From contig NZ_JSUS01000009.1 of the NCBI RefSeq assembly GCF_000805455.1, forward strand, positions 62,001 to 126,000: a stretch of 64,000 nucleotides of DNA, given 5' to 3'. Both the position numbers and the translations under genes were made by a program. Shown in pieces: positions 1-64,000 of this stretch. The notes under the pieces are model-generated. The model searched no databases and was not told where the DNA came from. It worked only from the letters and a program-made list of their open reading frames with translations. Each line of letters starts with the position of its first letter. Within the stretch, counting starts at the first letter, position 1. The stretch is from Acinetobacter sp. A47. Its GTDB lineage: Bacteria > Pseudomonadota > Gammaproteobacteria > Pseudomonadales > Moraxellaceae.

Positions 1-335
1 GTTTCATCTTCAATCTGGATGGTTTTTGAAAGATATTCAACCAGCGGAATCAGACGGTCATTGCCAAAAAATGAAATCGACCAGGGCATATATTTACGAA
101 TAGCTTCCAGAATTTGCTGGATCACTTTTTCAGACTCGCCTGTTTGCGAATGTTGCTGGTTTTCTTGTAATAATACGATAAAGACCTGCTCAATGACTTC
201 ACAGGCCATCTCGGACAAGACGCTCCCTAATGCGCCAGCCTGACTTTCTTTATTGCCTTGTAATAATTGCGTCCGAATATGTGCAAAACGTGCATAAGTA
301 TCCGCATGAATATTTAAAAAAACGGCGGTGTTCAT
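1..335 (-). CDS. hypothetical protein, paralogue of the next gene (3' end cut by window edge)
   Basis: The reading frame runs from an ATG at 335 leftwards without a stop to the window edge, giving about 111 residues of the N-terminal part. It is clearly homologous to the neighbouring gene at 452-1132: both share the pattern SQA..LG.VLSE.ACE.IEQVF.VLL and the block KYMPWSISFFGN. No signal peptide or membrane segment is visible, so it is probably cytoplasmic and helical. I do not recognise the family and assign no function. A hairpin terminator lies between the two genes, so they are probably separate transcripts. Confidence 0.7.
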   Translation of the reverse strand, partial: MNTAVFLNIHADTYARFAHIRTQLLQGNKESQAGALGSVLSEMACEVIEQVFIVLLQENQQHSQTGESEKVIQQILEAIRKYMPWSISFFGNDRLIPLVEYLSKTIQIEDE

Positions 336-363
336 TCTGATAACCCTAACTGTCAGATTCCAT

Positions 364-390
364 AAAAAAAGAGCTTGTTAAACAAGCCCT
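364..390 (-). terminator. terminator of the 452-1132 gene
   Basis: A short hairpin (GCTTGT / ACAAGC at 373-387) is followed on the minus strand by a run of T (A-run at 364-370). It lies just downstream of the stop codon of the minus-strand gene ending at 452. Confidence 0.6.
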
Positions 391-451
391 TTAATAATTA
401 AATCTATTTTTCTATCATTTTTGGCGTTGTACCCGCCGAATTTATCACACT

Positions 452-1132
452 CTATTCTGTATCGACATGCATAAATGCTAAAAAATGGTTCACACAATCG
501 GTTGCCGCATGACTATCGACCTGATTGCTCATTTTTTCCAAACGTTTATAACTGAGATGCGCCGTCATATTAATCACTCCGTTCAGGGTTTTATCGACCA
601 CCGTATTAAAGTTGAGGCACTTTTTCGGTTCACGGATCAGGCTGGTCACCCCCAGATCCACAATCTGGATCAGGGTCTGGAACACATCCAGCATATCGCT
701 GATTTCATTATTTCTCAGACGGGTTACCAAGGCATGCGCCTGCTGTACCAGATTACGGTCAATCGGATAGGACACATAGACCTGTTCATCGTGGTACTTG
801 ATCATGTTGGAAAAATAATTGGCAAAGGGACATAGCCGTTCATTGCCAAAAAATGAAATCGACCAGGGCATATATTTGCGTACCGCACCAATGATCTGCT
901 GGATTACTGTTTCAGACTCGGCGGTATACTTTTGCATTAACGGCGTTGGCTGGCGGTTCTGGATCAGCAATACGGAAAAGACCTGTTCAACAATCTCACA
1001 GGCGATCTCGGAAAGGACTTCTCCCAGTTCTCTTGCCTGACTCACCTCCGTGCCGGCATTTAACTGCTGGCGAATCACTTCAAACTGTCCATGTGTCACT
1101 TCATTAATTTTCAACAGAATTGAATAACTCAT
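452..1132 (-). CDS. hypothetical protein, tandem paralogue
   Basis: The open frame begins at 1141, but the fourth codon is also ATG (1132) and sits 8 nt after an AAGGGA ribosome-binding site, so I start it there (226 residues, MSYSILLKINEV). The first ATG directly abuts the GGG and is too close. The protein looks soluble and mainly helical, with no signal peptide. Its N-terminal half matches the partial protein at 1-335, and the most conserved block is KYMPWSISFFGNERL at about residues 88-102. The family is not one I recognise. Confidence 0.7.
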   Translation of the reverse strand: MSYSILLKINEVTHGQFEVIRQQLNAGTEVSQARELGEVLSEIACEIVEQVFSVLLIQNRQPTPLMQKYTAESETVIQQIIGAVRKYMPWSISFFGNERLCPFANYFSNMIKYHDEQVYVSYPIDRNLVQQAHALVTRLRNNEISDMLDVFQTLIQIVDLGVTSLIREPKKCLNFNTVVDKTLNGVINMTAHLSYKRLEKMSNQVDSHAATDCVNHFLAFMHVDTE

Positions 1133-1498
1133 GAGCATCATCCCTTTTTGTAGTTTTCAGTTTTTATATTGTTGTTTTAAGCATCAATATTTTTAAGTTA
1201 TGTGATGCACAACACAAATTTAACGCTATTTGTATAAAAAACCAATGCCTTTCATCGGTTTTATGTGAAAAATCAAAGCTTACAAATGCCTGATCAGGAA
1301 TGAGCCCGTCTTGTCTGCATTCAGATCTTTTGCGCTAAAGAAGCGGAATGTGCTCTCATGCCACTGTAACAAACCGGAATGCAGACATTATTTGAGCGGC
1401 TGTATTGATTCGGCGATGGCATGCTGAAAGACCTACAGAAGCGAGGATTTTTTGCTACAATAGATGCAATTTTTTATTCAATTTTAATCTTCTGTACT
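1133..1498. other. divergent intergenic region upstream of valS
   Basis: About 365 bases between a minus-strand gene and valS. The left part is AT-rich. The right part holds the probable valS promoter. A longer reading frame extends valS upstream to 1421, but this part lies before the likely transcription start. No other gene is seen. Confidence 0.5.
1453..1461 (+). promoter_or_regulatory. probable extended -10 of the valS promoter
   Basis: TGCTACAAT is a good extended -10 element (TG-N-TAnAAT type). Transcription would start near 1468, which places the ATG at 1499 about 30 nt into the message and excludes the upstream start at 1421. No convincing -35 is seen, as is usual for extended -10 promoters. 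Confidence 0.5.
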
Positions 1499-4399
1499 AT
1501 GACTGACGCTCAATCTGCTCAAAATATTGCAACCACTTACGATCCAACCGAGATCGAAAAGAAGTGGTATCAAATCTGGGAACAACAAGGTTACTTCAAG
1601 CCTTCAGGTCAAGGTGAATCATTCTGTATCATGATTCCACCACCGAACGTCACCGGTAGCTTGCACATGGGTCATGGCTTTAACAATGCCATCATGGATG
1701 CCCTCACCCGTTACAACCGTATGATGGGTAAAAATACCTTATGGCAACCGGGGACTGACCACGCAGGTATTGCAACGCAGATGGTGGTCGAACGTCAGTT
1801 GGGTGCACAAAACATCAGCCGTCATGACCTAGGCCGTGAAAAGTTCATCGAAAAAATCTGGGAATGGAAAGAACAGTCAGGCGGTACCATTACCCGTCAG
1901 ATCCGTCGTCTCGGCTCGTCTGTAGACTGGTCACGTGAACGTTTCACCATGGACGAAGGTCTATCCAATGCAGTGAAAGAAGTGTTCGTCAAACTGCATG
2001 AAGATGGCTTGATCTATCGTGGCAAGCGTCTGGTTAACTGGGACCCGAAACTACAGACTGCGCTATCTGATCTCGAAGTTGAGTCAGATAAAGAAGAAGC
2101 AGGTTCATTGTGGCACTTCAAATATTTCTTTGAAGACAAATCACTGCGTACCCACGATGGTAAAGATCACATCGTTGTGGCAACCACACGTCCTGAAACC
2201 TTATTGGGTGATACCGCTGTTGCAGTAGCACTGGATGATGAACGCTATGCACATCTTGTAGGCCAGAACATTATCCTGCCAATTACCGGCCGTGCTGTTC
2301 CAATCGTTAAAGACGAATATGTCGACAAAGAATTTGGTACCGGCTGTGTAAAAATCACCCCTGCGCACGACTTCAATGACTATGAGGTAGGTAAGCGTTG
2401 TGAATTGCCAATCATCAATATCTTCAATAAAAATGCAGAAGTTCTGGCTGAGTTTGAATATATCGCCAGAGCGGGCGAGCAGATTTCTAAAACCATTGCT
2501 GCGCCAGCAGACTATATCGGTTTAGAACGTTTTGAAGCGCGTAAGAAACTGGTTGAACAGGCTGAAGCTGAAGGCTGGTTAGAACAGATCCAACCGTATA
2601 CCTTGAAACCACCTCGCGGTGACCGTTCTGGTGTGATCATTGAGCCATTATTGACTGACCAGTGGTATGTGAAAATTGCGCCATTGGCAGAGCCTGCAAT
2701 CGAAGCGGTGAAAGATGGCCGTATCAAGTTCGTTCCAGAGCAATACAGCAACATGTATATGGCGTGGATGAACAACATTCAGGACTGGTGTATTTCACGT
2801 CAGTTGTGGTGGGGTCACCGTATTCCAGCCTGGTACGATGCTGAAGGCAATGTATATGTGGGTCGTGACGAAGCTGAAGTTCGTGCCAAAAATAACATCC
2901 CTGCGGATACTGCTCTAAACCAGGATGAAGATGTACTGGATACATGGTTCTCCTCTGCCCTGTGGACCTTCTCAACCTTAGGTTGGACCGGTGATGCAGA
3001 GAAAGATGCGGCCAATGATTTCCTCAAAACTTTCCATCCGACTGATGTGTTGGTGACAGGTTTTGACATCATCTTCTTCTGGGTTGCACGTATGATCATG
3101 ATGACCCTGCACTTCATGAAAAATGAAGACGGTTCATCTCAGATTCCATTCAAGACCGTTTACGTGCACGGCCTGGTTCGTGATGGCGAAGGCCAGAAGA
3201 TGTCGAAATCTAAGGGTAACGTGCTTGACCCACTCGACCTGATTGACGGTATCGATCTGGAAAGCCTTGTTGCAAAACGTACTACAGGTTTGATGAATCC
3301 GAAACAGGCAGCGAAGATTGAAAAATCAACGCGTAAAGAATTCCCGGAAGGCATTCAGGCTTACGGTACAGATGCAGTTCGTTTCACTTTCTGTGCGCTT
3401 GCCAACACCGGTCGTGACATCAAGTTCGATATGAAGCGTGTTGAAGGCTACCGTAACTTCTGTAACAAGATCTGGAACGCGACCCGTTTCGTATTGATGA
3501 ATGTTGAAGGACAAACTGTTGGTCAAGAAGCACGTCCTGATCTATGGGAACTGCCTGAACAATGGATCATGAGCCGTCTGCAAAAAGCAGAAGCTGCGGT
3601 ACACCAGGCATTCGCCACTTATCGTTTAGACCTTGCTGCGCAAGCGATCTATGACTTTATCTGGAATGAATACTGTGACTGGTACGTTGAGTTAACCAAA
3701 CCGGTTCTGAACGATGCCAACGTATCTGAAGAGCGTAAAGCCGAAGTTCGCCGTGTATTACTTGCAGTAATGGAAGCCTCTTTACGTTTGGCTCACCCAT
3801 TGATGCCGTATTTGACTGAAGAAATCTGGCAAACCCTTGCGCCAATGTTAGGCAAAGGCGGCGCAACGATTATGACTGCGCAATACCCTGTTCCTGATCA
3901 AGCGAAGATGAATGATCAAGCTGAAGCTGATATGCAGTGGTTACAAGGTCTGATTGGTGCGGTACGTAACATCCGTGGTGAAATGGGCTTGGGTAATGCG
4001 CGTTTATTGCCGGTATTGCTGCAAAATATTTCTGATGCTGAACGTGAGCAAATCACACGTATCGAAGCGTTATTTAAAGCCTTGGCGAAAGTTGAAAGCA
4101 TTACCTTCCTGACACAAGGCGAAGAACCACCGCTTTCTTCTTCAAGTGTTGTAGGTCATGCATCGGTATTTGTACCAATGAAAGGCTTGATTGATCCTAA
4201 AGCTGAATTGGGTCGTTTGCAGAAGGACTTGGATAAGGTTCAAAAGCAACATGATCAAATTGCCAATAAACTTTCTAATGAAGGTTTTGTTGCTAAAGCA
4301 CCAGCAGCGGTTGTTGAAGGTGAAAAAGTGAAATTGGCTGAGTTTGCTGATCAGTTAGCGAAGATTAAGCAAAGTATGGAGCAGATTGCTGCGCTTTAA
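1499..4399 (+). CDS. valS: valine--tRNA ligase
   Basis: Cytoplasmic class I aminoacyl-tRNA synthetase that charges tRNA-Val. From the ATG at 1499 it has 966 residues, normal for the family. The HIGH motif is HMGH at residues 56-59 after PPPNVTGSL. The KMSKS motif ([10 protein letters not shown]) is near residue 567. The large inserted editing domain lies between them, and a C-terminal coiled-coil tail ends the protein. The frame is open back to 1421, but the extra 26 hydrophobic residues do not belong to the family and precede the probable transcription start. A strong terminator follows. Confidence 0.97.
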
Positions 4400-4426
4400 A
4401 GTGTTGCTTGTTTGATCTATTTTATA

Positions 4427-4461
4427 CATAAAGGGCTGATAATTCAGCCCTTTATGCTTTT
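4427..4461 (+). terminator. valS terminator
   Basis: A perfect 13-bp hairpin (arms 4427-4439 and 4444-4456, loop TAAT) is followed by CTTTTT, 28 bp after the valS stop. Confidence 0.85.
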
Positions 4462-4566
4462 TAAAACTGAGTCGATTCATAGAACCAATTAACCTAAATA
4501 AAAATCAACTTTGCTAATTATTAATTTTAGATATGTGAATTAATATAGTATTTGATGTGTCATATT

Positions 4567-4600
4567 CCCTCTCCTCGTAGGAGAGGGTTAGGGAGAGGTG
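4567..4600 (+). repeat. REP-like palindromic repeat, copy 1
   Basis: CCCTCTCCT-cgt-AGGAGAGGG (4567-4587) is a perfect 9-bp palindrome with a GC-rich tail TTAGGGAGAGGTG pointing right. The tail supplies the last codons and the TAA stop of the DUF559 gene. Copies 2 and 3 lie at 4984 and 5063. Confidence 0.85.
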
Positions 4601-4962
4601 CTTTTTCTTTTTAAATGCAAACAAACATTCCATAAATCTCCTAAAACTGATTCAGTATTTTTTAGCACATCATGATTCCAATACCGCACCACTTTTAAAC
4701 CTAAAGCTTCTAAAAACTTGGTTCGTTCAGCGTCATATTCTTTTCCGTCGTCAGTACCGTGCTGACTGCCATCTAACTCAATCACCAAACCCAATTCATG
4801 ACAGTAAAAATCCACGATATAAGGTGCAATCACATGCTGTCTGCGAAATTTCAGATTCATAAACTGTTTAGCACGAAGTAATTGCCACATCAGATGTTCA
4901 GCATCTGTTGCATTACTGCGCATAGCTTTGGCGAATTCTAATAATTGTGGGTCTAGTTTCAT
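4588..4962 (-). CDS. DUF559 (Vsr/MutH-like endonuclease fold) protein
   Basis: Small 124-residue protein of the DUF559 family, predicted to have the very-short-patch-repair endonuclease fold. The candidate metal site is D51 (in IVDFY), E62 and D64 (in VIELDGSQH), followed by RTKFLEALGLKVVRYWNHDVL, which is typical of the family. An RBS (AGAGGAGAAAAAA then ATG) fixes the start. The gene fills the space between two inverted copies of the GC-rich palindrome: the left copy contains its stop codon and the right copy ends 22 bp before its ATG. No biochemical role is established for the family, and I infer a DNA-processing function only from the fold. Confidence 0.85.
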   Translation of the reverse strand: MKLDPQLLEFAKAMRSNATDAEHLMWQLLRAKQFMNLKFRRQHVIAPYIVDFYCHELGLVIELDGSQHGTDDGKEYDAERTKFLEALGLKVVRYWNHDVLKNTESVLGDLWNVCLHLKRKSTSP

Positions 4963-4983
4963 TTTTTTCTCCTCTTTTTAATT

Positions 4984-5017
4984 CCCCTCACCCCAACCCT
5001 CTCCCTGAGGGAGAGGG
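4984..5017 (-). repeat. REP-like palindromic repeat, copy 2 (inverted)
   Basis: CCCTCTCCC-tga-GGGAGAGGG (4997-5017) with the tail CCCCTCACCCCAA on its left. It is in inverted orientation to copy 1, so both tails point into the DUF559 gene. Confidence 0.85.
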
Positions 5018-5062
5018 AGCATCCTTTGTAAATTTGATAGTTATTCGATACGCAATGAAGTT

Positions 5063-5094
5063 CCCTCTCCTTTCAGGAGAGGGCTAGGGTGAGG
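5063..5094 (+). repeat. REP-like palindromic repeat, copy 3
   Basis: CCCTCTCCT-ttc-AGGAGAGGG (5063-5083) followed by CTAGGGTGAGG. It has the same orientation as copy 1. The stop codon of the next minus-strand gene (5095-5097) abuts its tail. Confidence 0.85.
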
Positions 5095-6117
5095 TTACAA
5101 CACCCCATGCCCCAACAACATCTCTACCCCACTCACCTTCTTCATATGCTTTAAACGCTCTTTTTCCCACTTCAACTGCTGTTTTAACTCAGCACAATCC
5201 GCATCTATGGCTTTATATACATCACTAATATGCACATGCTCTGCTTTGACTTTTTTCCCCAACTGAAAAGAATCCAGAATCTCTTCAATTTGACTTTCAA
5301 GCTGCTGACTTTGCTCATCCAAAGCCAGTTTATAAAACTTCACTTGTTCTGCAGATAACTCTTTAGCCCCAACGCCTTTATTCTGTTCAAGCTGTAATTG
5401 AAGCTTGAGCAAATAAAACAAATCCTGCTGTTCATAGGCCTGACTGGCCTGCTGAAACAACACTGTTTTTTCTTCCTTTTTGGACTCGTCTTGCTCACGA
5501 TCAGGATGAATCATCGCGGCAATTTTTAAATACACCGTTTTCAGCGATTGCGCTGCCATTTGCTCAGCTTGTTCACGTTTCTGTTGCTGTCGAAGTAATT
5601 TGGCCTGTTCCCTAGCCTGTTGCTGTTCAGCCGCATACTGCTCAAAATCACCTTGTTCTGATGCTGCACCATGCTCAGGACTTTCATCCTGTTCAAACTT
5701 GGTTGACTGTACTCTTTTATTCTTTTTAGCCAATTGCTGGGCATGTTGCTGATAAAAGGTATCGATCTGCCTGACCAGTTTTAACTGTTCCTCCTTCAAC
5801 ATCTTGGAATGCTTTAACATTTGGGCAAGTTGGGCAATTTTTTCATCCAGTTGCTGCATATCGGCTTTGGAAAACTCATGCTGTTGTAACAGCATCCAAA
5901 GCTGATTCAACTGCTGAAACAGGATGTCATGCAGCTCGCTATACACAGGCATCAGTTTTTGCCGTGTATGTTGCTGAATTTCAGCTTGGGCATTCTGCCA
6001 CATGGCAAGGCTGATTTTTTGCTGTTCTATTTGATCAATCAGGCGATTCAGCTTTTTCTGCTGTGCAGAAGGTTCAGCCCTTTGCTTTAAACTGACTTTA
6101 AGATCAAAAGACATCAT
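5095..6117 (-). CDS. glutamine-rich coiled-coil protein with J-like domain
   Basis: About 340 residues from the tandem ATG at 6117/6114; the open frame extends to 6162, but a weak AGG lies 7 nt before 6117. Most of the protein is Q/K/E-rich helix, probably coiled coil (about residues 15-185). A J-domain-like segment follows with LKTVYLKIAAMIHPDRE, the HPD triad at about residues 204-206, then FQQASQAYEQQD. J domains stimulate the ATPase of DnaK-type chaperones through HPD; a co-chaperone role here is inferred. There is no Zn domain or signal peptide. The stop abuts repeat copy 3. Confidence 0.7.
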   Translation of the reverse strand: MMSFDLKVSLKQRAEPSAQQKKLNRLIDQIEQQKISLAMWQNAQAEIQQHTRQKLMPVYSELHDILFQQLNQLWMLLQQHEFSKADMQQLDEKIAQLAQMLKHSKMLKEEQLKLVRQIDTFYQQHAQQLAKKNKRVQSTKFEQDESPEHGAASEQGDFEQYAAEQQQAREQAKLLRQQQKREQAEQMAAQSLKTVYLKIAAMIHPDREQDESKKEEKTVLFQQASQAYEQQDLFYLLKLQLQLEQNKGVGAKELSAEQVKFYKLALDEQSQQLESQIEEILDSFQLGKKVKAEHVHISDVYKAIDADCAELKQQLKWEKERLKHMKKVSGVEMLLGHGVL

Positions 6118-6217
6118 GTATCTGCCTAAAAATAAAAAAGTGTAGCAATAATCAGCCGACAAAGTCAGCCAACATTCTCAATATCCTGCTTGGATAAACC
6201 AGTCGCTGAACGAAGCT

Positions 6218-6805
6218 TTACTCATCGCCAAATAAGGCATTGGCTGAAACGACTTTGGTGATTTTAACTTTATCCTGTTTCAGCAAAGGATAGATTTTTT
6301 GTCTAAGTACATCACTGGTCATGCTGCCATTCAGATTCAGTAACACGGGTTCTTCACTCAACGATCCTTTGCCCAAGTACTCTTGATTCAAATCATTGGT
6401 AGTTGCTTGATTGACCACCACAAAATAGCCTGAAATGCCTTTGACCTGACCACAGGCCAAACTTTGTGGTGACCAATCCCCTTGGCGAATCACTTTTTGC
6501 AACCTATAACCTTTACTTTTTAATTGCTGCGTTTGCGCTGCGGTGGCGATGGGAAAATCAATGCGCTTTTGCTGTCCTTTCCAGTTCACCAGCAAATGAC
6601 TCGATTGACAGGATTCACGCATGACGCCGCCACTGCCTCTCAACGTACCTTCGTCTGGATCATAACAGGACGAGATCACTTGAAAAATCGCTTCACCACA
6701 ATGCAACGGCTCGGATTGATACGTCTTGAATGGCGTTGCTTGGGCTTGGCTCAACTGAAGTAAACAGACTGATAAAAGACAAAAGCTGATGAGTTTATTG
6801 TTCAT
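6218..6805 (-). CDS. exported hypothetical protein
   Basis: From the ATG at 6805 the protein has 195 residues and opens with a clear signal peptide (NNKLISFCLLSVCLLQLSQA, cleavage near AQA-TP). The frame is open to 6838, but that extension spoils the signal peptide. The mature part has four cysteines (in LHCGEA, SSCYDP, ESCQSS, LACGQV), suggesting two disulfides and a periplasmic location. I do not recognise the family. It is not obviously co-transcribed with either neighbour. Confidence 0.65.
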   Translation of the reverse strand: MNNKLISFCLLSVCLLQLSQAQATPFKTYQSEPLHCGEAIFQVISSCYDPDEGTLRGSGGVMRESCQSSHLLVNWKGQQKRIDFPIATAAQTQQLKSKGYRLQKVIRQGDWSPQSLACGQVKGISGYFVVVNQATTNDLNQEYLGKGSLSEEPVLLNLNGSMTSDVLRQKIYPLLKQDKVKITKVVSANALFGDE

Positions 6806-6897
6806 ATGAAGTCGTATTAGAATTAAAGGCTGATTCATTCTAACAGATGAAAAAATTAAACAAATTGCGCTGTGCTAGCTCATTACTTTCATTTCAT

Positions 6898-6922
6898 AAA
6901 AAACCGCCCAATTGAGCGGCTT
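6898..6922 (-). terminator. terminator of bdhA operon
   Basis: On the minus strand CCGCTC-AATT-GGGCGG (one G-T pair) is followed by TTTTTT, 20 bp after the stop codon of the dehydrogenase gene. Confidence 0.75.
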
Positions 6923-6941
6923 ATGCAATCACATACACAGC

Positions 6942-7727
6942 TTACTGTGCGGTATACCCCCCATCCATCACCACTGCCTGCCCCGTAATCCCTGCGCCTT
7001 TGCTGCTGGCCAGGAAAATCGCATAGTCGGCAATTTCCTCCACACTGAGTAAACGCTTTTGGGGCACCATGGCTAAAATCACATCTTCCAGAGCACTTTC
7101 CAGACTCACATTACGGGTTTTGGCCAAATCGGCAATTTGCCCACGCACCAACGGTGTATCGACATAACCCGGACATAAGGCATTGACGGTAATCCCGTCA
7201 CGCGCACATTCCAGAGCTGCCACTTTGGTCAAACCAATCACCCCATGCTTGGCGCTGTTATACCCCGCCTTACCTGCAAAGCCAATCAGACCATTGATCG
7301 AAGACATATTGATAATCCGGCCATATTGTTGTGCTTTCATAATCGGAAATGCATGTTTAATCCCGATAAATGAACCTGTCAGCATCACTTGGACCAGTTT
7401 CTGGTAAATCTCGGTTGAGAAGTCTTCAATCGCGGCGACATGCTGAAAACCGGCATTATTGATCAGGATATCCAGACGCCCAAACGTGTGTGTGGTCAAA
7501 TCAATCGCGGCTTTATAAGCCTGTTCATCAGTGACATCACAAGGCGCAGACAAGGCTTCAAACCCTTGCTGTTTTAACTGCTCCACTGCGAGCTGGCATT
7601 TCTCGGCATTCACATCAGAAATCACCACTTTGGCGCCTTCCTGCGCAAATTTTTTCGCAATTTCCACACCAATGCCACTGGCTGAACCGGTAATAAAGGC
7701 CACTTTGGCTTCGAGTTGTTGAGTCAT
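6942..7727 (-). CDS. bdhA: 3-hydroxybutyrate dehydrogenase (SDR family)
   Basis: NAD-dependent short-chain dehydrogenase that oxidises D-3-hydroxybutyrate to acetoacetate. The start at 7727 follows AGGAG with 7-nt spacing and gives 261 residues, the usual length; the frame is open to 7784. It shows the glycine-rich TGSASGIG near the N-terminus, NNAG, the catalytic Ser in INMSSINGLIG and YNSAKHG with catalytic Tyr and Lys. It lies 72 bp downstream of a GntP-type permease on the same strand and opposite acetoacetate CoA-transferase genes, which strongly supports this substrate over other SDR activities. Confidence 0.85.
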   Translation of the reverse strand: MTQQLEAKVAFITGSASGIGVEIAKKFAQEGAKVVISDVNAEKCQLAVEQLKQQGFEALSAPCDVTDEQAYKAAIDLTTHTFGRLDILINNAGFQHVAAIEDFSTEIYQKLVQVMLTGSFIGIKHAFPIMKAQQYGRIINMSSINGLIGFAGKAGYNSAKHGVIGLTKVAALECARDGITVNALCPGYVDTPLVRGQIADLAKTRNVSLESALEDVILAMVPQKRLLSVEEIADYAIFLASSKGAGITGQAVVMDGGYTAQ

Positions 7728-7799
7728 TGTGTTACTCCTGTTCTTGATGATCTGTATTGCCCGCCCATCCATACGGGCAAGCACAACTTAAAATATGCC

Positions 7800-9224
7800 T
7801 TACACAATCCCGAACCATGTAAAGGCAGCAATCACCACAAATACCGCCAAGGTTTTAATAATCGTCACTGCGAAAATATCTTTATAGGATTGCTTATGGG
7901 TTAAACCTGTAACCGCAAGCAAGGTAATGACCGCGCCATTATGCGGCAGCGTGTCCATGCCACCCGAGGCCATCGCCACCACCCGATGCATCACTTCCGG
8001 TGGAATGCCCGCAGCGACAATGGCAGCGTTATAGGTTTCTGCCATCGCACTCAGGGCAATACTCATCCCGCCCGAGGCTGAGCCGGTAATGCCGGCCAAT
8101 ACGGTCGTGGTCACAGCGCCATTGACCAAAGGATTGGTAAAGGTGGTACCGAGTGCATGGCTAATCAAAGCAAAGCCCGGCAATGCCGCAATAATCGCAC
8201 CAAAACCATATTCTGACGCAGTATTCATCACCGCCAACAATGAACCGCTGATACTGGCATTCACCCCTTCTTTAAAGTTGGTCACCACGCGCTGATAATC
8301 GAACAAGATCGCCGCAATAATCCCGACAATCAAGGCTAAACCGACTGCCCAAATCGCTCCTGTTTTTGCCACATCAACCGTGTAGTTAGCGAGGCCAATT
8401 GCATTGAAATCAAAGCCATTCGGATACCATTCTTTAATGGCGGTAGATAGATAACGGTTCATGACCGCAACCAGAATCAACGGCACAAAGGCCATGCATT
8501 GACGCAGCACTGAACTATTGCTTTGGGTTGATGATTCAACATCGGCAGCCGTTTGCGTGACGGCACCTTCAGTAGCAAAACAGGCATAGCCTTCACCTGC
8601 ACGAGCCGCAGCCTTACGGCGTGACTCCAGATACAGCAGCCCCATCCCCAAGACAAAAATCGCCCCGATCACACCCAGAAACGGCGCTGCATAGATATTG
8701 GTACCAAAGAAGGTGGTCGGAATTACATTCTGAATTTGCGGTGTCCCCGGCAAGGCATCCATGGTGAATGTAAATGCGCCGAGGGCAATGGTGCCGGGAA
8801 TCAGACGTTTTGGAATATTGGCTTGCTGGAACAGCTGATTGGCAAATGGATAAATCGCAAATACCGCCACAAACAGGCTGACACCGCTATAGGTCAGAAT
8901 GGCACCGAGTAGCACCACGGTTAAAATCGCTTTCTTGGCACCAATCCAGTTGACAATGGTACGGGCAATCGACTCGGCAATGCCCGACATTTCCACCACT
9001 TTGCCAAAGATCGCCCCTAGCAGGAACACCAGAAAATAGTCTTTAATGAAATTGACCATCTTTGGCATGAAAACGCCCGAATAAAACGGCAGCACATTAG
9101 CAGGATTAATCAGAAAAACCGCCAGCAAGGCACATAACGGCGCCATCAAAATCACGAAAAAACCACGATAGGCCGTGTACATCAGCAAGCCTAAAGACAG
9201 CAGAATGACAAATAAGTCCCACAT
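7800..9224 (-). CDS. GntP-family permease, probably for 3-hydroxybutyrate
   Basis: 474-residue inner-membrane transporter with about 12 hydrophobic segments and the glycine/alanine-rich GntP-family signature near the C-terminus (GSASGGMSIALSAMAE, GGMDTLPHNGAVITLL). GGAG lies 9 nt before the ATG at 9224. GntP members carry gluconate and other hydroxy acids; the downstream bdhA and the divergent CoA-transferase operon point to D-3-hydroxybutyrate as substrate. The gene is the first of a two-gene operon. An inverted repeat of LysR-operator type lies about 90 bp upstream. Confidence 0.8.
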   Translation of the reverse strand: MWDLFVILLSLGLLMYTAYRGFFVILMAPLCALLAVFLINPANVLPFYSGVFMPKMVNFIKDYFLVFLLGAIFGKVVEMSGIAESIARTIVNWIGAKKAILTVVLLGAILTYSGVSLFVAVFAIYPFANQLFQQANIPKRLIPGTIALGAFTFTMDALPGTPQIQNVIPTTFFGTNIYAAPFLGVIGAIFVLGMGLLYLESRRKAAARAGEGYACFATEGAVTQTAADVESSTQSNSSVLRQCMAFVPLILVAVMNRYLSTAIKEWYPNGFDFNAIGLANYTVDVAKTGAIWAVGLALIVGIIAAILFDYQRVVTNFKEGVNASISGSLLAVMNTASEYGFGAIIAALPGFALISHALGTTFTNPLVNGAVTTTVLAGITGSASGGMSIALSAMAETYNAAIVAAGIPPEVMHRVVAMASGGMDTLPHNGAVITLLAVTGLTHKQSYKDIFAVTIIKTLAVFVVIAAFTWFGIV

Positions 9225-9724
9225 ATTCTTTTACTCCATTCTCAAGAATATATGTCAGGGTCAACCAAATATTTATTAATATTTTATAGGGGTTATCCTA
9301 ACCATAAAAAATACGTTATTGCTTCATGCAATACATAAAACCCAACATGCATACAAACGCACTGTAGTATTTAACATAGCATTAAAACCATAAAAAACCA
9401 TAATATTAAAACAAAATAAATAATTTAAATTCCATTTAAAAATCAATAAAATACACAAACAAAGCCAAATAAATTTAATTGATTAATAAAATAAATCAAC
9501 TGTTCAAAAATACTCATTAATCTTGGCAGAGATGAGTCTGTTTTATTTTTAAAATTCACTTCTCCATAGGCAGACAAAATAAACCTATAATCACTATGGG
9601 TATTTTTTAAAAATAAAGCGCTTGTCTCGCGCCAGCAAATTAACAAAAATGCCAGTCACAACTGACCGTTTTTTTTATAAATTACTTCTGATAAAACAAA
9701 AACTTTCCGAACAGGCAATGGCAC
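9225..9724. other. 500-bp AT-rich divergent control region
   Basis: Very AT-rich spacer between the permease/bdhA operon and the LysR gene. It holds an inverted repeat at 9317-9333. A 67-codon frame on the minus strand (9443-9646) is AT-driven, has no ribosome-binding site and resembles nothing known, so I do not call it a gene. Confidence 0.5.
9317..9333. promoter_or_regulatory. candidate LysR-type operator
   Basis: TATTGC-TTCAT-GCAATA is a 6-bp inverted repeat with 5-bp spacer and fits the T-N11-A pattern of LysR-family sites. It is about 90 bp upstream of the permease start and near 390 bp from the regulator gene. Confidence 0.45.
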
Positions 9725-10648
9725 ATGACACTCAAGCAACTCAAGGCATTTCTGGCTTTAACCCGTACCCTGAATTATGCAAATGCCTCTGCTGAACTGC
9801 ATCTGAGCCAGTCAGCTTTAAGCTTGAGTATCAAGTCACTGGAAGAAGAGCTGGGCGGTAAACTGTTTAAGCGCAATACCCGCCGGGTTGAACTGACCCA
9901 GGAAGGTAAATCGCTGATTCCCTATGCCAAGAAATTACTGGCCAATTGGGAAGATATGGAAAAAGACGTCAAGCAGCGTTTTAAGCTCAATCGCGGTACC
10001 CTCAATATTGCCTCGATGCCCTTTGTCACCCATGCCATTTTGCCGCAAGTGATCCATCGTTTTTTAGCCAGACATCCCAATATCAGCTTTTCCATTCACG
10101 ATATTCCCAATGAAAAAGTGCTGGAAAATGTACTGGATGGCATTTTTGAAATCGGCATCTGCTTTGAGCCACCACGCAATGACCAGCTGGAGTTTAAGCC
10201 CTTATTTGAGGAGGATTTTCTGGCGCTGTTACCCAAGACGCATCCACTGGCTAGCGCAGATTCGATCAGCTGGAAACAGCTGTGTGCCAACCCCTTTGTG
10301 ACCCTACAGCATCCTTCCATTGTTCGGCACCTGATCGAAGAAAACTGCCTGAAAAACCATTTGACCCTGGACTTGAAAATTGAATGTCACCAGATCAGCT
10401 CCCTGTCCAGCTTTGTGGCACTGGGTATGGGCGTCAGTGCCATTCCCCGTCATTTTCAGAATTTTATTGATAAAGAACACAATGTCCTGATTGAAATCGA
10501 AGATGGTAAACTGCCTCAGGCGATTGGCATTGTCTATAAGAAGGACTTTGAGCTTTCCAATATTTCAGCTGAATTTATAGATGTTTTAACCCGACATGAT
10601 TTTTCCGCTTCGGCCCAAAATCTCGATTCTGTCGCCATTGAAGCTTAG
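9725..10648 (+). CDS. LysR-family transcriptional regulator
   Basis: 307 residues, typical length. The N-terminal winged helix-turn-helix is clear (TLKQLKAFLALTRTLNYANASAELHLSQSALSLSI split over residues 2-37, with LSQSALSLSIKSLEEELG), followed by the LysR effector-binding domain (SMPFVTHAILPQVIHRF onwards). AGG lies 9 nt before the ATG. It sits between the permease/bdhA operon and the CoA-transferase genes, so it most likely controls one or both in response to 3-hydroxybutyrate or acetoacetate; the effector is inferred. Confidence 0.85.
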   Translation: MTLKQLKAFLALTRTLNYANASAELHLSQSALSLSIKSLEEELGGKLFKRNTRRVELTQEGKSLIPYAKKLLANWEDMEKDVKQRFKLNRGTLNIASMPFVTHAILPQVIHRFLARHPNISFSIHDIPNEKVLENVLDGIFEIGICFEPPRNDQLEFKPLFEEDFLALLPKTHPLASADSISWKQLCANPFVTLQHPSIVRHLIEENCLKNHLTLDLKIECHQISSLSSFVALGMGVSAIPRHFQNFIDKEHNVLIEIEDGKLPQAIGIVYKKDFELSNISAEFIDVLTRHDFSASAQNLDSVAIEA

Positions 10649-10786
10649 CCTTGGCCACTATGAACCATTTTGTCTGGCGCTTGCCAATTAATGAGTTTCG
10701 CTTATTAATTCTTTAAAAATTTAAACTTCTGTAAATAATTGCCGAGTGCTAAAACTAATAAAAACCAGGGAATTTACAGGTGAACC

Positions 10787-11491
10787 ATGAATAAAGTCTA
10801 TTCAACTGCGGCATTGGCCTTACAAGATGTGGTGCAAGATCAGCAGACCTTGGCTGTAGGCGGTTTTGGCCTATGTGGCATTCCTGAGGCCTTGATTCAG
10901 GCACTCAAAGAAACTGGCGTAACCGGCCTGACCTGCATCTCCAACAATGCCGGTATTGATGATTTTGGCTTGGGTGTGTTGCTCAAGACCCGACAAATTA
11001 AAAAAATGATCTCGTCTTATGTCGGTGAAAATAAAGAATTTGAACGCCAATATCTAAACGGCGAACTGGAAGTGGAACTTACCCCGCAAGGTACACTCGC
11101 CGAAAAATTACGTGCAGGTGGCGCAGGCATTCCTGCCTTTTATACCGCAACAGGTGCAGGCACCCTGGTGGCTGAAGGCAAGGAACAACGCGACTTTAAT
11201 GGCCGCAGCTATATTCTTGAGACCTCACTGACTGCAGATGTGGCACTGGTCAAGGCCTATAAAGCCGATAAAGCCGGCAATCTGGTGTTCCGTAAAACCG
11301 CACGAAACTTTAACCCTGAATGTGCCATGGCAGGCAAAATCACCATTGCCGAAGTCGAGCAGATTGTCGAGATTGGTGAACTTGATCCAGATGAAATCCA
11401 TTTGGCGGGTATTTACGTCAATCGTGTGGTATTGAATGCCACACCAGAAAAACGGATCGAACAAAAAACCCTAAAAGCACAGGACGCATAA
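10787..11491 (+). CDS. scoA: 3-oxoacid CoA-transferase subunit A
   Basis: 234-residue alpha subunit of succinyl-CoA (or acetyl-CoA):acetoacetate CoA-transferase, which activates acetoacetate to acetoacetyl-CoA. Family signatures are [10 protein letters not shown] near residue 25, [12 protein letters not shown] and the C-terminal [20 protein letters not shown]. The beta subunit starts 2 bp after its stop. With bdhA it makes the route from 3-hydroxybutyrate to acetoacetyl-CoA. The donor (succinyl- or acetyl-CoA) cannot be settled from sequence; atoD-type is the alternative name. Confidence 0.9.
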
Positions 11492-11493
11492 TC

Positions 11494-12135
11494 ATGGCAT
11501 GGACACGTGAACAAATGGCACAGCGTGCCGCACAAGAATTACAGGACGGTTTCTACGTCAATCTCGGCATTGGCCTTCCCACACTGGTTGCCAACTACAT
11601 TCCAGAAAATATTGATGTGTGGTTACAATCGGAAAATGGTCTACTCGGCATAGGCGAATTTCCAACTGAACAGCAGCTCGACCCTGATTTAATCAATGCA
11701 GGTAAACAGACGGTGACGGCACGTGCAGGTGCGGCCTTTTTCTCGAGCAGTGAATCCTTTGCCATGATTCGTGGCGGCCACGTCAACATTGCCATTCTCG
11801 GTGCGATGGAAGTTTCGGAACAAGGCGACCTCGCCAACTGGATGATTCCGGGCAAAAAAGTCAAAGGTATGGGCGGTGCCATGGATCTGGTTGCAGGGGT
11901 ACAGCGGGTGGTGGTGCTGATGGAACATACTGCCAAAGATGGAACAGCCAAAATCGTCAAACAGTGCAGCTTACCCCTCACAGGCCAAAAAGTGGTGCAT
12001 CGCATCATTACCGATCTGGGCGTACTCGACGTCGTTGCAGAAGGCATCAAACTGGTCGAGCTGGCACCCGATGTGACTGAACAACAAATTCAGGCGGCGA
12101 CAGGTGTTGAGCTGTTGATCGATACCCAGGCTTAA
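11494..12135 (+). CDS. scoB: 3-oxoacid CoA-transferase subunit B
   Basis: 213-residue beta subunit. The family active-site motif SENGLLG, whose Glu forms the CoA thioester, is near residue 47, after the GIGLPTLVANY segment. The C-terminal half has the expected VTDLGV-type strand (IITDLGVLDV). AGGA lies 9 nt before the ATG, within the end of scoA, and the two are translationally linked. A terminator-like hairpin follows at 12165. Confidence 0.9.
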   Translation: MAWTREQMAQRAAQELQDGFYVNLGIGLPTLVANYIPENIDVWLQSENGLLGIGEFPTEQQLDPDLINAGKQTVTARAGAAFFSSSESFAMIRGGHVNIAILGAMEVSEQGDLANWMIPGKKVKGMGGAMDLVAGVQRVVVLMEHTAKDGTAKIVKQCSLPLTGQKVVHRIITDLGVLDVVAEGIKLVELAPDVTEQQIQAATGVELLIDTQA

Positions 12136-12164
12136 CCGACTAAATCCTTTTATTTTCCTTATTG

Positions 12165-12192
12165 AAGTGATGCTTTCCGGGCATCACTTTTG
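12165..12192 (+). terminator. hairpin after scoB
   Basis: AAGTGATGC and GCATCACTT form a 9-bp stem with a 7-nt loop, followed by TTGG. The T-run is short, so some readthrough into the downstream transporter is likely. Confidence 0.6.
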
Positions 12193-12263
12193 GCCGTTTC
12201 TAGGCAACAAAACATTCATTCAGGACAAATGAACGTTATAACAAGCAAAGATGGATACTTAAC

Positions 12264-13673
12264 ATGAATAAACAACCTGCGCTGCTGGAGCGTTTCGCCT
12301 TACGGATCAGCAACTGGTCGGAAAAATGGTTTCCAGACTCTTATATTTTTGCCTTACTCGGTGTCATCATTGTTTCATTTGCAGCCATCTGTATCGGCGC
12401 CCCGGTACAGGATGTCGCCAGTTCGTTCGGTAACGGTTTCTGGAGCCTGATTCCCTTTACCCTGCAAATGACCATGCTGATCATTGTCGGTTACGTGGTT
12501 TCCGTGTCTGCGCCTGTGAAAAAACTGATTCAGATGATGGCGCGTATTCCGCATTCGGGACGTAGTGCCATTGTCTTGGTTGCCACCACAAGTCTGCTCA
12601 TTTCACTGGTCAATTGGGCGGTCAGTACCATTTTAACCGCCTTACTGGTGATTGCCCTGGCCAAGCGCAAAGAACTACAGATGGACTACCGTGCTGCTGC
12701 AGCTGCCGCCATTATTGGCATGGGCGCGACCTGGGCACTGGGCATCAGTTCATCTGCGGCACAATTACAGGCCAATAAAGCCAGTCTGCCCGAATCAATC
12801 TACAACCTGACCGGCGTCATTCCATTTACCGAAACCATCTTCCTGTGGCAGTCTTTGCTGATGACCTTGATCTTGGTGATGGTCTCGATTGCGATTGCCT
12901 ACTGGTCGGCCCCCAAAGGGGATAATGTCAAAACCATGCAGGATTTTGAACTGAATTTTGAAGAAGAGGAAAAAACTGAGGTTAAATCGACCCGACCAGG
13001 AGACTGGCTGGAAAACTCGCCGTTACTGACTATTATCGTGGTGATACTCGGCCTGATCTGGATGTTTATCGAGTTTTCCAAGACCAATCCGATCATTGCC
13101 ATTTCCAGTCTCAATACCTATAACTTTGTGTTTTTAATGTTAGGTCTGGCCTTACACCGTACCCCGCGTAATTTTCTCAATGCCGTCAGTCAGGCAGTAC
13201 CTGCGGTCTCAGGGATTCTGATCCAGTTCCCGCTCTACGGCAGCATTGCCTTTATCATGACACAAGCCCTGAATGCTCAGGATTTATCACTGTCACACTA
13301 TATTGCCGAATTCTTTGTCTCGATTGCCTCCAAAGAAAGCTTTGCCATTGTGATGGGGATTTATTCTGCCGTGCTGGGTTTCTTTGTGCCTTCTGGCGGT
13401 GGCAAGTGGATTATTGAAGCACCCTATGTGATGCAGGCTGCCAATGATCTGCAAGTGCATCTCGGCTGGTCTGTGCAGATTTATAATGCTGCAGAAGCCC
13501 TCCCCAACCTGATCAACCCGTTCTTTATGCTGCCGATGCTTGGCATTTTAAAACTCAAAGCCAAAGACGTGATTGGTTTTACCGTCACCCAGCTGGTGGT
13601 TCATCTACCTCTGGTCCTGTTCCTGCTCTGGATTTTAGGCAGAACCTTAAGCTATACCCCACCCGTGCTGTAA
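12264..13673 (+). CDS. short-chain fatty acid transporter, AtoE family
   Basis: 469-residue polytopic membrane protein of the AtoE/short-chain fatty acid transporter family. Family features include the N-terminal WSEKWFPDSYIFALLG, NWAVSTILTALLVIALAKR, WALGISSSAAQLQANKAS and the GFFVPSGGGKWIIEAPYVM segment. A charged cytoplasmic loop (EEEEKTEVKS) divides the protein. It follows scoAB by 128 bp in the same direction, which supports acetoacetate or short-chain acid uptake for the same pathway. It may be co-transcribed by readthrough. Confidence 0.85.
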   Translation: MNKQPALLERFALRISNWSEKWFPDSYIFALLGVIIVSFAAICIGAPVQDVASSFGNGFWSLIPFTLQMTMLIIVGYVVSVSAPVKKLIQMMARIPHSGRSAIVLVATTSLLISLVNWAVSTILTALLVIALAKRKELQMDYRAAAAAAIIGMGATWALGISSSAAQLQANKASLPESIYNLTGVIPFTETIFLWQSLLMTLILVMVSIAIAYWSAPKGDNVKTMQDFELNFEEEEKTEVKSTRPGDWLENSPLLTIIVVILGLIWMFIEFSKTNPIIAISSLNTYNFVFLMLGLALHRTPRNFLNAVSQAVPAVSGILIQFPLYGSIAFIMTQALNAQDLSLSHYIAEFFVSIASKESFAIVMGIYSAVLGFFVPSGGGKWIIEAPYVMQAANDLQVHLGWSVQIYNAAEALPNLINPFFMLPMLGILKLKAKDVIGFTVTQLVVHLPLVLFLLWILGRTLSYTPPVL

Positions 13674-13871
13674 ATACACAGACGCTCCATCGTCACGCCT
13701 GATCTTCAGTCGGAACAAGATAAAGCGTGATGGTGGCGATCTGTCTTCATGCTTGTCACGAACAACCAATCAATAAAATCTGCTGGATGATAATGCATTC
13801 ACCCCCATAAACTGTGCTATTTTTAAGCAAATTGCACCACTATTCATCAAAATTACAAATTCATTTCTAAA

Positions 13872-13888
13872 TTGGTGCACTTTTTGCA
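13872..13888 (+). promoter_or_regulatory. sigma-54-type promoter upstream of amtB
   Basis: TTGGTGCACTTTTTGCA carries GG and GC separated by exactly 10 bases, the -24/-12 layout of RpoN promoters. TGCACCA at 13833-13839 and TGGTGCA overlapping the promoter resemble NtrC half-sites, though their spacing is not the canonical one. Transcription would start near 13899. Confidence 0.65.
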
Positions 13889-13965
13889 TTATTTATTTGA
13901 CTAAGTTGAGATGTATCCACATCGCTTGAATTTCTGGTTGGATTACTTCTGTTTTGGTGCAGCAT

Positions 13966-15207
13966 ATGAATCAAAGCTATGCATCACAACCAGATTTAGC
14001 ACTTTTTTTGAGCACCACTATGCAAAATGTAGATCTATTTTTCTTACTGCTCGGTGCAGTACTGGTATTGGCAATGCATGCAGGCTTTGCCTTTTTGGAA
14101 CTGGGTACGGTACGCCATAAAAATCAGGTCAATGCCTTGAGTAAAATCCTGACTGATTTTGCCATTTCAGCCATTGCCTACTTCTTTGTCGGCTACTGGA
14201 TTGCCTATGGTCAGAATTTTTTCCATGCAGGGAGCACCTTAGCCTCAGACCATGGTTATAACCTGATGCGCTGTTTCTTCCTGCTGACCTTTGCTGCGGC
14301 TATTCCAGCCATTATTTCAGGCGGCATTGCCGAACGTGCCAAGATGCGTTCGCAAGCGATTGCGACCCTGCTGTTGGTGGCGCTGATCTATCCGTTTTTT
14401 GAAGGCATGATCTGGAATGGCAACTATGGCTTGCAAAAGTGGCTCGAAAATACATTTGGTGCCAGTTTTCATGATTTTGCCGGTTCGGTTGTGGTGCATG
14501 CCATGGGCGGCTGGATTGCACTTGCTGCAGTGATGCTCCTCGGTGCACGTCATGGACGTTATAAAAATGATGGTCGTGTCAGTGCCCATCCCCCGTCATC
14601 AATTCCGTTCCTGGCTCTCGGCTCTTGGATTCTGATCGTGGGCTGGTTTGGCTTTAACGTGATGAGCGCTCAACGGGTTGAAGCCATTTCAGGACTGGTG
14701 GCGATCAATTCACTCATGGCCATGGTCGGCGGCACACTTGCTGCCAACTTTATGGGGAAAAATGACCCGGGTTTCTTACACAATGGCCCGTTGGCCGGAC
14801 TGGTCGCAATTTGTGCAGGTTCCGATATTGTGCACCCTATTGGTGCATTGGTCATCGGCGGGACTGCCGGTGCACTCTTTGTTTACCTGTTTACCTATAC
14901 CCAAAACAAGCTGAAAGTCGATGATGTACTGGGGGTCTGGCCCTTGCACGGCGTATGTGGTGCCTTTGGGGGAATTGCGGCCGGCATCTTTGGACAGCAG
15001 GAGCTAGGAGGCCTGGGTGGTGTTTCCCTTATTTCACAAATCATTGGCACGGGTCTGGGGATTATTGTTGCACTGGCTGGCGGCTTTCTTGTTTATGGCC
15101 TGTTAAAAGCCACACTTGGACTACGTCTTTCTCAGGAAGACGAATACCGTGGTGCAGACCTGTCCATCCATAAAATTTCAGCAAACTCTGAAGAATCCAT
15201 GTTCTAG
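13966..15207 (+). CDS. amtB: ammonium transporter
   Basis: 413-residue Amt family channel from the ATG at 13966; the frame extends to a TTG at 13954. About eleven membrane segments follow a short periplasmic N-terminus. Family signatures are visible: HAGFAFLELGTVRHKN, the DFAGSVVVHAMGGW segment, and the pore-lining His region WPLHGVCGAFGG. Amt proteins pass ammonium and are normally gated by the PII protein GlnK. No glnK lies next to it, unlike the usual glnK-amtB operon. A sigma-54-type promoter lies 78 bp upstream. Confidence 0.93.
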   Translation: MNQSYASQPDLALFLSTTMQNVDLFFLLLGAVLVLAMHAGFAFLELGTVRHKNQVNALSKILTDFAISAIAYFFVGYWIAYGQNFFHAGSTLASDHGYNLMRCFFLLTFAAAIPAIISGGIAERAKMRSQAIATLLLVALIYPFFEGMIWNGNYGLQKWLENTFGASFHDFAGSVVVHAMGGWIALAAVMLLGARHGRYKNDGRVSAHPPSSIPFLALGSWILIVGWFGFNVMSAQRVEAISGLVAINSLMAMVGGTLAANFMGKNDPGFLHNGPLAGLVAICAGSDIVHPIGALVIGGTAGALFVYLFTYTQNKLKVDDVLGVWPLHGVCGAFGGIAAGIFGQQELGGLGGVSLISQIIGTGLGIIVALAGGFLVYGLLKATLGLRLSQEDEYRGADLSIHKISANSEESMF

Positions 15208-15222
15208 TGAAGCACACATTTC

Positions 15223-15250
15223 AAAGCGGCTGACCGGGCCGCTTTTTTTT
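15223..15250 (+). terminator. amtB terminator
   Basis: AAAGCGGC and GCCGCTTT form an 8-bp stem (15223-15245, 7-nt loop) followed by five further T residues. Confidence 0.85.
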
Positions 15251-15634
15251 ATCTGCTCAAAATCTCGCCTGTATCCATGCAATGGTGTCCTTTTTCCGCA
15301 ACAACCGTACCGTTGTCGGCTTTTACAGGGTAATGAAAGCCCTGCTTTTCCTATATCAAACAGTCAAATTCCAGTGCATAGATGGCATGCATTATGCTTT
15401 ATCTATCCTGCATTTTTATCGGGCTATATTAATTTAAAAATTGCTTAATTCATCAACAGTTACCATTAACAAAACGGTAAACAATATCGCTTGAGCAATC
15501 GTATACAAGTTGATTAAGATGAAAAATAATGTATTTTTTATGTCTAAAAAAACACACATTATGTTCATAACAATCAACGGTTAAACCGCAACAATTACGA
15601 ATGCGATCATAACGATACAAAAGGAGTTTTGTAG
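15251..15634. other. intergenic region upstream of gltI
   Basis: About 380 bases, AT-rich toward the right. It must hold the gltIJKL promoter, but I cannot pick convincing -35/-10 elements. Overlapping open frames on both strands (15116-15448, 15453-15680) lack coding character. Confidence 0.4.
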
Positions 15635-16579
15635 ATGACATATAAACGCAGCATGGCCTCGCTACTTTGTACCGGTGCACTCATGTTTGGGCTCAGTGCC
15701 TGTAGTGATAACAAGGCACCGGTTACAGGTGATCAGGCAAGCGCAGGTGATGCCTCCGCTTCAGGAACATTAAACAAGATCAAAAGCTCTGGTACGATTG
15801 TGCTCGGTTATCGTGATTCGTCCATTCCTTTTTCTTATATTGCATCCAATCCAAACCAGCCTGTCGGTTATGCACATGACCTGCAACTCAAGGTGGTGGA
15901 TGCAGTCAAGAAAAAGCTCAATCTGCCAGACCTGAAAATCCGCTATAACCTGGTGACCAGCCAGAACCGTATTCCACTGGTCTCCAACGGTACGGTAGAC
16001 CTCGAATGTGGCTCGACTACCAATAACAAGGAACGCCAGCAACAGGTGGATTTCTCTGTCGGTTTCTTTGAAGTCGGTTCAAGACTACTGACAGCAAAAA
16101 ATTCCGGGATCAAGGACTTTTCAGATTTAAAAGGCAAAAAACTGGTGACTACCGCGGGTACGACCTCGGAACGTTATATCCGCCAGCACCAGCAGGAACT
16201 CGGGATTGGCGAAATCATTTCTGCCAAGGACCATGCCGAATCATTCCTGATGCTACAAAATGGCCGTGCTGTGGCATTTATGATGGATGATATTTTACTG
16301 GCAGGTGAAAAATCCAAGGCCAAAGATCCGGATCAATGGGAAATCGTCGGCACTGCGCCTATCCATGAAATCTATGGCTGTATGCTGCGTAAAGGGGATA
16401 CAGGCTTTAAACAGGTCGTTGATGATGCCATTAAAGCCACCTATGCGTCCGGTGAAATCAACACCATGTACCAGAAATGGTTCCAGCAACCGATTCCACC
16501 AAAGAACATTAACTTGAACTTTGCCATGACGGATCAACTCAAGGCCCTGATCAGCCAACCGCATGATCGGGATCAGTAA
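15635..16579 (+). CDS. gltI: glutamate/aspartate ABC transporter substrate-binding lipoprotein
   Basis: 314 residues. AAGGAG precedes the ATG. The N-terminus is a lipoprotein signal with lipobox LSAC (Cys23), so unlike many soluble binding proteins it is probably membrane-anchored. The mature part is an amino-acid-binding domain of the PBP type: LGYRDSSIPFSYI, AHDLQLKVVDAV, LVTSQNRIPLVSNGTVDLECGSTTN (split), and the GTTSERYIRQ segment, all as in GltI. It is the first gene of a four-gene operon with both permeases and the ATPase. Confidence 0.9.
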   Translation: MTYKRSMASLLCTGALMFGLSACSDNKAPVTGDQASAGDASASGTLNKIKSSGTIVLGYRDSSIPFSYIASNPNQPVGYAHDLQLKVVDAVKKKLNLPDLKIRYNLVTSQNRIPLVSNGTVDLECGSTTNNKERQQQVDFSVGFFEVGSRLLTAKNSGIKDFSDLKGKKLVTTAGTTSERYIRQHQQELGIGEIISAKDHAESFLMLQNGRAVAFMMDDILLAGEKSKAKDPDQWEIVGTAPIHEIYGCMLRKGDTGFKQVVDDAIKATYASGEINTMYQKWFQQPIPPKNINLNFAMTDQLKALISQPHDRDQ

Positions 16580-16658
16580 CGCTCCTCCCTTATCACCAGA
16601 ATAGTATTGCGGGATCGGGAAACAGTTGCTGTTTTGCCGGTCCTGCTCAGGAGTTCTT

Positions 16659-17402
16659 ATGAATTATAGCTGGAACTGGGGAGTCTTGTGGCAATCGACA
16701 GGTATTGGAGATAGCACCTATCTCAACTGGATCATTACAGGTCTGGGCTGGCTGGTTGTGATTGCTGTGGTGGCATGGAGTATTGCCATGCTGCTGGGCA
16801 GCATGCTCGGAATCATGCGCACACTCCCCAATCAAACCGCCAGAGCCATCGGTACGGCCTATGTCACCGTGTTCAGGAATATCCCCTTGCTGGTACAGTT
16901 GTTTATCTGGTTTTATGTGGTACCCAACTTTCTGCCGGCACCGATTAAAAACTGGTGGATGAATGATCTGGGAGCCAATACCACCGCACTTATATCCGCC
17001 AGTATCGGTTTGGGGCTTTTTACCGCAGCACGGGTCTGTGAACAGGTCAGAACAGGTATCGAAGCCTTACCCAAAGGGCAAATTAATGCCGGCTATGCCA
17101 TGGGCTTTTCTACGGCACAGCTCTATCGCTATATCATTTTGCCACAATCGTTCCGGACCATTTTACCGCCGTTGAGTTCAGAACTGACCAACTGTGTCAA
17201 AAATACTTCGGTTGCCTCACTGGTGGGGGTTGCCGAAATTATTACCCAGATGAAAACCATCAGCGAATATACCCAGAACACTATCGAAATCTACAGTTAC
17301 GTCACGATCATTTTTATCGTAATTAATGTCTGTCTTATTTTGGCCATGAACCTGCTGGAAAAGCGCCTGCGCATTCCTGGTTTAATATCAGGAGGAAAAT
17401 AG
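16659..17402 (+). CDS. gltJ: glutamate/aspartate ABC transporter permease GltJ
   Basis: 247 residues from the ATG at 16659, which follows AGGAG with 5-nt spacing; the frame is open to 16626, but the extra residues are not family-like. It has about five membrane segments and the permease signature for contact with the ATPase (EALPKGQINAGYAMGFS). RNIPLLVQLFIWFYVVP is typical of amino-acid permeases of this class. It lies between gltI and gltK, 1 bp before gltK. Confidence 0.88.
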   Translation: MNYSWNWGVLWQSTGIGDSTYLNWIITGLGWLVVIAVVAWSIAMLLGSMLGIMRTLPNQTARAIGTAYVTVFRNIPLLVQLFIWFYVVPNFLPAPIKNWWMNDLGANTTALISASIGLGLFTAARVCEQVRTGIEALPKGQINAGYAMGFSTAQLYRYIILPQSFRTILPPLSSELTNCVKNTSVASLVGVAEIITQMKTISEYTQNTIEIYSYVTIIFIVINVCLILAMNLLEKRLRIPGLISGGK

Positions 17403-17403
17403 C

Positions 17404-18087
17404 ATGGAATGGTTAAGCTCTTTTCTCCATGACCTGCAACAATCCGGGCCTGCCCTCTGGCACGGTTTCAGCATTACCTTAAAAGTCGTGGTGATTGCCA
17501 CCATTGGCGGTATTGCCATTGGCACCCTGCTTGCCCTGATGCGCCTGTCATCGAGCAGGCTCCTGAATGTGATTGCACAGGCTTATGTCAACCTGTTCCG
17601 CTCCATTCCGCTGTTACTGGTGCTGATGTGGTTCTATTTTGCCGTGCCCTTTATCTATACCGCAGTAACCGGTCAGTATCTGACCATTGATACCGCACTG
17701 GTGTCCAGTATCGTGGCATTCATGCTGTTTGAAGCCGCTTACTTTTCAGAAATTGTCCGTGCCGGTATCCAGTCCATTCCCAAGGGGCAAGCAGCCGCAG
17801 CCTACGCACTGGGCATGAGTTATGGCCAGTCAATGCGCCTGATTATCCTGCCACAGGCATTCAGGAAAATGACGCCGTTGTTACTCCAGCAGACCATTAT
17901 TTTGTTTCAGGACTCAACCATGGTGTATGCCATTGGCTTGCTTGATTTTTTCAGGACCAATTATGTCCGTGGAGATTTAATGTCCCTGCTGACCCAATAT
18001 ATTCTATTTGCAGGACTCGTGTACTTTAGCATCAGCGCCCTCGCAACATTCGCGGTTAAACGTTTACAAAGGAGGTTACGTGTATGA
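17404..18087 (+). CDS. gltK: glutamate/aspartate ABC transporter permease GltK
   Basis: 227 residues. AGGAGG at the end of gltJ provides the ribosome-binding site. It has about five membrane segments, FRSIPLLLVLMWFYFAVP and the EAA loop SIPKGQAAAAYALGMS. It pairs with GltJ to form the membrane channel. Its end overlaps the gltL start by 4 bp (ATGA), indicating translational coupling. Confidence 0.88.
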   Translation: MEWLSSFLHDLQQSGPALWHGFSITLKVVVIATIGGIAIGTLLALMRLSSSRLLNVIAQAYVNLFRSIPLLLVLMWFYFAVPFIYTAVTGQYLTIDTALVSSIVAFMLFEAAYFSEIVRAGIQSIPKGQAAAAYALGMSYGQSMRLIILPQAFRKMTPLLLQQTIILFQDSTMVYAIGLLDFFRTNYVRGDLMSLLTQYILFAGLVYFSISALATFAVKRLQRRLRV

Positions 18088-18827
18088 GTGACAATAAGGT
18101 AATGATCGACCTCCAGAATGTCAGTAAATGGTATGAGCAGTTTCAGGTTCTGACCGATTGTAGCACCCAGATTCGCCAGGGAGAGGTGGTGGTGGTCTGT
18201 GGCCCATCCGGTTCAGGCAAATCCACACTGATTAAAACCGTAAACGGGCTGGAGCCGTTTCAGCAAGGGAAAATTTTTGTCGATGGTGTACCGGTACATG
18301 ATCGCAAAACCGACCTGACCCAGCTACGTAGCCGGGTTGGTATGGTCTTCCAGCACTTTGAACTGTTTCCTCATCTTAGCATTACTGAAAACCTGACCAT
18401 TGCCCAGATCAAGGTTCTGGGTCGCTCAGAAGCTGAAGCCCGCAAGAAAGGACTGGCCTATCTGGACCGGGTTGGACTCAGCGCCCATGCCAATAAATAC
18501 CCGGCCCAGCTTTCAGGGGGGCAACAGCAACGGGTGGCGATTGCCCGTGCCCTGAGTATGGACCCAATTGCCATGCTGTTTGACGAACCCACCTCTGCCC
18601 TAGACCCGGAAATGATCACTGAAGTACTGGATGTCATGGTTGGACTGGCCAAAGAAGGCATGACCATGATGTGTGTGACCCATGAAATGGGCTTTGCCCG
18701 TCAGGTGGCTAACCGGATTATCTTTATGGATCAGGGCAAAATTGTGGAAGACTGCTCCAAGGATGAATTCTTTGGTACGCCACGGGGCGAACGTGCACAG
18801 CAGTTTCTTGATAAGATCCTGCATTAA
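18084..18827 (+). CDS. gltL: glutamate/aspartate ABC transporter ATP-binding protein
   Basis: 247-residue ATPase of the polar amino acid class. Walker A is GPSGSGKST near residue 40, the signature is LSGGQQQRVAIARAL, Walker B is MLFDEPTSALDPE and the switch His follows in VTHEMGF. It is the last gene of the operon and is followed by a 14-bp bidirectional terminator. Confidence 0.92.
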   Translation: MSDNKVMIDLQNVSKWYEQFQVLTDCSTQIRQGEVVVVCGPSGSGKSTLIKTVNGLEPFQQGKIFVDGVPVHDRKTDLTQLRSRVGMVFQHFELFPHLSITENLTIAQIKVLGRSEAEARKKGLAYLDRVGLSAHANKYPAQLSGGQQQRVAIARALSMDPIAMLFDEPTSALDPEMITEVLDVMVGLAKEGMTMMCVTHEMGFARQVANRIIFMDQGKIVEDCSKDEFFGTPRGERAQQFLDKILH

Positions 18828-18845
18828 TGGCGTAATCTGACCATC

Positions 18846-18879
18846 AAAAATAAAGCAGCCCTCGTGCTGCTTTATTTTT
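18846..18879 (+). terminator. gltIJKL terminator
   Basis: Perfect 14-bp stem AAAAATAAAGCAGC / GCTGCTTTATTTTT with a 6-nt loop, ending in T-rich sequence. Confidence 0.9.
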
Positions 18880-18992
18880 GAAAGACCGACCTTAAAATAT
18901 AAGCGGATCACAGTCTAGTCCGAGCTTGCCATTGACCCTGCGATAAAACACTAGCCTCCGGTTGATGATTTCTCTCCAGATTTTTATAGCAA

Positions 18993-19009
18993 TTTAAGAG
19001 CAGATTAAG
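18993..19009 (+). promoter_or_regulatory. PmrA-box-like direct repeat upstream of PAP2 gene
   Basis: TTTAAG-AGCAG-ATTAAG matches the PmrA/BasR box (YTTAAK-N5-YTTAAK) with one mismatch in the second half. It lies 52 bp before the start codon of the phosphatase. No strong -10 is seen at the usual distance. Confidence 0.45.
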
Positions 19010-19060
19010 CTTTCAGCATTTAAATAGTGAGATGACTATCTCACCTTAACAGAATGTTCC

Positions 19061-19777
19061 ATGATTTTAAGAACCCCTTTTTTCTTATGGACCAGCTTTT
19101 TACTTTTTATCAGTTTTTTTATTTTAGTTTTTGTATTTCCGGTCGGTGGTTCCATTGATCTCTATCTCATACAGCCCTGGGTCAGTGCCCAGGGAACATT
19201 CCCCTATAAGAATGACTGGTTTCTCGACAAGCTTAACCATACTTATGTGAAACAACTCTTAACAGCAGTCTATGTCATTTTCTTCTTTTTATGGGCTGCG
19301 TCTTTTAAGGTTGAAAAACTAAAACCGAAACGCTGGGAATATGGCTATATGTTCTGGGTCAGTATGCTGTGTACCTGTCTGGTCGGATTACTTAAAGCGC
19401 ATTCTGCCCAAGCCTGTCCATGGTATATGACCCATGAAACCGCAACAGGTTTCACTTGGGACTTTTCGGCCACGGCTGGTCATTGTTTCCCTGGTGGACA
19501 TGCCAGTACAGGCTTTGCCCTGATCACCGGTTATTTTGTCTATCGCCTCGATCAAAAACGCAGAGCATGGTTCTATCTTTTTGCTGGAATGCTGATTGGA
19601 TTCGCTATGGGCTGGGCACAAATGATGCGTGGTGCGCATTTCCTCAGCCATAATCTTTGGACAGCATGGGTCTGTATGGCGATTAATTTAGTATGTTATA
19701 CATTCACTTATAAGTATCATCAAAACCATGCAAACCGCAATTCAGTACCTTTATGCGCACCTGATGTGATAAAGTGA
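19061..19777 (+). CDS. PAP2-family membrane phosphatase
   Basis: 238-residue inner-membrane protein with about six hydrophobic segments. The PAP2 motifs are present in modified form: K112-x7-P120 (the usual Arg before Pro is Cys119), PGGHAS at 144-149, and R190-GAHFLSH-197. Members remove phosphate from lipid phosphates such as undecaprenyl diphosphate, PGP or lipid A. It lies near pmrCAB and behind a PmrA-box-like repeat, so a role in lipid A or undecaprenyl phosphate handling during polymyxin response is a reasonable inference. It is followed at 61 bp by the kinase-like gene. Confidence 0.8.
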   Translation: MILRTPFFLWTSFLLFISFFILVFVFPVGGSIDLYLIQPWVSAQGTFPYKNDWFLDKLNHTYVKQLLTAVYVIFFFLWAASFKVEKLKPKRWEYGYMFWVSMLCTCLVGLLKAHSAQACPWYMTHETATGFTWDFSATAGHCFPGGHASTGFALITGYFVYRLDQKRRAWFYLFAGMLIGFAMGWAQMMRGAHFLSHNLWTAWVCMAINLVCYTFTYKYHQNHANRNSVPLCAPDVIK

Positions 19778-19838
19778 ACGGCAGTGCCCATAGAGCGGGC
19801 ACTGATTTCTGCTCATATTAGGATGTTTTTGCTGTCGT

Positions 19839-20651
19839 ATGTCTGACTTTCAAATTTTTTTAGAATCTACTTTAAATACCCAAAAAGACTCGATTCAATC
19901 TTATGAATTAGGCTTACGTAAAGTATGGTTAAAAAAGGCCTCTGAACGTCATGGACTATGGCTATACACGCCACTGAAATGGCTGGCCAAAATCTTTAAT
20001 CTGGGGGCCATCACCCCTGTACCTAACCAAGGTGGCTCCAAGGCAATCCAGTGTGAGTTCAAGCGTATTCAGCAGCTTAAGGCTCTAGGTATCTCTACCC
20101 CCAATGTTCTGGCTGTTTCCAACAAAGGGATTTTATTAGAAGATGTCGGCTCACAGCGCCAAAGCAAGGTAAAGCAACTCGATCAGAAGCTGGGTGGCAT
20201 AAAAAACAATCCAGAAGCAAGATTTGCATTATTCGGGCAGGCAATTCAAGCCATTAGCCATATTCATCAACAACAGGGCTACCTGAGCGAAGCCTTTGCC
20301 CGCAATATTCTGGTCGATCAAAACAACCAGTTTACCTTTATTGATTTTGAAACCGATCCAAAAGATGTACTCAGCCTGCATGACTGCTTTGTCCGTGACT
20401 GGTTATTATTTATTTTTTCAACAGCCTATCATTTTGAGTTTGAACAGCTTGAACAGGCCAGCCAGCAGCTGTATCAGGCTTTACTGGCCGAACCGCAAGT
20501 CTATAAAGACATCTGCAAAGTAGGTAAGCGCTTAAACTGGGTACTACGCTTTAAAGTCAGTAAAGTTGGCAATGACGGTAAACGTATCCAGAAGTGCGTG
20601 CTTTTCCTGCGCTATCTACGCGCGCAGACAGAGGCAATCTCCCCGGTGTAA
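19839..20651 (+). CDS. protein/sugar-kinase-fold protein, catalytic Asp replaced by Glu
   Basis: 270-residue protein with a kinase-like layout seen in LPS (Kdo/heptose) and Bud32-type kinases: a possible ATP-anchoring Lys in RKVWLKK (32-33), an alpha-C-like Glu73 before LKALGISTPNVLAV, a catalytic loop YLSEAFARNIL (148-158) and the metal Asp in FIDFE (169). At the catalytic Asp position of the HGD-x4-N pattern there is Glu151, so activity is uncertain. It probably shares an operon with the PAP2 gene and faces pmrB. The substrate is unknown; a sugar of the lipid A-core is one candidate. Confidence 0.65.
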   Translation: MSDFQIFLESTLNTQKDSIQSYELGLRKVWLKKASERHGLWLYTPLKWLAKIFNLGAITPVPNQGGSKAIQCEFKRIQQLKALGISTPNVLAVSNKGILLEDVGSQRQSKVKQLDQKLGGIKNNPEARFALFGQAIQAISHIHQQQGYLSEAFARNILVDQNNQFTFIDFETDPKDVLSLHDCFVRDWLLFIFSTAYHFEFEQLEQASQQLYQALLAEPQVYKDICKVGKRLNWVLRFKVSKVGNDGKRIQKCVLFLRYLRAQTEAISPV

Positions 20652-20667
20652 GACAGCCAGCTGCATA

Positions 20668-22020
20668 TTACAACTCTACTTTGTCTTCATGATGGGGAAG
20701 TTTTTTCGGTAACTTGACCAGCACCGACAAGCCTCCCAGCTCGAGACTTCTTGACAAGGTAAGGATGCCACCTAAACGCTGAGTTGCCTTATCGACAATA
20801 GACAGCCCCAGCCCACTACCCACTTCTAAATGATGATGGACACGATAAAAGCGCTTTAACACCTTGTCATATTGTTCAGGATCAATCCCGGCGCCGCTAT
20901 CCTCAATCTGGATATAGGCAAAATCATCGGCATCACTATAGACCGAGATATTGATAATTCCTTGTGCTGGCGTGTACTTGATGGCATTGTCAATCAGGTT
21001 AAAAATAATGGAATGAACGGTAGACTCCAGACTCAGCATCTCGATCGGATCATTACGTTCAAAACCCAGATCAATTTCTTTTTGCATAGCCAGATTGACA
21101 AGCTGTTCCACACAGTTAAGGGCTACATCATTAAGGCGAAAACTGCTATTCGGTTCAATCAGGCTCAGCGCTACATCCTGCTTGGCCAGTGCCAGCAATT
21201 GAGTCACCAGATGCTGAATCCGGGCCAGTCCTTTGCTCAGGTTTTGCAAGGCCTCATGTTCCGGAAACTGGCTGATCAAAATTCTGGTTTGCAAATTCAA
21301 GGCAGTAACAGGCGTCCTTAATTCATGGGCAGCATCGGCAATAAACTGTTTCTGTTCGGTCTGGGCATGCTGAATCCGTTCAAACAGCCGGTTCATTTCC
21401 TCAATGGTAGGCAAGAGTTCTTGAGGATAGTCTTTGATATTGATCGGTGATAAACCGTCAGAATCGCGCTGGGTCAGTTCTTCCTTAAAATCATCCAGAG
21501 GTTTAAGACTGAGGCTGATGATGAACGCCAGCACAATAATCGCAACCGGCAAGAGCAGGATATACGGGATAAACATGCTACCGGCCAGTTCCCAGGCAAA
21601 CGCATGACGGACCTTTTCTTGCTGGCTGACCTGAATCTGGTAATCCTTCAATGGAATCACATATACCCGCCACTTTCCTTGCGGCGTATTCTGGGTATAA
21701 AAACCGGCCTGCTTCACTGGCGGTACCAGTAAATGGGTCTGATGCCATAAATGCGACTGGTCTTTATAAGCCCAGATATCGATCAGCAAATCTTCTTCAT
21801 GGTAGGTCCGGTGCAATTCAACACGACTGGCAATTGGCGTTAAAGGCTGGGTCGTGGAACGCTCAGCCATATACTGCATTTGCGTATCCAGAATTTCGTC
21901 AACTTCATGCAGCGAAATCTTATATGCAGCCAAGATCAGGAAACAGCCCAATACCACACTAAATAGCGAGGTTCCCCAGATGAGTCTTTTCTTCAGTGAA
22001 TAATGTCGTGCCGGGTGCAT
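20668..22020 (-). CDS. pmrB: sensor histidine kinase PmrB
   Basis: 450 residues. Two membrane helices (about 12-33 and 148-171) enclose a periplasmic sensor loop. HAMP and DHp domains follow, with the H-box FIADAAHELRTP (His232), then the ATPase domain with NAIKYTP, DSGAGIDPE and GSGLGLSIV. PmrB senses metal ions, pH and cationic peptides and phosphorylates PmrA. It starts 3 bp after pmrA ends, and it is third in the pmrC-pmrA-pmrB order known from Acinetobacter. Changes in this gene are a known cause of polymyxin resistance; I cannot judge resistance from this sequence alone. Confidence 0.92.
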   Translation of the reverse strand: MHPARHYSLKKRLIWGTSLFSVVLGCFLILAAYKISLHEVDEILDTQMQYMAERSTTQPLTPIASRVELHRTYHEEDLLIDIWAYKDQSHLWHQTHLLVPPVKQAGFYTQNTPQGKWRVYVIPLKDYQIQVSQQEKVRHAFAWELAGSMFIPYILLLPVAIIVLAFIISLSLKPLDDFKEELTQRDSDGLSPINIKDYPQELLPTIEEMNRLFERIQHAQTEQKQFIADAAHELRTPVTALNLQTRILISQFPEHEALQNLSKGLARIQHLVTQLLALAKQDVALSLIEPNSSFRLNDVALNCVEQLVNLAMQKEIDLGFERNDPIEMLSLESTVHSIIFNLIDNAIKYTPAQGIINISVYSDADDFAYIQIEDSGAGIDPEQYDKVLKRFYRVHHHLEVGSGLGLSIVDKATQRLGGILTLSRSLELGGLSVLVKLPKKLPHHEDKVEL

Positions 22021-22023
22021 AAA

Positions 22024-22701
22024 TCAAGTTTGTCCCAAACGGTAGCCTAAACCGCGAATGGTTCGGATAAAGTCTTTGCCCAGCTTGGCGCGCAAGTGAT
22101 GTACATACACTTCAATCGTATTACTGGTGACTTCGCTATCGAAATCGTACAGTTTATCTTCCAGGTTGGCCTTGGAGAAAATTTTATTGGGATGAGACAC
22201 CATCGGAATCAGAATTGCCCATTCTCGGTTAGACAACTCGATTTGCTGCCCTTTGAATGTGGCCAGATGCTGTTCTACATCCAGTGTTAACTCACCGCAT
22301 TTCAATAGCTGTGACTGGTTTTTCAGTGGTGAGGCTTCAACATTGCCACGGCGTAATAAAGCATTAATCCGCGCCAGCAGCTCATCAAACTCATAAGGTT
22401 TGATCAGGTAATCATCGGCCCCCTGGTTTAATCCGTCAACCCGGTTTTGTAGCTGGTCTCTGGCAGAAATAATCAGAACCGGCAATGAGCTGCGCTGACG
22501 AATCTGTTTCAGGATCTGCATGCCGTCCATGAGTGGCAGGCCCAGATCCAGAAGTACCAGATCAAAAGATTGCTTGGTAAGCAAAGCCAGCCCATCCACC
22601 CCGTTATTGACCCATTCCACATCAAACTGATGATATCGCAGTAAGGTCAATGTTGACTCTGCAATCATAAAATCATCTTCTATCATCAAGATCTTGGTCA
22701 T
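22024..22701 (-). CDS. pmrA: response regulator PmrA
   Basis: 225-residue OmpR/PhoB-class regulator. The receiver domain has the acidic pair in MIEDDF, phospho-acceptor Asp52 in LLDLGLPLMDG and Lys in LIKPYEFDEL. The C-terminal winged helix shows LSNREWAILIPM and SNTIEVYVHHLRAKLG. It activates pmrC and its own operon by binding tandem half-sites, and such a box is present upstream of pmrC. It is the second gene of the operon, 14 bp after pmrC. Confidence 0.93.
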   Translation of the reverse strand: MTKILMIEDDFMIAESTLTLLRYHQFDVEWVNNGVDGLALLTKQSFDLVLLDLGLPLMDGMQILKQIRQRSSLPVLIISARDQLQNRVDGLNQGADDYLIKPYEFDELLARINALLRRGNVEASPLKNQSQLLKCGELTLDVEQHLATFKGQQIELSNREWAILIPMVSHPNKIFSKANLEDKLYDFDSEVTSNTIEVYVHHLRAKLGKDFIRTIRGLGYRLGQT

Positions 22702-22715
22702 GATTTCATTTCACC

Positions 22716-24359
22716 TTATGGGTTAGCACATGTTTCTAACATGTCATCTTTAGCATTCATTACTTTGGTTTTTACATCCAGCAAACTTAACAGGGTTGGG
22801 AACAGGTTATCCTGACTGAGTTTGGCCTTGCTTTGTTGTGCCAGACATTTCATCTGTTTGCTGGCCTGTTGTTGCCATGCACCTGAGAACCACATCAGCA
22901 TCGGCACATGGGTCTGCTGGGTGGGTGCTATGGCATAAGGTGCGCCATGCAGATACATGCCACTTTCACCAGTCGACTCGCCATGATCCGATAAATACCA
23001 CAATCCGGTTTGATATTGCGGAGTATTTTTCAAGGTTTCAATCAATGCATCTAAAATATAATCGGTATAGAGCAAGGTATTGTCATAACTGTTGATCAGG
23101 GCTTCCTGACTACAGCCCTGAATTGCATTGGTATCACATGTCGGTTGAAAGACACGGAACTGCGCAGGTATGCGCTTATAATAGGCTGGACCATGGCTGC
23201 CCATCTGATGCAGTACGATCAAGCGCGGACGGGTATCCTCTTTCGGAATCGTTGCCAGATAGGCTTTCAGGCCATCAAGCAGAATATCATCCAGACATTC
23301 ATCACCTTTACACCATTTTTGCTGAATCGGCTCAGGGATTTTAAACTGCTCAACCCGATCACATGTGCCTTTACATCCCGAATTATTGTCAATCCAGGTC
23401 ACCTGATATCCGGCACGTTTGGCAATATCGAGCAATCCTTCACGATGACTTGCCAGCTGCTCATCATAATCTTCCCGCTTCATGCCCGAAAACATGCATG
23501 GTACTGATACAGCAGTTGCCGTACCGCATGAACTGACTTGGGAGAAATTGATAATATCCTGTTTGGCCAGTCTGGGATTGGTTTCTTTGGCATAACCATT
23601 TAAAGAAAAATTTTCGGCACGTGCAGTTTCACCCACCACCAGAACCATCAGTTTAGGCAACCCCTTTGCACCCTGGCTTCGCTGTGCATCTTCACCATAA
23701 CGGACTAAGGGCAAATTCTGTTTTGGAGCTTTCTTTTTATAATATGAAAGCGTCGAGGCAATCATATTTTGTGGTGAAATCATGCCCTTGATATCACGGT
23801 TCTCACGGAAAATGGCAGCAAAATCGACATAGAACACAAATAATAATCCGCCAACCAACGCCAGAGAAACAACAGAAGCAATCAACTTTTTAAACAGTTG
23901 CCGAATGATGGGCTCAGGTTTGATTCTGGTCAGCAAAATCATCACAATCGGCAGCAGTACCATCCCCAGCATCCAGACCAGCAAGCGCCAGGACCAGGTA
24001 TCCCTAGCTTCAGCAAAGTTGGTCTGCATCAGGTTCTGGATCTGGTCCGAGGTAATCCAGACACCTAAAGTATTGACGGCATAGGATGCAAAACCACCAA
24101 TAAAGACCAGAACAACTGCCAGAATTTTTGCGCTCCATTTCCAGCTCAATAGCTGAAAAACAAAGGCATACAAGGCAGTCACAACACCAACAGAAGCGGC
24201 GACGAAAAGCCCGGCCTTAATACCGGTATACGGTGTTAAAGCTAGCATCTTCTGATAAAACGCCAAATTCAGGAAAACACCTAACCAGATTGCAAGTAAT
24301 ACATTAAAGGTCAGTAAGGAAATTGGCTTTGTTTTGAGTCTTTGCAGCAACATAGGCAT
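22716..24359 (-). CDS. pmrC: lipid A phosphoethanolamine transferase
   Basis: 547-residue inner-membrane enzyme (EptA family) that adds phosphoethanolamine to lipid A and lowers its negative charge. Five membrane helices occupy about residues 12-185. The periplasmic sulfatase-fold domain begins with VVGETARAENFSL (nucleophile Thr245 in ETARAEN) and later shows the metal-site motifs SCGTATAVSVPCMFSG, HQMGSHGPAYYKR and LSDHGES. Several Cys pairs fit the disulfide-rich domain. It is first in the pmrCAB operon, with a PmrA box 48 bp upstream. Confidence 0.93.
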   Translation of the reverse strand: MPMLLQRLKTKPISLLTFNVLLAIWLGVFLNLAFYQKMLALTPYTGIKAGLFVAASVGVVTALYAFVFQLLSWKWSAKILAVVLVFIGGFASYAVNTLGVWITSDQIQNLMQTNFAEARDTWSWRLLVWMLGMVLLPIVMILLTRIKPEPIIRQLFKKLIASVVSLALVGGLLFVFYVDFAAIFRENRDIKGMISPQNMIASTLSYYKKKAPKQNLPLVRYGEDAQRSQGAKGLPKLMVLVVGETARAENFSLNGYAKETNPRLAKQDIINFSQVSSCGTATAVSVPCMFSGMKREDYDEQLASHREGLLDIAKRAGYQVTWIDNNSGCKGTCDRVEQFKIPEPIQQKWCKGDECLDDILLDGLKAYLATIPKEDTRPRLIVLHQMGSHGPAYYKRIPAQFRVFQPTCDTNAIQGCSQEALINSYDNTLLYTDYILDALIETLKNTPQYQTGLWYLSDHGESTGESGMYLHGAPYAIAPTQQTHVPMLMWFSGAWQQQASKQMKCLAQQSKAKLSQDNLFPTLLSLLDVKTKVMNAKDDMLETCANP

Positions 24360-24384
24360 CGTGTTCTAAAAATAATTTCTTAGG

Positions 24385-24423
24385 GTTATAAAGATAAGAA
24401 TAAAAACTTAAAAATGACTTAAA
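24385..24423 (-). promoter_or_regulatory. PmrA box and promoter of pmrCAB
   Basis: On the minus strand TTTAAG-TCATT-TTTAAG (24423-24407) is a perfect PmrA-box direct repeat. Sixteen bases after it comes TATAAC (24390-24385), a good -10, so the second half-site would replace the -35, as in PmrA-activated promoters. Confidence 0.7.
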
Positions 24424-24594
24424 CAATATCAGAGCAGGCATGAAGCTAGCCGGTTGCATGATAATTTTAATAAAGCTTAAATAACATCTTGTTTTATAAA
24501 AACAGTTTAATGTGATTTGGATATATATGCTATCAATTTATTGTGATGGCTGCTGCGTACTGAAGCACGCTCAGGAGATCAGATAAAAATAAAA

Positions 24595-24625
24595 ACGCCC
24601 TTTAAGTTGTTAACCTAAAGGGCGT
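24595..24625 (-). terminator. porin terminator
   Basis: ACGCCCTTTA and TAAAGGGCGT form a 10-bp stem. On the minus strand it is followed by TTTTTATTTTT, just after the porin stop at 24644. Confidence 0.85.
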
Positions 24626-24643
24626 ACATTCAAGCAAAAAAGC

Positions 24644-25795
24644 TTAGAATTTAAACTCCAGACCTAAACCGGCCACGGGTTGCTTATCTTTCTTGCTGGC
24701 TTGCTCAAGGGTTAAATAACCGGCATAACCATAGGTCTTGACCTGTTTGTTGAAAGCATAGTCTGCCCCGGCAATGGCCTGTTTTGCTTTAAAATCAGCT
24801 GTGTTGTTTTTAAAACTGGTGTCATTCTGGCTGTACTGACCTTTGACTGTCCAGTTTTTGGCTTGTGGAAGATTATATTCAGCGCCCACTAACCAGCCTT
24901 GAGCATCGTCAATATTCTGGCTATCTGTACGCCATTTTGCATATTTAGCTAAATCATCTGCCGAAGTTGAATAGGTTGCATTCTCAGTTTTTTCAACTTC
25001 TGATGTTTGATATAAAGCCTTTAATGCCAAGCCTTCAACCGGTGTTACCTTTCCGATTGCACGAACCGTATTGGCTGCTGCAAACAGGCTTCCGCCAGCA
25101 ATGGCAGGCTCAGCAGCATTTAGGAAACCACGACCTAAAAAGTTACTTGGAATCGCTTTATCATAACCGATACCCACCACAACCAATGGATTCTCATAGG
25201 TTAATGAAGCAGACCATGCATCCCCTAAACCACGGCCTGCAACTTTTGCACCGCCGCTGCTGGTCTTGATTCCAGAAGACTCACCCGTTGCAAGTAAAGC
25301 ATTAAACTTGAAAGCACCATCGAGTAACTGAACAGCAGGAGATTCATACACCAAGGCATTATCAATACGGTTTTCACCCGTGAAAATACCACCGATATCG
25401 GCCTTGTTCGCCACATAGTTGTTGAAGGTATCAACCACACTGGATAATTGTTTGACAGGGGTATCATGCTTACCAATTTTTAATGTCCCCAGCTGCGCAT
25501 CTTTTAAACCTACAAAACGGTTACGCTGGGTCCAGTCACTGCTGTCACCGTCCGCACTAAAGCCCCATTCAATTGCATAGACCGCGCTTAAACGATCCGT
25601 CAGCTTTTCCTCACCTTTCAGGCCGAGGAATGAACTGTTTGAACTAATTTCCCAAACATCCTTATTGGCTTTGGTTGCATTTTTTTCTGGTAAATAGTCA
25701 ACACTGGCATCAATTTCACCATAGAAGGTCGGGACTGCAAATGTTGTGGTTGCAAGTAAACTGAGCACTGCTGCTGTTACAATTTTGATTTTCAT
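24644..25795 (-). CDS. outer-membrane porin (general Gram-negative type)
   Basis: 383 residues with a signal peptide (KIKIVTAAVLSLLATTTFA) and a 16-strand-porin pattern: FYGEIDASVDYL at the mature N-terminus, NSSFLGLKGEEKLTD, NRFVGLKDAQLGTLKIGKHDTP, and a terminal FKF ending in the aromatic residue typical of outer-membrane barrels. It is strongly similar to the second porin at 41153-42262. The transported solute is not known. It is monocistronic, with its own terminator. Confidence 0.88.
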   Translation of the reverse strand: MKIKIVTAAVLSLLATTTFAVPTFYGEIDASVDYLPEKNATKANKDVWEISSNSSFLGLKGEEKLTDRLSAVYAIEWGFSADGDSSDWTQRNRFVGLKDAQLGTLKIGKHDTPVKQLSSVVDTFNNYVANKADIGGIFTGENRIDNALVYESPAVQLLDGAFKFNALLATGESSGIKTSSGGAKVAGRGLGDAWSASLTYENPLVVVGIGYDKAIPSNFLGRGFLNAAEPAIAGGSLFAAANTVRAIGKVTPVEGLALKALYQTSEVEKTENATYSTSADDLAKYAKWRTDSQNIDDAQGWLVGAEYNLPQAKNWTVKGQYSQNDTSFKNNTADFKAKQAIAGADYAFNKQVKTYGYAGYLTLEQASKKDKQPVAGLGLEFKF

Positions 25796-26138
25796 TGTTT
25801 ACATCCTGGTTAAATTTGTAACAAATCCTACACATTAACTTTATATGACAAAATAATTAAAATCTTATTTATTTATTCTAATTTCGACTAAAGTTTAATT
25901 TTTATACATTTTAGCTGTCTACTAATTTTTCTTTCTATCCCTTTATATTTTAATAAATTAATTTCCTTATCAATAAATTAAGCAACACATAAAATAATAC
26001 TTTTCCAGTAAATTTCAATATTCAAAAATTATGAAAATCTGCCCCAAAACGACTCATCTGCTGATAAGCCTCAAAGCACGCGGTCAGACGTTGTTACAGG
26101 ACTGATCTATTTAGCCATAAAATTGTAATAAAGAAATT
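25796..26138. other. AT-rich intergenic region upstream of the porin gene
   Basis: About 340 bases, strongly AT-rich, between the porin start and the stop of the MFS transporter. It must contain the porin promoter and leader. I see no gene and no clear operator. Confidence 0.4.
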
Positions 26139-27440
26139 TTATCGGACTTGATTTTTCCAATAATAAATGGGCCATAAACACAGGACTGAAATTGCACAGA
26201 TCACTCCCAGATAATGGGAATAACCCGCTAGCTCTGCCATGACACCACTGATCAGATACAGTCCACCACTGACCGTCGCCATGAGGGAAACCTGAAAGGT
26301 AAAGTCTGTTCCAGCAAGCTGCTTGCGACTATATTGCATGACCAGTGTCAACATGACCACCAGCAACATGGCCGAACAAGCATCTTCAAACGCATTGACT
26401 GCATATACATACACTGGCGCAATCTGGATCTGGGCTTCATATCCATAGGCAAGCACGGCATACGCCATCAAACTGCTTATTTTCAAAATAGAGAAAACCG
26501 TTAAACAGGCAGTTCTGGAATAATGCTTGAGCAGTAACCCGGCCATCCCCGCACCCGCAAGTGCTGCCACAGCTCCGAGCATGGTGATATAGACCCCGAT
26601 CTGGGTAAAGTTCAATCCCATATCGACCATGAGCGGTTTTAACACGGGACCTGACAGTCCATCGGCCACCTTGAAACTGAGCAAGACCAGTAACCATGCT
26701 TTTAATTCTGGTGTGGATTGAAAGTATCCCAGATAGGTTCTGATTGCCTGTCGCAATGATACAGAACCAGCCTCCGGCCTTGGGGCAAAGAAGGCATGAA
26801 CCGGTTCTTTATAAAACAGAACCGGCAAGGTATTGAGCAATACCAGTAAGGCCAGGGCCAGAAAGGTTTTTTGCCATTGCAACCAGTCCAGACACCAGAG
26901 CACTGCCCCGCCCCCTACAATAAAACCGAGACGTGAACCGATGACCTGAAAGGTATTGCCCCAATGTTGCTGGTCGGTTTTGAGCAGGTTCACCGCCAGA
27001 CCATCTGTGGCGATGTCCTGAGTTGCACCCGTCAGGTTCATTGCAAAGAGCAGGACAAAAAAGACCAGCAGATAACCGGGCTGGTCTAGTGCCTGAATCG
27101 GGAAGAAGGACAAAATGATCAGGATGATCACACTCGACAATTGCGTCGGAATAATCCAGCTACGGTAGTGCCCCAATCGGGACAAAGCCACCTGATCAAC
27201 ATAAGCCGCCCAGAAAATCTTGACCGACCAGGGCAGCATCAACAAGCCGAAACCGCCAATATGTGCCAGAGAAACCCCTTGCGCCCTCAAGATCACAGGC
27301 AATGCATGGGTCATAAAACCGACAGGTAAGCCCTGCGCCCAGTACAGAGAAAACAATAAAATGTAAACCTGTCGAAGATTCGGCATTGGAAGATTCCGTA
27401 GCGGGACAATTTGGGGGGCTTTAGTATCCAATCCTTTCAT
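26139..27440 (-). CDS. MFS transporter of AmpG/RhtX-FptX type
   Basis: 433-residue major facilitator protein with about 12 membrane segments. The N-terminal pattern YWAQGLPVGFMTHALPVILRA followed by GFGLLMLPWSVKIFWAAYVD matches the AmpG-like branch that includes the siderophore transporters RhtX/FptX. Cargo could be a siderophore or a cell-wall fragment. No siderophore genes are adjacent, so the substrate stays open. It is divergent from the acyltransferase gene at 27531. Confidence 0.7.
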   Translation of the reverse strand: MKGLDTKAPQIVPLRNLPMPNLRQVYILLFSLYWAQGLPVGFMTHALPVILRAQGVSLAHIGGFGLLMLPWSVKIFWAAYVDQVALSRLGHYRSWIIPTQLSSVIILIILSFFPIQALDQPGYLLVFFVLLFAMNLTGATQDIATDGLAVNLLKTDQQHWGNTFQVIGSRLGFIVGGGAVLWCLDWLQWQKTFLALALLVLLNTLPVLFYKEPVHAFFAPRPEAGSVSLRQAIRTYLGYFQSTPELKAWLLVLLSFKVADGLSGPVLKPLMVDMGLNFTQIGVYITMLGAVAALAGAGMAGLLLKHYSRTACLTVFSILKISSLMAYAVLAYGYEAQIQIAPVYVYAVNAFEDACSAMLLVVMLTLVMQYSRKQLAGTDFTFQVSLMATVSGGLYLISGVMAELAGYSHYLGVICAISVLCLWPIYYWKNQVR

Positions 27441-27530
27441 TATGTTGGCAATAAAATCTTATTTTTTGCCAATGCAGTCGCTGTCATCAGCGTTTAACAT
27501 GCATATAGCTGTCTTGGTTTATATGCATTT

Positions 27531-28157
27531 ATGTCACAATATTTTCCAGATTTACCCCCTCTTGTTCCCCAACGTGGAACAGCCTATAGCCGGGCATTAT
27601 GTAAAAAACTGTTCCTTGCACAAGGCTGGAAGGTGGTCGGTGAAATTCCTAACCTGCCTAAAGCTGTCGCCATCATTTCGCCACATACCTCCAATATTGA
27701 TGGCTGGTACGGCTTTCTGGCAATTGGAGGCTTGGGACTGAAAATTACCGTGCTCGGTAAAGACAGCCTGTTTAAGCCCCCACTGCAGCCGCTGCTCAAC
27801 TGGGCCGGACTGATTCCGGTTCGTCGCGATAGCGCCCATGGCCTGACAGAACAGGTGGTCGCGACCATTCAGCAGCACGACAAAATCTGGGTCGGCATGG
27901 CGCCGGAAGGTACACGCAAAAAAGCCGAGAAAATGAAAAGCGGTTTTTATCATATTGCCCATGCAGCCGGCATTCCAATCGTGATGTTTGCTTTTGATTA
28001 TGACCATAAAACCATTTACTGTCTGGGTGCCTTTACCCCGACCGGGCATTATCAGCAAGACCTCGAACAGATCATGCAGCGCTATGTCGGGCATTTCTCT
28101 GCCAAGAACCCGGACTGGCTGGCCGAACCCTTACAAAAACTTGTGAAAAAAAACTAG
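27531..28157 (+). CDS. 1-acyl-sn-glycerol-3-phosphate acyltransferase family protein
   Basis: 208 residues, a PlsC-type acyltransferase. The catalytic His and Asp are in HTSNID (motif I, about residues 49-54), and the substrate-binding motif APEGTRKK is at about residues 123-130. It lacks the N-terminal membrane helices of typical PlsC, so it may be a soluble or peripheral member acting on lysophospholipid or another acceptor. It is separated by 64 bp from the patatin-like gene on the same strand, suggesting linked phospholipid turnover. Confidence 0.8.
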   Translation: MSQYFPDLPPLVPQRGTAYSRALCKKLFLAQGWKVVGEIPNLPKAVAIISPHTSNIDGWYGFLAIGGLGLKITVLGKDSLFKPPLQPLLNWAGLIPVRRDSAHGLTEQVVATIQQHDKIWVGMAPEGTRKKAEKMKSGFYHIAHAAGIPIVMFAFDYDHKTIYCLGAFTPTGHYQQDLEQIMQRYVGHFSAKNPDWLAEPLQKLVKKN

Positions 28158-28221
28158 AAAATTAGGGGCAAATCTGCTCTGATGTGCCCATCTTTTTTTG
28201 TACATTTTATCTGCATTTGTT

Positions 28222-29139
28222 ATGAACATTGCTCGCTTATCCTGCCTGACTGTTCTTGGTCTGGCTTTATATGGTTGTGACCAAACTGTAAAGAAAACTC
28301 CCCCGACGTCTGCTATTCAGGCGCGTGAGCCAGTTATTGCACTGGCATTAGGCGGCGGTGGTGCCAAAGGCTTTGCCCATATTGGTGTCATCAAGGTACT
28401 CGAGTCACATGGCATCAAACCAAAAATCGTGACAGGCACCAGTGCCGGTAGCTTTGTCGGCAGTATTTATGCCAGCGGTCAAACACCTTATCAAATGCAG
28501 AACCTTGCCTTGAAACTGCAAGAGTCGGATTTACGTGATCTCACCCTCAATAGTCAAGGTATTATTCTGGGCCAAAAACTGCAAAACTATGTGAACAACC
28601 AGGTCGGCAATAAGCCGATTGAGCAATTCCCGATCCGTTTTGCTGCGGTCGCCACCCGTCTGGACAGTGGTAAAAAAGCCGAGTTTATTAAAGGCAATGC
28701 CGGTCAGGCGGTACGTGCCTCTTGCAGTATTCCCAATGTATTTGTGCCAGCGGTCATCGGCAAGACCAAATATGTAGATGGTGGTTTGGTCAGCCCGATT
28801 CCGGTCAAAACCGCCAAAGATATGGGAGCTGATATCGTAATTGCGGTGGATATTTCTGCCCGTCCGGTCGGCGGCAAACCGCTCAGTATGTGGGGCCTGT
28901 TAGACCAGACCATTAATATCATGGGACAGCAAAGTATTAATGAAGAACTGAATCAGGCCACCGTGGTGATTCAACCCAAAGTAGGCCATCTGGGTGTACT
29001 GGATCTTAAATCGAGCAATGAAGCCATCTTGGAAGGTGAAAAAGCAGCTCAGGCCAAGATCACAGCAATTCAAAATGCAATTACGAGCTTCAAAAAATCC
29101 CCGGCTGCCCTAAAACCGGCACCACGCGCAAAATTCTAA
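28222..29139 (+). CDS. patatin-like phospholipase, probable lipoprotein
   Basis: 305 residues from the ATG at 28222; the frame opens at 28198. The N-terminus MNIARLSCLTVLGLALYGC is a lipoprotein signal with lipobox LYGC. The patatin domain has the oxyanion motif GGGGAKGFAHIG, the nucleophile motif GTSAGS and the catalytic Asp in VDGG. RssA-like proteins are the nearest type. It is probably lipid-anchored in the envelope, with lipase or esterase activity. It may be co-transcribed with the preceding acyltransferase. Confidence 0.85.
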   Translation: MNIARLSCLTVLGLALYGCDQTVKKTPPTSAIQAREPVIALALGGGGAKGFAHIGVIKVLESHGIKPKIVTGTSAGSFVGSIYASGQTPYQMQNLALKLQESDLRDLTLNSQGIILGQKLQNYVNNQVGNKPIEQFPIRFAAVATRLDSGKKAEFIKGNAGQAVRASCSIPNVFVPAVIGKTKYVDGGLVSPIPVKTAKDMGADIVIAVDISARPVGGKPLSMWGLLDQTINIMGQQSINEELNQATVVIQPKVGHLGVLDLKSSNEAILEGEKAAQAKITAIQNAITSFKKSPAALKPAPRAKF

Positions 29140-29320
29140 AAACGGCCTAAACCGCTGCCGAGACCTGCGGAAACTTGCAGTATGCACAAGTTCCTTAAGT
29201 ATCGGCAGCCTTCCTGCCTAAAAAAACAATCTTTTTATATTCATAAAGATAATCATCTGCTACAGTGCTAAAGGTGAATAATTTTTCACCTTTACTCTGT
29301 TTAGTCATGCGAGCAAATCT

Positions 29321-29779
29321 ATGGAATTTGTAGTTGAACCTTGGCACTGGTTTGTATTAGGGATTTTACTGATTCTTTCAGAATTGATTCTGCCTGCCTT
29401 TGCTGCCTTGTGGTTTGGCATCGCAGCAGTCATGGTGTGTATATTGCTGTGGCTTTTCCCGATGATGGGTTTTACCACTCAGGTCATTACCTGGGGTATT
29501 TTGTCTATTTTATGTACGATTCTCTGGTTCAAATTTATCAAGCCGCTGTCGATTGATAAAACCAAGGCAGGACTCCCTCGCGAAGCAACCATCGGTCAGG
29601 TCGGTATGGTGATCCAGACCGGACTGGCCCACGGACAAATTATTGTACGCTTCCCGATCCCTGTCTTAGGTTCCGATGAATGGCACTGCCGTTGTACCAG
29701 TCCGGTACAGGTCGGTGATCGCGTTCGCGTGGTTGATATTTTGGGCAATGATTTAGTCGTTCAACCTCATACGTCATAA
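29321..29779 (+). CDS. NfeD-family membrane protein
   Basis: 152-residue short NfeD protein. About three or four hydrophobic helices (residues 8-75) precede an OB-fold domain with GQVGMVIQTGLAHGQIIVRFP and WHCRCTSPVQVGDRVRVVDILGNDLVV, the family pattern. NfeD proteins act with SPFH/stomatin partners in membrane microdomains; the partner gene follows at 18 bp, as is common (YbbK/QmcA pair). Confidence 0.88.
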   Translation: MEFVVEPWHWFVLGILLILSELILPAFAALWFGIAAVMVCILLWLFPMMGFTTQVITWGILSILCTILWFKFIKPLSIDKTKAGLPREATIGQVGMVIQTGLAHGQIIVRFPIPVLGSDEWHCRCTSPVQVGDRVRVVDILGNDLVVQPHTS

Positions 29780-29797
29780 ACACAAAGAGGGTTTCTA

Positions 29798-30649
29798 ATG
29801 TCTGTCGGTACGATTGTCGTCTTAGCTTTTCTAGCTTTTATCGGTGTTACTATTTTTAAAGGGGTACGTATAGTTCCCCAAGGTTATAAATGGATTGTAC
29901 AACGTTTAGGTAAATACCATACCACGTTGAGTCCAGGCCTGAACTTCGTGATTCCTTATGTGGATGAAGTAGCGTATAAAATTACCACCAAGGATATTGT
30001 TCTGGATATTCCTTCACAGGAAGTCATTACCCGCGACAATGCCGTGCTGGTCATGAACGCCGTAGCTTATATCAACCTGACCACACCTGAAAAAGCGGTG
30101 TACGGGATTGAAAACTATACCTGGGCCATTCAAAATCTGGTGCAGACCTCACTGCGTTCGATCGTGGGTGAAATGGATCTGGATGATGCGCTGTCTTCAC
30201 GAGATCATATCAAGGCAAAACTTAAAGCAGCCATTTCTGATGATATTTCTGATTGGGGTATTACCCTGAAAACCGTTGAAATTCAGGATATCCAGCCGTC
30301 CCATACCATGCAGGCTGCGATGGAAGCACAAGCTGCCGCCGAACGTCAGCGTCGCGCGACCGTCACCAAGGCAGATGGTGAAAAACAGGCCGCCATTCTG
30401 GAAGCGGATGGTCGTCTGGAAGCCTCTCGTCGTGATGCAGAAGCGCAGGTTGTACTTGCAGAATCATCACAACGTGCCATTGAGATGGTGACCAGTGCGG
30501 TAGGCGATAAAGAAATTCCTGTGGCTTACTTGCTCGGTGAGCAATATGTAAAAGCCATGCAAGATCTGGCCAAATCGAACAATGCAAAAACCGTGGTACT
30601 TCCTGCCGATGTACTCAATACCATTCGCGGGATTATGGGCAAGCACTAG
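29798..30649 (+). CDS. qmcA: SPFH/band 7 (stomatin-like) protein
   Basis: 283 residues. One N-terminal membrane helix (about 4-22) is followed by the band 7 domain (VRIVPQGYKWIVQRLGKYHTTLSPGLNFVIP and so on, in pieces), then an Ala/Glu-rich coiled coil (AAMEAQAAAERQRRATVTKA) and a helical C-terminus. Stomatin-like proteins form membrane-associated oligomeric scaffolds, often with FtsH-type proteases. It is co-transcribed with the NfeD gene and followed by a strong terminator. Confidence 0.88.
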   Translation: MSVGTIVVLAFLAFIGVTIFKGVRIVPQGYKWIVQRLGKYHTTLSPGLNFVIPYVDEVAYKITTKDIVLDIPSQEVITRDNAVLVMNAVAYINLTTPEKAVYGIENYTWAIQNLVQTSLRSIVGEMDLDDALSSRDHIKAKLKAAISDDISDWGITLKTVEIQDIQPSHTMQAAMEAQAAAERQRRATVTKADGEKQAAILEADGRLEASRRDAEAQVVLAESSQRAIEMVTSAVGDKEIPVAYLLGEQYVKAMQDLAKSNNAKTVVLPADVLNTIRGIMGKH

Positions 30650-30667
30650 GCCTGATGTCTCCATAAA

Positions 30668-30697
30668 AAATAAAGCAGCGTTTCCGCTGCTTTATTT
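30668..30697 (+). terminator. bidirectional terminator between qmcA and the YjbR gene
   Basis: Perfect 13-bp stem AAATAAAGCAGCG / CGCTGCTTTATTT with a TTTC loop, flanked by A- and T-rich ends, between convergent genes. Confidence 0.9.
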
Positions 30698-30699
30698 GT

Positions 30700-31068
30700 T
30701 TAAGCTTTTCCGATCAGCTTTCGGGTCTTGACCGGGAGCGTATTTAGCACCAGATCGTATGAATCCTGAATCAGGTCTTGAACCAGATCAGGCGTAATCT
30801 CCGGACCACTGGCAATCGAAATCCAGTGTTTCTTGTTCATGTGATAACCTGCAGAGATAGAAGGATACAGCTCCTGATACTCCAGACTTTTTTCAGGCTG
30901 GCATTTTAGCGTGACAATCAGTTGTCCGGCATTGACCCCGATATACATAAACATCTTGTCAAAGACTTTAAACACTTCAAAATCAGGACCAAAAGGCCGG
31001 GACTGCTTTGCAAAGGCCAGATTTTGTCCATAGTGCAAGGCGCATTGTTCAAGTTGATCCTGTTGCAT
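30700..31068 (-). CDS. MmcQ/YjbR family protein
   Basis: 122 residues, the usual length of the MmcQ/YjbR (CyaY-like fold) DNA-binding family. Typical pattern elements are FGPDFEVFKVFDKMFMYIGV, VTLKCQPEKSLEYQELYPSI and GYHMNKKHWISI. The cellular role of the family is not known. GGGAAG lies about 9 nt before the ATG. It is preceded on the same strand by a GNAT gene. Confidence 0.85.
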   Translation of the reverse strand: MQQDQLEQCALHYGQNLAFAKQSRPFGPDFEVFKVFDKMFMYIGVNAGQLIVTLKCQPEKSLEYQELYPSISAGYHMNKKHWISIASGPEITPDLVQDLIQDSYDLVLNTLPVKTRKLIGKA

Positions 31069-31184
31069 TCAGTTTTCTTCCCTGCTCTACAATGAGCGTG
31101 ATTTGACCTTATTATAAAGCGGTTACTTTGATTGAATCCGGTTTTGTTGAGCGGGCCTTGAGTATCCCGACCGAACAGATGCAA

Positions 31185-31652
31185 TCAGTCCGATGGAAAG
31201 GCAATGGCAAAAAACCGGCTTTCCGATTGCTCCTGAAAACCGAGTTTACGGTATAACGTCTGGGCCTTTATATTGTCCGCTGTCGTTTCCAGTGCAATAA
31301 ATCTGGCATCTGTTTGTTGCGCAAAGTCGATGGCCTGTTGCATTAAAGACGCTGCAATTCCTTGTCGACGATAGCTTTGCTCTACATACAGATCATTTAA
31401 AATCCAGGCCTTGCCAAGTGATACTGAAGAAAAAGTCGGATAGAGCTGTACAAAACCAATGATCTTGTTGGTGTCGTTTTTCCGGATAAACAATACTGAA
31501 TCTTTATGTTTTAAGCGGTCTTCAATAAATTGTCTGGCACCAGCCAGATCACTGGCTTGCTGATAAAAAACCCGATAGGCATTAAATATTTCGGCAAGCC
31601 CATCCAGATCGTGTAGAGAGGGAGTATCTGCCGTGTTGACTGAGGTTTGCAT
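31185..31652 (-). CDS. GNAT-family N-acetyltransferase
   Basis: 155 residues from the ATG at 31652, which follows GGGA with 9-nt spacing; the frame continues to a TTG at 31667. The acetyl-CoA site is LYVEQSYRRQGIAASLMQQA (Q/RxxGxG/A motif), and the C-terminal part has the usual NIKAQTLYRKLGFQ. The substrate is not predictable. It lies downstream of ispA, separated by a terminator. Confidence 0.82.
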   Translation of the reverse strand: MQTSVNTADTPSLHDLDGLAEIFNAYRVFYQQASDLAGARQFIEDRLKHKDSVLFIRKNDTNKIIGFVQLYPTFSSVSLGKAWILNDLYVEQSYRRQGIAASLMQQAIDFAQQTDARFIALETTADNIKAQTLYRKLGFQEQSESRFFAIAFPSD

Positions 31653-31670
31653 TTTATGATTTCCCAAAAA

Positions 31671-31696
31671 TAAAAGACCATCACAATGGTCTTTTA
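31671..31696 (-). terminator. ispA terminator
   Basis: TAAAAGACCAT / ATGGTCTTTTA forms an 11-bp stem with a CACA loop and is followed on the minus strand by TTTTT. Confidence 0.85.
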
Positions 31697-31730
31697 TAGC
31701 ATGAATACTTTTAGAAAAATGCCGGGCTTG

Positions 31731-32648
31731 CTAACTTTTACGTGCCAGTAGAAATTGTGAAATTTCAAGCAACTGTTTCGCATTTTCACCAAAATACGCC
31801 AAGGCTTCAAAGGCTTGATCATGCAGGCTTTGGGCATAAGCTTGTGCCTGTTCCAATCCCATCAGGGCCGGATAGGTCGACTTCTGCATTTGCTCATCCT
31901 TGCCTGCCGTTTTGCCCAGAGTTTCTGTACTGGCTGTAATGTCCAGAATATCATCCTGCACCTGAAAAGCCAGACCAATGCTTTGCCCGAACTGACGTAG
32001 TTGAGGAATGGCCTGATCTGTACCACCAAACAGGGTTACAGCCCCCATCATGATGGCAGCCTGAATCAAGGCACCGGTTTTATTGCGGTGAATATTTTCC
32101 AATTCGGCCTGGTCAATCTGCTTGCCTTCCCCTTCCGCCTGCAAATCAAGAATTTGACCGCATACCATTTTTGAACTGGCCGTCGCTAAAATCTGTACCT
32201 GCTTCAACACAATTGCAGCATCAGTTCCCTGACCTTGCTCATCAAACAAACGGCTTCCTAAAACCTCGAAAGCCATCGACTGCAAAATATCACCAGCCAG
32301 CACGGCAATATCTTCACCGAATGCAACATGGCAGGTTGGCTGTCCGCGACGCAGCAAATCATCGTCCATACAAGGCAAATCATCATGTACCATTGAATAG
32401 CAGTGGATCAGTTCAACTGCAACTGCCGCACGGCGGACAGCAGCAAAGTGTTGATTGGGTTGTATTGACGCTGCCGCATAACACAAAGCTGGACGAATAC
32501 GTTTTCCACCAAGCATGACAGCATGATGAACAGCTGCTTTTAAAGGTTCTGGAATCGAAAATGCAGCCAAAGCAGTCAATAAATCCTGTTGAATACGTTG
32601 CTGAGCCTGTTTTAACACATCCGCATTAACTTGAGAAATAGATGACAC
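31731..32648 (-). CDS. ispA: farnesyl diphosphate synthase (short-chain polyprenyl synthase)
   Basis: The frame is open to 32759, but the family N-terminus (SSISQVNADVLKQAQQRIQ) begins at a GTG at 32648 that follows GAGG with 5-nt spacing, giving 305 residues, the usual size. It condenses isopentenyl diphosphate with DMAPP and GPP to farnesyl diphosphate in the cytoplasm. The first Asp-rich motif is VHDDLPCMDDDLLRRG and the second is FQVQDDILD, with GGKRIRP near the N-terminus. The extra upstream residues run toward the prpF terminator, further evidence against the long form. Confidence 0.9.
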   Translation of the reverse strand: MSSISQVNADVLKQAQQRIQQDLLTALAAFSIPEPLKAAVHHAVMLGGKRIRPALCYAAASIQPNQHFAAVRRAAVAVELIHCYSMVHDDLPCMDDDLLRRGQPTCHVAFGEDIAVLAGDILQSMAFEVLGSRLFDEQGQGTDAAIVLKQVQILATASSKMVCGQILDLQAEGEGKQIDQAELENIHRNKTGALIQAAIMMGAVTLFGGTDQAIPQLRQFGQSIGLAFQVQDDILDITASTETLGKTAGKDEQMQKSTYPALMGLEQAQAYAQSLHDQAFEALAYFGENAKQLLEISQFLLARKS

Positions 32649-32762
32649 AATTGCCTCGGGAAATCTTAATGGAAGGAAAATGACAAGACTTGCCAGAATG
32701 GCGACATCATAACACAATTTGTCAGCAGAAATTGCATTTGCAGCTTTAATCCCTTCCAAAAC

Positions 32763-32790
32763 ATAAAGCCTTCAAATGAAGGCTTTATCA
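32763..32790 (-). terminator. prpF terminator
   Basis: Perfect 12-bp stem ATAAAGCCTTCA / TGAAGGCTTTAT (32763-32788), 20 bp after the prpF stop on the minus strand, with a short T-rich tail. Confidence 0.8.
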
Positions 32791-32808
32791 GACAATTCAA
32801 GCATTTGC

Positions 32809-33996
32809 TCAGAAAGTATCCCCCGGTACACGCACCCAGCCTTCCATCAATACACGGGCGCTACGGCTCATAATGGCCTTTTTCACAGCCCATTTGCCAT
32901 CGATCAGCTCGGCCTGTGCCCCAACACGTAAGGTGCCTGACGGATGTCCAAACCGGACTGCTTCACGCTCGCCGCCCCCGGCCGCCAGATTCACCAGCGT
33001 CCCCGGAATGGCTGCTGCCGTGCCAATTGCCACAGCGGCCGTTCCCATCATGGCGTGGTGCAGCTTGCCCATCGACAGGGCACGTACCAGTAAATCGACA
33101 TCACGCTCATCTACGTGCTTGCCGCTTGATGAGGTATAGCTTTTCGGTTTTGATACAAATGCAATTTTAGGGGTATGCTGGCGTGCTGCCGCTTCGGAAA
33201 TATCCTTGATCAGGCCCATATGGACAGCACCATAGGCACGGATTTTCTCAAAACGGGCCAAGGCAGTGGCATCGCCGTTGATATGATCTTGCAGTTCTGT
33301 GCCTTGATAGCCGATTTCTTCTGCATTCAGGAAAATGGTTGGAATGCCTGCATTGATAAAGGTCGCTTTAAAAGTCCCCACATCCGGAACCACCAGTTGA
33401 TCCACAACATTTCCTGTCGGGAACATATCCCCCCCTTCTTCGCCATCATCCGCAGGATCTAGAAACTCGATCTGCACTTCTGCTGCCGGAAAAGTCACAC
33501 CATCCAGCTCAAAATCACCGGTTTCCTGCACTTCACCATTGGTCACAGGTACATGCGCGATAATGGTTTTCTGGATATTCTTCTGCCAGATGCGTACCGT
33601 ACAGATACCATTTTCAGGAATACGGTCGGCATCGACCAGACCATTAGAAATCGCAAACGAGCCCACAGCGGCGGTGAGGTTGCCGCAGTTGCCACTCCAG
33701 TCTACAAATGGCTGATCAATGGAGACTTGTCCAAATAGATAATCCACATCATGGTCTGGCTCTGAACTTTTTGCCAGAATCACGGTTTTACTGGTACTGG
33801 AGGTTGCGCCACCCATCCCGTCAATCTGCTTGCCATAAGGGTCCGGACTCCCAATCACACGAAGCAGTAACTGATCACGCGCCTTGCCTGCTACTTGTGC
33901 CGCTTCAGGTAAATCATCCAGTTTGAAAAATACCCCTTTACTTGTGCCACCACGCATATAGGTTGCAGCGACTTTGATTTGCGGTACTGAGCTCAT
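32809..33996 (-). CDS. prpF: 2-methylaconitate cis-trans isomerase PrpF
   Basis: PrpF family protein of 395 residues; AAGGA is 8 nt before the ATG at 33996 and only 2-3 nt before the earlier ATG at 34002, so I prefer the later. Family patterns are TYMRGGTSKGVFFKLDDLP, IDGMGGATSSTSKTVIL, WSGNCGNLTAAVGSFAI with the catalytic-type Cys, and HPSGTLRVGA. It isomerises trans- to cis-2-methylaconitate in the AcnD-dependent methylcitrate cycle. No prpB, prpC or acnD is in this window, so it stands alone. Confidence 0.88.
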   Translation of the reverse strand: MSSVPQIKVAATYMRGGTSKGVFFKLDDLPEAAQVAGKARDQLLLRVIGSPDPYGKQIDGMGGATSSTSKTVILAKSSEPDHDVDYLFGQVSIDQPFVDWSGNCGNLTAAVGSFAISNGLVDADRIPENGICTVRIWQKNIQKTIIAHVPVTNGEVQETGDFELDGVTFPAAEVQIEFLDPADDGEEGGDMFPTGNVVDQLVVPDVGTFKATFINAGIPTIFLNAEEIGYQGTELQDHINGDATALARFEKIRAYGAVHMGLIKDISEAAARQHTPKIAFVSKPKSYTSSSGKHVDERDVDLLVRALSMGKLHHAMMGTAAVAIGTAAAIPGTLVNLAAGGGEREAVRFGHPSGTLRVGAQAELIDGKWAVKKAIMSRSARVLMEGWVRVPGDTF

Positions 33997-34002
33997 GTCC
34001 AT

Positions 34003-34366
34003 TTTCCTTTTATGATATTCTTGATGCAGCCGGATTCTGTTTCTAAAATTACGGCACAGCCGTTAAAAATACCAGAGCAGCCAAGCTGCGTGAATGTATT
34101 TTCATGGGTAAAATCTGTTCATTATAGTGAGAACTTTTCACGGCTTATACAATGGCAGAAATACCTCACCATCCGTCGGGAAAAACAAGACGATCAACAC
34201 ACTGTGCAAATAAACAGCAACAATAAGTCAAAAAATAAAATAAATGATTGATTTTTAACTATATTTAAAAGCAACTTTCCAGTCATGGCAATGCTGTACT
34301 TTTACTAGTCGAAAATCAATCAATCTATTAGAATAATCCAGTTAATTCCTCGTCGAGCTCAGTCCT
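34003..34366. other. intergenic region between prpF and the permease
   Basis: About 360 bases between divergent genes, AT-rich in the right half. It must hold both promoters. A 79-codon frame at 34012-34251 has no ribosome-binding site or recognisable product. Confidence 0.4.
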
Positions 34367-35725
34367 TTGAACAACGATTCTTCTCAACTTCAGCGTGGAC
34401 TAAAAAACCGCCATATCCAACTCATCGCAATGGGTGGAGCGATTGGTACGGGCTTATTTTTAGGTTCTGCGCAAATTATCCAGTCTGCTGGACCATCGAT
34501 TATTTTGGGTTATGCAATTGGCGGCCTGATTGTTTTTCTCATCATGCGTCATTTAGGTGAAATGATTGTCGAAGAGCCCGTTGCCGGTTCATTTAGTCAT
34601 TTTGCCTATAAATATTGGGGTAAATTTCCGGGCTTTATCACAGGCTGGAACTACTGGGTGCTCTATATCCTTGTGGCAATGACTGAGTTAACTGCCGTAG
34701 GTAAATATATTAATTACTGGTGGCCGCAAATTCCCGCCTGGCAGTCGGTCTTGTTTTTCTTTGTCGTGATTACGGCAGTGAACCTGACCAATGTTAAATT
34801 CTATGGCGAATCAGAGTTCTGGCTAGCAATTATCAAGGTAACAGCTGTGGTTGCCATGATCCTGTTTGGCCTGTTTCTGCTGTTTACCGCAGATGCCAAC
34901 TCAACGGCTTCTTTTAGCAATCTCTGGACTCATGGCGGCTTCTTCCCGAACGGCTTTGAAGGCCTGTTCTACATGCTGGCTTTCCTGATGTTTGCTTTTG
35001 GGGGAATTGAACTGATCGGGATGGCAGCGGCTGAAGCCAAGGAACCCAAGAAAACCATTCCTAAAGCGATTAATCAGGTGGTGATTCGTATTCTGGTCTT
35101 CTACGTCGGTTCTCTTGCTATTCTGCTGTCACTGGTGCCCTGGAACCAGCTCGATCTTGGCGGACTGGATAAAAGCCCGTTCGTGATGATTTTCAGCCAG
35201 ATGGGCATTGGCTGGGCAGCTCATCTGCTGAACTTTATTATCCTGACCGCGGCATTGTCGGTCTATAACAGCGGAATGTATGCCAATAGCCGTATGGTCT
35301 TTGGCTTAGCCCAACAAGGCAATGCACCGAAGATCTTTACCAAGACCAACAAGCAAGGTGTCCCGGTTCCAGCCGTACTTCTCTCTGCATTCCTGATTTT
35401 CGGCTGTGTCTTGCTAAACTACTTTGTACCTGAAGATGCCTTAGGCCACCTGATGTATGTAGTGGTAGGTGCTCTGGTATTAAACTGGGCAATGATTAGC
35501 CTGACCCATCTAAAATACAGACAACATATCAAGGCTGCCCAGATCAAGACCTCTTATCCGGCGCTATGGTCTCCGTTCAGTAACTATCTGGTCTTGGCAT
35601 TTATTGGCGTTGTGCTGTATATCATGTGGCAACAAGGCTTTAAAGAGTCGGTGCTGATGATTCCGGTGTGGATCGTGTTCATGTTTATTTTTTACAAGTT
35701 CTTAAACCGCCAGACTGAAAACTGA
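34367..35725 (+). CDS. aroP: aromatic amino acid permease (AroP type)
   Basis: 452-residue amino acid-polyamine-organocation transporter with 12 membrane segments. The sequence tracks AroP closely over its length: LQRGLKNRHIQLIAMGGAIG, RHLGEMIVEEPVAGSFSHFA, FITGWNYWVLYILVAMTELT and SVYNSGMYANSRMVFGLAQQ. It probably imports Phe, Tyr and Trp; PheP or a D-Ala/Gly permease is a less likely reading. The start is a TTG without a good ribosome-binding site, and no nearby ATG is better placed. Confidence 0.8.
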   Translation: MNNDSSQLQRGLKNRHIQLIAMGGAIGTGLFLGSAQIIQSAGPSIILGYAIGGLIVFLIMRHLGEMIVEEPVAGSFSHFAYKYWGKFPGFITGWNYWVLYILVAMTELTAVGKYINYWWPQIPAWQSVLFFFVVITAVNLTNVKFYGESEFWLAIIKVTAVVAMILFGLFLLFTADANSTASFSNLWTHGGFFPNGFEGLFYMLAFLMFAFGGIELIGMAAAEAKEPKKTIPKAINQVVIRILVFYVGSLAILLSLVPWNQLDLGGLDKSPFVMIFSQMGIGWAAHLLNFIILTAALSVYNSGMYANSRMVFGLAQQGNAPKIFTKTNKQGVPVPAVLLSAFLIFGCVLLNYFVPEDALGHLMYVVVGALVLNWAMISLTHLKYRQHIKAAQIKTSYPALWSPFSNYLVLAFIGVVLYIMWQQGFKESVLMIPVWIVFMFIFYKFLNRQTEN

Positions 35726-35743
35726 CAATAAATCGGCTGACAC

Positions 35744-35774
35744 AAAAAGTGATTGCACAAGCAATCACTTTTTT
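35744..35774 (+). terminator. terminator of the AroP-type permease gene
   Basis: AAAAAGTGATTGC / GCAATCACTTTTT is a 13-bp stem with an ACAA loop, followed by T. Confidence 0.9.
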
Positions 35775-35794
35775 GTTTATAATCATAAAATTAT

Positions 35795-35867
35795 GCGCTC
35801 ATAGCTTAACTGGATAGAGCAGTTGCCTCCTAAGCGACCGGCGTGGGTTCGAGTCCCGCTGAGCGCA
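35795..35867 (+). tRNA. tRNA-Arg (anticodon CCU)
   Basis: A full cloverleaf can be drawn: acceptor stem GCGCTCA / TGAGCGC, D-stem GCTT / GAGC, anticodon stem GTTGC / GCGAC with the loop CTCCTAA (anticodon CCT at 829-831 of this kilobase, 35829-35831), T-arm GGGTTCGAGTCCC and discriminator A. CCA is not encoded. It reads the rare AGG codon. The next gene ends 10 bp downstream on the other strand. Confidence 0.95.
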
Positions 35868-35877
35868 TAGCCCGATT

Positions 35878-36864
35878 TTAATTGACCTTGCCTTCTACAA
35901 GTTGCTGGTTGAGTAAGGTTTTTGCCTGAGTTTGCAGCTGTTCCATTTTCATGTTCTTGCCTGCCACCGACTTTGCCTGATCATTAAAATAGCTAAAATG
36001 CGACTTCTCATTTTTTCCAGCGAATTTTAATGCCACGATCTGGTTCTGGTTAAATGCATTTGCCCAGGCTGTTCGGACAGCTCCCCAATAAGTCTTATTC
36101 TTGTTCCAGTAATCATACGCAGCCTTGAAGTCATGGCCTTCAACCTTGTTGTACTGGTTGACGCCCAGCTCGCGGGCAAGCGGTGTATTACTACGGGTAT
36201 CGAATTTAATATTGTCTTGCTCATGCACCCACCCGGTTGCAGTTAAGGCATGCCGGTTGATCCCGATAATCACATCATAGTCATTACGCGTTGTATGCTC
36301 ACGGCGCGGTAACGGACGATAAGTTTCATTCGATATCCATTCAACAGCACCATTGTCTTTGCTCCATACGCCCAGCCCGGCATAACGCGGAGAATCATCT
36401 ACCTGCCAGACGGTCTGTAACCATTTGCCTTTACGCTCTTCAGGCTTTAAATCAATACTTTTCCAGCGATAATCACCAATGTAGCTCCACATCCTGGCCG
36501 GTTCATATTCCCAGTCCTGACGCCAGTGCTTCACCACATGCCCATCGGCAACCAGAATATGCTGTAACGAAACTTTATCCGGTGTATCGGCCAGAACCAT
36601 AACGGTTTCATAACCGCTAGACAGGTCATCTTTTTTAATTTTATAGTCCGGTTTAAGTGAATAAAGCTCTTCAAAGCGAAAATCGACTTTGTATTCCCCG
36701 GCCATTTTCAGGATGGCCTGACGGGCCTGTTCCTGGGTCAGCTGCTGATGCAAGGATTGCTGCTGTAAAGCATCTGCCAATTTGACTGGCTGTTGTGCAG
36801 CATACACACTGCTGATCCCCATCATCAATGCAGTCACAAAACCATAAGATAACTTAAGCTTCAT
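35878..36864 (-). CDS. DUF6607-type exported protein of the haem locus
   Basis: 328 residues with a signal peptide (MKLKLSYGFVTALMMGISSVYA). The mature protein has the pattern I associate with DUF6607 proteins found beside haem receptors (ILVADGHVVKHWRQDWEYEP, YAGLGVWSKDNGAVEWISNE, VIIGINRHALTATGWVHEQDN in pieces). It is probably periplasmic; no activity is established. It is divergent from the TonB receptor gene with the Fur box between them, so joint iron control is likely. The family name is from memory and less certain than the location. Confidence 0.65.
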   Translation of the reverse strand: MKLKLSYGFVTALMMGISSVYAAQQPVKLADALQQQSLHQQLTQEQARQAILKMAGEYKVDFRFEELYSLKPDYKIKKDDLSSGYETVMVLADTPDKVSLQHILVADGHVVKHWRQDWEYEPARMWSYIGDYRWKSIDLKPEERKGKWLQTVWQVDDSPRYAGLGVWSKDNGAVEWISNETYRPLPRREHTTRNDYDVIIGINRHALTATGWVHEQDNIKFDTRSNTPLARELGVNQYNKVEGHDFKAAYDYWNKNKTYWGAVRTAWANAFNQNQIVALKFAGKNEKSHFSYFNDQAKSVAGKNMKMEQLQTQAKTLLNQQLVEGKVN

Positions 36865-36978
36865 ATAAAAAATCTCAACTTGACGCTAAATTACTGAATC
36901 AATTAAATAAAGCAACTTCCCCTCGTTCAGTTGCCTGTATCTTTTTGAAATAAACCTGTTAAGCATTGTAAATTAATG

Positions 36979-36993
36979 TGAGAATGATTACCA
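36979..36993 (+). promoter_or_regulatory. Fur box between the DUF6607 and TonB-receptor genes
   Basis: TGAGAATGATTACCA matches the 7-1-7 Fur consensus TGATAATnATTATCA at 12 of 14 fixed positions. It lies 24 bp before the receptor start and about 115 bp from the divergent start, so it could govern both. Confidence 0.7.
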
Positions 36994-37016
36994 TTTAAAT
37001 TATGGAATAATTTTCA

Positions 37017-39074
37017 TTGCGATTAAATATTGTGAATACACGTTCTCCTCAGCCGGCTTCTCAGCCCAGTTTTTTATTTGCTTCCCTTTTGGCCGCAGGT
37101 CTGGTTTCCCCTGCTGCTTATGCAGCCGAATCACCAGCCGACACAGCCACTACCGCTCCGTTGCATGTACTCGATACCATTGTGGTCACGGGAACACGCT
37201 CAGAAAAAAAATTAATAGACAGTCCGATCCGGACAGAAATTATTGATGCACAAGAATTAAAAAGAACCAATGCCACCACCTTGAAAGATGCACTGGAAAA
37301 TGTTCCCGGCATCCTGTTACGCGAAATCCATGGCAAATCCGGTTATGAAATTTCCTTGCAAGGTCTCAGTAGTGATCAGGTACTGGTATTGATCGATGGC
37401 CTGCCTCTGGCAGCCAGTACCAGCTCGACTGTTGATCTGGAACAGTATTTAGTCGCCGGGGTTGAACATATTGAAGTGATCAAGGGGGCTGCCTCGGCCC
37501 AGTATGGTTCATCGGCAATGGGAGGTGTCATCAATATTATCACCAGAAAGGTTCAGAATGGCGTTGCCATTTCCGGACAGGTCGATATCGGGACTTATGG
37601 CAAACAGAATGCGAATGGTAAAAGTACCTCGATCAACAATCACCATCAGAAAGTCAGCATTGAAGCTGCCAATGCCAGCCTGAAGGGTCGCCTTATGGCT
37701 GACCGTTTTAGTAACCATGGCTTTGCGGTCGAACCGAAAGACTATCCTCAACAAGGCGATGAGCAAAAACGACAGCAATATGCCTTTTACGGGGCATGGC
37801 AGCCTTCTGATCAGTTTATGCTGTGGGCAGATTTCAACGAATATAAAGAAAAAGACCAGCAACGCAGCCTGAATTTCGTTCCGCCGTTTTATTTAAAACA
37901 ATACAAAATTGAGGATATCGAACGCCAACGTTTCAGTGCAGGTTCACAATTTAACTTGCCTAAAAATACCAGTCTCGAGTTAAAAGCCGTTCATGAAACC
38001 TATGACTCAACCTCAACACAAACCCTGGATGGCTACCTGTCTGCTTTGAGGAACTCACATCAGGAAAATAATCATTTCAGCTCACAACTCAGCTTACCTG
38101 AATGGAACAGGCAAAACTGGCAACTGGGCTATGACTGGCATGAAGAAAAATTACAGCAACGCAATAACGGTAAAATCGAGATGCAAGGCGGCTCCGTAAA
38201 ACGGGATCGTCATGAGCTCTATGTACAAAATGATGTGCATCTCGTACAGAATGTTGATGCGGTGCTGGGCTGGCGTTTCCAGAATGATGATGATTTTGGC
38301 GATCACAATGCCTTTAAGTTCAGTACGAAATACCGGTTTTATGATCAGCATGACCTGCTCGCCGACCTGCGCTTCAGCTATGGACAGGGCTATCGTGTAC
38401 CGAATTTAAAAGAAAGGTTTTACTCTTTCGACCATAGTCACCTCGGCTATATTGTCATTGGCAACCCCAACCTGAAACCGGAATCTTCAGACAGTTATCA
38501 GGTCGGGCTGAACCTGATACAGAAAGAACACTGGAATGCCGATATCAACCTGTTCTGGAACGATGTCAAGGACCTGATCCAGATCGACTATGACAATGCC
38601 TCAACACGAAATGGCATTACCCAGTATAGCTATAGCAATGTTGCCAAGGCCGAAACCAAAGGCATTGAAACCTCGGCCAAATGGTATCTGACCCCTTATC
38701 TGGCCCTGAATGGTGCCTATACCTATACCGAAGCCAGAGATAAAACCAGCAATACCCTGCTCACACGACGCCCTAAACATATTGCACGTCTAAGTGCCGA
38801 TTATGCCCTGAACGATCAACTGGATCTGACCTTGCGCGGCCGTTATCAAAGCAGCGAATACGGCGATAGCAACAATCAACAACAATCGCCAGCCTGGGTG
38901 ACTTTTGACTCGCAGGTGGACTATCGCATTAACCGCTACGTCAGCGCCTTTGCAGGTATCGACAATATATTGAATGAACAACGTAATTTTTCTAGCGCTG
39001 TAGATTACCGCCCGGTTGCCGGACGTTATACCTACATGGGGCTTCGCTTTAACTGGAACAGTGACCTAAAATAA
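37017..39074 (+). CDS. TonB-dependent outer-membrane receptor, probably for haem
   Basis: 685 residues from a TTG (GTG at 37032 is an alternative). After an export signal ending near AAYAAES comes the TonB-box region LDTIVVTGTR, then the plug domain (ATTLKDALENVPGILLREIHG, GLPLAASTSSTVDL, VIKGAASAQYGSSAMGGVINI, given here in pieces) and a 22-strand barrel ending in RFNWNSDLK. The N-terminus resembles siderophore/haem receptors; the following HmuY-like lipoprotein gene points to haem. A Fur box precedes it. Confidence 0.85.
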   Translation: MRLNIVNTRSPQPASQPSFLFASLLAAGLVSPAAYAAESPADTATTAPLHVLDTIVVTGTRSEKKLIDSPIRTEIIDAQELKRTNATTLKDALENVPGILLREIHGKSGYEISLQGLSSDQVLVLIDGLPLAASTSSTVDLEQYLVAGVEHIEVIKGAASAQYGSSAMGGVINIITRKVQNGVAISGQVDIGTYGKQNANGKSTSINNHHQKVSIEAANASLKGRLMADRFSNHGFAVEPKDYPQQGDEQKRQQYAFYGAWQPSDQFMLWADFNEYKEKDQQRSLNFVPPFYLKQYKIEDIERQRFSAGSQFNLPKNTSLELKAVHETYDSTSTQTLDGYLSALRNSHQENNHFSSQLSLPEWNRQNWQLGYDWHEEKLQQRNNGKIEMQGGSVKRDRHELYVQNDVHLVQNVDAVLGWRFQNDDDFGDHNAFKFSTKYRFYDQHDLLADLRFSYGQGYRVPNLKERFYSFDHSHLGYIVIGNPNLKPESSDSYQVGLNLIQKEHWNADINLFWNDVKDLIQIDYDNASTRNGITQYSYSNVAKAETKGIETSAKWYLTPYLALNGAYTYTEARDKTSNTLLTRRPKHIARLSADYALNDQLDLTLRGRYQSSEYGDSNNQQQSPAWVTFDSQVDYRINRYVSAFAGIDNILNEQRNFSSAVDYRPVAGRYTYMGLRFNWNSDLK

Positions 39075-39095
39075 TCTTCAAAGGATCAATCAAGA

Positions 39096-40328
39096 ATGTC
39101 TCAACTCAATTTAGCCAAGCTGTTTGCTTTAAGTACCTTAAGTGGCCTTCTGATCGCTTGTGGTGGTGGCGGTGACGGCTCATCTGGCCACAATGGAAAC
39201 GGCAATCCACCGCCAGCCAACAGTACCGATCTGTTTAGCCTAAAAGGCAAGCAATGGAGCATAACACCAACAGCAAATCAAACGTACTGTTATGATATTG
39301 ATACTCAGGCCGAAGTTTCCTGTAGTGGCAATGACTGGGATCTCAAGTTTGCCATGGGCACGCGCACCCCGTTGCTGTTTAGCAACAGCGGGGTCAGTGG
39401 CTCGGGGAATGGCGGGGTGCTCTATTCGCCTTTTGATGCGACCTGGGCAAATCTGTCTAAAGAAAAAGATGCTACCCAAGGCGGCAGCCTGCCGGCACAG
39501 GCATGGAGTTTAGATGCTTATAGCAATGCCTTTATGGATAGCGCATCAGGTAACAATAGCTTCTTTGAATATAACCTATTTGGTGATCACCGCATGTCAC
39601 CAAACTTTAAAACCTTCCTTGTGACGACCGATTCAAGCTCCAAGGCCGTGATCGGTACCTACGAAAAACCGGTGTTTGCAGTACAGATTTATAATTATTA
39701 CCAAGGCTCAACCTCAGGTTATATTTCAATCCGTTATATCAATACCCAGCAGCCTTATGATATCAAGACCTTGACGATTGATGCGACACAAGGCTGGAAT
39801 TATGTTGATCTCACTACAGGCATGAGCTCAAAAAATGCAACCGGACCATGGCAACTCGCCTTTAACCGCTATAATGTCCAGCAGAATCAGGGAGTCGGTA
39901 GCATGATTGCCTCACAACCTGCCGGATTCTATTCTGCCGATGGTCAACCGGTCATTGAAAAGTTCAAGGACAGTCACGCCTATGTCACAACAGAAACCGA
40001 TCTGAAAGCCGCAGTCAACACCAGCAATATCAAATGGGGTTCTAACAGTATTAACTCCATTTTAAATCCGACGTTTAAGGGAGCATATCCTCAGAAACTT
40101 TCATATGGCTGGTACAACTATTATCCAACCTTAAGTGCAGCACAAGCAGATGGCCTGCAAGCAGCCCATATGCTGAAAGCCAATCCCGAGAGTGCAAGCC
40201 TCATCCGTGGCAATAAAGGCAACAGTTATGCACGGCTCCATTTGACCGATATTCACTATGCCGATCCTGCCAATGCCTCCAGCGCCACCACCTGGACCTT
40301 TGAACTGGATATCCAGCCTGCCAGATAA
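39096..40328 (+). CDS. HmuY-like haem-binding lipoprotein, apparently two-domain
   Basis: 410 residues. The N-terminus is a lipoprotein signal (LLIAC, Cys22) followed by a Gly/Asn-rich linker. HmuY-type core motifs occur twice: YDIDTQ...WDLKF (81-85) followed by a Gly/Ser stretch, and NYVDLTTG...WQLAFNRYNV (252-261). HmuY proteins hold haem at the surface and pass it to a TonB receptor. Classical HmuY is roughly half this size, so a duplication of the domain is likely. It begins 21 bp after the receptor gene, in the same operon. Confidence 0.75.
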   Translation: MSQLNLAKLFALSTLSGLLIACGGGGDGSSGHNGNGNPPPANSTDLFSLKGKQWSITPTANQTYCYDIDTQAEVSCSGNDWDLKFAMGTRTPLLFSNSGVSGSGNGGVLYSPFDATWANLSKEKDATQGGSLPAQAWSLDAYSNAFMDSASGNNSFFEYNLFGDHRMSPNFKTFLVTTDSSSKAVIGTYEKPVFAVQIYNYYQGSTSGYISIRYINTQQPYDIKTLTIDATQGWNYVDLTTGMSSKNATGPWQLAFNRYNVQQNQGVGSMIASQPAGFYSADGQPVIEKFKDSHAYVTTETDLKAAVNTSNIKWGSNSINSILNPTFKGAYPQKLSYGWYNYYPTLSAAQADGLQAAHMLKANPESASLIRGNKGNSYARLHLTDIHYADPANASSATTWTFELDIQPAR

Positions 40329-40337
40329 ACCATAAAA

Positions 40338-40360
40338 AAACGGAGCATCTGCTCCGTTTT
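40338..40360 (+). terminator. bidirectional terminator after the haem operon
   Basis: AAACGGAGCA / TGCTCCGTTT (40338-40359) flanked by A- and T-runs, between convergent genes. Confidence 0.85.
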
Positions 40361-40380
40361 CGTTGAGGTATAACGCAAAA

Positions 40381-40941
40381 CTAATCGATCACACGGATGG
40401 GACGGATACGTCTGATTCTTAACGTCATTTCTTTTACAGCATAATTGGTGGCAACAACCAGTAAAAAGCCAATGATAAAAGAACCCACGATATCGAAAGG
40501 AAAATGGACGCCTACAAAAACCCGGGATGCCCCAACGACCAGACTCACCACCAGACCTAGCACACCAATCTTTTTAAATCCGGCCAGCAGATAGGAAAAG
40601 GCAATGATTACAACCGTTAAAGTATGCTGACTCGGAAAGGAAGAGGTTGCACCATGTCCAATCAGTTTATCGCCTAAATGCAACTGGAATGGTCGAGGAT
40701 GATGATAAAAAAATTCGATCAAATCACTTAATAGCAGTGACAACAAAACGATCAGCAAGGTTTTTGCAAATAGCCCCCCATAGGTCTTCCACTGCATGAG
40801 CAGCAAAAATACCAGAAAACTGATAAAAACCGTATTCAGGTCTTCTGCCAGAAAAATTACGATCTTGTCTAAAACAGGAAAATCCTTCGCAAAAGTATTT
40901 ACGCTGTTAAACAAAGAAATATTTAACTCTTTAAAAATCAT
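40381..40941 (-). CDS. PAP2-family phosphatase, BcrC-like
   Basis: 186-residue membrane protein with about five or six helices. PAP2 motifs are close to undecaprenyl diphosphatase BcrC: HHPRPF for the Arg-Pro motif, SSFPSQH, and SRVFVGVHFPFD. It probably recycles undecaprenyl diphosphate at the periplasmic face of the inner membrane. The motifs are intact, unlike those of the other PAP2 protein at 19061. GACGGAAA precedes the ATG. Confidence 0.82.
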   Translation of the reverse strand: MIFKELNISLFNSVNTFAKDFPVLDKIVIFLAEDLNTVFISFLVFLLLMQWKTYGGLFAKTLLIVLLSLLLSDLIEFFYHHPRPFQLHLGDKLIGHGATSSFPSQHTLTVVIIAFSYLLAGFKKIGVLGLVVSLVVGASRVFVGVHFPFDIVGSFIIGFLLVVATNYAVKEMTLRIRRIRPIRVID

Positions 40942-41152
40942 TTTCCGTCGCTATCCCTACTATCCATGACAGATTTATAGCGCCACCATACCGGGGGAAA
41001 GTGTAAGAATTATGAATTTTTATGGTTTATTTTTCTCAGATTTTCCGGCATTAACACGGGTCATGCCACATGGCTTGCCTGCTTGCAGCCCAAATAACAT
41101 GGCCGAATAAACAGTCTCATTTTCCTCTATTTATTCAGCCTGTCCTTCACGT

Positions 41153-42262
41153 TTAAAACTTAAACTCTAACCCTGTACCGACTACAGGCTGCTTGTCTTT
41201 GGCACTCGCCTGCTCAAAGGTTGAATATCCGCCATAACCATAGACTTTCACCTGCTTATTGAATGAATAGTCTGTACCCACCAGCAACTGTTTGGCATCA
41301 AAGTCAGCTGCACCATTTTTAAAACTAGTTGAGTTCTGGCTATATTGAGCCTTGACTGCCCATTTCGACTGATTTGGCAGCTTGTATTCAGCACCGATTA
41401 ACCAGCCTTGTGCATCATCAATATCAGTAGCCCCTTCATCATACCCCTTTTTTAAATTCACTTTAGAGGTTTGATATAAAGCTTTTAATGCCAGTCCTTC
41501 AATTGGCGTCACACGCCCAATCACACGTACCGTATCGGCTGCAGCAAATACCTCATCCACCTTAGTTTCTGTATCTTTGCTATTTAATAAACCATGTCCC
41601 AAGAAATCACTTGGAATTGCCTTATCATAACCGACACCAACAAGGAACATTGGATGGTTATAGCTCAATGAGGCAGACCAGGCATCTCCCAAACCACGCC
41701 CGGCCACATTCACTCCGCCATGCTTATCATCTTCAATGCCTTTGCTCTCGCCTGTTGCCAGTAATACACTTGCCTCCAGCTTGCCTTGATAGAATGCAAT
41801 TTCAGGAGAATCATAAACTACTGCATTATTGACACGGTTCTCACCGGTCATAATCCCGGTAACGTCAGCTTTATTACTGATATAGTTATTGAAACTATCG
41901 ACCGGGCTAGATAAATCCTTTAACGGTGTATTGTGTTTACCGACTTTAAGCGTACCAAAACGCTCATCTTTCAAACCAATAAAACGGTTGCGCTGTGACC
42001 AGTCTGTTTTATCACCATCCGCATAAAAAGCCCATTCAGCCAAATAAACCGCGCTCAGGTTTTCGGTTAACTTTTCTTCCCCCTTAATCCCGACAAATGA
42101 ACTATTACTGTTCACTTTCCAAACATCACGGTTAGATGATTGGGCATTGATCTCGGGTAAATAGTCCAGACTGGCATCAATTTCACCATAGAATTTTGGT
42201 GCTGCAAAAGCAGAGCTTGCTGCAATACTCATCATTGTGACGAATAAAATCTTCATCTTCAT
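41153..42262 (-). CDS. outer-membrane porin, paralogue of the 24.6-kb porin
   Basis: 369 residues from the ATG at 42262, placed 8 nt after AGGA; the frame is open to 42280. It has a signal peptide (KMKILFVTMMSIAASSAFA) and a porin barrel ending in FKF. It aligns nearly end to end with the porin at 24644-25795, with shared NSSFVGIKGEEKLTE, RNRFIGLKDERFGTLKVGKH and GYDKAIPSDFLGHGLLN, and differs mainly in loops, including one shorter loop before IDDAQGWL. The solute is unknown; a citrate transporter gene lies next upstream on the same strand. Confidence 0.87.
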   Translation of the reverse strand: MKMKILFVTMMSIAASSAFAAPKFYGEIDASLDYLPEINAQSSNRDVWKVNSNSSFVGIKGEEKLTENLSAVYLAEWAFYADGDKTDWSQRNRFIGLKDERFGTLKVGKHNTPLKDLSSPVDSFNNYISNKADVTGIMTGENRVNNAVVYDSPEIAFYQGKLEASVLLATGESKGIEDDKHGGVNVAGRGLGDAWSASLSYNHPMFLVGVGYDKAIPSDFLGHGLLNSKDTETKVDEVFAAADTVRVIGRVTPIEGLALKALYQTSKVNLKKGYDEGATDIDDAQGWLIGAEYKLPNQSKWAVKAQYSQNSTSFKNGAADFDAKQLLVGTDYSFNKQVKVYGYGGYSTFEQASAKDKQPVVGTGLEFKF

Positions 42263-42401
42263 TGTTGTCTTCCTAACCATCTCAAAAAAAATTAAAACAA
42301 CCCTGTTTCGCTATATTCCAAACAAAAAAATAAATAAAAAGGATTCAAATCAAATGCTGTGCTTTTATATATGCCACATAAAAGCACATGAATAATCAGA
42401 G

Positions 42402-43739
42402 CTACAGATTATAAAAAGGAAAAACACCAAATATCAAAGCACTACCCATCAATACACAACAGGTAATAAATGCCCATTTCAAGGTGAATTTCTGATGATC
42501 TCCCATTTCAACTGCTGCCAGTCCGCATAATAGATAAGTTGAAGGAACCAGTGGCGATAATAAGTGGATCGGCTGGCCAATAATCGATGCACGCGCAATT
42601 TCAACAGGTGCAATGCCATAATGCGATGCGGCTTCCGCTAAAATTGGTAAGACACCAAAATAGAAGGCATCATTCGACATGAAGAAAGTTAAAGGCATGC
42701 TGAGAACACCAGTAATCGGTGCCAGATAAGGCCCGAGACTTGGCGGAATCACCGCAACGAAGCCTTTCGACATTGCTTCAACCATACCTGTACCGGATAA
42801 GATCCCGGTAAACACGCCCGCAGCAAAGATCACCCCCACCACAGCCAATACGCTATCTGCATGCATGGCGATCCGTTTTTTCTGCATATTGACACATGGG
42901 TAGTTCACCACCAGTGCAATACAGAAGCCCAGCATAAACAGGATCGACATTGGCAAAATCCCTTTCACCAAAGAAGCCATCAATACCAGTGTGAGAATAC
43001 CGTTAAACCAGCGTAAATGAGGACGTTGTGCTTCTGGATCTTTTGAAATGGAGATATTATCTGCATGGCTAATATCGACCAGTTCAACCACGCCCAGACG
43101 TTTGCGCTCATATTTGCCATAGAGATAAGCAAGGAAGAACAACCATGCGGCCGCAATCACCATGGATGGAATCATGGGAATAAAGACTTCACTTGCATCC
43201 ACCTGCAGCGCACTGGCAGCACGTGCCGTTGGACCACCCCACGGCGTTAGGTTCATCACACCGCTACAGAGCAGCATCAGGCAGGTCATGATTAATGGAT
43301 TCATGCCCACACGCTTGTACAGTGGCATCATTGCCGCGACACAGATCATATAGGTGGTGGAACCATCACCATCTAACGACACAAGCAAGGTTAAAAAGAC
43401 CGTTCCCAGCGTAATTTTTAATGGATCGCCTTTGACCTTCTTTAAAATCCATCGTACTGAAGGATCAAATAAACCCGAGTCAATCATTAAGGCAAAATAT
43501 AGAATGGCAAACAGCAGCATGACACCCGTTGGAGCAAGCTTTTTAATACCATCCAGCATGGTATTTCCAAGCTCAGCCAGCTGAATATGACTCAGACTTT
43601 CAAAATAGAAACCTAAGCCCCAGGCAATAATAGCGAAGATAAAAGGGATTAAAATTAATGCAACCAATGCACTGAGACGTTTTGACATGATCAAGTACAT
43701 GAAACACATGATCATGCTGATACCTAAAAAAGTCAGCAT
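42402..43739 (-). CDS. CitMHS-family citrate:cation symporter
   Basis: 445-residue inner-membrane transporter with about 11-12 segments. It fits the CitMHS family: VALILIPFIFAIIAWGLG, SLDGDGSTTYMICVAAMMPLY, LTPWGGPTARAASAL and the SPLVPSTYLLCGLAAVE end. Members import metal-citrate complexes with protons. The porin gene 139 bp downstream on the same strand could belong to the same uptake unit, which is an inference. Confidence 0.85.
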   Translation of the reverse strand: MLTFLGISMIMCFMYLIMSKRLSALVALILIPFIFAIIAWGLGFYFESLSHIQLAELGNTMLDGIKKLAPTGVMLLFAILYFALMIDSGLFDPSVRWILKKVKGDPLKITLGTVFLTLLVSLDGDGSTTYMICVAAMMPLYKRVGMNPLIMTCLMLLCSGVMNLTPWGGPTARAASALQVDASEVFIPMIPSMVIAAAWLFFLAYLYGKYERKRLGVVELVDISHADNISISKDPEAQRPHLRWFNGILTLVLMASLVKGILPMSILFMLGFCIALVVNYPCVNMQKKRIAMHADSVLAVVGVIFAAGVFTGILSGTGMVEAMSKGFVAVIPPSLGPYLAPITGVLSMPLTFFMSNDAFYFGVLPILAEAASHYGIAPVEIARASIIGQPIHLLSPLVPSTYLLCGLAAVEMGDHQKFTLKWAFITCCVLMGSALIFGVFPFYNL

Positions 43740-44497
43740 TTAAAGCAATCCTTAGCCTGATAAGTTTTTTTTATGGGTAAATACCTTACCCGAATTCAGC
43801 ACAGATTCTATGCGATTTAACTTTATACAATTCATTTAATTTTATTATATACCTAACGCACTCATTCACATGAAAAATGATTTAAAATTCAGTTTAAAAG
43901 AAAATAGTTAATAATATGATTTTTAAAAATTTATATATTTATTTAAATTTAAATAAGCTTTTTCAATGACCTATATTCAATAAAATAATGTCACATTATG
44001 GTGCATTTTTTGATTAAAAATTAACTTATTCTGATAAATGATAATTAAAATAAATATCATTCATTGATCTTAAAAAAATATACTGAGTAAAATATAATCT
44101 GCATTTACTCTCCTCAACATCATTCTGGATTATAATCCCAACGTCACCAGATAAATAGTCAAAATTGCATATATTGAGAATTTTACTTCTTATTTAAGCG
44201 GCACTTTCTTATTTTTGCTTGACCAATATTCATTTTATGAAAGATCTGCCAGTCTTGAAGCATGCGACCCGACAGCGCCCGATTAACCGGTTTATCTAAG
44301 GGTCTTTTGCCGATGTATTATACCGGCAGTGTTGTCTGGCCTATTCAGATCAAACTGCTCCCGTTTACGCTTTTTCACCTTAATGCCTTGCTGATTCAGG
44401 CATAATAATGGCACTTTTTGTTGGCCTCTGTTCGGGTCAACCATAAAACTTATTGATTATTAAGTCTCTTCTATTAATAAACATGAACGGAGCAACA
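43740..44497. other. 758-bp AT-rich intergenic region
   Basis: Long spacer between the divergent CitMHS and aldehyde dehydrogenase genes. The left 450 bases are very AT-rich and featureless. The right part (44183-44444) has higher GC and shows two adjoining minus-strand frames that may be a decayed gene (listed separately). Confidence 0.5.
44183..44444 (-). pseudogene. possible gene remnant, unidentified
   Basis: A 50-codon minus-strand frame from 44444 to 44292 (begins MVDPNRGQQKVPLLC, with GIKVKKRKREQFDLNR) is followed with a frame change by a second segment ending at 44183 (DKPVNRALSGRMLQDWQIFH). Base composition is higher in GC than the flanks. No parent family is recognised, so it may be chance. 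Confidence 0.25.
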
Positions 44498-45958
44498 ATG
44501 ACACTTCTACAAACACAACAATTTAATGATGCTGCATCCGAACACATGCATACCGTTTTCCGCCAACAACGAGCTGCCTTTGACGCAACGCCCTATCCGG
44601 ATTTAGAACATCGCCGTTCAAAAATATCTGCCATCAAGAAACAGGTCATCCGTTATCAGGAAGTCATTGCCAATGCCGTGAATACCGATTTTGGCTCAAG
44701 ATCTAAAGATGAAACCAAACTGCTTGATCTGCTGGGGCTGGTTCTGGAAGCCGAACATGCAATTCACCATGTAAAACACTGGATGCGCCCAAGCAAACGT
44801 CATACAGAATTATTGTTTTTATCGAACCAATTGCATGTGCAATACCAGCCTAAAGGCGTAGTGGGAGTAATTGTCCCCTGGAATTTCCCGGTTTATCTGG
44901 CCCTTGCACCATTGATTATGGCAATTGCTGCAGGCAACCGGGTAATGATCAAATTATCTGAAGTTACCCCGGCCACCAATGCGGTTATCAAACGTATGCT
45001 GGCCGAGATTTTTGCCGAAGATGAAGTTGCCGTTTTTGGTGAAGAGATTGTAGATCCAGCCCAGTTTACAGCCTTGCCGTTTAATCACATTATATTTACC
45101 GGCTCGCCAGCGATCGGCCGTGTAGTGATGCGTGCCGCAGCAGACCACCTGACCCCTGTCACCTTAGAACTGGGAGGAAAATCTCCAGCCCTGGTCAGCC
45201 GCAACTATCCGTTGGCAGATGCAGCAAAACGGATCTTGCACGGCAAGGCCACCAATAGCGGCCAGATCTGCGTGGCTCCCGACTATGCGCTGGTACCCAA
45301 AGAAAAGGTAGATGCCTTTGTTGCTGAATGCCAGTCCAGCTTTATGACCATGTATGGGGCCGGTTTTAGCAGTAACAGCAATTACACCTCGATTATAAAC
45401 GAACGGCATCTTAACCGTTTGCTGGATATTCTGGAGGATGCCAAGGCCAAAGGTGCCGATGTGATTGTGTGCGGCGAATATGACCGGACCAGAGATGCAC
45501 GGCGCATGCCGGTCCATATTGTGCTCAATTGCACCCCAGACATGCGCATTCTCAAAGAAGAACTGTTTGGCCCAGTGCTGCCGGTAGTGGCCTACGATAC
45601 TTTAGATGAGGCGATCCAGTATATTCGTGCAGGCGAAAGACCACTGGCTTTGTACTGCTTCAGTCTGGATGCCCATGAACGCGATAATATCCTGAAACAG
45701 ACCCACTCCGGTGGTGTAACCATCAATGACTGGGGCTGGCATGTTGTCAATCACGATGCACCTTTTGGCGGTATTGGCAACTCAGGTATGGGAACCTATC
45801 ATGGCGAAGAAGGCTTCCGCGAGCTTTCACATGCAAAAACAGTGTTTGCACGTCACCGTTTCTTTCCTACCCAGCTGTTCTACCCGCCTTATGGTACCTG
45901 GGTACAAAAAATGGCATTACGTTTCTTCTTAAAACAGGGTGATCCGGATTTAAAATAA
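44498..45958 (+). CDS. aldehyde dehydrogenase, coniferyl-aldehyde dehydrogenase type
   Basis: 486 residues from the ATG at 44498, which follows GGAG with 5-nt spacing; the frame is open to 44453. NAD(P)-dependent ALDH with the general-base Glu in LELGGKSPAL and the catalytic Cys in NSGQICVAPDY. PWNFPVYLALAPL and the C-terminal SGGVTINDWGWHV with APFGGIGNSGMG fit the coniferyl aldehyde (CalB-like) group. It probably oxidises aromatic or medium-chain aldehydes; the real substrate is open. A terminator follows. Confidence 0.82.
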   Translation: MTLLQTQQFNDAASEHMHTVFRQQRAAFDATPYPDLEHRRSKISAIKKQVIRYQEVIANAVNTDFGSRSKDETKLLDLLGLVLEAEHAIHHVKHWMRPSKRHTELLFLSNQLHVQYQPKGVVGVIVPWNFPVYLALAPLIMAIAAGNRVMIKLSEVTPATNAVIKRMLAEIFAEDEVAVFGEEIVDPAQFTALPFNHIIFTGSPAIGRVVMRAAADHLTPVTLELGGKSPALVSRNYPLADAAKRILHGKATNSGQICVAPDYALVPKEKVDAFVAECQSSFMTMYGAGFSSNSNYTSIINERHLNRLLDILEDAKAKGADVIVCGEYDRTRDARRMPVHIVLNCTPDMRILKEELFGPVLPVVAYDTLDEAIQYIRAGERPLALYCFSLDAHERDNILKQTHSGGVTINDWGWHVVNHDAPFGGIGNSGMGTYHGEEGFRELSHAKTVFARHRFFPTQLFYPPYGTWVQKMALRFFLKQGDPDLK

Positions 45959-45971
45959 TTCTTTTAATCTT

Positions 45972-45998
45972 AAAGAGAGCCTGATGCTCTCTTTGCAT
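45972..45998 (+). terminator. terminator of the aldehyde dehydrogenase gene
   Basis: AAAGAGAGC / GCTCTCTTT, a 9-bp stem with a CTGAT loop, 14 bp after the stop. Confidence 0.75.
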
Positions 45999-46005
45999 TT
46001 TCGCT

Positions 46006-46272
46006 TTAAGACCGGCCCGGAAAACCTAGTCCGATGCCTGCAAAGATCAAAGTATCGTGAGGGTAAATGGCAGAACCGCCAATCTTGCTCCTCAGCTTTT
46101 TGACTACAATGCGAAGACAATCAGTGTCCTGTTCATGGCTCATGCCCATGATCCGGTCATGATCTGTTTTTGGGGCACGATCTGGCCTGGGTGATGAACC
46201 AACACGGCCAGAAACTGAAATTCTTTTGTAGTTAAAATATAACACTCATCCCCGCTAGCAGTGAGCTCCTAC
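46006..46272 (-). pseudogene. decayed C-terminal domain of a KdpE-like response regulator
   Basis: Read on the minus strand, one frame gives ILTTKEFQFLAVLVHHPGQI then VPQKQIM, and after a shift the next frame gives MSHEQDTDCLRIVVKKLRSK followed by a degraded GIGLGF. Together these are the winged helix of an OmpR-class regulator of the KdpE type (LT..EF..L..LV..PG, then T..LRI.V..LR.K and GIGYRF). A frameshift with an in-frame TGA, an upstream TAG and loss of the receiver domain make it non-functional. No kdpD or kdpFABC is adjacent. Confidence 0.7.
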
Positions 46273-46759
46273 AGCCCATTCATTTAAAAACAGGTCATCT
46301 GAACATAAAGATAGACCAACTGAAGTGTCTATATTGAGAAAAGCAGCTGGCGTAAATTTTGTGTAAAATTATTCGAAATTGTGCGAATGCGTTTAAAAAT
46401 TTACCAAAAGTGAAAATATGGAGAAAAAAATCTCATTTTTTACAAAAAATCTTTGACCAAATAAAAATCTTTTTTTTGAAAACGGCAAACATAAATGATT
46501 ATTATTTTAAAATAATAATTTATATTTTTCATTGCATTACCAATAAAAACACATATGTATATAAATTTTTTAAGTTTTATTTTTATCCAGTTTCAAAAAA
46601 AACGGGATACTACACAGTTCATTTAGAACATTTACTCTTATTTTAATTATGGTATTTTTGTTACATGAAGTTATAGCCAATCACGATAGATAACGTTTTT
46701 GTTGTCCGATCATAGCTTCTTAACACTTAAGAATCTTGAAGTTCAAGGAAAGATTAACA
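46273..46759. other. AT-rich region upstream of the first FadL-like gene
   Basis: Nearly 490 bases of strongly AT-rich DNA. A 95-codon frame (46359-46646) is a Phe/Lys/Tyr/Ile-rich product of base composition and I reject it. The promoter of the FadL-like gene must lie at the right end. Confidence 0.45.
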
Positions 46760-48253
46760 ATGAAACTAAAACATCTTAGCACTGCAATGATTTTAGCAAC
46801 GCTACCTGCAACTGGAGTATTTGCAGCTGCGTTAGACCGTTCAGGTCAATCTATGTCTGCTTTTTTACAGCCGGGTAACTATTTTGAAGCGGGGATTTCT
46901 GTTCTAGACCCAACAGTTAAAGGTCAGGAAGCAGGTACATCACAAACTAAACGTAAAATTGGCGATATGGGTGATGACTATTATTTCCCAAGCGCAGCCT
47001 TAAAACTTCAACTCACCGATAAATTCTCTTTTGGTCTACTGTATGACCAGCCTTATGGTGCAGATGCACAATACACAGGAAATAACGTTTTTGTATCCAA
47101 TCCTGGTACAGATACCGTTTTACCCCAGGATCGTTTAGATGCCCTAGCAGACGCAGGTAAAGCGAAAGTTGCTGCTTATATGCAATCAGATGCAGCAAAA
47201 CAAGCCATTGGCGCTTTAATGTCAAAAGGGATGACTCAACAAGCTGCGACTCAGGCGGTACTTGCTGAGGCTAGCAAACCATTGCTCGCTATGCAAAAAG
47301 GTCTTGCTGATGCCAATGCATCTTTAGGTGTGGGCAATACTGCTGTAGAGGTTGATACCCAGAATATTTCACTTGTGTTTGGCTACCAACCGATTCCAAA
47401 CGTCAATCTCTATGCAGGTGGCGTATATCAAACTGTAAAAGGTAAAGTAAACCTACGCGGTACTGCTTATAGTATTTACAATGGTTATGATGCTGATATT
47501 AAAGAAACAGGCGGTGCTGGTTGGTTAGTTGGTGCGGCTTATCAGATTCCTGAAATTGCATTAAAAGCATCAGTCACTTATCGTTCTGAAATTGATCACA
47601 AAGTTAATATTAATGAAAAATTCTCAGTAACCTCAGCATTAACCAGTAATCCTGCTGTTCTTGCCGGTTTACTTGGTGTAACTCCTGAACAGGCATTAGC
47701 TCAAGCTCAAGCACTTGAAGAAGGTAGTGCTGGTAAAAAAACCAAAATTACAACACCTCAATCAGTCAACCTAGATTTCCAAACGGGGATCATGGCAAAT
47801 ACGGTTGCATTTGCAAATGTTCGCTGGGTGAACTGGAAAGACTTCGCAATTCAACCATATAAGTTTGGCTTATTATCCAAACAAATTGGTGGTTTAGTTG
47901 GCCGTCCAAATGGCTTTAATCTGGTTGAATATTCTGATGATCAATGGTCTGTAAACGCAGGTGTGGGCCGCAAGCTTAGCGAACAATGGGCAGGTAATGT
48001 CTCTGTTGGTTGGGACTCTGGCGCAGGTAATCCGGTAACTACCCTTGGTCCGACAGAAGGTTATTGGAATGTTGGTGTAGGTTTACAATATAGCCCGACT
48101 CCTGCAACCTTCATTGCAGGCGGTGTAAAATACTTCTGGTTGGGTGATGCAAAAGCACAAACAGGTGCTCAGGCAGGTGGTAATGATTACGTTGCGAAAT
48201 TTGAAGATAACAACGCAATCGCTTACGGTTTGAAGATCGGTTATAAATTCTAA
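46760..48253 (+). CDS. FadL-family outer-membrane transporter, copy 1 (long)
   Basis: 497 residues from the ATG at 46760 behind AAGGAAAG; the frame extends to 46736. A signal peptide ends near TGVFA. The mature start AALDRSGQSMSAFLQPGNYFEAG and the barrel pattern with a terminal GLKIGYKF are FadL/OmpP1-like, for long-chain fatty acids or other hydrophobic solutes. Compared with the adjacent paralogue it has an Ala-rich helical insert of about 80 residues after YTGNN (about residues 110-190) and a second insert of about 20 residues near residue 310. A terminator separates the two genes. Confidence 0.87.
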   Translation: MKLKHLSTAMILATLPATGVFAAALDRSGQSMSAFLQPGNYFEAGISVLDPTVKGQEAGTSQTKRKIGDMGDDYYFPSAALKLQLTDKFSFGLLYDQPYGADAQYTGNNVFVSNPGTDTVLPQDRLDALADAGKAKVAAYMQSDAAKQAIGALMSKGMTQQAATQAVLAEASKPLLAMQKGLADANASLGVGNTAVEVDTQNISLVFGYQPIPNVNLYAGGVYQTVKGKVNLRGTAYSIYNGYDADIKETGGAGWLVGAAYQIPEIALKASVTYRSEIDHKVNINEKFSVTSALTSNPAVLAGLLGVTPEQALAQAQALEEGSAGKKTKITTPQSVNLDFQTGIMANTVAFANVRWVNWKDFAIQPYKFGLLSKQIGGLVGRPNGFNLVEYSDDQWSVNAGVGRKLSEQWAGNVSVGWDSGAGNPVTTLGPTEGYWNVGVGLQYSPTPATFIAGGVKYFWLGDAKAQTGAQAGGNDYVAKFEDNNAIAYGLKIGYKF

Positions 48254-48270
48254 TCCATCTCTAAATACAC

Positions 48271-48300
48271 AAAGGCCATCTCCGGATGGCCTTTTTTTAT
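48271..48300 (+). terminator. terminator between the FadL-like genes
   Basis: AAAGGCCATC / GATGGCCTTT, a 10-bp stem with a TCCG loop, followed by TTTT. Confidence 0.9.
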
Positions 48301-48507
48301 ACATAGATCATGAAGAAAATCAAAATCATAGATTAATAAGATCGGATTAACCCAATATTCGGAAACATCAAGATAAAATGTAAATGCTCAAGCACTTTTG
48401 GTGACCTTGCCAGTTCATTTATTGACATTTGTAAAATATTTAAGCGAATAAAAATTATGATACTTTTCGCGCCATTCTGTTACAAAGTGATTTGAGAGAA
48501 CATATTA

Positions 48508-49737
48508 ATGAAGCTGAATGCTATTCAAACGGCTCTTCTACTTAGCTTGGTTCCTACAACGACAACATTCGCCGCAGCACTGGATCGCTCAGGCCAATCA
48601 ATTGCAGCTTTTTTACAGCCAAATAATTATTTTGAAGCGGGCATCACGGTTCTTGATCCGAACGTATCCGGTAAAGATCTCTCGCAAAATCATACGGGCA
48701 ATATGGCGAACCATTATTACTCGCCTAATGCTGCCTTAAAAATTCAGGCAACCGACAAATTTTCAATTGGTTTGATCTATGACCAGCCTTATGGTGCCGA
48801 TGCAGAATATACGGGTCATAGTAACTTTATCGAAAGCCGCCCTGTCCCGTTTAAAGGTGGCACATCAGTTACCGTAGATACTGAAAACTTAAACCTGTTA
48901 TTCGGTTACCAACCGAACCAGAACTGGAACCTCTATGCCGGCGCAGTTTACCAAACGCTAGACAGTACCGTATTACTACGCGGTCAAAGCTATAGTGCGT
49001 ATAGTGGCTATGATTTTAAAACAGGCCGTGATGAAGCTGTAGGCTGGTTAGCGGGTGTAGCTTACCAGATTCCTGAAATTGCACTTAAAGCCTCATTAAC
49101 CTACCGTGCCAAAATCAAGCATGAAATGAATGCTTATGAAAAGCATGGTATTGCAGGCATGACAGGTAATGCTGGTTTTGATGCGGTTTTAAATAAAATC
49201 AATAATGCCGAAGGCGTAACAGAAATTACCACACCGCAATCGGTCAATCTCGACTTCCAAACCGGAATCATGAAAGATACAGTGGCATTTGCGAATTTAC
49301 GCTGGGTGAACTGGAAAGATTTTGCCATTCGTCCGTATAAGTTTGGTGCTGCTTCAACTTTACCACCAATTATTGCCTCAACAGGTAAAAAAGACGGTTT
49401 TGATCTGGTTGCTTATACCGAAGATCAATACTCGATTACCGCAGGTGTCGGACATAAACTGAATGATCAATGGGCTGGTAATGTATCCGTCGGCTGGGAC
49501 TCTGGTGCGGGTAACCCGGTGACGACATTAGGACCAACCGAAGGTTACTGGAATGTCGGCTTAGGTCTACAGTATAGCCCTGCCCCAAATTACTTTATTG
49601 CAGGCGGCGTGAAATATTTCTGGCTAGGTGATGCCAAGGCACAATCTGGCTCACAGTTTAATACCCCGGGTTATGTGGCTGAATTTGAAAACAATGATGC
49701 GATCGCCTATGGTCTAAAGATTGGCTATAAGTTCTAA
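48508..49737 (+). CDS. FadL-family outer-membrane transporter, copy 2 (short)
   Basis: 409 residues with a signal peptide (cut near TTFAA) and the mature start AALDRSGQSIAAFLQPNNYF. It is co-linear with copy 1 and nearly identical in long C-terminal stretches such as WAGNVSVGWDSGAGNPVTTL and GGVKYFWLGDAKAQ. It ends in GLKIGYKF. It has its own promoter region (254 bp gap with an intervening terminator), so the tandem pair may be expressed differently. The role is uptake of fatty acids or hydrocarbons, inferred from the family. Confidence 0.87.
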   Translation: MKLNAIQTALLLSLVPTTTTFAAALDRSGQSIAAFLQPNNYFEAGITVLDPNVSGKDLSQNHTGNMANHYYSPNAALKIQATDKFSIGLIYDQPYGADAEYTGHSNFIESRPVPFKGGTSVTVDTENLNLLFGYQPNQNWNLYAGAVYQTLDSTVLLRGQSYSAYSGYDFKTGRDEAVGWLAGVAYQIPEIALKASLTYRAKIKHEMNAYEKHGIAGMTGNAGFDAVLNKINNAEGVTEITTPQSVNLDFQTGIMKDTVAFANLRWVNWKDFAIRPYKFGAASTLPPIIASTGKKDGFDLVAYTEDQYSITAGVGHKLNDQWAGNVSVGWDSGAGNPVTTLGPTEGYWNVGLGLQYSPAPNYFIAGGVKYFWLGDAKAQSGSQFNTPGYVAEFENNDAIAYGLKIGYKF

Positions 49738-49794
49738 GCAATCTCCCTTAACCCTGAGCCACGACTGAAGTAGCGCAAGGTTAAAAAGGAACCA

Positions 49795-49821
49795 CCCTCC
49801 TTTTCTAAAGGAGGGCTGGGG
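49795..49821 (+). repeat. REP-like palindrome, divergent copy 4
   Basis: CCCTCCTTT-tct-AAAGGAGGG (49795-49815) followed by CTGGGG. It has the same plan as the copies at 4.6-5.1 kb (9-bp arms, 3-nt loop, CCCTC end, GGG-rich tail) and sits between convergent genes. Confidence 0.65.
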
Positions 49822-49829
49822 AAGATTCT

Positions 49830-50447
49830 TTACTCGGGAATGTCACGTTGAGATACAGAACGGATCGCCTGCTTTAATGCCTCATAGCCATGCAATGGTG
49901 GGAACTGTGGAAATTCGGCAATAACATTGGCAGGCGCATCAAACAAGAAACCGTGATCAGCCTCACCCAGCATGGTGGTGTCGTTATAAGAGTCGCCTGC
50001 TGCAATGACACGGAAATTCAGACCATGCAATGCTTTTACTGCCTGACGCTTCTGATCCGGCTGGCGTAATTTATAGGCAGTGATCATGCCATTTTCATCA
50101 GTTTCAAGTTTATGACAGAAGATCGTCGGCCATCCTAACTGTTTCATCAATGGATGTGCAAACTCATAGAAAGTATCAGATAAAATAATCAGCTGAAAAT
50201 GCGTACGCACCCACTCAACAAACTCTTTTGCACCTTCAAATGGTCCCATCTCTGCAATCACGGCCTGAATATCATTTAAGCCTAAACCATGCTGCTTGAG
50301 GATATTCAGGCGCTGCGTCATGAGCACATCATAATCCGGAATATCACGTGTGGTGGCTTCGAGTTCTTTAATCCCTGTTTTTTTTGCAAAGTTAATCCAG
50401 ATTTCCGGAACTAACACCCCTTCAAGATCCAGGCATACGATTTCCAT
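49830..50447 (-). CDS. thrH: phosphoserine phosphatase / homoserine phosphotransferase ThrH
   Basis: 205-residue HAD-superfamily enzyme. It begins EIVCLDLEGVLVPEIW, where ThrH has the nucleophile Asp in DLEG, and continues with LSDTFYEFAHPLMKQLGWPT (motif II Ser/Thr) and AAGDSYNDTTMLGEAD (motif IV). Its length equals that of ThrH. It dephosphorylates phosphoserine and can transfer phosphate to homoserine. It converges on the second FadL-like gene. Confidence 0.9.
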   Translation of the reverse strand: MEIVCLDLEGVLVPEIWINFAKKTGIKELEATTRDIPDYDVLMTQRLNILKQHGLGLNDIQAVIAEMGPFEGAKEFVEWVRTHFQLIILSDTFYEFAHPLMKQLGWPTIFCHKLETDENGMITAYKLRQPDQKRQAVKALHGLNFRVIAAGDSYNDTTMLGEADHGFLFDAPANVIAEFPQFPPLHGYEALKQAIRSVSQRDIPE

Positions 50448-50655
50448 GCTTATTCAACTATCCTATGTGTTAAAAATTGCGCTAGTTTAGCATGGAGACC
50501 TGCTCAACAATTGCCCTTTTTTCATTCCCTAACCATAGATTTTTTGAATAAGAATTTCCTTCATGGACATATCCGGCCAGTCATAATTGCATTACTATAT
50601 GGAGCAATGTGTCGTGTAAACGATAAAGACCGATAAGCATAAAAGGCAACGTGTT

Positions 50656-51276
50656 ATGACTTTAAACCTGGATCAAATCAATACAGAATTTGGCAATGAT
50701 GCTGAAAAACTCATTGAGTGGGCATTAAGCCTGAATGAAAAAGCCATCGTGACAACGAATTTCCGTCCATTTGAAGCTGTCATTTTGCATATGTTGACCC
50801 GTGTCAAACCGGATATCCAGGTGGTCTGGATGGACAATGGCTACAATACCGAAACCACATATAAATATGTAGATGAAATTAGCAAGTTACTCAACCTGAA
50901 TCTGCTGACCTACCTGCCAAAACGTTCACGTGCCCATCGTGAAGCCCTGGAAGGCCCTGTACCGGCACTAGATGACCCAAAACATGAAGCCTTTACAGCA
51001 GAAGTAAAACTAGAGCCTTTTGAACGTGCCTTACGTGAAACGGCGCCTAAAGTCTGGTTTACGGCTTTACGTGCCACAGATACTGCTGTGCGTGCAGAAA
51101 TGGACCCTGTCAGTATTAATCCGGATGGCCTGATCAAGGTTGCGCCATTATTAAAATGGACCTCAAAAGATCTGTGGGAATACATGCAAAAACATAATTT
51201 ACCGGACAATGAAGATTACTTTGATCCGACCAAAGGCGAAGAGCATCGTGAATGCGGCTTGCACTTAAGTCACTAA
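50656..51276 (+). CDS. cysH: phosphoadenylylsulfate reductase, compact form
   Basis: 206 residues of the PAPS/APS reductase family, which reduces activated sulfate to sulfite with thioredoxin. VVWMDNGYNTETTYKY and WFTALRATDTAVRAEMDPVS match family motifs, and the catalytic Cys is in the C-terminal ECGLHLSH. This is the only Cys in the protein, so the iron-sulfur cluster Cys pairs of APS reductases are absent and it should be the PAPS type. The segment before ECGLH is shorter than in E. coli CysH (244 residues). Confidence 0.88.
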   Translation: MTLNLDQINTEFGNDAEKLIEWALSLNEKAIVTTNFRPFEAVILHMLTRVKPDIQVVWMDNGYNTETTYKYVDEISKLLNLNLLTYLPKRSRAHREALEGPVPALDDPKHEAFTAEVKLEPFERALRETAPKVWFTALRATDTAVRAEMDPVSINPDGLIKVAPLLKWTSKDLWEYMQKHNLPDNEDYFDPTKGEEHRECGLHLSH

Positions 51277-51291
51277 TCTATGCCCTGCATT

Positions 51292-51327
51292 AAAATAAAA
51301 CCACTGATTCGTCAGTGGTTTTATTTT
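51292..51327 (+). terminator. cysH terminator
   Basis: A perfect 16-bp stem (51292-51307 with 51312-51327) closed by a TTCG tetraloop; it works in either direction. Confidence 0.93.
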
Positions 51328-51465
51328 TCCTGACTCGCTTGTCTAAAGTCATATTTTAACCAGAACAAACAGTATATACTGCGCAGGACGGTTCAATAAT
51401 ACAAATAAGTCTCCCTTTCACCAGAGGGTGTCTTAGAAAAAATGCGATAAGAGGCTAGATCTGCT

Positions 51466-52854
51466 ATGCGCCCACTACATCCGATTGATTTTATCTTTCT
51501 CTCCCTCGAGAAAAGGCAGCAACCTATGCATGTAGGCGGGTTGTTCCTGTTTGAGCTGCCAGAGAATGCTTCACCTACCTTCGTACATGATCTAGTCAAT
51601 GAAATCCGCCAGTCAAAAAGTATCCCTGTTCCACCCTTCAACAATCAACTGAACGGCCTGTTCTGGGGTGAAGATAGCGAGTTCGATCTTGACCACCATT
51701 TCCGTCATATTGCCTTACCAAATCCTGGCCGGATCCGTGAGCTACTGGTATATATTTCCCAGCAGCATAGTTCCCTGATTGACCGCGCCAAGCCCCTCTG
51801 GACCTGTGACATTATTGAGGGAATTGAAGGCAACCGTTTTGCCATGTATTTCAAGATTCATCATGCCATGGTGGATGGCGTGGCAGGTATGCGCCTGATC
51901 GAAAAATCCCTGTCACATGATCCTAATGAAAAACATGTAGTCCCGTTATGGTGCGTAGAAGGCAAACGGACCAAGCGTTTAAAGGCACCTAAACCGCCTA
52001 CGGTCAGCAAAATCAAGGGCGTGATGGAAGGCATCAAGTCACAGCTTGAAGTAGCCCCGAAAGTCATGCAGGAGCTGTCGCAAACCATTTTTAAAGAGAT
52101 GGGCAAAAACCCGGACTATGTCTCGACCTTTCAGGCACCACCTTCCATCCTGAATCAGCGTGTCAGTTCTTCGCGCCGTTTTGCTGCACAATCCTTTGAA
52201 CTGGAACGTTTCCGCCGTATTGCAAAATCTCTGGGCGTCACTTTAAATGATGTGATTCTGGCAGTTTGTTCAGGCGCTTTACGGGAGTATCTGCTCAGCC
52301 ACAACAGCTTGCCTAAGAAGCCATTGATTGCAATGGTACCGGCTTCATTACGTACCGATGACTCGGATGTCAGCAACCGGATTACTATGATTCTGGCCAA
52401 TCTGGCGACCCATATCGAAGACCCGATTGAACGTCTGGACATCATTCGCCGTAGCGTACAAAACTCAAAACAGCGTTTTAGCCGCATGACGGCCAATGAA
52501 ATCCTCAACTATAGTGCAGTGGTGTATGGTCCGGCAGGCTTGAATATTGCTTCTGGCATGTTACCTAAACGTCAGGCCTTTAACCTTGTGATTTCCAATG
52601 TACCCGGCCCACGTGAGCCATTGTACTGGAATGGTGCCAAGCTAGATGCGCTCTACCCGGCATCAATTGTGATGGATGGTCAGGCACTCAATATCACCAT
52701 GACAAGCTATCTGGATAAACTGGAAGTCGGTTTGATTGCATGCCGTAACGCATTACCGAAAATGCAGAATTTACTGACTCATCTTGAAGATGAAATTCAA
52801 CGCTTTGAACAGGCGATTGAGAAATTACCGCAACCAGATAAAGTTGCGAACTAA
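51466..52854 (+). CDS. atfA: bifunctional wax ester synthase / diacylglycerol acyltransferase
   Basis: 462 residues. The active-site motif HHAMVDG lies at 132-138, and the start MRPLHPIDFIFLSLEKRQQP and the block NLVISNVPGPREPLYWNGAK match Acinetobacter AtfA almost exactly. It makes wax esters and triacylglycerols from fatty acyl-CoA and alcohols or diacylglycerol, at the inner face of the membrane and on lipid bodies. The gene is monocistronic, between two terminators. Confidence 0.95.
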   Translation: MRPLHPIDFIFLSLEKRQQPMHVGGLFLFELPENASPTFVHDLVNEIRQSKSIPVPPFNNQLNGLFWGEDSEFDLDHHFRHIALPNPGRIRELLVYISQQHSSLIDRAKPLWTCDIIEGIEGNRFAMYFKIHHAMVDGVAGMRLIEKSLSHDPNEKHVVPLWCVEGKRTKRLKAPKPPTVSKIKGVMEGIKSQLEVAPKVMQELSQTIFKEMGKNPDYVSTFQAPPSILNQRVSSSRRFAAQSFELERFRRIAKSLGVTLNDVILAVCSGALREYLLSHNSLPKKPLIAMVPASLRTDDSDVSNRITMILANLATHIEDPIERLDIIRRSVQNSKQRFSRMTANEILNYSAVVYGPAGLNIASGMLPKRQAFNLVISNVPGPREPLYWNGAKLDALYPASIVMDGQALNITMTSYLDKLEVGLIACRNALPKMQNLLTHLEDEIQRFEQAIEKLPQPDKVAN

Positions 52855-52875
52855 ACAACAAAGAGCAGAATAAAT

Positions 52876-52899
52876 TAAGGGGCTTTCGTTAGCCCCTTA
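52876..52899. terminator. bidirectional terminator after atfA
   Basis: TAAGGGGCT / AGCCCCTTA, a 9-bp stem with a TTCGTT loop. It overlaps the stop codon of the small minus-strand gene at 52897. Confidence 0.85.
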
Positions 52900-53073
52900 C
52901 TTTTTAATTGTACGGCAACGCTGTAAGAGCTGATGGCAGGCTGTACGGATCATTGCTGTGGTAATCTGAACTTCTTTACCCTGGCTATCGACCATATAGC
53001 ATGTATTTACAGGATTGCTGTCTAACACATGTTTGAAACCGTGATTCACTAATCTTTCACTCACATTCATCAT
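52897..53073 (-). CDS. small hypothetical protein
   Basis: The open frame reaches 53124, but GAGG lies 6 nt before a double ATG at 53073/53070, giving 58 or 57 residues (MMNVSERLVNHGFKHVLDSN...). It is basic, soluble and contains three Cys. Its stop overlaps the atfA terminator. I do not recognise the family, and expression is supported only by the ribosome-binding site and the terminator. Confidence 0.55.
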   Translation of the reverse strand: MMNVSERLVNHGFKHVLDSNPVNTCYMVDSQGKEVQITTAMIRTACHQLLQRCRTIKK

Positions 53074-53165
53074 TATATACCTCATATTATTTGCTAAGGA
53101 CCTCACAAAGATCCTATGGCTCATTCTATGGTTCTAGTATTTAAAATTCGTGATCGAAAGTAAAA

Positions 53166-53206
53166 TTTCAGTTGTAACAAGGATTAAGCGAAATCTTGTT
53201 ACAACT
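53166..53206 (-). terminator. hairpin after rng
   Basis: AGTTGTAACAAG (53170-53181) and CTTGTTACAACT (53195-53206) form a perfect 12-bp stem with a 13-nt loop directly after the rng stop. The following T-run is weak. Confidence 0.65.
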
Positions 53207-54661
53207 TTAGGTTAAAATGATATCGTATTGCTCTTGCGTATACAGATTTTCCACCTGGAATTTAATCACCCGGCTAATGAAATGTTCCAAATCCGCGACA
53301 GCTGGGGCTTCTGCTGTTAATAAGCGGTCAATCACCGCTGGATGAGCAACGACAGTAAAGCCACCCTTGGAATCAAATGCACGGGCATAACGCAAAATCT
53401 CCCGAAATATTTCGTAACATACTGTCTCTGCCGTCTTTACATAGCCCCTGCCCTGACAGGTTGGGCATGATTCACACAGTAAATGTTCCAAAGATTCACG
53501 GGTACGTTTGCGGGTCATTTCTACCAGACCCAGTTCAGAAACCTGGGTAATTTTGGTCTTGGCATGATCACGCTCAAGCATCCGCTCAAACTGGCGCATC
53601 ACTTCTTCACGATGCTCGGCTTCCTGCATGTCGATAAAATCAATAATGATAATACCGCCCAGATTACGCAGACGAAGCTGCCGTGCAATCACCTGGGTGG
53701 CTTCCATATTGGTTTTAAATACGGTGTCTTCCAGACTGCGCCCGCCGACATAAGAGCCGGTATTGACATCAATCGTCGTCATGGCCTCGGTCTGGTCAAT
53801 CATCAGATAGCCGCCAGACTTGAGGGCTACACGGGTTTGCAACGCCTTTTGAATATCTTCTTCAACGTTATATAAATCAAAAAGCGGCTTTTCTCCCGGA
53901 TAATGAATCAGCCGGTTTTGAATGGTCGGCACAAACTCATTAACAAACTCGCTCAGCTTGCCATGGATTTCTCTTGAGTCGACATAGATTTTAGCCGTTT
54001 CATCGCTGGCCAGATCACGCACGATGCGTTGTGGTAGAGGCAATTCTTCAAAGATCAGTTCTGCGGTTGCAGCTTCTTTTTGCTTGCGCTGGATAAATTC
54101 CCATAATTTGCTGAGATAACACATATCCTGCGCAATTGCGGCTTCATCTACGCCCTCTGCAGCAGTACGCACAATGACACTGCCGGGCAGATTATGTTGT
54201 GCCTGGATGCTTTCAATAATACTGCGTAAGCGATCACGCTCGTCTTCAGACTCAATGCGCTGAGAAACACCAATATGGTTGCCGTAAGGCATCAAGACCA
54301 GATAGCGTGAAGGAATCGAAAGATCGGTGCTTAACCGGGCCCCTTTGGTCCCAAGCATGTCTTTCATGACCTGAACCGTCAGCATCTGTCCGGGATGCAA
54401 CAGCTCAAAGACATTTGGAGTGGGCTGCGAACGCGACCACACCATATCGTTAATATGCAAAAAAGCGGTTCGAGACAAACCGATATCCACAAAGGCAGCC
54501 TGCATCCCTGGCAGGACACGCACCACCTTACCCTTGTAGATATTACCCACTAACCCACGTTTCACGGTGCGCTCAACGAATAGTTCATTGACCGTACCAT
54601 TTTCAATCAATGCCACACGACATTCCATCGGCGTGACGTTAATCAGCAACTCTTCTGCCAT
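53207..54661 (-). CDS. rng: ribonuclease G
   Basis: 484 residues. The S1 RNA-binding domain is near residues 37-125 (NIYKGKVVRVLPGMQAAFVDIG), and the RNase E/G catalytic Asp residues lie in TIDVNTGSYVG and IIIDFIDM. The Zn-link Cys are in CESCPTCQGRGYV. It lacks the long C-terminal scaffold of RNase E. It processes the 5' end of 16S rRNA and some mRNAs. It is the last gene of the mreBCD-maf-rng unit, 54 bp after maf. Confidence 0.93.
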   Translation of the reverse strand: MAEELLINVTPMECRVALIENGTVNELFVERTVKRGLVGNIYKGKVVRVLPGMQAAFVDIGLSRTAFLHINDMVWSRSQPTPNVFELLHPGQMLTVQVMKDMLGTKGARLSTDLSIPSRYLVLMPYGNHIGVSQRIESEDERDRLRSIIESIQAQHNLPGSVIVRTAAEGVDEAAIAQDMCYLSKLWEFIQRKQKEAATAELIFEELPLPQRIVRDLASDETAKIYVDSREIHGKLSEFVNEFVPTIQNRLIHYPGEKPLFDLYNVEEDIQKALQTRVALKSGGYLMIDQTEAMTTIDVNTGSYVGGRSLEDTVFKTNMEATQVIARQLRLRNLGGIIIIDFIDMQEAEHREEVMRQFERMLERDHAKTKITQVSELGLVEMTRKRTRESLEHLLCESCPTCQGRGYVKTAETVCYEIFREILRYARAFDSKGGFTVVAHPAVIDRLLTAEAPAVADLEHFISRVIKFQVENLYTQEQYDIILT

Positions 54662-54715
54662 AGCAAACTCAAAACTTTATAAAAATTCTTATATCCGAAA
54701 GTGTTAGCCCGGGTA

Positions 54716-55285
54716 TTACAATACCTGAGTTTGAACCCTTTCTAATAACTGTGCTGTCTCATAGAGGGGCAACCCCACGACATTACTGTAGCTGCCCCGA
54801 ATCTGAGGAATATATTGTGCAGCAATTCCCTGTATTGCATAGGCACCAGCTTTTCCTGCCGGCTCACCCGTGGCCCAGTATTTTTCCATTTCCGCATGGC
54901 TCAGTGACCGGAACTCAACCTCGGTATGTACCACCGTGCTCAGGCTCTGGGATGAAGTCGCAACACATACACCGGAATAGACATCATGCCATTGTCCGGA
55001 AAGTGCCGACCAGATAGCAAAGGCATGCTGCTTTGATTCTGGCTTGCCAATAATCTGCCCGGCAAAGCTCAGGCTGGTATCGGCGGCAATCACAATGGCA
55101 TCCGGAAACCGGGCTAAAACTGCCTGCGCCTTATCCCGGGCCAACCGTTCAACATAGTGCTGAACTGTTTCCCCATCAAGCACCGCCTCATCAACATCCG
55201 GGCTATAGATTTCAAAATCCAGCCCCAGTTGTGTTAATAGCTCCTGCCGGCGAGGTGAGCTTGATGCCAGAATTATATGCGCCAT
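54716..55285 (-). CDS. maf: Maf family nucleoside triphosphate pyrophosphatase
   Basis: 189 residues of the Maf/YhdE family. The N-terminus LASSSPRRQELLTQLGLDFEI and VIAADTSLSFAGQIIGKPES are diagnostic, with YAIQGIAAQYIPQIRGSYSNVVGLPL (split) near the end. These enzymes hydrolyse non-canonical or pyrimidine nucleoside triphosphates and were first linked to septum inhibition. Its start overlaps the end of mreD by 13 bp, so it belongs to the mre operon. Confidence 0.92.
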   Translation of the reverse strand: MAHIILASSSPRRQELLTQLGLDFEIYSPDVDEAVLDGETVQHYVERLARDKAQAVLARFPDAIVIAADTSLSFAGQIIGKPESKQHAFAIWSALSGQWHDVYSGVCVATSSQSLSTVVHTEVEFRSLSHAEMEKYWATGEPAGKAGAYAIQGIAAQYIPQIRGSYSNVVGLPLYETAQLLERVQTQVL

Positions 55286-55764
55286 TTATGTAAACAATAA
55301 TAAACCAGTGGCCATACTAACACACCTGTCACCACAGGTTGCCAATGACGGGCAATCGAAAAATGGGTTCCGGCAATGGTCTGGCTAATCCACAAAAAGG
55401 TAATATGCGCAACAATGGCAAGAATCGCAATCACCCATGAGTTACCAAAGGTCAGGATACGACGTTCACGGATCAGGTAACGTGTCACAAAGCTGATCAG
55501 TACAAAACTGAGGGCATTTAAACCCAAAGGCGCATCGAGCAGCAGATCGACAAAAAGCCCCATGCCAAAGGCAAACCAGACTCCGCACCAGACCGGCTGG
55601 TAAAGTATCCAGAACAGCATGATCATCAGCATCATCGATGGACGCCATCCTGAAGCCTCATAAGGCATCGGATAAACCATCAGGATGGAACCAATCACAA
55701 TTGACAGGATAATCATCCACAAGGGATCTTTGCGTTTCTCGTAATTCAACTTAGCGATCGGCAT
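55273..55764 (-). CDS. mreD: rod shape-determining protein MreD
   Basis: 163-residue inner-membrane protein with about five hydrophobic segments and the family pattern MLFWILYQPVWCGVWFAFGMGLFVDLLLDAPLGLNAL (in pieces). It is part of the elongasome with MreB, MreC, RodA and PBP2. It overlaps mreC by 14 bp and maf by 13 bp, indicating tight translational coupling. Confidence 0.9.
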   Translation of the reverse strand: MPIAKLNYEKRKDPLWMIILSIVIGSILMVYPMPYEASGWRPSMMLMIMLFWILYQPVWCGVWFAFGMGLFVDLLLDAPLGLNALSFVLISFVTRYLIRERRILTFGNSWVIAILAIVAHITFLWISQTIAGTHFSIARHWQPVVTGVLVWPLVYYCLHKWRI

Positions 55765-56608
55765 AAGGTTGCTCCTGCGCTAATGATTCAGAGAATAACA
55801 CCACCACATGATGGCCGCTGGCCAACTGCGCAGCAGGCGCTACGTCAATTTCAGCAAATTCGCCCGAATTGTGCCGGCTTATTTTGGAAACGGTTCCCAC
55901 CAGATAACCCGCCGGAAAATGTTCACCAAGCCCGGAGCTAAAGACTTTGTCCCCGACCTGTATATTGGCGCTGGTCGGCACATATTCCATTTTAAGTTGT
56001 CCCAGATCGCCGGTTCCGGTCACAATGGCCCGCATCCCCGTCCGTTCCAGCCGTACCGATAAGGAATGTTCCTTGTCAGAGAGCAGCATAATCCGTGCAC
56101 TATGAGGATAGACATTAATAATCTGCCCCATAATCCCCTTATCATCGAGCACGGTTTGTCCGACCCGTAAATGATCCATGGAACCACGGTTAATGATAAT
56201 AATGTGTCGTAAAGGATCGGCATCAGTCCCAATCACTTCAGCAATCTGCATACGGCCATCAATAATTAATGGCGTATCCAGCAGCCCTCTTAGACGGTTA
56301 TTTTCCGCAGAAAGCTCTGACAGTTTTTGCAGGCGGACCTGAGCCTGAAGAAGTTCAGCCTGCATGGCCGTATTTTCACGGCGCAATTGGGCTTCAGATT
56401 TGGTTTGTTGGTTAAGCCATTCTCGCGACAGTACAGGATAGCTTGCCAGCGCATAAATCGGATTATACGCGGCATACAGGACATCCCTTGCGGGCTGGAT
56501 GACATAGGGCATGCGCCAATCAAAGAAAAGCACCACCAGACATGTAATGACCGCAATGACAAATGAGCGAAAAGATGGCGGTTGTCTTGAAAAAAGATTC
56601 GGTTGCAC
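55751..56608 (-). CDS. mreC: rod shape-determining protein MreC
   Basis: 285 residues. One membrane anchor (about 15-33) is followed by a coiled coil (about 68-108, KSEAQLRRENTAMQAELLQA) and the two beta domains of periplasmic MreC (QTVLDDKGIMGQIINVYPHS, GDLGQLKMEYVPTSANIQVG). It links the MreB filament to the wall synthases. It sits between mreB (17-bp gap) and mreD (14-bp overlap). Confidence 0.92.
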   Translation of the reverse strand: MQPNLFSRQPPSFRSFVIAVITCLVVLFFDWRMPYVIQPARDVLYAAYNPIYALASYPVLSREWLNQQTKSEAQLRRENTAMQAELLQAQVRLQKLSELSAENNRLRGLLDTPLIIDGRMQIAEVIGTDADPLRHIIIINRGSMDHLRVGQTVLDDKGIMGQIINVYPHSARIMLLSDKEHSLSVRLERTGMRAIVTGTGDLGQLKMEYVPTSANIQVGDKVFSSGLGEHFPAGYLVGTVSKISRHNSGEFAEIDVAPAAQLASGHHVVVLFSESLAQEQPYADR

Positions 56609-56625
56609 CGCCTCGTCCTTATGAT

Positions 56626-57711
<1,086 letters not shown>

Positions 57712-57799
57712 TTAACTAAATGTGATGATTTGAACAAGTCAATCGCTTATTATAACGCACGATATTTTGAAATTTTTTAATACTGAATTAGGTAAAGTT

Positions 57800-58117
57800 A
57801 TGTCTACATCATCAGATGCTCAGCAGACAACAGACTTAAACGCGCAAACGGTCTCGCAAATTGCACACCTTGCCCGTTTGTCTCTCAATGACACGCAATC
57901 TGCTGAATATGCTCAAAGTTTAAATAAAATCCTTGGCATGATGGAAAGCTTGAAAGGCATTAATACCGATGATGTTGAGCCTTTAAAGAGCCCATTTGAC
58001 AACCCGCAACCCCTACGCGCTGACGTTGTGACCGAGAGCAACCATCGCGACGAATATCAGGCAGTCGCGCCTGCAACAGAAGCAGGTCTGTACCTCGTAC
58101 CTCGCGTAATTGAATAA
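57800..58117 (+). CDS. gatC: Asp/Glu-tRNA(Asn/Gln) amidotransferase subunit C
   Basis: 105 residues from the ATG at 57800, which follows AGGT with 6-nt spacing; the frame is open to 57767. Family pattern: [41 protein letters not shown] and the C-terminal YLVPRVIE. It stabilises the GatA-GatB complex that amidates misacylated Glu-tRNA-Gln or Asp-tRNA-Asn. It is the first gene of gatCAB. Confidence 0.93.
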
Positions 58118-58170
58118 GTTTTATTCGATTAGTCAATATTTTATATTTAGAATGTAAAGAAATTTTTCAT

Positions 58171-59649
58171 ATGACAGATTTACATCGCTTATCAATCCGT
58201 GAACTCTCTGAAGGCTTGAAACAGGCCCAATTTTCATCACGCGAATTGACTGAACATTATTTAAAGCGTATTGCCCACATTGACCCGAAAGTAAAAAGTT
58301 ATGTGACGGTGACTGCTGAACAGGCACTTCGTGAAGCCGATGCCGCCGATGTGGCACTCAAGGCTGGCAATGCCACAGCTTTAACGGGTATTCCGCTTGC
58401 CCACAAAGACATTTTTTGTACACACGGCATTAAAACCACGGCCGGTTCAAAAATGCTGGATAACTTCATTTCACCTTATGATGCCACCGTGGTTGCAAAA
58501 GGCAAAGCTGCGGGTCTTGTGACGTTAGGCAAGGTGAACATGGATGAGTTTGCCATGGGTTCAACCTCCGAAAACTCGTATTTTGGGGCAACCTCAAACC
58601 CGTGGAACCTTGACCATGTTCCGGGTGGTTCATCCGGTGGTTCTGCTGCGGCAGTGGCCGCTGACCTTGCACCATTTGCCACAGGTACCGATACAGGCGG
58701 TTCGATTCGCCAGCCGGCTTCATTTTGTGGCCTGACTGGCTTGAAACCGACCTATGGCCGTGTATCCCGCTTCGGTATGATCGCCTTTGCATCATCACTG
58801 GATCAGGGTGGCCCGATGGCGCGCTCGGCTGAAGACTGTGCTTATTTGATGAATGTGATGGCTGGCCACGACGCCAAAGACTCGACTTCCGTCAATAAAG
58901 ACGTTGATGACTATGTGGCAAACCTGAACAGCACAGCAGTGAAAGGTTTACGCATTGGTATTCCAAAGCAATACTTCAATGTGGCCGGTTTAGACGCCGA
59001 TGTAAAAGCACGCGTTGAAGAGTCGTTGAAAAAGTTAGAGGAAATGGGCGCAATCCTGATTGAGATTGATCTCAACATGACCGAAGCCTATGTACCCACC
59101 TACTACCTGATTGCGCCTGCGGAAGCATCTTCAAACCTGTCACGTTTTGACGGTGTACGTTATGGCTACCGTTGTGAAAATCCGGTCGACCTGATGGACT
59201 TGTACAAACGTTCACGTTCGGAAGGGTTTGGTGCCGAAGTTCAACGCCGTATCCTGATCGGGACTTATGCCCTTTCTGCAGGTTATTACGATGCTTACTA
59301 CGTCAAGGCACAGAAAGTACGTCGTCTGATCCAGCAAGACTTCCTCAAAGCCTTTGAAAATGTCGATGTGATTGCAGCACCATCCGCACCAACCACAGCG
59401 TACAAGATCGGTGCCAACCTCAGCCCGACTGAAATGTATCTGGGTGATATCTATACCCTTGCTGTAAACCTAGCAGGCCTGCCAGCGATCAATGCACCGG
59501 TTGGTTTTGACAAAGACAGCTTACCGGTGGGCTTGCAGTTGATTGGCAACTACTGGTCAGAATCACAATTGCTGTCGATTGTGCATCAATATCAACAAAA
59601 CACAGACTGGCATACTAAACGTGCGGCAATTGCTGAGGAGAATGCATAA
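58171..59649 (+). CDS. gatA: Asp/Glu-tRNA(Asn/Gln) amidotransferase subunit A
   Basis: 492-residue amidase-signature enzyme that frees ammonia from glutamine. The Ser-cis-Ser-Lys triad is visible: Lys in AHKDIFC, Ser in [15 protein letters not shown] and nucleophile Ser in [12 protein letters not shown]. Its stop overlaps the gatB start (TAATG). Confidence 0.96.
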
Positions 59650-61118
59650 TGGCTGAAGCTCAAAAGTTAAAGTTAATTGACGGTTGGGAAGTCGTTATCG
59701 GGATCGAGATCCATACTCAGCTTGCCACCAAGTCTAAAATCTTCTCGGGTTCATCGACTGAATTTGGCCAAGACCCGAATACACAAGCCAGCCTTGTTGA
59801 TTTGGCCATGCCGGGCGTACTGCCAGTATTGAACGCAGAAGTGGTTGATCTTGCAATTCGCTTCGGTTTGGGGATTGATGCCTATATCGACCAGGCCTCT
59901 GTGTTTGCGCGTAAGAACTACTTCTACCCAGATTCGCCAAAAGGCTACCAGATCAGCCAGATGGACAATCCGATTGTGGGCTTGGGTCATATCGACATCC
60001 AGCTTGAAGATGGTAGCACCAAACGCATCGGTGTAACCCGTGCCCATCTTGAAGAAGATGCTGGTAAATCGATTCACGACCAGTTTGAAGGCATGTCGGG
60101 TATCGACTTGAACCGTGCGGGTACGCCATTACTTGAAATCGTATCTGAGCCAGATATGCGTTCGGTTGAAGAAGCGGTTGCCTATATCAAATCGATTCAT
60201 ACGCTCGTGCGTTGGTTAGGTATTTCTGACGGTAATATGGCAGAAGGTTCGTTCCGTGCCGACTGTAACGTGTCATTGCGTCGTCCGGGTCAACCCTTCG
60301 GTACCCGTTGCGAGTTGAAAAACCTCAACTCATTCCGTTTCATCGAGCAAGCAATCAATGTTGAAATTGAACGTCAGATGGAAATTCTGGAATACGGCGG
60401 CGAGATTGATCAGGAAACCCGTTTGTTCGATCCGAACAAGATGGAAACCCGTTCTATGCGTTCAAAAGAAGAAGCGAACGACTACCGCTACTTCCCTGAT
60501 CCGGACTTGTTGCCAGTGATTATTGCCGATGAGCAGATTGAAGCCATCAAAGCAACCATGCCAGAGTTGCCTGCGGCACGCCGTGCACGCTTTATCGTAG
60601 ACTTTGGTGTAACTGAGTACGATGCGCATGTATTGACGCTGTCACGCGAAATGGCGGACTTCTATGAAGCTGTTGTGGCTGCTGCTGGCGGTGCCAAGCA
60701 AGGTAAAGTCTCTGCAAACTGGGTGATGGGTGAATTCTCAGGCGCTTTAAACAAAGCGGGCCTAGAATTGGCAGATTCTCCTGTTTCTGCTGAGCAATTG
60801 GGTGGCATGATCGCGCGTATTGTGGACAATACCATTAGCGGTAAGATTGCGAAGCAAGTGTTTGGCTTTATGTGGGAAGCAGAAGGTAAATCTGCAGATG
60901 ACATTATTGCCGAGAAAGGCTTGAAGCAAGAAACCGATACTGGTGCGATTGAAGCAATCATCAAGGACGTGCTTGCAGCCAACGAAAAAATGGTTGAAGA
61001 GTACAAGTCTGGTAAGGAAAAAGCCTTTAATGGTCTTGTCGGTCAAGTGATGAAAGCCTCTAAGGGTAAAGCCAACCCTGCTCAAGTCAATGAACTCATG
61101 AAAAAATTGATTGGTTAA
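59649..61118 (+). CDS. gatB: Asp/Glu-tRNA(Asn/Gln) amidotransferase subunit B
   Basis: 489 residues. The cradle domain that phosphorylates and amidates the tRNA-bound acid begins [20 protein letters not shown] and includes [25 protein letters not shown] and [13 protein letters not shown]. The helical and YqeY tail ([19 protein letters not shown] to the end) binds tRNA. It is translationally coupled to gatA and followed by a terminator. Confidence 0.96.
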
Positions 61119-61149
61119 TTTATTGGCTAATCAATTGATTTAATGATAT

Positions 61150-61177
61150 AAAACCTCGTATTGATACGGGGTTTTAT
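61150..61177 (+). terminator. gatCAB terminator
   Basis: AAAACCTCGTAT / ATACGGGGTTTT (12 bp with one G-T pair) followed by ATTTT. Confidence 0.85.
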
Positions 61178-61189
61178 TTTGAGAAAATA

Positions 61190-61999
61190 ATGGCTTTAAA
61201 GACAATATTCAATGTAAGTGAAGAAAAAACAGCTAAACTTGCTGTATTAATTGATGCAGATAATGCCTCAGCAAAAGATATTAAAAATATTCTAGATGAG
61301 TTGACAAAATATGGTGAAGCCACCGTAAAAAGGATTTATGGAAATTTTGTTAATCAAAATGGGAGCTGGAAACAAGCTATTAATGATTTAGCGATTAAGC
61401 CAATGCAACAATTTGCGTATACTACAGGAAAAAATGCCACTGATGGTTTTATGATTATTGATGCAATGGATTTACTTTATACCAATCGTTTTGATGGCTT
61501 TGCACTCGTTTCCAGTGATAGCGATTTTACTGCTTTAGCCATTCGCATTAAAGAGCAAGGTGCCACAGTTTACGGTTTTGGAAAAATGCAAACTCCTGAA
61601 GCTTTTAGAAATGCTTGCTCCCATTTCACTTATGTAGAAAATTTAAGAGATGATGAGGGGTTTGCAGTAATCTCACAGCAGAATAAACTACAATCAAATA
61701 TTAAAAACACAGACAAAGAAATTGAAAAAGTAGAAAAGACTCCTATCATAATATCTAGCCCACATCCTGAATTACCATTGTCCACAATCAAACAAATTTT
61801 TGATAATCACGATGTTGAATGGATACCGGCCTCTTCTTTTACTTCTCAATGGAAATTATTACAAAATGACTTTGATCCAAGAAATTATGGATTCAAAAAA
61901 GTTGTGGACTTAATCAAAAGCCATACAGATATTTTTGAATATGATGAGCGTTTATTAGAAAATGGACATAAACAAATATATATAAAGTTAAAAAGCTAA
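61190..61999 (+). CDS. NYN-domain RNase-like protein with C-terminal OST-HTH (LOTUS) domain
   Basis: 269 residues. The N-terminal NYN (LabA/DUF88) domain of the PIN-like nuclease fold shows its acidic residues in AVLIDADNAS, ATDGFMIIDAMDLL and LVSSDSDFTALA. After a charged linker, residues 200-269 form an OST-HTH/LOTUS domain (DFDPRNYGFKKVVDLIKSH), which binds RNA in other proteins. It is probably a cytoplasmic ribonuclease; the target is unknown. Its base composition is clearly more AT-rich than gatCAB, suggesting transfer. No operon partner is seen on the same strand. Confidence 0.85.
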   Translation: MALKTIFNVSEEKTAKLAVLIDADNASAKDIKNILDELTKYGEATVKRIYGNFVNQNGSWKQAINDLAIKPMQQFAYTTGKNATDGFMIIDAMDLLYTNRFDGFALVSSDSDFTALAIRIKEQGATVYGFGKMQTPEAFRNACSHFTYVENLRDDEGFAVISQQNKLQSNIKNTDKEIEKVEKTPIIISSPHPELPLSTIKQIFDNHDVEWIPASSFTSQWKLLQNDFDPRNYGFKKVVDLIKSHTDIFEYDERLLENGHKQIYIKLKS

Positions 62000-62005
62000 A
62001 TTCTA

Positions 62006-62032
62006 AAAGGCTTAGTTTTAAACTAAGCCTTT
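62006..62032. terminator. bidirectional terminator between NYN and PIN genes
   Basis: AAAGGCTTAGTTT and AAACTAAGCCTTT (13-bp arms around one central base) between convergent genes. It overlaps the stop codon of the PIN gene. Confidence 0.85.
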
Positions 62033-62438
62033 AATCAACCAAACCACTCGGTAAAGCCACCTTTAATTCAGCAAACTTATAATCCTGAATATTTCGAGTG
62101 ACAATCATCGTACAACCAAAACTCAAAGCAGCAAAATGCTGAATAGCATCTTCAAAATCAGTAAATTTAGACTCTAAAGCATTGGTAATTCCAACATGAT
62201 CTACAGGAATAATGACGAAAAATTTTAGAAGCTGCTTTATAAATATACGAGCCTTCTCATCCCCACCTAACTTACGCAAAATATAGTAAATATTGGCAAC
62301 ACTATTGGATGAAATACAGCCTGTAAAAGTTCTATTTTCACACAAGGCCAGAACAGACTGACTCGCCTCAACAAAAGGCTGACGCGCTAAAGCGACATCT
62401 AAAATCACATCAGAGTCGATAAAAATACGCTCACTCAT
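62031..62438 (-). CDS. PIN-domain toxin (VapC-like)
   Basis: 135-residue PIN-domain protein. Acidic site residues lie in FIDSDVILDVALARQ near the N-terminus, in FTDFEDAIQHFAAL and near IVTRNIQDYKF, as in VapC-type RNases. It overlaps the upstream antitoxin gene by 4 bp, the usual toxin-antitoxin arrangement. It is inferred to cleave RNA (commonly tRNA in VapC) when free of its antitoxin. Confidence 0.82.
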   Translation of the reverse strand: MSERIFIDSDVILDVALARQPFVEASQSVLALCENRTFTGCISSNSVANIYYILRKLGGDEKARIFIKQLLKFFVIIPVDHVGITNALESKFTDFEDAIQHFAALSFGCTMIVTRNIQDYKFAELKVALPSGLVD

Positions 62439-62686
62439 AGATGCTTTTCCATACGTCCATCTGCAAGTAATTCTTTATAATCCTGCCCGTTATCCTGTTC
62501 TGCAAACATTCCAGTTAAATGCTCTGTAATTGGGGCGTGAAGCTCATTGGTTCTATTCGCTTGAGCTGAGATACGGTCCAAATAAGCCTCTACCAGGCTA
62601 GAAACACTTTGCTGATGCTGTTGAGCATAATGTTTTGCTCGTTCAATCACATTTTTATCAATAGACAATGTTAATTTTGCTTGCAT
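62435..62686 (-). CDS. antitoxin, DUF6364-like ribbon-helix-helix protein
   Basis: 83 residues. The N-terminus KLTLSIDKNVIERAKHYAQQ with SVSSLVEAYLDRI is a ribbon-helix-helix DNA-binding domain; the acidic C-terminus should bind and block the PIN toxin. GGAGA precedes the ATG by 5 nt. It is first in the operon, directly downstream of a double palindrome that it probably binds to repress itself. Confidence 0.82.
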   Translation of the reverse strand: MQAKLTLSIDKNVIERAKHYAQQHQQSVSSLVEAYLDRISAQANRTNELHAPITEHLTGMFAEQDNGQDYKELLADGRMEKHL

Positions 62687-62695
62687 AAGTTTCTC

Positions 62696-62730
62696 CCTAT
62701 ACGTATTAACTATTTAATTATACGTATAGG
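62696..62730 (-). promoter_or_regulatory. toxin-antitoxin operator (paired ATACGTAT sites)
   Basis: CCTATACGTAT (62696-62706) and ATACGTATAGG (62720-62730) form a perfect 11-bp inverted repeat with a 13-bp spacer. Each arm contains the self-palindrome ATACGTAT, and the two are 21 bp apart centre to centre, two helical turns. It touches the antitoxin ribosome-binding site. Confidence 0.75.
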
Positions 62731-62776
62731 TCATTTTTTAGCAATTCCTTTTAATCAATAGAAAAAACTTAAACTT

Positions 62777-63298
62777 TTACTGGCCTCTTAACACACCCAA
62801 CTTATTCCAGATATCAGGCGTTAAAAAAGTCGTCACTAATTTATTTAAATCAATATAACGCAAGGTGCCTTGCAACTGCTGTCTGACCGCTGGGTCTTTG
62901 ACAATATCCTGCCCTGCACTCTGACCTAACTGCTGGAAAGCCTCCCCAACGGCCTTAACACCTTCAGCTTTAATCACGGCTTTGGTCTGCGTCGAACACT
63001 GCTCCACAATCACTCGCTGTAACACCTGCGCCAGTTTCTGATCTAACTGGGTTTTCTGCTCAGGCGTGACATTGCTGAATGCCTTTAAATCAGGATGCGC
63101 AGCCAAAGCACTAAACGTCCATTGTAAAACCGTGGTTTTATCGGCTGCGGTGGTCGATTTCACCAGACAATCACTGAGTTGATCGACCGTTGGTCCTGCC
63201 ATTGCCACCTGAGTAGTCCCCAACACAGCCGCAGCCATCAAGACAGAACGGCTCAGATGAGAAAAATTACGGCAGACAGAAGTATAAACGCGAGACAT
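62777..63298 (-). CDS. exported hypothetical protein
   Basis: 173 residues from the ATG at 63298, 9 nt after GGA; the frame is open to 63343. An Arg-containing N-region and a hydrophobic stretch (SVLMAAAVLGTTQVAMA) give a signal peptide with cleavage near AMA-GP. The mature helical protein has two Cys (SDCLVK, VEQCST) that may pair. It is probably periplasmic. I do not recognise the family. Confidence 0.65.
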   Translation of the reverse strand: MSRVYTSVCRNFSHLSRSVLMAAAVLGTTQVAMAGPTVDQLSDCLVKSTTAADKTTVLQWTFSALAAHPDLKAFSNVTPEQKTQLDQKLAQVLQRVIVEQCSTQTKAVIKAEGVKAVGEAFQQLGQSAGQDIVKDPAVRQQLQGTLRYIDLNKLVTTFLTPDIWNKLGVLRGQ

Positions 63299-63451
63299 AA
63301 GCACAGTTCCAAATTGCAATCTTTCCCTTTGTACCATGTACAAGGCAAATCATCTGTAATGTCGCTGTAAATTGCGTAAATCCACGCCTTTCAAGCTTTG
63401 CAAAAGTGTAAAATGCTCCTCTAAAACCATCCTATATTCCTGCATGTGCAT

Positions 63452-64000
63452 TTATTCCATACCGGCATAATCCCATGATGCGGGTATATCTGGCTGCTGC
63501 GGTGCTTTATTTAAATCAATATTCAGGTTACGACTGCCCTTAAATGATTTCTCGCCCGAATCTGATACAGGGGAGACATCCAGACTGTAACGATAACGAA
63601 ATTGCCAAAGCATTGGTTTGATCGGACGGATATCCAGACTCAGGCTATCTTCATCATGACATTTTCCTTTAGAGCGTTCATAGTCCTGTTCCGAGAAACA
63701 GGCCCGAATCATCCGGTTAAAGCTAAAAGGATAATTTTTGATAAAGACACGTTCATTGCCGGAATCCTCTAACTCGTAAAAGCTGGCACGCTCAATGCCA
63801 GCGCCGCCTCCCGAATACATTTCAGAATATTGATCCAGGATTGCAATTGCATAACGCTGTTGAGTCAGCGGAAAAAGCTTGGGAAATATATATTGTTTAT
63901 GCCGGTCATCATCGCTTGCGACCGTCACAATACTCCATTTACTGTCCAGTTTAAGGCCGGTTGCTGTAGGCTTGAAGCGGGCAATATCATTCCGGCCCGA
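63452..64000 (-). CDS. hypothetical protein (5' end cut by window edge)
   Basis: The frame ending at 63452 is open without a stop to the right edge of the window, so the true start is outside; the GTG at 63928 is only an internal codon. At least 182 residues are visible, polar and rich in aromatic residues, with no membrane segment in this part (KQYIFPKLFPLTQQRYAIAI, CHDEDSLSLDIRPIKPMLWQ). The family is not recognised. Confidence 0.6.
   Translation of the reverse strand, partial: SGRNDIARFKPTATGLKLDSKWSIVTVASDDDRHKQYIFPKLFPLTQQRYAIAILDQYSEMYSGGGAGIERASFYELEDSGNERVFIKNYPFSFNRMIRACFSEQDYERSKGKCHDEDSLSLDIRPIKPMLWQFRYRYSLDVSPVSDSGEKSFKGSRNLNIDLNKAPQQPDIPASWDYAGME

Follow-up and report, generated by a model that had tools for sequence, protein, structure and literature searches.

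The DUF559 locus in Acinetobacter sp. A47

The window, a 64,000-nucleotide (64-kb) stretch of the Acinetobacter sp. A47 genome, contains a gene on the minus strand (4588..4962) that encodes a 124-amino-acid DUF559 protein (PF04480; E 2e-37, 127.8 bits against a gathering cut-off of 20.6) with a predicted nuclease fold of the Vsr/EDxHD type. The gene is intergenic, with valS (ending at 4399) on one side and a DnaJ-like gene (5095-6120; weak DnaJ profile match, below the cut-off) on the other; it occupies no intron or intein and is not a free-standing homing gene set in a conserved target. Its closest named relatives are from Acinetobacter. A search of the window genome with the PF04480 profile returned no second strong DUF559 gene; two weak matches (29-30 bits, at C23:295640 and C23:328951) probably belong to another subfamily. 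A 13-bp stem at about 4427-4456, behind valS and to the left of the unit, is perhaps the valS terminator.

An earlier sequence-only reading had described two palindromes of a common plan enclosing this gene. They are indeed present, at 4567-4587 and 4997-5017, but a third copy at 5063-5083, with a tail to 5095, had been overlooked. The pattern CCCTCTCC-N3-6-GGAGAGGG has three matches in the window and none in 100 shuffles of it, and the whole 3.91-Mb genome holds the same number, all three at this locus. The same reading had the tails turned inward, and those at 4591-4599 and 4985-4993 do point toward the DUF559 gene. It also had the left repeat supplying the end of the gene and the right one stopping 22 bp short of the start: on the minus strand the TTA beside the left hairpin reads as the DUF559 stop codon, the adjacent tail encodes the C-terminal T-S-P, and 22 bp separate the upstream repeat from the ATG. 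The description as a palindrome with a tail was nonetheless incomplete. In each repeat the tail mirrors the arm next to it, which makes the repeat an intrastrand-triplex motif and more than a palindrome. Behind such a mirror tail stand the rules of purine triplexes, in which G is placed on a G-C pair and A or T on an A-T pair.

Motif 1 (T type, 4567..4599, plus strand) consists of a hairpin (4567-4587), the linker TTA (4588-4590) and a mirror tail (4591-4599) directed toward the gene; its hairpin has a z of -3.5 in a DNA fold. Motif 2 (C type, 4985..5017, minus strand) has its mirror tail at 4985-4993, likewise toward the gene, its linker at 4994-4996 and its hairpin at 4997-5017. Motif 3 (T type, 5063..5095, plus strand) comprises a hairpin (5063-5083), the linker CTA and a mirror tail (5087-5095). 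A triplex-motif detector recovers the three at 4567-4599 (+), 4985-5017 (-) and 5063-5095 (+). Motifs 2 and 3 form a REPIN-like doublet of one C type and one T type (4985..5095, unstranded) with a 66-bp spacing and outward tails, which adjoins the gene; the same C and T pairing is seen again at other Acinetobacter loci.

The repeats belong to a published triplex family

By their sequence, the window repeats belong to the published intrastrand-triplex family BoxC/PIT/TM_ECO. Motif 2 is an exact fit, the only one in the window, to the TM_ECO/BoxC consensus CCCTCNCCC-N3-6-GGGNGAGGG-N3-GGGNGAGGG, which was taken from PMC4666352. Motifs 1 and 3 depart from it by a T/A pair at the loop and at the tail end, and satisfy the general rule of hairpin, linker and mirror tail with 0 mismatches. 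In the rest of the genome the published consensus has one further match (C71:137749-137783, GC type), and there is also one AA-ended repeat (C12:370975-370995). Hairpin, linker and mirror tail are common to the published and the window repeats, and the C and T types of the window pair in the manner of the half-types A and B, which occur in inverted doublets in 5/5 cases in K-12 according to the same source. That source reports that the E. coli motif forms a triplex in vitro with no clear sign of one in vivo, and that mobility functions were not encountered near the sites in the 56 E. coli genomes studied. Whereas no enzyme had previously been attached to the family, here a DUF559 gene lies between the repeats.

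The design extends well beyond these sequences. The linker is YYR in 101 of 113 motifs found by the strict form of the detector, and the stems of more distant clades differ in sequence but keep the design: CCTTTCCC, CCTTCCCC, and CCTCCCTTT with AAAGGGAGG. In a variant that frames many DUF559 genes (L231, L244, L270, L274, L278 and others) a hairpin of 12-35 nt serves as the linker; among 59 long linkers, 52 are hairpins, and three (L119, L122, L138) of the eight named loci with a long-linker match are alphaproteobacterial. In many hairpin linkers the last letters are GAC, followed by GG, which suggested a kinship with CGTC-type REPs. This link was dropped because CGTC elements are described as having stems of 8-9 bp beginning with AT pairs, and CCA tails (PMC3733652); the same paper describes them as lacking a dedicated transposase. 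The association with DUF559 is not claimed for CGTC repeats. An RNA gene was also considered and rejected, all nine Rfam matches at E up to 1 being far below the gathering scores.

DUF559 genes are mostly framed by triplex motifs

The association was assessed in two sets of loci. The first comprised all 52 DUF559 genes scoring above 90 bits in 120 Pseudomonadota genomes, the window genome excluded; it was drawn so as to avoid selection by similarity and falls in just 23 genomes, so that its genes are not all independent. The second comprised 80 loci from many phyla, the best 80 of 573 confirmed relatives, ten of them from Acinetobacter. A strict detector demanded a 3-nt linker, and a relaxed one also took a 2-nt linker or a hairpin linker.

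With the relaxed detector, a motif lies within 400 bp of 46 of the 52 genes, and on both sides of 31; this count is partly post hoc, since the linker rule was loosened after the flanks of failing genes had been read and the detector was thereby partly tuned on this set. Distant-flank and random-position controls were run with the same relaxed rule. The flanks of the 52 genes hold 104 motifs in 41,445 bp, against 20 in 116,612 bp farther out. In the wider set 71 of 80 loci are framed, 46 on both sides, with 166 motifs in 62,071 bp of flank against 43 in 648,876 bp farther out. Of 2205 positions of 310 bp drawn at random from these 80 loci, 73 have any motif and none has motifs on both sides; DUF559 loci are thus framed far more often than random positions. 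The strict detector finds a motif at 22/52 and 52/80 loci; in the wider set it places motifs on both sides in 29 and counts 113 in 62,071 bp of flank against 27 in 648,876 bp farther out, and three rounds of shuffling of these flanks gave 0. Even the relaxed detector finds no motif at 6/52 and 9/80 genes. The unit of gene and repeats that the sequence-only reading had proposed thus holds far beyond the window locus. Relatives in viral contigs have a strict motif in 2 of 13 cases. Among 199 Moraxellaceae genomes a homolog occurs in 41 and the palindrome in 42, and 17 of 18 close homologs have a palindrome within 300 bp. At one locus (L017/L079, G115:C72:105535-106231) a full DUF559 copy is followed directly by a truncated one, and triplex motifs separate the two.

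Orientation is also regular: the nearest tails both face the gene in 34/46 two-sided loci of the wider set and in 25/31 of the 52-gene set. The main rival to a mobile unit is a caretaker role, in which a structure-specific DUF559 nuclease removes or repairs stalled hairpin or triplex structures, the repeats spread by other means, and the gene is kept beside them because it makes them tolerable. This account, which we regard as unlikely if deserving of attention, is in line with the presence of Holliday-junction resolvases and Vsr among the fold neighbours of the protein (below) and with deletions and instability tied to the repeats in PMC4666352. However, a caretaker has no need to sit between repeats, and the framing, with tails that face the gene on both sides, looks like the ends of an element.

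The closeness of repeat and gene could alternatively reflect cis-regulation, the repeats being operators or terminators bound by the DUF559 protein with no movement driven by it. In keeping with this, 31 of the 82 genes that have a strict motif carry the end of their stop codon inside one, and the window repeat stands 22 bp upstream of the ATG; but many repeat copies are dispersed away from the gene, and PMC4666352 mentions earlier work in which the motif had no promoter or terminator activity. Regulation of this kind is improbable.

A predicted Vsr-like nuclease

The model of the window protein (pLDDT 90.5) bears out, as a prediction, the Vsr-like fold that had been proposed from the sequence. 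The closest solved structure is 3hrl, NGO0050 of Neisseria gonorrhoeae (Z 16.2), followed by I-Bth0305I (Z 12.3, rmsd 2.8, 96 aligned residues) and Vsr (Z 10.8, rmsd 2.1, 100 aligned); a profile search is in agreement (3r3p, E 0.0014). Holliday-junction resolvases as well as Vsr are among the fold neighbours, and the matches of the model below the first five (TnsA, Hjc and others, Z <8) may reflect a common arrangement only. Across 49 sequences E22, E62, D64, H68 and D77 are invariant and D51 is kept in at least 90%. E22, D51, H68 and D77 may correspond to the EDxHD residues, and D51, E62 and D64 are presumably the metal site, from what is generally known of the fold. Given this conservation of E62, D64, H68 and, almost completely, D51, the DUF559 protein is probably active as a nuclease. 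In the predicted model residue 40 opens a strand (40-45) that runs beside the D51 strand. PMC9403480 places DUF559 in the EDxHD family.

The window protein shares its fold and sequence profile with Vsr and I-Bth0305I, but its gene lies between repeats and in no intron or intein. A gonococcal DUF559 gene (L089), which may be that of NGO0050, likewise lies beside triplex motifs, which, unlike those of the window locus, recur with a 281-bp period (L089:2005-2599). A Vsr-like action on T:G mismatches, with the repeats incidental, would suit the match to Vsr, and a DUF559-containing Vsr-like protein, VsrA, is described from Caulobacter in PMC12907096; such a role leaves the framing unexplained, and we consider it very improbable. 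Two other origins were set aside: as a defence gene the protein has only weak, partial PADLOC matches, and as regards a phage origin, one peptide pattern gave just 13 relatives in a viral collection.

Stem class follows protein class

The stems fall into classes that sort with residue 40 of the protein (window-protein numbering), which stands in FRRQ or FYRQ. The comparison covers 88 of the 143 loci with an open frame, a strict motif and a score above 100 being required. Where residue 40 is R, K or L, the stems are of the GC class in 63/63 loci (52 once near-copies are removed); where it is Y, they are AA-ended in 25/25 (22 without near-copies), one of these, L069, having two motifs of each class nearby and being classed by the nearest. 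On a 74-row tree the AA class requires 2 changes, compared with 19.4 in shuffles, of which 0/500 were as low; one of the two is L151, on a separate branch. AA-ended members come from Moraxellaceae, Contendobacter, Nitrospirae, Brocadia and one Gottesmanbacteria genome. The Gottesmanbacteria member is placed apart from the main AA clade, and although the tree is built on few columns, its well-supported branches force at least two changes. The match of GC and AA stems to the protein may rest on as few as two changes. Finer stem types track the protein tree less well, GGGAGG requiring 6 changes against 7.7 when shuffled (16/500 as low).

The match also holds inside one host, because paralogs of the same genome each adjoin their own stem class. 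Ten of 12 genomes with two paralogs are informative, and in 10/10 each gene has its own stem class beside it. Ten Acinetobacter genomes carry both paralogs in full, of which eight show the own stem class and two lack a motif; two genomes of other genera agree with the rule.

Across 66 Acinetobacter genomes, the palindrome occurs in 18/18 with a full clade-A gene and in 14/48 without one (Fisher 7e-8); for clade B the figures are 18/19 and 18/47 (2e-5). Thirteen of 44 Acinetobacter genomes in which both the clade-A gene and fragments of it are absent still have palindromes, up to 19 copies; for these genomes relics or action in trans must be assumed. Repeats in genomes without a DUF559 gene of the matching clade would also be expected if the gene were cargo within repeats moved by an unrelated transposase, for example a RAYT. 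That possibility appears remote: the PF01797 search of the host gives only a single decayed piece of a Y1 transposase, scoring 26 bits and interrupted by one stop, and cargo leaves unexplained both the match between stem class and protein class and the framing across many phyla.

Site polymorphism among genomes

A survey of the DnaJ side of the locus took in 30 Acinetobacter loci, out of 59 genomes with a match. The DUF559 gene lies within the fetched stretch in 12, all 12 with motifs, and 2 of the 18 loci without the gene retain a motif. Twelve loci, the window's included, still have valS within 1,500 bp; four carry gene and motifs and eight carry neither. Of the two findings that the sequence-only reading had named as contrary to its unit, framing no commoner than at random and presence in all relatives, neither was obtained: DUF559 genes exceed random positions, and 8/12 Acinetobacter genomes have no DUF559 gene or repeat between valS and the DnaJ-like gene. 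The side of the DnaJ-like gene (5095-6120 in the window) is variable in Acinetobacter, with a DUF559 unit, other sequence or none; between L206 and L209, from two species with 84% identical neighbourhoods, a single repeat stands against a doublet beside the DnaJ-like gene.

At a second site, behind a conserved gene for a putative deformylase, a clade-B unit is present in four of 11 genomes and missing from seven. Two genomes that are 96% identical at the putative deformylase gene differ there, and their clade-B units, 78% identical to each other, occupy different places. In two species pairs (L058/L059 and L009/L012) the units are 90% identical over 459 bp and 89% identical over 423 bp, and homology stops near the unit ends. 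Because of this site polymorphism and unit-confined homology, the units do not simply follow host history. No near-identical whole units within one genome occur among the matches listed, and neither a target-site duplication nor a recent jump leaving a precise empty site was seen in the compared loci.

YcjD and the BoxC repeats of E. coli

YcjD of E. coli K-12 is a DUF559 protein. The window protein belongs to the same family (PRK09767, E 9.5e-25) but is below the cut-off of the equivalog model (87 against 218 bits), and the same kind of repeat adjoins both genes. The fabI-ycjD gap holds a triplex motif with the coordinates of BoxC copy no. 9 in Table 1 of PMC4666352; by reading, the repeat at the ycjD 3' end looks degenerate. 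The fabI-ycjD block at 80% cover is found in 3362 of 5426 E. coli genomes. In 60 rows spread over the ranking, the median number of repeat places is 18 in the 37 rows covering the ycjD-side repeat and 5 in the 23 that do not, a contrast in which cover of the fabI-ycjD repeat stands in for the ycjD gene and which, as it probably follows phylogroups, is probably confounded with them.

Repeat sites in E. coli also vary. At hrpB-mrcB, K-12 has a doublet with inward tails, strains 536 and ZH063 are without it, and in an O111 strain there is an internal deletion; the short site is not base-precise. The sites ygfF-gcvP and lldD-trmL appear to vary as well. No clean empty site was found at ycjD, TetR and efflux genes lying behind fabI in the two strains without ycjD that were examined. 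The alx-sstT site was rejected as an empty site, its shorter allele being an internal deletion. Internal deletions in E. coli can leave one hairpin, an outcome that also suits a caretaker nuclease. In L174 (E. coli NDM3), where ycjD is annotated as incomplete, a deletion seems, by reading, to lie between two direct repeats near the 3' end.

A proposed nuclease-based counterpart of REP and RAYT

The explanation that we consider rather probable is that the triplex repeats form a REP-like system whose dedicated nuclease, with a Vsr fold, is DUF559. DUF559 may work like RAYT, though unrelated to it, with recognition and spreading of the repeats as proposed steps. The resemblance to REP elements and RAYTs, raised in the sequence-only reading, stands as an analogy only: in both systems the gene lies between inverted hairpin repeats, doublets combine two half-types, and dispersed singles and doublets occur. 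The enzymes differ, RAYT being an HUH/Y1 transposase and the window protein a PF04480 member with a predicted Vsr-type fold; from the sequence, the GTAG foot (or a variant) is absent from the window hairpins, and the DUF559-linked repeat has a triplex tail. Among the entries listed, the literature search, from which subscription journals were mostly absent, found no report joining DUF559 with these repeats.

In the mechanism that we infer, the autonomous unit would be hairpin-tail> DUF559 <tail-hairpin. Its repeats would combine a purine/pyrimidine hairpin, a linker of 2-4 nt or a hairpin linker, and a mirror tail able to fold back as a third strand; scattered singles and doublets would be non-autonomous, in the relation of REPINs to RAYTs. 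The protein would bind by recognising the folded repeat end when the repeat is single-stranded or extruded, with the strand around residue 40 partly responsible for reading the stem, and the putative metal site (D51, E62, D64) would nick or cut. Host repair or replication restart would then either remove the repeat or place a copy of it, or of the whole unit, at another site; the copying is assigned to the host because, to our knowledge, no Vsr-type enzyme rejoins strands itself.

A wider claim, on which we are evenly divided, is that bacteria have here a third type of replicator made of enzyme and repeat, in addition to transposase with IS and MITE and to RAYT with REP, characterised by triplex ends and a Vsr-type nuclease that would read the stem via the residue-40 strand. 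Its non-autonomous copies would then be the E. coli BoxC repeats, the Acinetobacter AA-ended repeats and the repeats with hairpin linkers from other proteobacteria.

Although BoxC/PIT repeats of E. coli have been known since the 1990s, they had been given neither a function nor a mover. The partner named here is one small family with a solved structure and a member in K-12, so the question can be tested in a laboratory strain, and a hypothesis of function is offered for a widespread domain of unknown function. If the proposal is true, REP-like elements would have arisen at least twice, from unrelated enzymes.
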